From Halichondria panicea (taxonomy: Eukaryota; Porifera; Demospongiae; Suberitida; Halichondriidae), in the NCBI RefSeq assembly GCF_963675165.1, contig NC_087389.1, positions 2,204,001 to 2,268,000 of the forward strand: a stretch of DNA of 64,000 nucleotides. Reading direction: 5' to 3'. The position numbers and the translations under genes were made by a program. Shown here piece after piece: positions 1-64,000 of the stretch. Each line of letters opens with the position of its first letter. Positions within the stretch are counted from its first letter, which is position 1. A model generated the notes under the pieces. It saw only the letters and a program-made list of their open reading frames with translations. It was not told the origin of the DNA and ran no database searches.

Positions 1-218
1 GCGGATAATGTTCAATCAAAGACTAATTGCTGAACTACACCGTGCCTGTCGTACCTCCTCTGATGGCTATATATACAGCTGTTAACTTCGCAGCAGCGTC
101 AGCAGCATGTGCATGATTGTAATACGGGTATCGTTTACACATAATTATGTATGATTGTATCCAATTGTAATTTAGGACCCCAAATTAGATGAGCAGCTAG
201 CTCACTAAATCCACTTAC
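1..218. other. Calcium-channel intron at the window edge
   Basis: Continuation of the calcium-channel gene beyond its domain III pore exon (219-319). No exon seen before position 1. It contains a half copy of the CCTCCTCTG hairpin word near 50. Confidence 0.5.
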
Positions 219-12959
<12,741 letters not shown>

Positions 12960-13765
12960 ACTAGACTTCAGCAGAGTTATACAAATTCCTCAGTAAGCTT
13001 AGAGTGTTTTGGGGTCTGAGATAACCATACTAGACTTAGTAGATTTATACAAATCCGTCAGTATATAAGTTTTTATAAGCAGCTTGGGTCTGAGATCATC
13101 ACATTTGGCTGAGTCCATACCCCCGGCCCCGGCCCCATCACCAATAAAAGCACAGTGACAGAGTTCACTCAATAGCCAGGTCAGCACTTTTGTAAATGTG
13201 GAAGAGTCGATCGAGTGATCGTGAGTGAGTGGCGAGTGCAGTGCTAGTGGTATGGCATAGATGATACAGTACTGTATCATCTATGGGTATGGTGGATGAT
13301 TTGCCCTGATTTGCCAGAGGATCTAGGACCACCAGGAGTTGATCAAATAGTGTAAGTGAGCAGAACAATGGATTGTAATATTTAAGATCTGTGGTATCTA
13401 TATATATCTAGTATCATTATAAATATTAAAAAACAGGCATAGGTAGACACTAGGTAGTTGCCATTATTGTAGAAACTCTACTGGTACCTGCCATGTAATT
13501 TTATAAGGTTGTGTGCCCAATAATTTGTTAGCTCCGCTGTTAATTAGTGTTGTGGAAATAGTTTCGTGTGCCCCCCTCCCTTTGTTACTGCAAGTGACTG
13601 AATACCACACATCTAGTTCCCAGTCAAACAACTACAAGCAATCTACCCCCTCTGTTGTACAGTTTTTTGGAACTTGCAGCCATAGTCTGCAAATACTGTT
13701 TGTTGTGTACTAGAGATATTATGGTTCATTGTTGCTAGTGCCTCACACAACTGTGTAGAAACATT

Positions 13766-13847
13766 GTCTCATGAATCAGTTGCCCTCTATAATAAGACTC
13801 GTGATTTGGCCGCCCAACGTTTAGAGGGCGGCTGAAATATGAGACTA
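13766..13847. mobile_element. Short inverted-repeat element, relative of 3349-3673
   Basis: Bounded by GTCTCATGAATCAG and an inverted CTGAAATATGAGAC, with inner inverted GCC and GGC words. It sits immediately outside the right border of duplication copy 1. Confidence 0.55.
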
Positions 13848-14853
13848 GCAGAAGTGCAGTGGCCACTACTGCTGAGTCAGCAAAACGAAAAGCAATTTGG
13901 CCTGGAATGTCATTAAAAGGTCATAATTAGTGAAAGTTCAAGTGATGTCCGACCTCCTCTGGTTTCAAGAGGCAACCACAGAGGAGGTACGACACGCGAT
14001 TAAGCTCACGTGGCTGCTATTTCTTGATTGAAGGCAAAAAAGACAAAGAAGTCGTTACAAATGCATTCCAATGACGACATTCAACTGGTGGCAAGTAAGC
14101 GCCATAAAGAGACAAGTTTAGAGCATAAAACTCAGTGAATTTGTTGCTGGCTAGTAGCTAGAGTTTTACAAGTAGAGATTAGATTTGTTGTAACAACCAA
14201 GGCTCAGATGTTGGCAGTGATCCTATTCTGAATGCAGGCACAGAATACTTATTAAACACTCTAAAACAGAATTAAACTAAAAACAATAATATCTCAAAAT
14301 CTAAGTGGTGGTTGAAACTGGTTGAAAAGCTATTTCACATCCGTATAAGCCCAGCAATGAACCATCCTGATCTTAGAAACGTCAAGTTTATTTCTTGAAA
14401 GATACACGCCAAACCAAATCCACTATCAAAGTACACAGTCTTGAATGATATTCATGCACAAGTTAATGAGATTCATAATCCTTTTGGCTTGTCATGTGAC
14501 CGTGTCGTACCTCCTCTGAGGCAACCAGAGCAGAGGAGGTTGGACAGTATCACGTGCAACAATCTAGATTGTCACATGACCTCTTACTTTTACCTTGTTT
14601 TGATGGTACATTTCATAGCTAAGAAACTGTGTAGTTTGTAGCTGTTTTTAGCTATTGGTCAAAGAGAGGAGGTCAAACTACACTGATATCCATCGCCAAC
14701 CCTGTTCAACCCCATATTAACGAAGCCAGGAAATTGCGTTGAAGGTAAACTGTCTGTACTAGCCACAGTGTTACTGTATTTGGTGTAGAACATTAAAATA
14801 GTGATTATAGAACATTGTAAGTAGAAAGTGTCTATGCTACTCTTAGGTTCAAC
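13848..14853. other. Gene-free spacer with small palindromes
   Basis: No credible exon seen on either strand. It holds two related hairpins, near 13945-14000 and 14505-14560, each with inverted arms built on GACCTCCTCTG and CAGAGGAGGT. The same word occurs near position 50 of the window. These look like small non-autonomous elements. Confidence 0.5.
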
Positions 14854-15424
14854 CAAGGGCGTATACAGAGAAGAGGGCATGCAAACTCACCCTATTCTCA
14901 GAATCATCTGACTTCGTATTGAGCTATTTTTAGAACTGCCCACAAAAATACCCACGCGTAACCTTTGACCGCACAAGGTAAATCAAGATTTTTTTGTATC
15001 TGCAGCTAGCTCGATTGCAGCATGGATAGAACTAGTTCTCAGCAGCAGTATGGCTCGTACTAGCAGTGTCAAAGGCAAAGGCAAACCATCCAACAGTTGC
15101 AACGCCAAGAAGATGAAACCTTGGACCATAAACCTGTCTTCCTGAGTCTCTGGTACTTCTTAACAATACGCCCAGCACTTAACTTCCCTCTCGAAGGGGT
15201 TGTCTTGGACCTGGCTGGACTAGGACTGGTCATGACACTTCTCTAAAATAGCTAGCTCTGATTGATGTACACGCCCATAATTATAACTCTGTAAATACAC
15301 CGCCCACTTGTTCCTGTCCGTATACTGGATTCTATTTTTAGTATATCCGGCCTTTGATACGAAGTCGGATGAGTACGTAGGGCACATAGTGAGTTGCATG
15401 CCCTCTTCTCTGTATACGCCCTTG
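14854..15424. mobile_element. MITE family M, long copy with 7-bp target duplication
   Basis: Begins CAAGGGCGTATACAGAGAAG and ends in its inverse CTTCTCTGTATACGCCCTTG, flanked by direct repeats GTTCAAC (14847-14853 and 15425-15431). It is about 571 bp, longer than its relatives at 10130 and 44445, and contains no transposase-length reading frame. Confidence 0.85.
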
Positions 15425-15777
15425 GTTCAACCTAGTATGGAAGAGCTGACGAAGGCAGAGGGTACTCCCGAGGACGCAACGATGGATGTTCCTTTACTGA
15501 CGTTAAAGGAGGTAAATATGCCTATGAATCTGGTTGTGATACATGCACTCTTTTGTAGACATTTATGGATGGCGAAAAGTGACCCTCATGTTTTGGACAT
15601 GGGCCTATTTATTGCTGTATAATTGTGCATCGACAAAAGAGGTTGATCTGATTGAAGGTGATCTTACAGATTTCAGCATTGGTGCAAAAGAGACCAACGT
15701 AGCCGTCCCCACCCGAAGCAAGATAACACTTAAACAAGCAGTTTCACAAACACCCTGTGACTGTGGAGCTACCACCT

Positions 15778-15829
15778 TAGTCTCGCGGACCTAGACCCCT
15801 GATAGTATATTGGCTGGTCCACGAGACTA
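15778..15829. mobile_element. Tiny inverted-repeat element (TAGTCTCG ... CGAGACTA)
   Basis: A 52-bp unit with ends TAGTCTCGCGGACC and GGTCCACGAGACTA. A second copy (16266-16316) sits inside another MITE at 16207-16522, so the unit appears mobile. Confidence 0.65.
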
Positions 15830-15987
15830 CTACCACCTCCTCCTGCTAGACCTTCAAGAACTCTCATAATGTCAACTCATATTGTGTACTCAATAATATT
15901 ATTCTACTGATATATCTGCTCACTCTATAACTAAGAGTGATGTGCTTGAAAGATCTACAAGAAACAGCCATCTCTCTTGTATCCATG

Positions 15988-16114
15988 TAGCCTCAATTCC
16001 AAGCCGCCGTGGATCGAGGCTAGTATCAATGCAGCAATGCAGCAGAGCCAGAGCAGCAGAGCTCCTAGCCTCGAATCCAGGCCGTATTTTAATCGGCCTG
16101 GTCTCGAGGCTACA
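15988..16114. repeat. Two palindromic TAGCCTCGATTCCAGGCCG units
   Basis: Two adjacent foldback units: 15988-16022 (TAGCCTCAATTCC ... ATCGAGGCTA) and 16068-16114 (TAGCCTCGAATCC ... TCTCGAGGCTA). Related units occur at 52150-52202 and 59510-59573, with a half unit near 54920. Confidence 0.6.
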
Positions 16115-16206
16115 GAGCTCCAGACTCTGGCACCTCTGGCAGAGCTCTGTCAATGCAGTGTGCTTAGTTGAGGTCAAAGTTCAATAAATTATTGCATTCC
16201 AGTAAT

Positions 16207-16522
16207 TACCGTATAGCGTGTAATTTTCGTACTCACTTTCATTTTCAAAAAAAATGGAATTTTTGTAGTCTCGCGGACCCAGACCCTGATAATATATCGG
16301 CTGGTCCACGAGACTATAATTTTCGTGGGGGCAAAATATTCATGGTTTTTGTGTTTGGAGGTCTGACCACGAATATTTTACCCACGAATGAAGCGACCTT
16401 GCCTACCTTTACCCGCAGTGCAAGCTCCAACCACGAAAATATTACCCACGAAATGTCTCAATATTGCTGAACCACGAATACACGAATATTTTGTCCCCCG
16501 AAAATTACCTGCCATACGGTAC
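16207..16522. mobile_element. MITE family B (TACCGTATAGCGTGTAATTTTCG ends) with nested insertion
   Basis: The left end TACCGTATAGCGTGTAATTT and right end AAATTACCTGCCATACGGTA are inverted. Compared with the 211-bp copy at 36988-37198, this copy has an extra internal block containing the tiny element at 16266-16316. The interior repeats CCACGAAAATATT-like words. Confidence 0.85.
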
Positions 16523-16573
16523 TTTACCTATAGGTGCACGTGATACTGTCCAACCTGTTACTACTCTTATCTA

Positions 16574-19110
16574 TGGATATGGATGAAGATAGCCACGATG
16601 GAGAACTAGATGATAGCGAAGATTCTGAAGATGAGACACTTACTAAAACACCTCCAGTTTCATTAAACTTGAAGCTTTACTGTGCAACAGATGAGGCCCA
16701 GTCTAGATCTGTTAAAATTGTCACTCCCTGCACACCAAGAACTATTCTAGATGTTAAACTGTGTGTAGAGAACGAGCTCAGCATACCAGCCTGTTGTCAA
16801 GAATTGAGCTTTGAATCTCAGAAGCTGCGAGATTGTGATTCTGTCGAAGTGTTAAAAATTAGAGAAGGGGATACGTTGACAATCAACTATGAAAGTGAAG
16901 GAATGGTTGAGGATGTCAGGGAGATCATCAAAGGAATGAAATCTATGAATCGTATTCTCAGAAAAAAGACGATCAGAAAGTGACTAGAAAATGGCGGTGG
17001 ATGTGATACCGAAATTTCTAATAATCTAGACACAGTTAAAGTTAAAGTTCAGTTACTGGCTTCTGCATACTTTCACCCACCTACCGACCCTAGGAGCAAA
17101 GCTAACCGGTTGTTCTTCGTAAGCAACAACGGCCTTCAGATCATGCACCAACTTCACGTAGAGCTGCTTAGATATCCATGGGACAAATGTGTGCTGGAAA
17201 TGCAGTATCTAGAGCATTCAATTTTAAATGTTCTATGGGATCTTTCGGCATCTTTTTCGATCAGACTGCTGCTGCTGGAAAGACCAACTTTGGAGGCTGT
17301 GATAAAGTCACTAGTTAGAGTAGAAATTCCCGCTAATTCATTTTTTCATGGTCCGATTGGGTCATCATACGAGTACAAGAGAATCACAAGTGAAATGCTA
17401 TACATGGCTGTTGGAGTTGTTAGCAAGTAAGTACTACCTAAGACATCACTAATCAAAAAGAGGTTTATCGCCCACGCTCATAGTAAAACATAAACAACTA
17501 CTACCCATAATTATGCCTCGGTGCGCATGCGCAAGCGAGGTATACGGTAGTGTGTTTTTGTGTGTGTGTGTGTGTGTACGTGTGCATGTGTAGACTGCTA
17601 CAGCTGCTCAAGGATGAATCAAGTGCAAGTAAGAGTTTCTATAGGCTTCTAGTCATGTTTTCTTGGATTTTATTTCGTGGATTTGCAAAATAATGCTTCG
17701 TTCTCGAGTTATGCCTAGTTTTGCTTACTTGGAATACCATTGCAACCTTTTCAGAAGAGCACGTAAGAGTGAGAAGAGAGCTGAAAAGCTCTGCTGATGG
17801 CAACCATTACGCACTTGAACTTTTGGCATTGATCGTTAATTTTTAACAACAATTATGGTCAATCATTACCCACTCTTTGAGTTTGCATGCAGTAAAATAT
17901 TGCAAAAATAGCTATTAGTAGCTTTATAGCTTTGGCATCTCCACCGAGGCATCAACACCTGCGGTGCTTTCATTACTATGGTGGTTATTTTAATATCCAT
18001 TTTCAACTGATAACCACAAACATCAACATGTTAAAATTGCAATACCTACAAACATAATATTTATTATCTAAACACATAGTTTGGCTGAAATCCCTAACTG
18101 TCGAGTGGCAATTGCGTCCAGGAAGGATGTGCTGGATCAACTACTGGCCACACTGACCTGTCCTACCTACACTTACATTGACTCACTGGTGCGTCTGTAG
18201 GGCTACTGTGTCTTGCTTACAGGTGAACACCTTGTACATAGCAATGAGATTATGATAATCAATTGATATAATTATTGTACATACATTATTACAATTAATA
18301 TCATAACTACACGCGCAGACAATCACATGATTATAATTTATATGCATGCAACAACGTTCTCTCTCTATACATACATACATGAACTCACAGCCCTGAAACC
18401 CACCAGTATCTGATTAAAGACAATGTTATCCGCAAGTTTGACAAAGCATGTGACTCTGTCAAGGATCACACTCACATGGACGAACAGCTGCTTAAGTAAG
18501 TCAAACGGTATCTCAACTATGCGTTTGAAAGTCATTATTTCTGTACAGATACTTTTGTTGCGTATTTTATGCTCTACTGCTGTCCACCTCACCGGCCATG
18601 ATCCCAACTCATGCGAAACTACAGATGAAACATGCCATGAAAAACTTTCTAGAGTCAGCTGATTATGAAACAATTAGAGATCACGAGAAAAAGAACGGGT
18701 ACACTTGGACGACTGTTACTCACTTCGTCAAGCTCGTTTACATTCCTAAGCAGAGTTCCCAGTGGTCTATCTGCACTCCAAAGGAGGTCATAGCCGAAAA
18801 CAACGAACTAGAAGATCTCTGCATCGAGACTGGTGTCTTTATTCTACAAAACGTGCTTCTATCCAACGACACTCGAGAGATTCTAAAGGCTGAATCATTG
18901 GTGGACTATATAGTATGCATGCCCTGGCATCTGTCACCGGATACAAAGGCACACGTAAGAGCATGTGCTCTAAGACAGTTTCTAAGCAGCAAAATGCAGT
19001 TACAACCTCCAACGCTTGTTAACCTGGCCAAGGCTAAACTTGCTGTGAGTCATTGTGGGCTAGAGAGAGCAGTGAAAGCCCGAGGCTTGCATGACATTGT
19101 TGCAGCATAG
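16574..19110 (+). pseudogene. Broken copy of the Ubl-armadillo family gene
   Basis: Close relative of the intact gene at 47579-49992, with matching exon blocks 16574-17426, 18080-18222, 18391-18495 and 18549-19110. At least two lesions are visible: a CGA to TGA nonsense change at 16981-16983, just after the ubiquitin-like domain, and a one-base deletion near 18192 (GGTGCG where the relative has GGTAGCG). The acidic N-terminal repeats of the relative are absent; this copy begins ATGGATATGGATGAAGATAG, like the gene at 41296. Its first intron carries a 462-bp repeat absent from the relative. A truncated ubiquitin-like product of about 136 residues remains possible. Confidence 0.85.
17515..17976. 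mobile_element. Dispersed repeat family H (CGAGGTATACGGTAGTGTGT, GT-rich)
   Basis: Begins GCCTCGGTGCGCATGCGCAA, has a GT microsatellite near the left end, and ends in CACCGAGGCATCAACACC followed by GCGGTGCTTTCATTAC; the outer ends are inverted. Other copies: 39087-39636 and 55914-56406. The corresponding intron at about 48845 is an empty site (CATAATTATTATGGTGG), so the exact insertion can be read. Confidence 0.85.
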
Positions 19111-19183
19111 GCCATTAGTGTGTGTTCGTGTGCATTTTTAACTGGCTTTATAGATGGTATTTTTGTAAACCAACAACCTTAAT

Positions 19184-22100
19184 ACAAATTAATGGACACA
19201 AACATTGCAATAATCATGTTTACAAAGCTAACTACACTAGAAAATCCTTGGATATGTGCATCACTGGGATGTGTGGATTTGTTCTTGTATCGATCTTTGA
19301 TTTCCCCCTGCCCCTCTCCTGCTACACACAGGAAGGAGCCCCACTGTCCAGCACTGACCAGAAGAAGCAGTGATTCAGGTGTTAGCCTAACGAAAGACCT
19401 GAAGCATACAAAGGGACCGGCAATTCATATTTTCCATTCAGTTGAAACGAATTGGGCTGGGTATAGTTACTCACAGGACCATACAAATACAAGTTCGTAC
19501 TTTGCTATGGGGACACTCACTAGATAGAGGATCGTGATCCTATCACTTGGAACACAGTGAGATAAGCAAATATCATGTTGTTAAAGGAGATGATGCCGCG
19601 ACGAGGCCCCTCAGGCCACTCTGCACAGGTGCTACCGTATGGGCAGCTGTGACTGCCATCAATACTCTGATTTTGAGTACAGGGGAACTCACTCACTAGC
19701 ACAGTCCTGTTTATACCTGCAAAGGTCAAATGTGTGTATAGCACATGCGTAACTCCATACTAGGCAACTACACATGTAGTATATACATGTAGCATATAAT
19801 AATTGTAATAAAAAACAGTAGAGCATTCACCGACCGTAACATTATGGGGAATGATTGTGAATCTATAAAGCATCGATTAGAAAACTGTGTTTTTGGTGTT
19901 TTTGTTGCCTTCAAGATCGGCCTAAAGTTTCAACTATAAGTAGCCTATTTTTTCAACCACTGTCTCATTTCAGCAGTCCATCAAAGTGTTTAGTTCGCTC
20001 AAACAGCTCATTATTGTGTCCACACACACACACACCAATCACTCTACCCCTGCTGCGCATGCACGGGGTAATTATAATAATTATAACATAGACCAAATCT
20101 ACGTGTACAAGAACAAACACTTAAGAAATGAGTCACACAAATGTACACTCTACAACCAAGCACAACGAGCGATAGAGCCTAGATAGCAACGATTAATGAT
20201 TCATACCAGCTGGAGTGAGGTGTGAGGCGAAGCATCCTTTATGTAGTCTGCCGTTAAACAGCTGTATACCAATTAGTGCCAGGAAGGTGATGACAATGAA
20301 AGTGAGGACACCCAGGTAGAAAAGAGGAGCAACCGACTTGGCCAGAGCCTTCAAAATGAACTGGACACCTACAATGAATTGACTGATGAGGGTTAGATGC
20401 CCCAGAATAAACTCACACCAAATAATACACTATACATGCATGCATGTGTACTAGTACCAGCTCTGAATCATAATACTTGCTACAGTCTTGTGGATGTGAT
20501 ATTGTCAAACACTGTGGTTCAGGCTGTAGTATAACTTTAGGGGTGTTTAATTTTGGTTAAGAAGTTGGTGTCGGGTCTTGGCCACATTTCAACTATATAG
20601 CTACACCCGTACCGAGCATAACAAATAATTTAGTAAGTATCAATCACTATAGCAGGGTGTACTAGCAGTCTTACTTTCCGATAAGGCGAACAACTTGATG
20701 AGCTTGAAGGCCATAAATGAAGCAAAAATCTCTCCGACCAGCGGGTTAATATTGGACGTTGCTATATACAGGATCCTGAATTGAAGAGTGTGGAACACAG
20801 CTTTCAATAAGACGTGTGAAACAAATTGTAGCAAATAAAGAAAGTAGGAAAACTAACTTTGAAAGCTGCCACATTCATAACTGTACAATCATCAACAGTG
20901 TAAAGACAACTGCTAGAAAAGCTGACAAGTTGTCAACTAGCTAACGTAATACACTCCACACTCACCCCACAATGATGACAAAGATGTCTAGGACATGAGC
21001 GTATTTCCGTAAGTAAGCCTTCGGAGAGTGGACCAGGCTGTAAGCTATGATGTTGAGTACTGCCTCCATTATGTACAGGACTAGTACCACTACGGTAACA
21101 TAATACTGCAAGGATAATTAAGAGAGCATTGCACGGCATCAGTAAACTAAAATTGACAGGTACAGGTAGAAAAAACACACTACATGTGTCTGCAATGGTG
21201 TAGCGAATCTCACACCCCTCCCAGCTGAATAAGAAGAAAACACTGCGGGCCAGTGCCTATTAATCTAGAAGTTCTATAATTGCCACGTACGATAACTGTA
21301 TTGATAAGGGTATCATCTCCGTTTATGGTTGGAATGTAGAAACACTGTGTCACAAAGTGCAGCAGCACCACCAGAGCCATGAAGAGCTTGAACACTCTGC
21401 ACAGAAAAAAAGGAAATATGCTAGGTAGTTACGCAAACAACTTACCCTGACTTGGCTATTTTCTTCACATTTTTTCTAAACCAGCCATTTTTATGGAAGA
21501 TGAACAATGAGTAGTGTTCTCTGCTGCTTCCAATCTTATTGATAAATCTTCGTACTCGATGGAGGAGTCTGCTTTCTGTAGTAAATGTCCCCTGAACAGA
21601 CCCCCTGTGGTGAAGGACACGACTTCTCAGGGCCTGAATCTCGTGATCGGAGATGTTCACCTCCTCAAGAGTGTTTACACGGAGTCGGCGAAGGCTTGAG
21701 GATTGCCTACAGATGAGTGAACAAGCGGACCGTTTAAGCGTCAAAATGTCACATGTCACTATAAAAAATTATCATTACAAAAAAATGCCGAGATTTAAAC
21801 TGATCTTGAGATTCAAACCTCTGTTCTAAATTTTACACGACAGGACCAACCATACACAACTAACCTGGTTTCAAGTGAGGTGAATGACTGGTCAATAAAT
21901 GGGCTTGCAGGACGTACTCCTGACCCCACAGCCTCTGACAAGCTCTGTCTTCTCCTCCTGAATGCAGCCATACTAGACTTTAGCAGAGTTATACAAATTC
22001 CTCAGTAAGCTTGGAGTGTTTTTGGGTCTGAGATAGCCATACTAGACTTGAGTAGATTTATACAAATCCGTCAGTACATAAGTTTTTATAAGCAGCTTGG

Positions 22101-22753
22101 GTCTGAGATCATCACATGTACATTATTTGGCTGAGTCCCATACCCCCATCACCAATAAAAGCACAGTGACAGAGTTCACTCAATAGCCAGGTCAGCACTT
22201 TTGTAACAAATTAAATGTGGAAGAGTCGATCGAGTGATTTCGAGTGGCGAGTGCAGTGGTGGATGATTTGCCCTGATTTGCCAGAGGATCTGGGACCACC
22301 AGGAGTTGATCAAATAGTGTAAGTGAGCAGAACAATGAATTGTAATAATGCGTTAAGATCTGTGGTATCTTATTAAACTAGTGTAGATCTATGTATCTAG
22401 ATATATTATATAATTATATATAATATCATTATAAATATTAAAACAGGCAGAGGTAGACACTAGGTAGTTGCCATTATTGTAGAAACTCTACTGGTACCTG
22501 CCATGTAATTTTATAAGTTTGTGTAGAATCTTAGCTCCTCGTGTTAATTAGTGTTGTGCAAATAGTTTCGTGTGCCCCCTCCCTTTGTTACTGCAAGTGA
22601 CTGAATACCACATCTAGTTCCCAGTCAAAACAACTACAAGCAATCTACCCCCTCTGTTGTACAGTTTTTTGGAACTTGCAGCCATAGTCTGCAAATACTG
22701 TTTGTTGTGTACTAGAGATATTACAGTTCATTGTTGCTAGTGCCTTACACAAT
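19184..22753. repeat. Segmental duplication, copy 2 (truncated calcium-channel side)
   Basis: Direct-orientation copy of 9895-13751, including exons 1-7 of the channel gene, the tRNA-like relic in intron 1 and upstream DNA. It lacks the MITE of copy 1 and has small indels in non-coding parts. Confidence 0.9.
19520..21971 (-). pseudogene. Truncated duplicate of calcium-channel exons 1-7
   Basis: Repeats the start codon (21971), N-terminal exons, domain I S1-S5 and part of the pore exon of the neighbouring channel. In the pore exon, 13 bp present in copy 1 are deleted (GATCCTATCACTT at about 19536-19548). This removes the selectivity-filter codons for LEGW and shifts the frame to an early stop. 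No S6 or later domain follows; the Ubl-armadillo pseudogene comes next. A protein of roughly 350 residues with five helices could still be made, but no ion pore is possible. Confidence 0.88.
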
Positions 22754-23093
22754 GAAAAGCATTCGTAATTACTCTGCTGATATAAAGCTGGTAGATTGGC
22801 TGGGATAGATAGATTGTGGTCAAAACTTCACCTATTGTTGGTGTACAAGCAAGAGCTCAGCTGGGGCTTGTAGTGTACAAGCTTAGCTCAGGTATAATAA
22901 TTTTATGACTTGTTAGTGTACAAGCTAGTCTAAGAGCTGATAGATTATGTACCGAGGACTATTGATTAGTAGCATTTGTATCCAGTCACTTTTTCATACT
23001 GCTAGGATCGAACAGCTAGGATTGTACTAACTTGTGAAACCTGGAACGCTGAATTACATGTAAATTGTGAACACACACCCACAGTGAGTCATA
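22754..23093. other. Intergenic region upstream of BICD
   Basis: No exon or repeat recognised. It should contain the promoter and 5' leader of the BICD gene starting at 23094; no TATA-like element stands out. Confidence 0.4.
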
Positions 23094-26000
23094 ATGGACG
23101 TAGTGCCGGCCCTCTCACTGGACGCCATCCCCTATCCCCTGAACGAGCAGTCGCTGATGGACAAGGTGGAGAGCTTGACGGCAGCCATTGCTGAGGCTAA
23201 CGAGGAGAGGGCACAGGCAGCTGAGTATGGGTTGGTGCTGTTGTCAGAGAAACAGGCCCTGAGGAGTCAATACGATGAGCTGAGTGGACTGTACGAAAGC
23301 ACGAAGAGGGAGCTGGAGAACTCAGTCGATGTGAGTCTCTGTTGCACATATAGAGCATTGTATGTAATTTCTTCACATCAGGCAGTTTGTGCTCCATAAG
23401 TTATCTTACTGTAGTACATGATTATATTGAATCATGCATCTTATGTGTGTGCATGCAGGCTATCAAGCAAGTCCAAGCCGACTATGAGAAGAGGCTGAAG
23501 GAGGTGGAGTCACAGAGAGAGCAGCTGCTCGACGAAATGGAGACCAGAGAGACCTCTCTTATAGCAAAGGTGTGAGTGGGTCATCTTTATTGAGTGAATG
23601 TATACCGTACAATGAGTTGAAATTGCATGTGTCAAGGGAATGTCATAAATAATTACGTGTACACACTCATACTTGAAATTGGCAGCCGAGCCATAAACAT
23701 GAACATGCATGCCTGCTGCTCTGTATGAACTGAGAACTGAGACTGTTGTGCATGTTTTAGGTTGACAAGCTGGGGGAGGATATACGGCAACTAGAGAGGA
23801 AGCTGAAGCAGTCTACCTCAGAACAGGAGCACCTTAATGGCCATAACACATTCCTTAATGCTGAACTGGACAGGTGAGCAATGTAAATTAATTATAATTA
23901 TCTCCTGCGTACTACGCTATAATTATTTATCTATACGTGTAGATGCTGTAGAAATTCTAGTTTCTAATACATAATTATACATGTATTTGTAATTACTGTG
24001 TAGACTGTCCCTTATAAACGTGTTCCATTGTTGGCTCGCACCTTGTGTATATTTATGGATACAAGGATAAATTCTTTGTTCTGGCTTGGCCATATTTTAC
24101 TCATGGGTAGTAAATAGCATTGGTTGTTGATTCTGGGATGATCTCATAGTTGTAGTGGTTCTACAGCGGTACTATCGGCAGTAGTAGTTACCATGGGAAC
24201 GGTAGTTGAGTTGGTTGAACAATGAAGCACGAGTGCACCAGTTTGCACTTACTATTAGTACGTAGAAGCAGAAGGAGAAATAACGTATTATTCATTGTCG
24301 CTGCAGGCATAGGAGAGAGTGTGATGTTCTACGAGAGGATAACAGAAGATGGAAGCAAGAACAATTTACAGCTAACAGAGAGACAGATGACATGAAAAAA
24401 TACATTGAAAAGTTGGAAAAGAGAATTCAAAAACTGCTCAAATTTGAAGATGAATGTTCTGTGTTACAAGAAATGAACCAGACGCTGGCTCAAGAGTCTG
24501 AGTCTTTGTCTCATCAGTATGAACTCATTCTAACAGAAAAAGAAGAGCTAGAGAACCAGGCGAAACAGGTAGTGGAGGCACTCAACGAGGAAAGAGAAGC
24601 CAAGTCAATTCTCGAGACCAAACTCCAAGAAGAAGAGATACGTTCTCCGCCCCACCCCAGCTGGGCCATTGAGCGAGAGAGTGCCAGTCCCCCTCTGTTA
24701 TCCAGTAGCAAGAGGAACTCAATTAAGACGACTCCTGATCACACGAGACTCACGTCTCTCTCACCCACCCAGCGTGATGGTAGCTTAGAGCCCAACATGC
24801 AGTCGACACCGTACTCTCCTAAGAGAATGCCTAATTTATTGAGTGAGCTACAAAATTCATTTATGGGAAATGTGGACTCTGCCGAGCTGGAAACATTGCA
24901 GCAAAGGTGCCAGGAAGCTGAAAATACTATTACCTCTCTTCAGAAAGAGAAACTAGTATTGGAAGAGAAGGTTTCATCTTTTTCACTAGAGAAAACTGAA
25001 ACATTTACACGAATTGACAGTGTTAAGGAAGAGTATGCCAAAGCCATTTCCGAGAGGGACACATTGATATCTTCTCTTAAAGAGGATGTGCTCACGAAGG
25101 AGGAAGCCATTGGGCGATTAAGAAATCGACTCAACTCTGCATCAGCTGAGAAATCTTCAAAAGAAATTGAAGTTGAAGGTTTGAAGGACGAACTACAGCA
25201 CATCAAGGAATCATCTGTATGTGAAATGGAGAAAGCACAGAAAGAATACGTTGAAGAGCAGGTGAAAAATGCAGAACTGAGAGGTGAAGTGTCTGTGCTT
25301 GAAGAGCAGCTTGTATTTTTCTCTAACACAATTGAAAAACTCGAGAACATTATTTTCAGCTCACAAACGGAACTGACTTTGATGGCAGACGATCTTCACA
25401 ATCTCCACAAGACAGTGGTCACTCTCGGCTCTGAGAACAAACGTGGAGGGCCATCCCCATCCCCCAATAATCTAGTCGGAAATGACATAGCTCCTAATCT
25501 ATCCAATGAAGATGACAGTCTGAATCCATTCTACTCAATAAAGCTTGTGAAAAGAAAAACATCTGTTCCTGTCCATCACGAAAGCCAATCTTTGTTCGCT
25601 ATTGTCCAGCTTCATCAACAACTCCGTTCAATGAGGCTGCCACTAGAGCATTTTACAAAAACAATGCTCGAAAAATCTCTGGCTCATTCGGCAATCAAAC
25701 GTGTACCTTCAAACCCCACCTCTCCCACACTAGGTGCAGCTGGTGACAAGAAGACTAACCTTGATTTAGAAGCGAGTGTCAACAAATGGAAGGCGAAGCT
25801 TGCTCACAAGATTGAAGAAATCAGCAATCTCCGTGCCATCATGAAGGCTCGATCCACAACCACTGACGTTGCCATCAGCAGTCTGAGAAGCAAGCTAGAG
25901 GGACAGGCTAGAGCCTACCAAACAGAGCTCACCAGACTAAAGCACCAGCTAAAGATGTTGAGGAAAGAGAAAGATGAGCAGCTCAATTTGAGGACCATGT

Positions 26001-26209
26001 ATGCCAAACGTTGCCAAGAGCATGCAAATGAGATCACAAAATTGAAGAGAGACATTGAGAGCATGACTATTCAGTATGAAGATGTGATGATATCGCTCAA
26101 GAAGACCATTCAGCGCAAACTGGAGCTAGCTACTGAGCTGGATGAGTACAGGATGGAGCAAGAGAGACTCCACCTTATTCCCAAACTGTTAGGCTCTTCT
26201 AGAATATAG
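23094..26209 (+). CDS. BICD: Bicaudal D homologue, dynein-dynactin cargo adaptor
   Basis: Coiled-coil adaptor that links dynein-dynactin to cargo. Four exons (23094-23330, 23459-23569, 23761-23873, 24307-26209) give 787 residues, near the size of animal BICD proteins. Near residue 40 is the CC1-box type motif AQAAEYGLVLL, which in BICD family members contacts the dynein light intermediate chain. The rest is heptad-rich coiled coil with a Ser/Pro-rich break (about residues 230-310). The last 110 residues (SSLRSKLEGQARAYQTELTR, then RTMYAKRCQEHANEITKLKR) match the BICD C-terminal cargo-binding coil. The huge last exon is striking among otherwise well-split neighbours. The start is the first ATG of the exon; confidence is high from both ends of the protein. 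Confidence 0.92.
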
Positions 26210-26543
26210 GATCATACTTTTCAAATTTTAATTTTGGAAATTTTACCCTTTCTAATATTTGTCAGTGGGTGGACTATAATATATTTTTGTAATCAAGTCA
26301 CAATTTTCGATTTCGTTTTGGCCTATCTGAAGTAATTACTATTCAAAGAACAAGTCCAATTCCAGGTATGTACATGTATAGCAACCCCATGAACGTTTTG
26401 CCAAAACAGCTACAGGTTGTAATTGTACATGCATGTACACACCGAGTCAAGATGAATTCGAACACACAATACGATGAAGAGATTAATTGGCATACATAAT
26501 TATATATACAACATTGCTATAAGGTACGGTGACACTACATAAG

Positions 26544-27397
26544 CTATGAGTCCGTCTCTGAGTTTTCACTAGACAGCCTCTCGATTGCTTTGGTTCTTGC
26601 CCAACCACTAACACTGCAGACAACAATTATAAAGGTATGAAAGTCATGGGATAGGATTTGAGTATAGAGCAAAAGTGCACGAACGCTATAAAAAGGCTGT
26701 CCTTAGACTGTCAAGAGCAAGCAGCCATATGGTCTGTTGGGTTACTTGATACGGACCATACTGTAATACCTCGATTTAAAGCGACACTTTTAAAAAAATT
26801 ACGAAGCCAGAGGTAGCTTCTTTTGGAGGTTTAAAGATTATGCTGCTGGGTGTCACATATATAGAGGCTCGCAGTTAGTCTACTATCTCAATTTTCAGGC
26901 TGCTTAGAATTCTCTAATGGCCAGGAATCAAGGCTAGGTGTGGCTACATTTGACCTCCATTTAGGGAGCGACAACGCAGCTATCACTCTTTTTAAAGCCT
27001 AAGCTCGAGGGTGTTGCATTTTGGAGGGTCACTTTTTAAACTCAAGGAAATTGGTGTGTACATGTATGTATCCTTACGATGTGTCTGGCTTGAATGCCAC
27101 AATTCCAATGACCAAAAGAAGGTTCAGTGTCATGCCATACACCCAGACATTCTCCCATGACTCCTTCTGCCTTTTCTCGCCAGGTAACAAGGGCTGTATG
27201 GACCGTGTATATAATAGCGTAGTGGTTAATTTTAGTGTGCATTAATTGAAATCACAACAAACACTGACTTTCTCATTGAAGAGAAATCCATTTGGTGGCT
27301 CTGGTCCCTCTAAATTCTCAGCAGATGAGTTTTCTGATCTAGATATCCGAGGAACCCGCCATAATCTTGGACGAACTGAGCTCAGCAGTCTATTCAT
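26544..27397 (-). CDS. NDUFB11: NADH dehydrogenase (complex I) NDUFB11/ESSS-like subunit
   Basis: Small single-pass accessory subunit of mitochondrial complex I, inner membrane. Three exons (27269-27397, 27078-27193, 26544-26613) give 104 residues in frame. The N-terminus MNRLLSSVRPRLWRVPRISR is Arg-rich without acidic residues, as in a mitochondrial presequence. It is followed by PPNGFLFNEKPLLPGEKRQK, one transmembrane segment (VWVYGMTLNLLLVIGIVAF), then KPDTSVSGWARTKAIERL. Order and spacing (FLFxEK, ExWExxW before the helix, KPDT and WAR after it) fit NDUFB11. The assignment rests on short motifs. Start codon is 84 bp from that of FSIP1 on the other strand. Confidence 0.75.
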
Positions 27398-27481
27398 CTT
27401 GGAGGCAGTCTACTTAAGTTTTGTTCATGTCCGTGTACATCCGTAAACCAACTACAGTAAAAGTGGGAGGGGCTGGTGCAA
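27398..27481. promoter_or_regulatory. Presumed bidirectional promoter, NDUFB11-like / FSIP1
   Basis: Only 84 bp separate the two divergent start codons as I read them. The stretch includes GTGGGAGGGGC (GC-box-like) and no TATA box. Promoter activity is inferred from position; each gene could have a further upstream non-coding exon. Confidence 0.5.
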
Positions 27482-30400
27482 ATGTGCAGACGTCAGCAGT
27501 TTAAAAAGAAGGAAGAAGCCGATGTACGTACGTATGTACTAGGTACTCGTCAGGAATATGTCCTATTCAAATGTAATGGAAGTGATTACGAAGGGAAGGT
27601 GAGAGTAAGAGAGTTCTAGTGGTAGGACCTGGGTATAATCTTATGTACACAGTGTACAATGCTATCTGGTCTCCATGGAGACTGAAATACATGTTAGTGA
27701 TGGTAATAATTATAATATTGTTATAGGTACGTGGATGAAGCATCTGACACTGCTGTCGAACCAGTTTTAGGTCGATCATCCACCTCTCAAAGTGTAAGCT
27801 CGTACAGTTCCGTGTATAGTTCCCTAGAATGACACACCAACCACTCTATACCAAACTAGTTTACCGTAATTTACTAGAATGTTTTGCGAGCATTAAACAT
27901 TTGCGAACTTTGCGAGGGTTGATCAATTCGCAATAATAAAGTAAAAATACACACAATCCTTGTCAGAACGTAATAGTTAAATCGCAAAGGATCAACTTTT
28001 CTGCTCATTACTTAGCAAAGGTTTTTCACCCGCAAAATATACTAGTAATACGGTATATAACTTCATAGTCGGGCGGAAATAATAACTTCATAGATCTAAG
28101 CAGGCAGACATTACTATTGCCCCCCAATTGTCACACTGTAGACACGAACAGAGAGTCAGCTGTCTCTGGAATACCTCCCTCCAGAAGGTGCGTCCACCAT
28201 TCCTGCAACTGATAATTATGTCATGCATTTTACTTCATCCACTGTTATTTATAGTTACCTGCATTAGTAGTCTAGTCTTGGACTCATTCTTTGGTAGCAT
28301 GGTCGTCCAGTAATGATATACTGTGTAAACTCAGTGTAATTCATACAGCTCCCTACTATGGAAGTGCCAGTGCTGGCCTACAAGGCCAGGACCCCCAAGA
28401 CTTAGATCAAGAGGTTCAAGCCGAGGCCACCACTCAACTGTACCAGAGGATTCAAGCTCTGAGTGATCAAATCCACACTGAGTTAGACACCATGATTGAT
28501 ATCGAGTCAGTCAGCTCCCACCAGCCTACACCACTCCCTCCAGAGGAACATTCAATGAGAACATCCCTGGATACCTCTAGAGACTCAGACCTGTTTCTAT
28601 TAGAGCAAATTCACTCTAACATCAATAGTGATAAGTGCAAAGATATCGTTCTTGTGCCTGACAAAGAAGAGGATGTGCTATCTCCTAGAGACTGTGACAG
28701 CACATTGACTGCAAGCTCAGCAACTGTTGAGCCTTTGTTTAATAGCATGGATCCCAAGTTGAAGAAAGCCATTGAGAAGATGAGGAAATTGGATGAGAAG
28801 CTTGCTGATTTGGACAAGGTGACAACACTAACTTTATTTTACATGCCATGTGTACTCTCTACCTGCAATGGGAGGGTAACATGTTCATTGTTGGCAAGCC
28901 TCAACCTGCTTGCGGGATACATAATTTATTACAGAGGAATCTTCCCTTTGTACTTTGGGGCCAAAATAATTTATAAGGTGTCCTTTATTCAGACATTTTT
29001 GTATGTAAACAGTGCACCTTGTGCTATATCTTCCCCATTTCACTGACCATTAATGTCTATTCACTGGTTCTACAGAAAGAAAGGGATGTCAAAAAACAAC
29101 GAAAACTACTAGAACAGCAAATAGACTCAAACATTAGTCTTCAAACCAGTTCAACACACTCATTGGACCGACAAAGTGAGCTGTACATATATCAATCAAT
29201 TCAACAGTTGCCATTATATTTTTGTTTACAGAGTACCCACCAGTGTTTACAACACAGCTGAACGACAATGCCAGTTCAGGTACAAATCTCAGTGTATGAT
29301 TGCATGTACTCATTTTTTGTCTGTTTCGTAGCTGGAGATAGTACCAGCTGCACTGTAAAATCCCATGGTTCAGCTAAGAGGAATCATATCCACTCAGAAA
29401 CAGAGAAAACTGCTGACCTTAAAACTAAACCCAATACACAGACCGAGATTAGTGGCACTAACTTCATCCAAAGAAACATTGAGGTATGAACATGCATCAA
29501 TGTATGTGTTGCTACATTATTTTAGATGCTATTTATTATTCTAGTTGGCTAGTGATGCTGGAGCTCTGGTGGCCATGACTGAGGCTGAGAAACAAAGGCT
29601 AGATGAGCTACTTAGTGGAGAAAACAAGGCAGAGGTTTGAATATGCGTATAAATTTGCAATGATGATTAACTTGCCTACAGGAAATAGATCCTAACGAAA
29701 ACGAGTTGATTTTATGTGTGAGAGACATTCGTGAAGGATTTGCACTCAAACAAGAAGACCTGGATAGGATGAAAACTATTGACAAGTACATGTACCGTTT
29801 GATTTGGGCGACACTCCCAGTATGAATATACTGTACCGTAATGAGTGCTTTCAATTGCGTGGAAAGAATTGAATTGCTCAATTGAACCTGTAGTCATCCA
29901 CGTACAGTACCAATACATTAACCCCCTATGTTTTGTACAATACACACACAGACATGTTGCTTTCATATAATTTTGTTCTCACACAGCCAGCTGCAGGCCA
30001 TTCTGCCACCTAGTGCTTGGGAGTCTCTCTCCTGCTCATCGCGCACTGGCTCACACAATCCACAAGAGCTGGGCAGTGAGAGTGGGCACATCAGCACCAT
30101 AGGTTGTGACAGCAGTACAGAAGATGAGGAGGGAGAACCTGAAGTGGACAAGGGGACACATATAGGAATAGGAATAGGTAAAATCTAGGCTACGTCTAAG
30201 TATGTATAAAAAAATACCACTATAAGCGAGATGTTCATGGCATCACTAATCCATGCAGTGCCTGGAGAGGAAGTGCTCCACCAGTTTCAGATGTCTCGCA
30301 GTGAGAGTGAGCGACTGAGAAGCATTGATGACAGACTCAGAGCTATACACGCTGAGAACCAACTGATACTAGTAAGTCCCGTTTATTACTTACTCCTCAT

Positions 30401-30735
30401 CGACATCGAGTTATATAATTAAAATATTTGTCTGTTAGGGGTTGTCAGCTAGTCATGTCTAGATTATTTTTCGTAATGAGTGTAAATTTTGGTACTCGAC
30501 ACATTTGTGCTGTGTTACGTACTACAAGGCTGTACATACCCAACTGCATTTCGCTAGACAAAATGAGCCATGCATAATATTATTATCTAAGCTAGCTCCC
30601 TCTATGTCCCTCATGCAGCCATTGCCTACATCAGATCTCCAGGCTCTTTTGGACGAGTGTCGCTCTGGTGAACAACTTGGTACTCACAAAGAGTTTCCAC
30701 CTCGGGACGAGAACACAAACAAACTCTTAGACTAA
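27482..30735 (+). CDS. FSIP1: Fibrous sheath-interacting protein 1 homologue
   Basis: FSIP1 is a coiled-coil protein linked to the sperm flagellum and cilia. Twelve exons (27482-27531, 27727-27793, 28142-28187, 28349-28818, 29076-29175, 29232-29279, 29332-29483, 29545-29634, 29682-29785, 29987-30177, 30259-30371, 30619-30735) give 515 residues in frame. Family landmarks in order: KKAIEKMRKLDEKLADLD with a basic coil KERDVKKQRKLLEQQI; FIQRNIELASDAG then MTEAEKQRLDELL; ILPPSAWESL; a late coil RLRSIDDRLRAIHAENQ; and LQALLDECRSGEQ near the end. The order matches vertebrate FSIP1. The first exon (MCRRQQFKKKEEAD) is the least certain part. Introns are small; the second holds a MITE. Confidence 0.85.
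27862..28055. mobile_element. MITE family A, second copy
   Basis: Same ends as 811-1030 (TACCGTAATTTACTAGAATG and ATACTAGTAATACGGTA) and the same interior order of GCGAGGGTTGATCAATTCGC-type words, with a few deletions. It lies in FSIP1 intron 2. Confidence 0.85.
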
Positions 30736-31002
30736 CAGAATTATTTTCATGTTGTCTCTTAACTGTCACCATCATTTATAATTTCTTATTGTATACCGTA
30801 CATTGTCATTATTGTATACTGTAAAATTATAATTATGTTTGTCGTAAGAATTGTGTGTACAAAACGGGAGTAATAATAATATAAATATATATAATAATTA
30901 TACTTGCAGAAAAATAACCACTTTGTCACAATACAACATAATTATTATACTGTTTGTTATAACATACATGCACCTAATAATATGTCATATGCATGCATGG
31001 GA
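30736..31002. other. Convergent 3' region between FSIP1 and APPL-like gene
   Basis: AT-rich stretch (runs such as AATAATAATATAAATATAT) between two converging genes. No exon seen. It probably holds both 3' ends; I could not choose a polyadenylation signal with confidence. Confidence 0.4.
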
Positions 31003-34000
31003 TCAGCTTTTTCTAGAGGAGTGAGTCACAAATGACCCACCAAAAGAAGTGGGTACTCCACCCAAGTCATCTTCATCTGGTAATGGTGGCAACCAGTTGT
31101 CGTCATCTCCAAAATTGTCACCTCCTAGATTATTGCCAGCTGTAGAATCGAAGGGAGGATATCCATTACCATTCACGCTTGAGCTGGTCGAAAAGTATGC
31201 TGTACTTGTAGACATAGCAGGTGTAGTTTGATCAGCGTGGTAGTAACCACTTGAAGTGGTTTGGGCTGCAGAGTAGCTAGTTTGAAAGTTTGAGCCATCA
31301 CTGTAAGGCTCGTCTGCTAGATCACTGAGCAGGTCCACAGGTTCCCCTAAGTCATAATCCTCATCTTGATTATTCGTAGTGTCCAGGACCTGAGATGAAG
31401 TGGAGATTGGAGGATAGCTTGCAGTGGAGAAAGATGATGTCCCCATCGAGGTTGAAGTAGAGTAAGTAGAGGAGGTCAAGGTTGAATAACTAGACGGCTG
31501 TGCAGCTGGTTTTGTCGTACCCAAAGAGCTAGATTGTGAAGGGGTAGTTCCTTGAGAGGTATAGTAGCCACTGGTGGAGCTTGGATTGAGCGATTGTTGC
31601 TTGGACTGAAAAAAGTCAGTAGACATTGTGGAATTGGAGTCATTGAAAGTGTCTTGGAATAAATCAAAGTCTTCAGCGAGGTCTTGGGGCTCCCCCACAG
31701 AGCTAATCCCACCATCAGCCTTGAAATAGCCAGAGTCAGCTGTCGTGCTTGGCTGCCCACCGACGCTAGACCATACCGACTCGTTATCAATTGACTCACT
31801 CACAGCTGCGTTTGAGAAGTAACCTGCGCCTTTGGTTGTGTCTGGAATGCTTGAGGGTGTCACAGTGAAGCTGGAGTCACTGATGTAGCTGGAGTCTGTT
31901 GTGTGAGTACCAATCGAAGGGGGTGGTGAGTCTAGAGGTGGAAGGTCATCCAGGTCCGGAGAATACCGATCAGAATCTTGCGTGGTGAAGTTATCTGTGA
32001 ACTTGTTTTCAGGAGGTGGTTTTCCTGTATGAAAGACGTTAAAAAAACAGTAATGCGGCTTGTAGGTACCTATTCTGTGTATGTTATTTTAATCTATATC
32101 CATGATCTCTGCCTATTCATGTAAATGTACATGTAGGTGCAGTCATGTACATACATGTACATAATTAATGTGCATAAGCGGACATAAACATGAATCCCTT
32201 CCAACCTTGGCTGGTGACGTTGTCTTTAGAGAAGAGGTCACCAGAATTGGAACTTGATGAGGGTGGTTGAGGGGGTAACGTTTGTTGTCGAGATGATCTA
32301 TTGGTCAGGTTGGGGGCAGACGAAGTATTTTGCATAGCGGTAGAAGCAGTAGACCGAGATGCCTATAGAGAAATACACATTACGATATTGGAAAATCGAA
32401 GACTATTATCGTTAATCCCGGCTCTCTAAAGTACGGTCACCTCGATATACAGGTTGTTTCATTTGGCATGGATTGCTAGCTTGATCTTTACTGCACAAAA
32501 CCTGCCTTGAAATGCGACCAACTCTATTCCGTCAGTTCTGGCTGCCCCAAATTAAGTTTTTAATGTACGGCTGGATATGATGTTTTGGGTGTGGTTTGGC
32601 AGATAAAATTGGATTACACATCCAAGAGCATAATGGTTCATTATCCTCGAGACAAAACTGCAAGATCATTCAGTCATTAGATTTGAGGTAGGTTTGCTTT
32701 TATTTGAAATGCAGCCACCTCGCTATTCTGGCCAAACTACCACTTTCCCACGGGTGACCAGATTAACGAAAGTCTACTGTATCAAGGGCTTATAAATCTT
32801 TATCTTTATCTTTTCTTTACAAGCCCTTGCTTATATGGAAGAAACACTGTTCGGCTACTGACTACCAGATCTTGTGTATCTATAGCAACATGCGTCTAAC
32901 TTTACTGTGTATTGTACCACTCACATTAGCAGCTACAACTTGGTCATTATCAAAGGTTACATATCCCGAGGCGTTATAGGTTGGTTTGAAGATAGGAGGA
33001 GGTGGTCTCCTTGGCACCATCGGGGCCTGGCCAGAGTAGCCCTGAGAGAAAAAGTAACAGTGGAAAACTTGAAGACTCAACATGCAAACTTTGGTCAATA
33101 CAAATGCACACAGGAGCATATACATGTAGGCAGACTCGGATTTTTTGACAGAAACAATGACACACCATGGAGGGTTGAGATGAGGGTTGAGATGAGCCAT
33201 GAGGTGACTGCTTGGGAGGCAGAGACATATGACTGTTCAGCGCAGCACGGACAGCATCGTCTACCACCTTGCAAATCTGTGGAGAACAGTAGAGAACTTC
33301 ACAGCCATGCTCTACACTTACAACTGTACATGGCAGCAAGCTGGAGTACGAACCCTAGCTGTAACCCAACAACTACATGTACATTCTTTATCTACGTACA
33401 TGTATCAGTATGTATCTATGGCCAGATAACACACCAGCTGTTCACATACCTGACTGCTCTCAAACTCACTCTCCAGCACATGGCAGATGTACCTGGTCTT
33501 GTCAGCGTCTGCATTGGACTGGTTCACTACTCCCAGGAGTCTGTACACACCAGAGTGGAATATGGAGTGATGAATAGTTGGCACAACTCACTTTAGATTG
33601 TCTGGGTGTGTCGAGCATCGCACAACTCCTTTTAGTTGTATCTGTCAAGAAAAGAGTGTACATAGCATGTGACCAGTGGGAGACACATGTAGTACGCAGT
33701 GCTCTAACTATGCAGGAAAACGTAACCTAGTCTAGATCCTGTATAGAACTGCCCCAGTAATTAAGAACCTTCACTAATAATGCCATAACTGATTTAGTTA
33801 CCTCAATAGGGAAAGAAATGCACTGTAAAGCTGGGGTAGCAGAGTATCGTAGTAAAGTCAGTCTTCACCTACATGTACATGTAACTAAGAATGTTTACCT
33901 GACCAATTGCTTTCTTTGCTTCCACGTCCATAAACACAATGGATTTCGTAGCCACAGTCATTTCGATATCAATGGCTGACTTCACATTCTGTACCGAGCG

Positions 34001-37000
34001 AGCAGCCATCACTTTGCGAATGGTGTCAGTGATAACAGTTGGAGCTGTGTGTGTGGGAACAGCACATGCAGTCATATCGAGGGCCGTTGTTAATTGAAAC
34101 TAATTACCCTTCCCATCCTTAATCTCGGTGTGGCCAAGGTACTTGACGGAGAACTTCCCTGAAGACACAACAGCAGGTGTGGACTGAGAGGGAGGCACAC
34201 TGACAGCTGCAAGGGAAATAATAAAGAGCTAGTACATGTATTATTAGCATATAAATTAGGCATAGGCCCCATCATCTACAATTAATTTGGTGAAAGTATG
34301 CAGGCACTTGCCTACAATGACAAACAGTGGAAATAAAAATGGCCTATTATTACAAGCACTCCTTAGAGCTGACCTAGCACTTTCTCTGGCTGCAGTGGTG
34401 TGGGCAGCTGGCCAAGTGAGGAGGGTGAGGGAGAGAGGGGATACGGTCCAGAGGTCGGGTCTTGTTTCTTTGGTTTAAATACTCGAGGTAGGACGGGAGA
34501 ACGAGTGGGAGATTTGACGGGTTTGATGAGGGGGAGATTGGGAGCAGAGGAAGTGTTACTGCGGGTGGGTCTGGTAGTATTGGCTCTATCTCGTATCTTT
34601 GGAGGGCGGATCTCCTTGTTCACCCACGAACGAATCTCTTCTCTCTTCTGTCTGCAATAGAGTGAGTGAAAATTTCTCTGCATACATGTATTATTACACA
34701 TCCACAGACTGGCACACATATTTTGTCAATCATACATGTCTTAATTAAAAAACATAATCAACCACTGAGATATTTTTCATTGTCCAGACACACACTTCGT
34801 GTGATAGCTAGACGACTGCTTACTTGATGAACTCTGCATCGCCGGCTGAGTTAGGCTGGTGGGAGCTCCTCTCTTGTCTATTGTTGTTGATCGTTGCTAT
34901 CCACTGGTGAGAGAGAGATTGGTACGTGTACACAAAATATCAATACCACAGTAAAAGTAGAATCTAGTGGTTTGCTTATAGTCATTAACACCAGTTGCAC
35001 AACAAAGCCAACTACACACTGATACTCACCTCATCTTTCTCCACTTCATTCTCAGCCATTAGGTAAAACGGTCTGGGGAAGGAAAGGAGGTGACAACAGT
35101 AAAAACTAGCACTGAAGTGCTAACCCTCGGCTGTTCACATAAATAATGAATATCAATATAGCAGCCAAAAGAGTGATACACGATAAACGCTGGCTAAGCA
35201 GCAAGTAACAGGAGCTAGAGGTATGTAGAACTGAGTTTAGTAGTGTATGAAGCGCATGCATTGTGGACTAGGATCACAGCAAAGTTAGCAAAGTCAGCAA
35301 AGAAGCCCGCAAAGAGTCTTAAATATGGCTCCTAGTGTCTGGGGCTAGGATAAGCAACGAAGCAAAATGGCGAGTGGAATATGGAGTGATGGTGTGATGA
35401 ATAGTTTCTACTTTAGTGACCCAGTTCCTGGTACAGAATCACTTCAGCTGTAAGCACGTACCTCGAATAAAAGCCACGTGTAGCCAGCTAACCGTGCAGC
35501 CAACATGCAAGTTCAAGCTTTTTAGTTTTTATTCGACAACGAAGCTTTAAGATCAAAATCTGCCATTATTACAACTAATAACTTAAGCGGACAGTAGTGA
35601 ACATGAGGTCAAGTAGTCAACCGGGAGTACATTGTATTTTAGTACTTAGGACTGCCTATATCATCAAGTTTGTAGGCTTTACATCACCAACTCTAGTTTT
35701 AAAACTACAAGGAAGCTACGTGTAGACACACCTCTGTTATAATTAGCTTATAACAGTGCTACCTACATGAGAGCAAAAATAACGAATATGGGGTACCTAC
35801 AAAGCACAATACTTTCACTGACCTCTTATGAGAAGAGTGAGTGACTTGAAGGACGTATCGACGGTCATCCATCTCCCCCGGAGAGGCATCTGCTCCTTTC
35901 AATGTAAACAGAGGCTCTGCATTCTGTGAGACACAGGTATTGACATTACATCCATCTTTAATTAAGCAAGCACAAATTATTTGGAATCATATCAAACCTC
36001 TCGTTTTTATTAAGCCATTAACATTTTGTTAGAGGATAATCACAGATCTATCAAATCCAGTCTAAACTAATTTGCGAACCCTCTGAGGGAAGTGGGAGAA
36101 CAGTTGACCCTTCTTGGTGAAGAAGTAGCCTCTGTCCCACTGAGACCCGAACCCAGTCTTCTGCCTACAGTAAATGAAGAGTGAGGTGTGAGGGGATGGG
36201 TGGGAAATACAGCCACTAGATACACGCGTCACATAATTATCTGATCAACGTCATACGAACCAAGTAAAATCGATACTTGCATGTCTACTGTTACAGCAGT
36301 AACAGAGGAATTCCATGTAGACAGCAGCTAAACACAATAAGCTCTCTACATACATATCTATAATCTTTCAGTGTACACTCACCCTCGGAGGAAGAGGTAG
36401 CCGTTCTTTGATGAGATTATGGTCTTGGGAGGGTGATAGTCAACGAAGGGGTCGTTTGGATCAGGGTCGGGTAGACACAAACCGGGGAAGGAGAGCTCAA
36501 TCTCCTCCCTCTCTTCAGCCATGGCCGCCATGTCCGACTGATATTGGTTGTGGAACCTAAAGTGGGTGGGGGTGGAGGTTTTTATGACTAGGAAATTTCG
36601 AAAAAGGTCAATAGAACACACTTTCGGAAACTTTTAACAACAATACTGCAATACTGATAATTGACTCATTACACAAAGACCTTATTCAATCGATAGTGTG
36701 GACATTTGGGGCTAAGTATTGCCTGAGTAGGTAAAGCTTCCTACAAAACCCCTCATAACATGGATGATGTTTTGTAGAGAAGAGAGCACAGCTAGTACAC
36801 AATAATGCATGGCGTACTCACTTCTGGGCCTCAGTGTTGAGTTCATTTAAAACCTTTCCTAGCTCTTTGTTCAACACTTCATGACCAGCCTTGAAATAAG
36901 ACATCTATGAGGATAGTAAAAGCAAATTGAAAAACAGAACACGGCTGCAGTAATTTAACTGGAGTACTTAAAATACTACATATATAGTACCGTATAGCGT

Positions 37001-40000
37001 GTAATTTTCGTGGGGCAAAATATTCGTGGTTTTCGTGGTTGGAGGTCTGACCACGAATATTTTACCCACGAATGAAGCGACCTTGCCTACCTTTACCTGC
37101 AGTGCAAGCTCCAAACCACAAAAATATTACCCACGAAATGTCTCAATATTGCTGAACCACGAATATTTTGTCCCCCGAAAATTACCCGCTATACGGTATT
37201 ACATGTAACAGCTGTACATGTAATTACCCGTATAAACGTGCACTTTTCATACCATAAGAATAACATGCACTTTTATCGCTGCACTAGCAATGATAAGCAC
37301 AATTGCCACGACCCTATACCTGAGCATGCATGTATGTGAGTAGAGGTTCCATTAGAGAATACTTCCACTTGAGTTTGAACCCATTCAGTTTGGTGTAGTA
37401 GTCAAGACAGCTATCGTAATACTTCTTTCTGGCAGTGAACAGATCTGCGTTGGCTTCAAAACGGGTCTAGGGTGTACGTTAAAAGCAAATAATTTATGAC
37501 AAATGTGATAAGAGTATGAAGTAACATGTGATACATACATGTATGTTGTGTCTACAATAGGATGCAATACAACTTCATTTATTCAAGTGAGGTGAAAAGA
37601 ATTGTGCATGCATGTAGATGTACTAGTCAGTTCATAAACATTAAAGACTGCATAAAGTACAACTGAACATACATGTACATGTACCTTATCCGAGTCTTTC
37701 TTTCTGGAGACTCTACTGTACTTGATTGTGGCCTGGTCATGGTCTGTGTAAGAAAAGAAGGGAATCTAGATTACATGTATTGGATAAACTCAAAATGTCA
37801 GTTATTACTGCAACACAGCTAATATTCAATGTTTGAATCGATCAGTATTAATTCCGTGAATCTTTTACAATGTACAACTGTATATATACAACACAAAAAT
37901 CTTGCTCACAGCTATCTGTCACATCAATCATAATTATGATCGATGTACATAAAATTATAGACACAACATTACATAAAACACTGTACATGACGCATTCTGT
38001 TAAATTCAGCCAAATTAAAACACAAGCGCAGAAGGCATTTTCCACCACTTCCTCTTACCATGCCAAGCTGACTCAAAACTCTCTTTGACTTTTTCAATGT
38101 CAGAGAATTCATTGGAAATGAACTGTGAGAGCAGTTCTATCACGGCATTCTGCAACTGAGAGCTCAGCATGTCCTGACACGAGTGCAACTGCCAGTGCAA
38201 GTGTGAATAAACAAGTAATAATTATTGCTGAGTCATCAGACAGATATGCATATACACCGTATAATTAAGTTAGATTGATCTGAGGCCGCAGTCAAATAGT
38301 AGCCTCCCTACAGCCCATCTTCAGTGCAATAGAAGCCGCTAGCCTCAGTGGCCAGGGTTCTGCCAACAGTGGTCGGCACCGACCACTGCAGCTCTATAAC
38401 CGACCACCACTAATACCTCTCTGCGTCCACTACTGACTAGTAACTCTACAGCTCAACTCATCCTGGGCAGAACCCTGAGTGGCTATGTCTCTGCACATTC
38501 AGCCATATTGCTACTGGTATCTACGGCAGTAGCTAGCTAGGTAGCAGCTTGTTAGTGCTTTTGAAAGATTTTCTCATGGCAGAGTTGGAGTTTGTGCAGG
38601 TGAAAAGAACTTTTGATGATAAACTAAATATTAAGGTTGTTAAATTAGCTGGGGTGTTAGTAGGCCTACACTAAACGCCTCTCTCGAATTGTAGCCTCCT
38701 TTGCCAACATTCAGTAGCCGCAGCCTCTGATCAAGCATATATGGCAATTACATGTAATAGTACATTTTGGACAAAGTCTATAATTAATGTATTACCCGTA
38801 AACGCACAAAATTCTTGTACATGTATGCAAAATTAGTTGAGAGGTGGCTAGACCACAAACAGGGGGTCTGGGGGCTTGGTATATTTATGCTAGATTCAAT
38901 TTGAGCAATTCTAGAGAGAAATCATCAAATGAAGACACTAAATGATATTTTCACATGCAAGTAACATTGATGCAAGTATATATAATTATTGAATCACTAC
39001 TTGCTGGTTCAACTGCTGCAGCATCATTAGCCTCCTGTGCAAGGCCTTTTTCAGTGCGGCCTGGAATCGAGGCTACTGCATCATTATGCCTCAGTGCGCA
39101 TGCACAAGCGAGGTATACGGTAGTGTGTGTGTGTAGACTATTTCAGCTGCTTAAGGATCAATGAAGTGCAAGTAAGAGTTTCTATAGGCTTCTAGTCATG
39201 TTTTCTTGGCATGCTATTTGTGGATTTGCAAAATAAAGCTTCGTTCTCGAGTTATGCTTAGTTTTGCTTACTTGGAATGCCATTGCAGCCTTTTCAGAAG
39301 AGTCCGTAGCAAAACTTGTTCACCGAGTGTTGCTACTCTACGTAGTAGTTAGCTCTGCACTAGAACGCTAGCTATTGGTAGCTGCAAGAGTGAGAAGAGA
39401 GCTGCAAGGCTCTACTGACTTGCAGCCATTAATTTTAGACTTGAACTTTTGGCATCGATCGTTTTTAACAACAATCATGGTCGATCATTACCCACTATTT
39501 GAGTTTCCCTGCGATTACAATGCAGCAAAATTAAAAATGTTCATCATGCAATGATAGTATAAAAGCTAGCTAGTAGTTTTATGTTATGTAGCTTTGGCAC
39601 CTCCACTGAGGCATCAGCACCCGCGGTGCTTTCATTTGCTGAATAACTTAGTTCTTGACATATCCTCTTGGAACTAGGACCACTCTCTAGCTGAGTCTTT
39701 GGGACTAGACCTAGCACTAACTAGTTCAGAATAGACATTTTTGTAATGGATCCATGTGGTGGGAGCTTGTACATTATTGCGGAGTAAGCAGTAGTACTGC
39801 AGACTCAGAGAACAGCTACAGCTGTAGAGTTACTGTAGCTAGTCGTCGCAGAGAGTAAGTTCTGGTCGCTTATAGAGCTGCAGTGGTTGATACTGGCAGT
39901 GGTCGATACCGACCACTGCCGACCAGTGTGGGCAGGCATAGTCTACAAACACAATTTGGAAATCTAACACCACAGAAATAATTATCATACAAAGTTATAA

Positions 40001-41069
40001 CCTATACTACATGTACATGTAGGTATACCCACCTCGTTGAGGTATCTTCCAATACGACTGAATGAACCAGACAGGAAACTGTCATCCTCACTCAGAGCCT
40101 ATAGAAACAGTTATATAGTGTGGTTTGTAAGGAATGAGGAAAGAGCAGGTTCTCAGAATACTACATGTAAACAATAATCACTGTAGTAAAGCAAGTCTGA
40201 TTGCTCCCACACACACCTACACTACATGTACATGTACCTGATGGCACCTACATTTAATGACCAATTTCCAGGAAAGTAGCTTGGATAGGAAGTCAGTATT
40301 TACCACAGCTTCTGACATAGCTTTGCTAACCATACACCTACACTTCATCCCTCAGGGTTTGCATGTGTACCGTAAAACCTCGATTTAAAGCGACACTTTT
40401 AAATAATTAGGTTTTGCAGAAGTAGAATTTTAATGTACACAAAAATATGAATTTTATAATGGTGCTATAATTATGGGCAAAATGTCCAAGTGTCGCTTAT
40501 TTAGAGGGTCGCCTTAAATAGAGGTTTTACGGTACATACAACCACTGCATCTACACATAATTACATAAACGTAATTAACAAGCAGCCAACATGTACATGT
40601 ATGTCATGCATCATATCTACACATAGAGCACAGACTTACATCTTCTTGAAATGATTTGAGTAGTTTTGTTAAAGTCTCTGTTCCTTCGCAAACCTTTAGC
40701 TGGGAAGAGAGGGGACAGTTTCAAGGACATTGCAGGAAGATTTATAATTTACGTGGATTGCAATTAATACATTATATATTATATCTACATAATTATTATA
40801 GCTAGCTAGTACATGTGTGTACATGTACACAGGCCAGGCACACAATTTATACCTGATGGACACTGCAAGCTTGAAACGTGTCTCTGAGCAGAACAGTACA
40901 GTCTTTCATGGGAGCAATGTTGCCCTCCAGCCTGGAGATTTGGGCCTGGACCTATGTTGAATGTACACACAGTGATGAAGTTTCATCTCATCATACCAGA
41001 TCATGCCTATAAATTTACCTGAGGGCTGTCCTCCAGTGAGGACTTGAGGTCTATCTTGTCTGTAGGCAT
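31003..41069 (-). CDS. APPL1: APPL-type adaptor (BAR-PH-PTB) with long Ser/Thr-rich tail
   Basis: Endosomal adaptor of the Rab5-binding APPL family. I read 22 exons from 41069 to 31003 (1082 residues in frame). The N-terminus MPTDKIDLKSSLEDSPQ parallels the LEDSPQ start of APPL1. The BAR region includes SRLEGNIAPMKDC, DHDQATIKYSRVSRKKDSDK and SLMEPLLTYMHAQMSYFKAG (exons 37685-37743, 37320-37466, 36822-36904). PH: PKTIISSKNGYLFLRG, WDRGYFFTKKGQLFSHFP, DDRRYVLQVTHSS, KDEWIATIN (36383-36556 to 34824-34903). A Ser/Arg/Pro linker follows (34374-34651). PTB: FSVKYLGHTEIKDGKG, TDTIRKVMAARSVQN, GVVRCSTHPDN, RYICHVLESEFES (34108-34206 to 33166-33276). The last ~430 residues are Ser/Thr/Gln-rich with repeated S-G-Y-[FY] words, not part of vertebrate APPL. 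Intron 4 (38189-40032) is repeat-filled. APPL1 and APPL2 cannot be told apart. Confidence 0.85.
35108..35540. repeat. Dispersed repeat family K, copy 1
   Basis: Begins AGCACTGAAGTGCTAACCCT and matches, in reverse complement, about 430 bp of the MCM2 intron ending at 53939. The two share several blocks, including the word for GCAGCAAGTAACAGG and the CAAAGTCAGCAAAGAAGCC region. No reading frame. Confidence 0.65.
36988..37198. mobile_element. MITE family B, second copy
   Basis: Compact 211-bp version of the element at 16207-16522 with ends TACCGTATAGCGTGTAATTT and AAATTACCCGCTATACGGTA, without the nested insertion. It lies in an APPL intron. Confidence 0.88.
38290..39950. repeat. Repeat-filled APPL intron 4 with widely spaced inverted arms
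   Basis: Arms near 38350-38480 (CAGTGGTCGGCACCGACCAC) and 39820-39950 (CAGTGGTCGATACCGACCAC) are related in opposite orientation, each with its own small palindrome. Between them is a family H repeat at 39087-39636. No coding exon seen. Confidence 0.5.
39087..39636. mobile_element. Dispersed repeat family H, second copy
   Basis: Matches 17515-17976 over most of its length (CGAGGTATACGGTAGTGTGT near the start, ACTGAGGCATCAGCACC and GCGGTGCTTTCATT at the end). It contains an extra internal segment around GTTGCTACTCTACGTAGTAG, shared with the copy at 55914-56406. Confidence 0.85.
40368..40534. mobile_element. MITE family D (TACCGTAAAACCTC ends)
   Basis: The left end TACCGTAAAACCTCGATTTA and right end TAAATAGAGGTTTTACGGTA are inverted around 167 bp. 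A degenerate relative starts near 26765 (TAATACCTCGATTTAAAGCG), beside the NDUFB11-like gene. It lies in an APPL intron. Confidence 0.8.
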
Positions 41070-41295
41070 AATTACTAACACAGTCTATCTTTCTGTAAAC
41101 ACAGACAGCACAGTACAGCTAAACAGAGAGCTAGTTTCAACATAAATTATATCTACGGTGGGAGGGACATGCATGTGACGAAAGGTCATTCTTGGGAATT
41201 CCCCTTAATTAATTGTCATCTGACCACTTTAATTAGATTCAGTGGAGATAAATATAAAACTCAGCTAGCTGGAACAGTCAAAGTACGTATCGACT
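41070..41295. promoter_or_regulatory. Divergent promoter region, APPL / Ubl-armadillo gene
   Basis: The 226 bp between divergent start codons must hold both 5' leaders and at least part of both promoters. I see no TATA box or repeat. Inferred from position only. Confidence 0.4.
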
Positions 41296-43230
41296 ATGTA
41301 TATGGATATGGTTCACGAGGATATATCTTTGCCTTGTAGATCTAGTTACAACATATTTCTTCATTGCACTACAACAAAGCAATCCGAACAGAAAGTGGTG
41401 AGTTTCGACAACACTCCTCTGAATATTTTGGATGTGAAACGACAAATCGAAAAACGTTTTAGCATTCCAGTTTGTGTGCAAGTCATTGCGTACAATAGTT
41501 GCATCTTAAAAGATGATACCATACTGATAGCACTGAGAATTCGTGACGGGGACACCTTCCATGTGAAATACTTGGAGAAAGGTCATTGCTCTGAGATTGT
41601 TGAAATCATTGATTGGATGAGACTTGTTTTGGCTGGAATTCAGCTTGAGAATCCTTCAGCTACTGTTGACATGAGTTGGGAGCTCAATAATCTGGTCACA
41701 CGAGGTATAAATAATGAGATGATTCAGTCTCTTGCTTTTAAGTATTTTTTTCCGTGGCTTGACCCAGTGAAGTATGTGAACAAGCTCCACTTTGCTTACC
41801 ATGGTGGTGTTGAGATCTTAATGGAGTTGGATGGAGCTTTACTTCAGGAAAAATGGCAGGAAAGGCATATGATATTACAACTCGTTGAATCGTTGTTGTT
41901 GAGAGTCATATGGAATCTTTCAGAAACTTTTCCTCTACGCCGAGCTATAACTAAGAATAAGGGCATTGAGAGATGTATTCAGTCGATGCTTCACTACAAA
42001 CTGGAGGAAGGGAGCCGATTTGAGTATGTAGTATCCAACCATTCATTTGAGGGAGTACTGAGAGATACTATTGTTGGTGGGCTGGGAGTGTTATGCAAGT
42101 AAGCTCATGAGATATCGTTTTGCATGGTGTATTTCTGGATATAAGTATATTCATGGGTTTAATATACAGTCATGTAGGTGCTAGATTTAACTACACTGTT
42201 ATTTCCGTGCAGTTTGAGTGAACTACCAGAGTGTCACTTGGAAATAGCCTCCAACGAAGATGCTTTGGAGCAGATGACTAACATCGGTGCATCACCATAT
42301 CTGCCAATTGATTGCTCGCATCATGTGGTGACCATTTTCCTCTGTCTGGCCCACACTCCTGGAACACATGAGAAGATAAGCAAGCCCAGGTATCTTACAA
42401 AACTGCTGGATGCTCTCAGCATTGAAAGAGATCTGGATGCAGACCAGCTCGATATTGACCGTATACCAGACTGCTCTCACCTTCTTCTCAGGTATTATTA
42501 AAAAAATATTGACATTAATTTTGAGCATTGTTATATATATACCAGTGTTCAAGGCTCACTTCCCGACCAGTTGTTGGGCAAAATTTACAGCTGCACTAAA
42601 AACTGAAATAATTTTATGTGAAACTGCTGTTCCTATAATAATTATGTACGTCATTATAACTAGACGTTTTGCACATGCAGGTATTTTGTCCTCCTATTCT
42701 TGGCTCAAGTGGCTCTAGCGTCACCACAGTGCATCCCTACTGACTTACACCTAACCATCATCGATGAAATGATGTTACTATTGCGATTCACATGCTATGA
42801 GATTATCAGGCGCGGTGAACTGACGCAGAATTATGTGTGGTGTACGTACATACCCTACATCAAGCTTGCCTATATTCCAAGTACCCCGCATATAAACAAT
42901 CCAGCTTGCATTCTACAGGTGTGGAGTTTGGAAATAATCATATTTGCACTTCAAAATATGCTTGGTCGTGAAAATCATAGAGAATTTCTCGTGAAAGAAG
43001 GACTTTTAGATTTTGTTACATGTATGCCACAGTACGTCCCCCCTTCATTGAAATCCCGAGCTACAAACCTGGTGCAAATGGTTGCTTCTTCTCCAGATGT
43101 CCCAGAGGGACCTCCCAAACTGCTGAACTTGGTGAAAGCACGATTAGCTAAAATGCACTTTGGATTGGAGAATGTTCTTTCTATGTCTGTCAGCGAAATT
43201 GTTTCTCAAGCTTTTGCCACCAATTTTTAA
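41296..43230 (+). CDS. Ubiquitin-like domain plus armadillo-like helical protein (intact gene 1)
   Basis: I do not recognise a named family. Three exons (41296-42098, 42213-42491, 42681-43230) give 543 residues. Residues about 15-95 look like a ubiquitin fold (NILDVKRQIEKRFSIPVCVQ, then RIRDGDTFHVKYLEKG), spaced as in ubiquitin but without a terminal Gly-Gly. A helical region follows, whose segment NLSELPECHLEIASNEDALE resembles an armadillo repeat (L-x-x-L/I-P-x-C...I-A-S). The C-terminal block PPKLLNLVKARLAKMHFGLE is strongly conserved with the other copies. Its second exon equals the second and third exons of the gene at 47579, so one intron was gained or lost. Head to head with APPL. It could be a scaffold or shuttle binding ubiquitin receptors; that is a guess. 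Confidence 0.8.
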
Positions 43231-43416
43231 CCAACATTCGTACTTTAATTTGCTCTGCTCATTTTTGCTAGTGTGTATAATTATAATGATATAACGTACC
43301 AAACAATAATTTTTATACAGTCGACAGTGTGGAGTGTCACACATCACACTAATTATTATGAAAAGCTATTGTATATAATACAAACAGTCAACAAACAAGG
43401 GGTGAGGTTAATGAGT

Positions 43417-46400
43417 TCACTTAACAAAATCAGGTGGATTTAATCGTTTAATGAACGTTTCTTCATCATTGAGGCTCCCATATGAACTGGACGAACCAAA
43501 GCTCTCAGCCAATAGCGAGTTGTCAGGGAAGCGGGATTTCTTTCTAATGCCTAGAGGCTTTGTTATGCTCCAACTGGTCACTTTGAATGGGTCGACAGAT
43601 TTGTCCCTTACTGATACATTGATTTCCCCGTCCCGGGACGCGGCAGTCTCTTGCTTCAGATCTTTGTTCATTCTACGGTGAGAAAATGTAGCGATGGATT
43701 GGTGTAAACGAGCCCTATATGAAGTGTAAGTGCAGTCCAGGCTATATGTAAGAAGCTAAGAAGCATACTATTACAACCAGTAGTACAATTTCAGTAATCA
43801 TGCTGCAGTGGTTTCTCAACAAACTGTGGCCACAAAATGTACTAACCTGAAGTAGTTACTAAGGAAAATCCAATAAACCACTGGTGGAAAGGTTGTTATG
43901 TAGATGACGTTTGTGATTAGGGTAAGACTGTGTGGCGAGAAACAATGCAGAATTATTGCATATACTATTGCATGTACAGTAGCGACCTTTTGCTTACCAA
44001 ATCCCTGCACTCCCAACTTCTTCATTATTTCCTCCTTTGATCCACATTAGACTACCCGTTGTCTGAACAAGGTTTACCAATGACAGAAACAAGGCATACC
44101 TATAAAAAGATTTTTTAGCTGCAAGCAAGGGAAAAGTAACATTTAAGGTCAGTACATGAAAACATTAATGTTATTACTTACATGGCAAACTCCAACGCTC
44201 ATGTAGTTTGAACAAGTACATTCCGTACGTAATCAGGTAAGCCTGTGACGATTCAGTACACCAGAATAATTAAAGATATGCATTTCGCTCAACTTACAAA
44301 TGTGAAGAGTATCGATGTAAGAAATAGAAACACCATCCCTCCATGAGTAAAAAAATTGAAGTCATAGCAAGCCAAATGCAATGGTTTTTCATACTCCATC
44401 ACTCCCTGCACAAATATAAAAAACAAATAATATTATGTCATGTACAAGGGCATAGGGCATTGAGGGGGGGGCAGGCGTTCCCATATTAGTTATATATCCA
44501 TAATTATTATTAAGAGTCAGCACGCCCTGCCAACGCCAGAACCCCTCTACTGGCATAAGTTGTCTACGCCCTTGATGTACATGGTATAGGCCTATGCAAA
44601 AAATTAGTACCTCTATGATTGTGAACAGCCCAGCCACTGTTAGAATGATACAAACTGTAACAGCCAACTTGCATTGCTTGTTGTTGTAGAACTCTGCAGA
44701 ATAGAAATTAAATGAGTGTTGTAGTGAGTAGAGAGACTCAGAGGGCGGCTATACATTGAAGCGAGTGGCCCATCCTTATCTAGCCTCGTTCCCAGATCGA
44801 TTTTTTTTTAATAGAACAAAGTTGAAAAATACTAGTTGACGACCTAGTGTTATTTTAGAGACAACGAGGCTTGGGAACGAGGCTAATCCCTATATCATGA
44901 TCAACAATCACTCTGAGCTATGAACATTATACTCTGAATTTGTAGCTCTGCAGTCTGCAGTCCGTAGTTAAAATCTATCATTACAGACCTGAGTCATAAA
45001 CTATGTTGTTAAAAACCAACAGAATAGCGAAGTTGAATAGTAAGTGTGCCGCTGGAGCATAGCGTTGTGCATTGTCTGAAACTAAAGTCTATTTGCGTTG
45101 AGTTCGGAAACCTCTCCGACGTCTGGTGATTCAGAACGATCATTCAGTCAATGTTGCGGACTAGGCTAGACGAGGGGAGTTGAATGGAGGACATAGCACC
45201 CAACAGTACCACTGTGGAGAAGACACTTTTGTTAGAAACCATTGTTGTTGGACTGGGTACACTTACAATGACTATAATTATATTGTGTGTGTATTGCTGT
45301 GTGCCCTACAGCATACAGTTTGAGTGAGCTACCTGAGAGTCACATGGAAATCGCCTCCAATGACGATGCTCTCCACCAGCTGACCTGTATCTCCCTAATG
45401 CCTTCGGTTCGCATCGTATCTCCTCCAATTTTGGTTTGTTCCTCTGTGTATCATACACCCCAGAGACACACAAGTAGATTCGTAAACCTGTCCAGGTGGT
45501 TGCTTTATGCATACAAAATACCTCGATAAGTGCTAGGGAAGAAGACCTCCCCTTGCTCAGGTAAAGTACTGTGCTACGTACCATATCCACATGTATGTAC
45601 AGTAGAACCTCGCTAATCCGGACCCCTTTAACCTCGAAAATCCGGACAAAATGGCAAACTGAAAAAGAGGAGGGGCTGTCAGTAGAATAGAGTACTGCGC
45701 ATGCGCAAGGAAAATTGCTTAGCTGAATCAGCAAAAATTTTATTGATAAACTGCTTAAGACAATGGCCACTGCAAAGAAAACGAAGAGAGAGCTCACAAG
45801 ACTCACTGTATTGGAGAGAAAGTTGAGATAAAGACTATTCTAGCTAGCAGCTTCCCTTCTGGCCACAGTAATATCATAATACATGTACAAAAGTGTCTTC
45901 GTTAATGATATTCATAATCAATTAATGACATCTGTTAATCCGGAAATTTCATGTATTCGGATGGGGTCTGGTCCCGCTCTATTCGGATTAGCGAGGTTCT
46001 ACTGTACATAATAACCACGTCACTATAATACTACCCAGACACCTGAGTCGTAATCGCTATACTCCTGTACATATACAAGCCCAGGCAAAGCTATTATTAT
46101 GTAGCCATATATGGCGATTACTTTCCTGTATAAGAAGAAGTTGTAAGGCAATACCCACATTTAAACATATAGTATCTACCTACCAAGGCATACCGTCACT
46201 TTGTTATGACAATTAATACACTGACAGGCGGGATGGTTATATGGTCTTATTTATGGCTGGAATGCAGCACTTATGCTAATCTCCTAATCAAATGTCACTT
46301 CAGGTTCACCATGGTATTACATATTATTATTACATATTCCTTGCTCTAGTCTCCATGGTATCACCGCAATACACCCCACAAAAGTACCAAAAGCAAATAA

Positions 46401-49400
46401 TCAATCATTGCTGCAAAACGATATAATGCAATAATTATGAAGCTAAACACTGGTATGTGTGGGCTGCCTTACATCAAGTTTGCCTATGTGCCCAACACGC
46501 AGATTGAGGATCCATGGCAAACATTTCAACTACTGAGCTTAGAAGTGTAAAAAGCAGACTTTGCAATGTTATATACATGTATATGCCACAGTACGTCCCC
46601 CCTTCATTGAAATCCTGTAGCTCAGTGCAAATGGTTGCTTCTTCTCCAGACGTCCCAGAGGGACCCTAAACTCGGTGAGCACGATGCACTTTGGTTTAGA
46701 ACATTTTATTTTTAGTGAGAAGTTGAGCCTTGATTATTCGAACCCCGATCATCTGAATTTGGATGAAAGATTCGACCAGGCAAACACCTACTCGCGCATG
46801 CGCATTAAGTGCCCACGTGGTTGTGTTGCTGATTAGCAGAAGTAGTTAGCCTAACATGCAGTGTAGCTTGCTACCTTGTTCTGTCCACTGACTGATGCAT
46901 TATGTCCAAGACTAGTACATTTGTAAGAGATCGTTTGCTGATTTTGCATGCAGAGGCTATTTGAATAATTGATGGGCATGGATCATTATTTTAGAGTCAT
47001 TAATATTTCAGCCATCCGGATGAGGTGGGGACACCAGGTATTCGAGGCTCAACTGTAGTGAGACATTTTTGAATGTTTACATGTACGTGTGAATACATTT
47101 TTGTGGTTGAATTATGGTTGAACTTAGTACTGATGAGTCAGCAATAATTATTAGCAGGTACCTTACTTTAGCTAGCTAGCTAAGCTTGTATTACTACTAT
47201 ATGCTATTCGTGGTAACACCAGGTATTCGAGGCTCAACTGTAGTGTGAATGTTTACGTGTGAATACATTCTTGTGGTTGAATTATGGTTGAACTTAGTAC
47301 TGATGAGTCAACAATATTAGCAAAAAGTAGGTACCTTGCTATAGCTAGCTAGCTAAGCTTGTATTACTACTATATGCTATTCGTGGTAACACCAGGTATT
47401 CGAGGCTCAACTGTAGTGAGACATTTTTTATGTTTACATGTGAATACATTCTTGTGGTTGAATTATAGTCAAACTAAGTACTGATGAGTCAGCAATAATT
47501 TAGCAAAAGTAGGTGGGGTACCTTGTTAGTGATCTAAAGCTATTCAGTCACATAGCTAGCTAGAGCTAGAGCTAGACAATGGGTAACAAACACCCACAAC
47601 CAGGAACCAAGAAGGCAGTACAAGCAGTAGCCGAAAGAGACGAACCAGATCACCCTGAAACTTGTTCTAAAGACCAGAACAGTGAGCCTAACAAAACAGT
47701 TCACCCTGAAGTGTCTTCTAAAGATCAAAACAGTGATCTTGACGAAACAGTTCACCCTGAAGCCACTTCTAAAGACCAAAACAGTGATCCTGACGAAACA
47801 GTTCACCCTGAAGCCACTTCTAAAGACCAGAGCAGTGATCATGACGAAGCAGTTCACACTGAAGAGCTTTCTAAAGACCATAACAATGAGCCCGATGAAG
47901 ATAGCCATGACGGAGAACTAGAGGATCAAGATGATAGCGAAGATTCTGAAGATGAGACACTTACTAAAACACCTCCAGTTTCATTAAACTTGAAGCTTTA
48001 CTGTGCAACAGATGAGGTCCGGTCTAGATCTGTTAAAATTGTCACTCCCTGCACACCAATAACTATTCTAGATGTTAAACTATGTGTAGAGAACGAGCTC
48101 AGCATACCAGCCTGTTGTCAAGAATTGAGCTTTGAATCTCAGAAGCTGCGAGATTGTGATTCTGTCGAAGTGTTAAAAATTAGAGAAGGGGATACGTTGA
48201 CAATCAACTATGAAAGTGAAGGAATGGTTGAGGATGTCAGGGAGATCATCAAGGGAATGAAATCTATGAATCGTTTTCTCAGAAAAAAGACTATCAGAAA
48301 GCGACTAGAAAATGGCAGTGGATGTGATACCGAAATTTCTAATAATCTAGACACAGTTCAAGTTGAGTCACTGGCTTCTGCATACTTTCACCCATCTGCC
48401 GACCCTAGGAGCAAAGCTAACCGGTTGTTCTTCGTAAGCAACAACGGCCTTCAGATCATGCACCAACTTCACGCAGAGCTGCTTAGATATCCATGGGACA
48501 AATGTGTGCTGGAAATGCAGTATCTAGAGCATTCAATTTTAAGAGTTCTATGGAATCTTTCGGCAGCTTTTTCAATCAGACTGCTACTGCTGGAAAGACC
48601 AACTTTGGAGGCTGTGATAAAGTCACTAGTTAGAGTAGAAATTCCCGCTAATTCATTCTTTCAAGGTCCGATTGGGTCATCATACGAGTACAAGAGAATC
48701 ACAAGTGAAATGCTCTACAAAGCTGTTGGAACTATTGGCAAGTAAGTACTACCTAAGACATCACTAATCAGAAAGAGGTTTATCGCCCACACTCATACAT
48801 AATATTAGTACAAAAGCATAAACAACAACTATTACCCATAATTATTATGGTGGTTATTTTAATATCCATTTTCAACTGATACCACAAACATCAACACGTT
48901 AAAATTGCAATACCTACAAACATAATATTTACTGTCTAAACACATAGTTTGGCTGAAATCCCTAACTGTCGAGTGGCAATTGCGTCCAGGAAGGATGTGC
49001 TGGATCAACTACTGGCCACACTGACCAGTCCTACCTACACCTACATTGCCTCACTGGTAGCGTCTGCAGGGCTACTGTGTCTTGCTTACAGGTGAACACC
49101 TTGTACTATACACATAGCAATTGCGTTATGACACTTACAGCACAATGAGACTATGATAATTAATTGACATAATTATTGTACAAATACAATTAATAATTAT
49201 CATAACTACACGCGCAGACAATCACATGATTATATATGCAACAACGTTCTCTCTCTATATATGAACTCACAGCCCTGAAACCCACCAGTATCTAATTAAA
49301 GACAATGTGATCCGCAAGTTCGACAAAGCATGTGACTCTGTCAAGCATCACACTCACATGGACGAACAGCTGCTTAAGTAAGTCAAACGGTATCTCAACT

Positions 49401-51887
49401 ATGCTTTTGAAAGTCAGTATTTCTGTACAGATACTTTCGTTGCGTGTTTTATGCTCTACTGCTGTCCACCTCACCGGCCATGATCCCAACTCATGCGAAA
49501 CTACAGATGAAACATGCCATGAAAAACTTTCTAGAGTCAGCTGATTATGAAACAATTAGAGAACACGAGAAAAAGAAAGGGTACATTTGGTCGACTGTTG
49601 CTCACTTTGTCAAGCTCGTTTACATTCCTAAGCAGAGTTCCCAGTGGTCTATCTGCACTCCGAAGGAGGTCATAGCCGAAAACAACGAACTAGAAGATCT
49701 CTGCATTGAGGCTGGTGTCTTTAGTCTACAAAACGTGCTTCTATCCAATGACACTCGAGAGATTCTAAAGGCTGAATCATTGGTGGACTATATAGTATGC
49801 ATGCCCTGGCATCTGTCACCGGATACAAAGGCACACGTAAGAGCATGTGCTCTAAGACAGTTTCTAAGCAGCAAGATGCAGTTACAACCTCCAACGCTTG
49901 TTAACCTGGCCAAGGCTAAACTTGCTGTGAGTCATTGTGGGCTGGAGAGAGTAGTGAAAGCCAGAGGCTTGCATGACATTGTTGCAGCATAAGCCATTAA
50001 TGTGTGTTCGTGTGCATTTTTAACACACTCATTTATTTTTCTTATAACCATGCATACAGATGGTAATTTTTTGTTTTCTTCTTTCACATAATGTTATTGT
50101 ACAATTTGCATTAAAATGCTTTACGCTTTTAGGAGCATCAATCTATTGGCTATAATTAACTGATGCTAAACGACAACTAAGAAAATCAACCAACCATGCA
50201 GATTTGTACGTACATATATAGCATTTAATTCAACTCAATTAACTCACTGAAGAAGAGACCGAAGACAACAACACATAGCTCAGTCATGAGGATAGAGCCC
50301 CTCAGAAGTGTGTGCAGAGCCTGCATGTGAAATCGAACCAATTTGTTAGGAATGTATAAAAGTCTTAATGATTGACAGATATAAAAATGACAACATGTAT
50401 CAGATCCAAACATGCATTGTGCATTACGTTATACGTTATTGAAAATGTCACTGTGGCCAAGGCTATTACATGGCACATGTCTACAAATGTACACCCATAC
50501 ATGTACCTTAGCAGCAACAGTGTAGTATCCGATGCACATGGAGACCACTCCATACAGGCAGCTCATTGTCGGGATGACAAACACCTGCACCGACAATAAT
50601 GCAATGAATATTGATACACAAAATTCACGATACATTAATAGTTCAAGATACATAGTTATGCTAAGTGGATTCAGTGAATACTGAGTCAAAATTTGCACCA
50701 ACACATTGTCTAGGTATTGAATTTCAGTAGTGCATTATACATGTAGAATATAGTTATAGTACAGAATTTCACTGAATGTACATTAATTGTCTCTCTACGC
50801 TACAGTCATCATTCTCATCACTGGGATCATTGAAAACACAGGCATCACAGGACTAAGATTTAATCAAAACACAACACATAGAACACGTACATGCATATAC
50901 ACCATATACCACAAAACAAGCAATAGAAATGTACTAACCATAAAGTAGAGGATCCTGAAGAGAGCCACGCTACCCTGCAGCTTGCGCACCATGGCAACCA
51001 ACTGAATGAGCAGGAAGCAGAGGAACAAGGCACTCAGAACCAGCAGAACCAGGTCGTACACCCGTACACTGTGAGAAAGGGGTTATAAAAATAAACAACT
51101 CTTCCATGATTATAATAACTACTCATGTGTCTTAGATGATATGATTATACCAAGGTTTAGCTGTGTCCCTAATTAGACATTATAAAGCTACCTGGTTATA
51201 GAGACCACAATTTTATTGTAAGAGGCCATCAGACCTATTCTCATCAAATAATACATGGAAAATTAATCGACCCAGCAGTAACAAAACAGTACCTGACAGT
51301 TTGTGGCAAATGGATGATACAAACGACTATAACAATGTGGTCAAAGGGAGAGAGCAATATTGATTGCTCGTTGTAAAAGTGACAGCCAATCACATTATTA
51401 GCTTAAACGCAGGTATTGTAAAGGGCAATGTCATCTTGGTACCTACACAGGAGTGAAGTGAAATTCTCTATAATCGCATGTTGTCCTACTATTCACTGTA
51501 ATTCGTACAGTGATTAATCGCGTATCAGTAATTGCACGTCGTCAAGAATGACGTGCAATTACGCGGCTACTGAAACTGCAGCTAAAAATGTCCTTAAAAC
51601 TGCGATTAACAATCAATAGCGCTATAGCATGGCTACTCGTGCTATTAATCCCATATTGCACTCTTAGCCATACTAGTAATTATACTAATTATCATTACAG
51701 TAACTCACAGAGTGTTATCGACTCTCCAGCTGAGCACTTGTACACAGAAGGGGAAGACGATGCAAGAGGAGTTGGTGAGATTGGTATCATTACAGCCTCC
51801 TAGTTCCAACTTTGGTGGTGGGAACAGTATGTGAGTGTACTCACAGTCACGATTAATGAAGCACCAGGATTGGTTCTTACTCTCCAT
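43417..51887 (-). CDS. TPRA1: TPRA1-like seven-transmembrane protein (THH1/TOM1/TOM3 type)
   Basis: Multi-pass membrane protein resembling transmembrane protein adipocyte-associated 1. Eleven exons (51709-51887, 50939-51068, 50507-50584, 50248-50320, 44989-45051, 44611-44693, 44298-44405, 44178-44242, 43998-44099, 43847-43927, 43417-43672) give 405 residues in frame. The extracellular N-terminus is Cys-rich with N-glycosylation sequons (NDTN, NSSC). Seven hydrophobic stretches follow: YDLVLLVLSALFLCFLLIQ, a segment spanning exons 2-3 ending in SMCIGYYTVA, LRGSILMTELCVVVFGLFF, LLFNFAILLVF, VTVCIILTVAGLFTIIE, GGMVFLFLTSILFTF and VIYITTFPPVVYWIFL. The tail is Ser-rich (SFGSSSSYGSLNDEE). Residue pattern and the RVYDLVLL motif parallel RYWDLLLL of TPRA1. 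Intron 4 (45052-50247) contains an intact gene and a relic of the Ubl-armadillo family on the opposite strand. Confidence 0.7.
44445..44574. mobile_element. MITE family M, short copy
   Basis: Ends CAAGGGCATAG and CTACGCCCTTG (inverted), with a partial ATGTA duplication outside. Only 130 bp long. It lies in a TPRA1-like intron. Confidence 0.65.
44781..44885. mobile_element. Small MITE, relative of 6784-6898
   Basis: Left end TAGCCTCGTTCCCAGATCGA and inverted right end GCTTGGGAACGAGGCTA around an AT-rich core. It lies in a TPRA1-like intron. Confidence 0.7.
45187..46700 (+). pseudogene. Relic of a Ubl-armadillo gene
   Basis: Fragments follow the order of the gene at 41296: GAGAAGACACTTTTGTTAGA near 45210; ACAGTTTGAGTGAGCTACCT near 45312 (start of exon 2); CTTACATCAAGTTTGCCTAT near 46470; and CCACAGTACGTCCCCCCTTC near 46588. 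The ubiquitin-like part is missing, and the remaining parts carry stops and deletions (for example AATCCTGTAGCTC and a truncated C-terminus). A pogo-like MITE (45599-46006) interrupts it. Closer to the 41296 gene than to the 47579 gene. Confidence 0.8.
45599..46006. mobile_element. Pogo/Tigger-like MITE
   Basis: Inverted ends TACAGTAGAACCTCGCTAAT and ATTAGCGAGGTTCTACTGTA, about 408 bp, flanked by TA. These ends resemble those of pogo-type elements. It has inserted into the Ubl-armadillo relic. No transposase frame. Confidence 0.8.
46720..47057. mobile_element. Pogo/Tigger-like MITE (GTTGAGCCTTGATTATTCGA ends)
   Basis: Left end GTTGAGCCTTGATTATTCGA and inverted right end GTATTCGAGGCTCAACTGTA. 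The right end also begins the tandem array that follows. Confidence 0.65.
47037..47530. repeat. Tandem repeat, about 175-184 bp unit, nearly three copies
   Basis: Units begin with AGGTATTCGAGGCTCAACTG at about 47037, 47221 and 47394. Each continues through TGAATACATTCTTGTGGTTG, GTACTGATGAGTCA and TAGCTAGCTAGCTAAGCTTG. Each unit starts with a MITE end, so the array was probably built from the end of the element at 46720. It stops about 50 bp before the start codon of the next gene. Confidence 0.9.
47579..49992 (+). CDS. Ubiquitin-like domain plus armadillo-like helical protein with acidic N-terminal repeats (intact gene 2)
   Basis: Four exons (47579-48741, 48948-49091, 49273-49377, 49431-49992) give 657 residues. 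Residues about 25-110 hold five tandem 17-residue acidic repeats of type HPEATSKDQNSDPDETV, then DSEDSEDE. Residues about 125-215 form a ubiquitin-like domain (ILDVKLCVENELSIPACCQE, LKIREGDTLTINYESEG) without a C-terminal Gly-Gly. Armadillo-like helices follow, with NLAEIPNCRVAIASRKDVLD and SPTYTYIASLVASAGLLCLA. The C-terminus (PPTLVNLAKAKLAVSHCGLE) matches the gene at 41296. It lies antisense within intron 4 of the TPRA1-like gene. Function unknown; the domain mix suggests a protein-protein scaffold. Confidence 0.82.
50110..50115 (+). terminator. Possible polyadenylation signal (ATTAAA) of intact gene 2
   Basis: An ATTAAA hexamer in CATTAAAATGC, about 120 bp after the stop codon at 49992, is the first good candidate downstream of this gene. 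No transcript evidence. Confidence 0.35.
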
Positions 51888-52380
51888 AATAATAGTCTAT
51901 GTGGCCTGTCATGCATGAGTAGAAAATGAGTGTGCGATATTAATGCCTTTTTTCTACAAGATCTAGATCATAAATATATAGAAATCTACGTCTATGGTAG
52001 CTATGGCATACCTTTATTGATGGCTGACAGATCTACAGGTACTAGTCTAGCTGTACAGGACTAGACTAGTTGTGATTCTTGCATAGAGCTAGCTAGATCT
52101 AGCTAGTTATCATTGCAATTGCTCACTCAGCATTAATTTGGCATTTGGTAGCCTCGATTCCACGCCGCTCTCAATTGGTGAGAGGGGCGGTATCGAGGCT
52201 AGGCATTTGGTACACTCTAGTCGTGGTCTCACCAATCAAACTGTATGTAGCTAGCATGTGACAGTGGCGGTGATTTGGAATCGCCCCCCATTGGTCAGGT
52301 CTAGAAGCACAAGTACAAGTGAAAGTGGTATTAAAAACTCCTGCTTGTTGCAAGTTAATTGAAGGGCCTGTGCATCTGAA
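51888..52380. other. Divergent intergenic region, TPRA1-like / MCM2
   Basis: Upstream of both the TPRA1-like (-) and MCM2 (+) start codons. It contains a palindromic unit at 52150-52202 (TAGCCTCGATTCC ... ATCGAGGCTA) and the inverted pair TACTAGTCTAGCTGTACAGG / ACTAGACTAGT near 52040-52065. No exon seen. An inverted CCAAT (ATTGG) near 52180 and another near 52290 are candidate promoter elements for MCM2. Confidence 0.45.
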
Positions 52381-59399
<7,019 letters not shown>

Positions 59400-59509
59400 A
59401 ACCACAAACACATTAACCGTTGCATGCTTATATACATAACATACAGAATTATTTATGATCTATCGTGCACACGATCCGTGCCAGGTGATCACAGACAGTA
59501 AGCTGTTAG

Positions 59510-59573
59510 CCTAGATCCAGCCCCTCTCACTAGAGGTCTTTCTCCACTGAGAGCGGCCTGTAATCGAGGCTAG
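59510..59573. repeat. Palindromic TAGCCTCGATTCC-type unit
   Basis: Foldback unit TAGCCTAGATCCAGCCCCTC ... TAATCGAGGCTA between MCM2 and the next gene, related to 52150-52202 and 16068-16114. A short word, ATCTATCGTGCACACGATCC, is also repeated at about 59458 and 59604. Confidence 0.6.
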
Positions 59574-59653
59574 TAAGCTGTGTGTTTTCAATGTCTATTT
59601 TAGATCTATCGTGCACACGATCCGTGCCAAGTGACTGCAGAAGACTGTTTTCA

Positions 59654-62600
59654 ATGTCTAGAACACTGCTCCGTGCTGTCTCCACCTTTGGTGTAATTAG
59701 GGTAGCTGCTTTTAGAGGCTCATCTGTACTACAGCAAAGATGCTATACCCCTGGATCTGCCCTCAATGTCACTGTGGAGCACCTGCAGGATGAGCATACT
59801 GGTATTATAATTTTACCTTTTAATTATAGCATAAACCGCCATACAAACCTCTTATGGAAAATTATGCTGGGTGGGCGCGAAATGTCCACGTAATTCCAAC
59901 AGCATATATGGGGTCCTGATTGCTCCTGAATGCAGCCTGTAGTGTACACACTCTACTAGCAATTAATTTATAAGTTTATAAGTGATTGTGGGCCAGGGCT
60001 GCTATACAATTGATTGAGTAGTCGGTACATGTAGTACATAACTTGTGAATTTCGAAAATTGTGTTCTCAGTACTAGCTGGGAACTCCATGCCTATGGAAT
60101 TATTTTGGGCGTACAGTTATATGTGCTTATAGTTGACAATTTATCCCTGCAGAGATTGCAATCCAGTAGCTAATTTGATTATTCTTTTCTTCACAGGGGT
60201 TTCAGTGATTGCCTTCAACAGACCTGAAGCATTGAATGCAATGAGCAGAAAGTTTGTGAGTGAGGTAAAACCTATTCATCTTGTGTGCCAGGTTAATAAA
60301 TTGTGAATACTCTCTTCCATCAGTTTGATGATGCCCTTGGCTCCCTCCGATTCAACCGCAATGTTCGAGTGATCATTCTCAGGAGTGTGGTTCCGGGAAT
60401 TTTTTGTGCTGGTGCTGACTTGAAGGAGAGGAAGACAATCCCACCCGAGGATGTGGGGCCATTGGTTGCTAAGGGGCGGAGGATCATTGGAGACCTCAGC
60501 AGCATGCCTATGCCCGTCATCACCGCCCTAGATGGAGGGGCATATGGAGGAGGACTGGAGATGGCCCTGGCAACAGATATAAGGATTGCAGGTATAAGGG
60601 ATAATTACACTTTTAATACTGTACTCATCATTTGCTTTCTTCTTTTAGCTGACTCTGCAAAAATGGGTCTCACTGAAACGCGTCTTGCTATTATCCCCGG
60701 TGGTGGTAAGTGCAATAGATTGCCTGATTGCAACACTTTAGTTGGTGCCATGGTGGCTGGTTAATCATTGTTTTGTACATTGTTTTGTACATACAGTATA
60801 ACCCCGATATCTGAACACCTTGGTTCTAGAGGCAGGCCGGATAACTAATTGTGCCGGATAATCGAATAGATAACCATGCCTTGATCCACCCACTTAATTG
60901 ATAAACAACAGTGCCACATGGTTGTTTGCGTGCATGCGCAGAAGATAAGCAGGCCTGTCTTGATAGTAACAGCTGCAATGCGCATGCGCATTTAAGGGAC
61001 ACGCCCATTTTTTGAATTATTAAAAAGAAAATTGTCAAGGCAAGCCGGATAATCATAATGGAGGGCGGGATAATCGAGATTCTACTATGTACTGTGTAAT
61101 TCGAAGTAACATTCTAGCTCCGCCCAACTACTTCTTGGCACACCCCAATATTATTATTGGATAGAGCTGACCAAAGTGATGAACATGCGTAACGAGGTTG
61201 CACTCTTAGTGTATCCTAGTTTAGCTACTTGTCAATTCTCAGGAGCCACAGTATAGAGAGACTATTTTGTATGATAGATGAACTCTGACCCTTTTCAAGG
61301 CTATAGCTAATATAATAACTGAAAAGTTGGCAGGAGATGCACAGGGTGTTGTGTGTTTCCAGGATCACTAGGAGAGTTAAATGTGTGCATGCCTAGAGCC
61401 TACATCAAGAGGTCATGCCATGTCACTGTTGAGCCCAGATATAGATATAGAGAGACTATTATTTTTGTATGATAGATGAACTCTGACCCTTTTCAATGCT
61501 ATAGCTAAATAACTGAAAAGTTGGCAGGAGATGTTCAGGGTGTTGTGTGTTTCCAGGATCACTAGGAGAGTTAAATGTGTGCCTAGAGCCTACATCAAGA
61601 GGTCATGCCATGTCACTGTTGAGAAGAGTCTTGTAGGAGAGCATTCAATAGCTACAATGAGCCTAAGCAGAGCTCCAGTAAACAGCATCGACTTGGCACT
61701 TGCTCAGCAGTTCAATGAGACTCTTAAGAGCATACATCAATCAGGAGACTGTGATGCCTTGGTTATAAAATCATGTATTCCCAAAGTGTTCTGTGCTGGC
61801 CTGGATCTTGCTGAGTTGTATCAACCGTCAAAATCCCGTTTGGAAGAGTTCTGGAGGGAGATTCAAGAGTTGTGGCTTGGTCTGTATTCATCCAAGCTGC
61901 CGACTGTAGCTGCCATTAACGGACACTGCCTTGCTGGAGGATGCATCATTGCCTCTTCATGTGACTATCGGATTGCAGCTAAAGGGGACTATTCGATTGG
62001 TGTGATTGCGGCTAAGGTCGGTGTAATAGCTCCACCGTGGTTTCTGAAGATGTTAGCTCATCTAATTGGGCAACGAATGACAGAGCTTGCTCTCCAACAA
62101 GGACGACTATTTACTCCCGATAATGCCTTAAAAATCGGACTTGTGGATAAAGTGTGTGATCCTAGTGATTTGAAAGAACAAACTCTAGAGGCAGTGTCTC
62201 CATTTCTGAGTGTGTCCCAAGAATCACGTTCAACAATGAAGTTGTTTATGCGATCTGAACTCATTGAATCCTTCAAAGCTTTAAGAGATAGAGAGGTTTT
62301 AACCTTTATCAGCTTTATCATGGCAGATTCAGTACAAGAAAAACTTGGACATTACATACAAAAACTAAATCAGAAGTAATAATACAGTTGATATTGATTT
62401 ATGTGTATTTTTCTACTATTTACTATAGGGGGAACCCAGCGTTTGCCACGGCTGGTGGGTATTGGTAAAGCCAAAGAACTCATTTACTCTGCCAAAGTAG
62501 TGTCTGGCACCGAAGCAGCAGACATAGGACTTGCTGAGCATGTGGTCCCACAGAATGAGAATTCAGACGCTGCATACCAGAGAGCATTACAGTTAGCTAC

Positions 62601-62955
62601 AGAAATTGCAACAAAGGTACATTAATGCTTTAATATCTCACGAATTGTTGACCTCTTTCTTTCAGGGACCTATAGCCATATCCATGGCCAAACTTGCTAT
62701 TGATAACGGAATGCAGGTAAGCGCATACCCAACTGCCTAAGTTTACATGTGTAATGGATTTAACTGCTGTGTGTTACAGACTGACATCAGCACTGCTCTG
62801 AAAGTAGAGGAATCATGCTATGCACAGGTAGGTGTAATTAGCATTTTCTATTATTCTCACACAACACAACTGTGTAGGTAATTCCAACTAAAGATCGTCT
62901 TGAAGCTCTCAAAGCTTTCATGGAAAAACGAACACCATTGTTTCAAGGAAAATAG
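59654..62955 (+). CDS. ECHDC2: Mitochondrial enoyl-CoA hydratase family protein (AUH/ECHDC2 type)
   Basis: Crotonase-fold hydratase; AUH hydrates 3-methylglutaconyl-CoA in leucine breakdown. Eight exons (59654-59801, 60197-60264, 60324-60591, 60649-60705, 62429-62616, 62666-62716, 62780-62827, 62878-62955) give 301 residues. The start MSRTLLRAVSTFGVIRVAAF is a plausible mitochondrial presequence; an ATG 72 bp upstream is in frame but precedes acidic residues. CoA/oxyanion motifs: GIFCAGADLKER and DGGAYGGGLEMALATDIR. Both crotonase glutamates are present: GGGLE and GLTETRLAIIPGGGGTQRLPR. The C-terminus IPTKDRLEALKAFMEKRTP is typical of AUH and ECHDC2. NAMSRKFVSE and KVVSGTEA lean toward ECHDC2. 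Intron 4 (60706-62428) hosts an intronless relative. Confidence 0.85.
60792..61094. mobile_element. Pogo/Tigger-like MITE, plus-oriented copy
   Basis: Left end TACAGTATAACCCCGATATC and right end ATAATCGAGATTCTACTATG are roughly inverted. The interior matches 495-792 in the opposite orientation. It lies between AUH/ECHDC2 exon 4 and the nested gene. Confidence 0.7.
61251..61624. repeat. Tandem duplication of the nested gene's 5' end, about 180-bp unit
   Basis: 61251-61433 and 61446-61624 are near-identical: both run from TATAGAGAGACTATT through GAAAAGTTGGCAGGAGATG to GTCATGCCATGTCACTGTTGAG. The upstream unit carries its own ATG (61337), but its frame meets a stop at GTGCATGCCTAG, where the downstream unit reads GTGCCTAGAGCC in frame. 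Confidence 0.9.
61531..62379 (+). CDS. ECI1: Intronless ECI1-like enoyl-CoA isomerase homologue (catalytic Glu replaced)
   Basis: One 282-codon open frame matching mitochondrial enoyl-CoA delta isomerase 1 throughout. The N-terminus MFRVLCVSRITRRVKCVPRA is basic, fitting a mitochondrial presequence. Family motifs: RAPVNSIDLALAQQFNETL (like PPVNSLSLE), KVFCAGLDLAELY, FWREIQELWLGLYSSKLPTV, INGHCLAGGCIIASSCDYRI and GVIAPPWFLKMLAHLIGQR. Where ECI1 has GLNETQLGI, this protein reads GVIAAKVGV, so the glutamate acting as catalytic base is alanine. The frame is otherwise clean and full-length. Lack of introns and position inside an unrelated-strand-independent host intron (same strand as AUH/ECHDC2) suggest a retrogene; no poly(A) tract survives. 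Activity as an isomerase is doubtful. Confidence 0.82.
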   Translation: MFRVLCVSRITRRVKCVPRAYIKRSCHVTVEKSLVGEHSIATMSLSRAPVNSIDLALAQQFNETLKSIHQSGDCDALVIKSCIPKVFCAGLDLAELYQPSKSRLEEFWREIQELWLGLYSSKLPTVAAINGHCLAGGCIIASSCDYRIAAKGDYSIGVIAAKVGVIAPPWFLKMLAHLIGQRMTELALQQGRLFTPDNALKIGLVDKVCDPSDLKEQTLEAVSPFLSVSQESRSTMKLFMRSELIESFKALRDREVLTFISFIMADSVQEKLGHYIQKLNQK

Positions 62956-63141
62956 CTGGACACTAGGAACAGCTAGCTGGAGATAGTAGAATTCTACAAG
63001 TTACTTCTTTTTGTACTTCAGAGCTTCATTTTTTAATTCCTGAATTGCGCTCTTTACCATTAATATTAGTGTCAGAGTCTGACAATGTGTATTATGACCT
63101 TTGATTGCCATAGTAACAGCTCAGTCTAATGTCTACTTTAT

Positions 63142-63147
63142 AATAAA
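63142..63147 (+). terminator. Polyadenylation signal AATAAA, AUH/ECHDC2 gene
   Basis: AATAAA in TTTATAATAAAGACGTTG, about 187 bp after the stop codon at 62955, followed by a GT-rich stretch (GTTGTGTTTG) as expected downstream of a cleavage site. Confidence 0.65.
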
Positions 63148-63327
63148 GACGTTGTGTTTGATCAAAGAACCTTGAACAAGCGCAAGGACAAAGTGCATGT
63201 AAAATGTGAGCTATGTCTAGTGACCTTGCTTATTGCATGTTGGAGATAATGTAGAGCCAATGTGTATAATTATGGCTAGATCTATAATTTTGCTCTGCAC
63301 CATTAACATAATAATTATAAATAGAAG

Positions 63328-64000
63328 ATGCACAGCGGGCACCAAGCTCTCCGTAGTCCTCCACACGACTCCAGAGCTGGGATGAGTGAGACCAGTCCAC
63401 CAGGTGTGCCTCGCCCTGTGGGCATGGATGCCAACCAGCTCAAAGCGCGGCTGTATGCAACATCAGAGGTGCATAACAACGCTCGTCCCCAGTTGAAGGT
63501 CATCATGAGAAGGAGGTCGAGAAGTAGCGAGGTGGGAAAGCTTTCTGTACTTATTCTAGTGGTACAATTTTTTTTATGTAGACCTCTCCTCTACGAGCGA
63601 AGCAACCCAAATTAGAACCGTTGGTAAGTGAGGAATCCCAATATTTATTGAATGTATGATTGATTGTTCCTGCAGCCCGCCCTATCCACCTACCAGCGTA
63701 AACTTCACCATGACGTTCATGGTCCCAATGAGCCTCTTCCCGAACCTCTGGCCAAGAGACAGAAAAGCGGCTCTGTGGACCCAATTAGAGTTACGACCAT
63801 CTTTCCTCTTCCTGAGCTACCTGGAGACCTACTACAGAAACAGAAATCACTTACTGAACAGCGTGACCCTAAACCAGCGGAGACTATCATAGTGCGTCCA
63901 CCCACTACCCCACGAGATGAATCAAGGATTAGGCTTTCCTCAAAACGCAGAGAAAGTGCTGCTGTTCGTAAGCGGTCAAGCACCCTGCTCTTGAGTTCTG
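63328..64000 (+). CDS. Unknown basic, Ser/Pro-rich protein (5' part only)
   Basis: Not recognised. Three exons are read in frame: 63328-63531, 63582-63623 and 63676 to the window end (still open), about 190 residues. The sequence is low in hydrophobic residues and rich in Pro, Arg, Lys and Ser. RPVGMDANQLKARLYATSEV may form a helix. Basic clusters (MRRRSRSS, KRQK, SSKRRESAAVRKRSS) could act as nuclear localisation signals. PLPELPGDLL and IIVRPPTTPRDESR are the most distinctive words for a search. Clean splice signals and three codon-aligned exons support a real gene; the product may be nuclear or centrosomal, which is a guess. Upstream 62956-63327 contains only the previous gene's 3' region. 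Confidence 0.6.

Follow-up and report, generated by a model that had tools for sequence, protein, structure and literature searches.

Two genes that lie close together in the genome of the sponge Halichondria panicea appear to combine a ubiquitin-like domain (Ubl) with a long helical region, and the question that they raise is whether such a combination belongs to a family that is already known and, if not, what kind of protein it may represent. The genes are found in a window of 64,000 nucleotides, at positions 2204001-2268000 of contig 13; the assembly comprises 131 Mb in 39 contigs. The original prediction, made from the letters of this stretch, described two intact genes of 543 and 657 residues, here called A and B, along with a relic and a pseudogene, as a clustered and expanding family with a Ubl, armadillo-like helices and a conserved C-terminal block. 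Both gene models were placed correctly, with GT..AG introns and frames that are open to the stop codon (Table 1), and both introns of gene A are in phase 2. Similarity between the two proteins extends from the Ubl through to the C-terminal block (E 1e-76), and at 31% identity over 527 columns they are as well diverged from each other as had been claimed. Protein B has an acidic N-terminus of approximately 130 residues that carries a 51-bp tandem repeat, and A is without such a stretch. A separate tandem repeat, with a unit of 173 bp in 2.4 copies, is present immediately 5' of gene B (window positions 47084-47514). N-myristoylation of B was considered on account of its MGNK start, and was set aside since, by eye, this start does not fit the PROSITE rule.

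Table 1. Positions of the genes, gene copies and domains described in the text. Positions are those of the window unless a contig is given.
Feature	Position	Strand	Description
Gene A	41296..43230	+	543 aa; exons 41296-42098, 42213-42491, 42681-43230 (stop included); open frame, GT..AG introns
Ubl of A (residues 17-95)	41344..41580	+	PF00240 and profiles against PDB ubiquitin, DSK2, FAT10
C-terminal block of A, conserved (residues 441-534)	42919..43200	+	Identity to D 41%, B 40%, C 23%
Gene B	47579..49992	+	657 aa; exons 47579-48741, 48948-49091, 49273-49377, 49431-49992 (stop included); open frame, GT..AG introns
Tandem repeat in acidic N-terminus of B	47639..47889	+	51-bp unit, 4.9 copies, in frame, 17-aa unit
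Ubl of B (about residues 135-213)	47981..48217	+	PF00240 match under cut-off; alignment with A, C, D and ubiquitin
C-terminal block of B, conserved (about residues 560-654)	49696..49980	+	Family alignment and regional identities
B', pseudogene of B	16582..19142	+	DNA match to B 47894-50024; introns present
Relic of a copy of A	45142..46710	+	Fragments of A spanning residues 228-527 (approximate), with several stop codons and changes of frame
Gene C	contig 1, 14.938-14.940 Mb		505 residues placed, three exons
Gene D	contig 4, 0.955-0.958 Mb	-	627 residues, eight exons, GT..AG introns
Tandem-Ubl frames examined	C5:314000-317600, C2:8059000-8061800, C10:2170000-2173200, C2:8150000-8153000, C5:5368900-5371700, C15:4664000-4667000		

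The genome was searched at the protein level with exon 1 of B, with A, with the C-terminal block of A and with two additional genes, C and D, as queries, and the counts obtained are lower bounds. At least six loci were identified in the 131 Mb, namely A, B, the pseudogene of B (B'), the relic, C and D. The sole match outside these six loci, on contig 7, had an E-value of 2.05 and was regarded as noise, and a DNA search of the genome with part of exon 1 of B returned B and B' only. Gene D, for which some exon junctions were placed by hand from the reading frame and then checked, encodes an N-terminal extension of its own and, with seven introns, is the most intron-rich member. For gene C, a scan of the upstream DNA for the first exon provided seven short candidates, none of which was convincing; with its first exon unplaced, C may not be intact. 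The whole-genome copy count, which had been asked for beforehand in the original prediction, therefore stands at a minimum of four non-dead genes on three contigs. Clustering was seen for A, B, B' and the relic, all of which lie within the window, but does not extend to C and D, which are present on two other contigs.

Pairwise BLAST comparisons connected B with C (E 6e-33), A with D (4e-28), A with C (2e-24) and B with D (1e-19). The direct comparison of C with D was not significant (E 0.33), and these two are joined via A and B. Overall pairwise identity among the four proteins was 15-32%, indicating that the family is old. When the alignment was divided into regions, mean pairwise identity was 27.7% in the Ubl, 12.5% in the linker, 18.7%, 23.3% and 23.5% in the ARM-N, ARM-mid and ARM-C segments of the helical (ARM) region, and 29.3% in the C-terminal block, with the two ends, the Ubl and the C-terminal block, being the most conserved. 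The predicted sharing of these two elements was confirmed by the alignment, in which A-D are homologous from end to end. The four proteins represent one homologous unit, in which a Ubl is followed by a poorly conserved linker, by approximately 400 residues that show helical periodicity and by a conserved C-terminal block. All four genes share two phase-2 introns at identical alignment columns, 405 and 503, which is strong and partly independent support for a common ancestor and indicates that the layout is old. The extra phase-2 intron of B, at column 455, is four columns away from a phase-2 intron of D at column 459, and the pair may represent a third shared, ancestral intron. A profile of A, B and C gave 101 pattern matches in prokaryotic contigs and 124 in viral contigs, none of which was confirmed by tblastn, and models of anti-phage defence systems showed no match to A, B or C.

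The Ubl of protein A matched PF00240 with an E-value of 1.6e-5 and 25.0 bits, just under the cut-off of 25.4. Matches to B (E 0.0016, 18.6 bits) and D (E 0.0042) were under the cut-off, and C did not match this model. When genomic frames were searched, A scored over the cut-off at 27.1 bits, B (21.9), B' (22.3) and D (22.9) scored under it, and C was not detected. A profile built from the four Ubls was compared with PDB sequences, and the best 60 of 398 matches included FAT10 (1e-7), DSK2 (3e-7), OASL (3e-4) and natural single ubiquitin chains, for which E-values ranged from 4e-5 upward; the much lower E-values of polyubiquitin chains are due to summed repeats. Residues K27, I36, P37 and D52 of the ubiquitin core are found in all four members, and ubiquitin positions 17, 26, 30, 43, 45, 50, 56, 61, 67 and 69 are hydrophobic in each of them, and among the exceptions in the core are G at position 23 and I at position 41, both in D. 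The periodicity of the domain leans to beta.

The Ile44 patch is the surface through which shuttle Ubls bind receptors of the ubiquitin system. Across the four members, position 44 of this surface is A/S/S/R, position 68 is H/T/T/E and position 70 is K/N/T/Q. The Leu8/Ile44/Val70 patch is thus absent at positions 44 and 70 in all members; position 8 is T/A/H/S, in a part of the alignment that is loose and where C is truncated. In all four members the Ubl ends without a C-terminal Gly-Gly, and the polypeptide continues into the linker. By profile, the Ubl is real, with its core kept and with its Ile44 surface and Gly-Gly lost. The original prediction of a Ubl without Gly-Gly agrees with these results both in the missing residues (0 of 4 members with Gly-Gly) and in the assignment of the domain by PF00240 and profile, and the further claim that the domain is not a modifier would follow from the absence of Gly-Gly in a chain that continues. 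Since positions 44, 68 and 70 are changed in addition, the Ubl is expected to act neither as a modifier nor as a ubiquitin mimic for receptors of the Ile44 patch, and is predicted not to bind ubiquitin receptors.

The helical moment of the region after the Ubl was 3.77, compared to 3.29 +- 0.18 for 200 shuffled versions. Of 200 column shuffles, 3 equalled the best pair of internal repeats, which is found around 'RVIWNLSETFPLRR' and 'GVLCNLSELPECHL', while the second-best pair (-0.3) was below the mean shuffled maximum (0.1) and other pairs were likewise unremarkable. Pfam matches to the ARM region, with E-value limits of 5 or 10, were WAPL (0.04), DUF2238 (0.058) and Nop (0.064), each in one of the four members and at noise level, and a single NCBIfam match (E 0.083) was also confined to one member. 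No enzyme family was found above noise for A-D in Pfam or NCBIfam. A four-member ARM profile matched six PDB sequences with E-values of 0.72-2.4. The top match (E 0.72) was an unrelated DNA polymerase III subunit, and the other five belong to one engineered series (6s9l-6s9p, E 1.1-2.4), of which 6s9o is titled a designed armadillo repeat protein; these matches to an engineered armadillo series are suggestive only. A three-member ARM profile matched two PDB sequences, neither of which was armadillo. The description of the helices as armadillo-like is likely in so far as helical periodicity and one repeat pair were detected, but is not borne out by the canonical Arm model PF00514, for which none of the 34 matches in the genome is at the A-D loci and for which hmmscan also found none. 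It is from these two signals, the weak repeat and the helical periodicity, that we read the region after the Ubl as a probable solenoid of the armadillo/HEAT type. Elsewhere in the genome, PF00514 identified an armadillo-repeat gene region on contig 16 that occurs three times (4704157, 4734893 and 4766115), with equal scores and in steps of approximately 31 kb.

The layout had been described as that of no named family, and indeed none was found in Pfam, NCBIfam or PDB sequences. In the literature, no described Ubl-armadillo family was present among the matches listed, as represented by the opening parts of their abstracts. The domain combination of a Ubl, a probable solenoid and a conserved C-terminal block is therefore unnamed in the curated libraries searched.

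Both of the decayed copies that had been reported in the window are real. The pseudogene, predicted at 16574-19110, is a copy of B with a stop and a frameshift. It matched B in two blocks of 92-93% DNA identity, or 96.5% and 90.0% when aligned by exon and intron, respectively, without gaps. It carries a TGA at codon 242, exon 2 has lost one base, and intron 1 contains additional DNA. The similarity starts within exon 1 and stops 32 bases past the stop codon, and no DNA similarity to B was found upstream of 47894, where the start codon, the acidic repeats and the 5' flank of B are located. The introns of B are retained in B', indicating that it was duplicated as DNA. Comparison of B with B' provided a dS of 0.058 and a dN of 0.028 (dN/dS about 0.49). 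At the 33 codons where the residues differ, one of which is the stop, A, C and D supported the residue of B and that of B' equally often (8 codons each), and were uninformative at the other 17. We considered whether B' was dead from its start, and this was unsupported by the symmetric polarisation (8 vs 8) with A, C and D as outgroups. A segmental duplication is also seen in this part of the window, between 9895-13750 and 19184-22752 (98% identity over 236 bp, 91% over 3.5 kb), and its second copy begins 42 bases past the end of B'. The relic is a decayed copy of A: two short blocks of its DNA are 83% identical to A, and its protein fragments are broken by stops and frame changes. It showed no match in DNA to the coding part of B.

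The family had also been called expanding, and this we reject, because A-D are old and both recent local copies are dead. At least six loci are present in 131 Mb, and the four non-dead genes are only 15-32% identical to each other. Clustering with pseudogenes alone is no evidence of expansion.

A scan of ten neighbouring frames in the window provided matches for four, and the genes identified were Bicaudal-D (PF09730, 4e-12), an MCM helicase exon and two enoyl-CoA hydratase/isomerase genes (24392-26206, 57200-57547, 60303-60761 and 61531-62376). In the genome as a whole, PF00240 gave 120 matches. These included tandem arrays of ubiquitin-like units in long single open frames (583-895 aa), in which many units are divergent and without Gly-Gly. 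We examined six of at least nine such frames, and the best unit of each showed 38-93% identity to ubiquitin. Near-ubiquitin units, some with Gly-Gly, are present too in the two frames on C5 (314000-317600 and 5368900-5371700), and two frames on C10 contain units that score like ubiquitin itself. The tandem-Ubl frames are possibly more unusual than the A-D family.

What, then, might these proteins do? We see an even chance that the four proteins form a small and old family of soluble, non-enzymatic adaptor (scaffold) proteins, since no enzymatic domain was recognised and an adaptor is the plain reading. The concave face of the solenoid, or the C-terminal cap, would grip a partner, and the Ubl, as a fixed module for docking or autoinhibition, would act via a face other than the hydrophobic patch of ubiquitin, being neither a tag nor a proteasome shuttle. 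The partner may differ between paralogues, as the linker and the first helices are the most diverged. By analogy, the Ubl could be positioned beside the helical body in the manner of the ubiquitin-fold RBD of ELMO, which is engaged by a small GTPase.

The loss of the Ile44 patch at positions 44 and 70 in all four members bears directly on a reading in which the proteins are adaptors of the proteasome or the ubiquitin system, where the proteasome or a ubiquitin-binding domain would be the docking site of the Ubl and substrates would be brought in by the solenoid, as in a shuttle like DSK2/RAD23 or a receptor like ZYG11B/ZER1. We consider this unlikely, although ubiquitin, FAT10 and DSK2 are the nearest relatives of the Ubl profile (among the best 60 of 398 matches) and the 'LWNLS...GxxxNLAE' motif may recall the armadillo region of ZYG11/ZER1. 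Pfam scans of A-D provided no UBA, VHL-box or LRR model, and no ZER1 or ZYG11B chain was found in the PDB profile searches. PF22964, the ZER1-like second domain, was not among the Pfam matches of A-D; the model gave no match anywhere in this genome, nor in any of the 14 control genomes, so it is uninformative. An alternative of another kind is that A-D are one or more divergent orthologues of a known, conserved animal protein, with D, the most intron-rich gene, resembling the parent. The eight exons and the private N-terminal extension of D would fit this, as would the phase-2 introns at column 459 of D and column 455 of B, through which B may keep a third ancestral intron, and fast-evolving solenoids are missed by HMM libraries. 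Against it, the ARM region gave only the noise-level matches to WAPL, DUF2238 and Nop in Pfam-A with E-value limits of 5 or 10, and no significant match in the PDB profile searches, and we regard this alternative as possible, if doubtful.

A fast-evolving immune or self-recognition family that turns over by local duplication appears very unlikely to us. The clustered genes with one dead copy each of A and B, the identity of just 31% between A and B, the dN/dS of about 0.49 between B and B' and the coding tandem repeat within B could all be read in this way. However, that same ratio is not above 1, the outgroup polarisation of B and B' is symmetric (8 vs 8, with 17 of 33 uninformative), the divergence is old with two intron positions kept, and only a small number of non-dead genes (at least four) was counted in 131 Mb, two of them on other contigs. 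Returning to the adaptor family, we would put at slightly below even the chances of a more specific proposal, namely that A-D belong to an unnamed animal family of Ubl-solenoid adaptors that stands apart from both ELMO and the ubiquitin-proteasome shuttles. In this family, a Ubl stripped of its patch and tail would be a permanent docking or switch module and the deeply conserved C-terminal cap would be the partner-binding site. If orthologues are present in other early animals, the proteins would define a new class of adaptors; if there are none, they would be a small family restricted to this lineage.

Among known systems, the Ubl of A-D belongs by profile to the same family (PF00240) as those of DSK2, FAT10 and OASL, and K27, I36-P37 and D52 are kept. 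In these proteins a Ubl is fused to a UBA domain (DSK2), to a second Ubl (FAT10) or to OAS (OASL). Unlike them, A-D lack the Ile44/Val70 surface and the Gly-Gly, and the Ubl is fused to a solenoid-like body. The 'LWNLS ... GNLAE' motifs of A-D may resemble the armadillo region of ZYG11/ZER1, but A-D differ in having no ZYG11B/ZER1 match in the PDB and no LRR or VHL-box model, and in carrying a Ubl instead. The Ubl of D showed a weak match, which was not significant (E 0.85), to 2daf (FLJ35834), presumably IQUB; IQUB contains an IQ motif and is not known to have an armadillo body.

Closest in layout is ELMO, in which an RBD, the helical EID and ELMO domains and a PH domain follow an order that recalls the N-terminal ubiquitin fold, the long helical body and the putative non-enzymatic adaptor role of A-D. 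Membership of A-D in the ELMO family was considered and rejected: in contrast to ELMO, A-D gave no ELMO family match in Pfam scans, and ELMO_ARM (PF11841) was found at one locus of the genome (C13:3468758), away from A-D. The genome's own ELMO at this locus (C13:3466500-3470600, 3.4687 Mb) is encoded in one open frame of 762 codons, or 749 residues from the first Met, and did not align significantly to the family, with an hhalign probability of 0.1% for a single-sequence template of low power. The comparison is thus one of layout only, and by any of the sequence tests used here the family is not ELMO. In a study of ELMO, the N-terminal RBD is described as a ubiquitin-like fold beside the helical EID and ELMO domains that binds RHOG-GTP, and the RHOG site as occluded in a closed, autoinhibited complex (PMC7351999). 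By analogy with this arrangement, the A-D family may work like ELMO.
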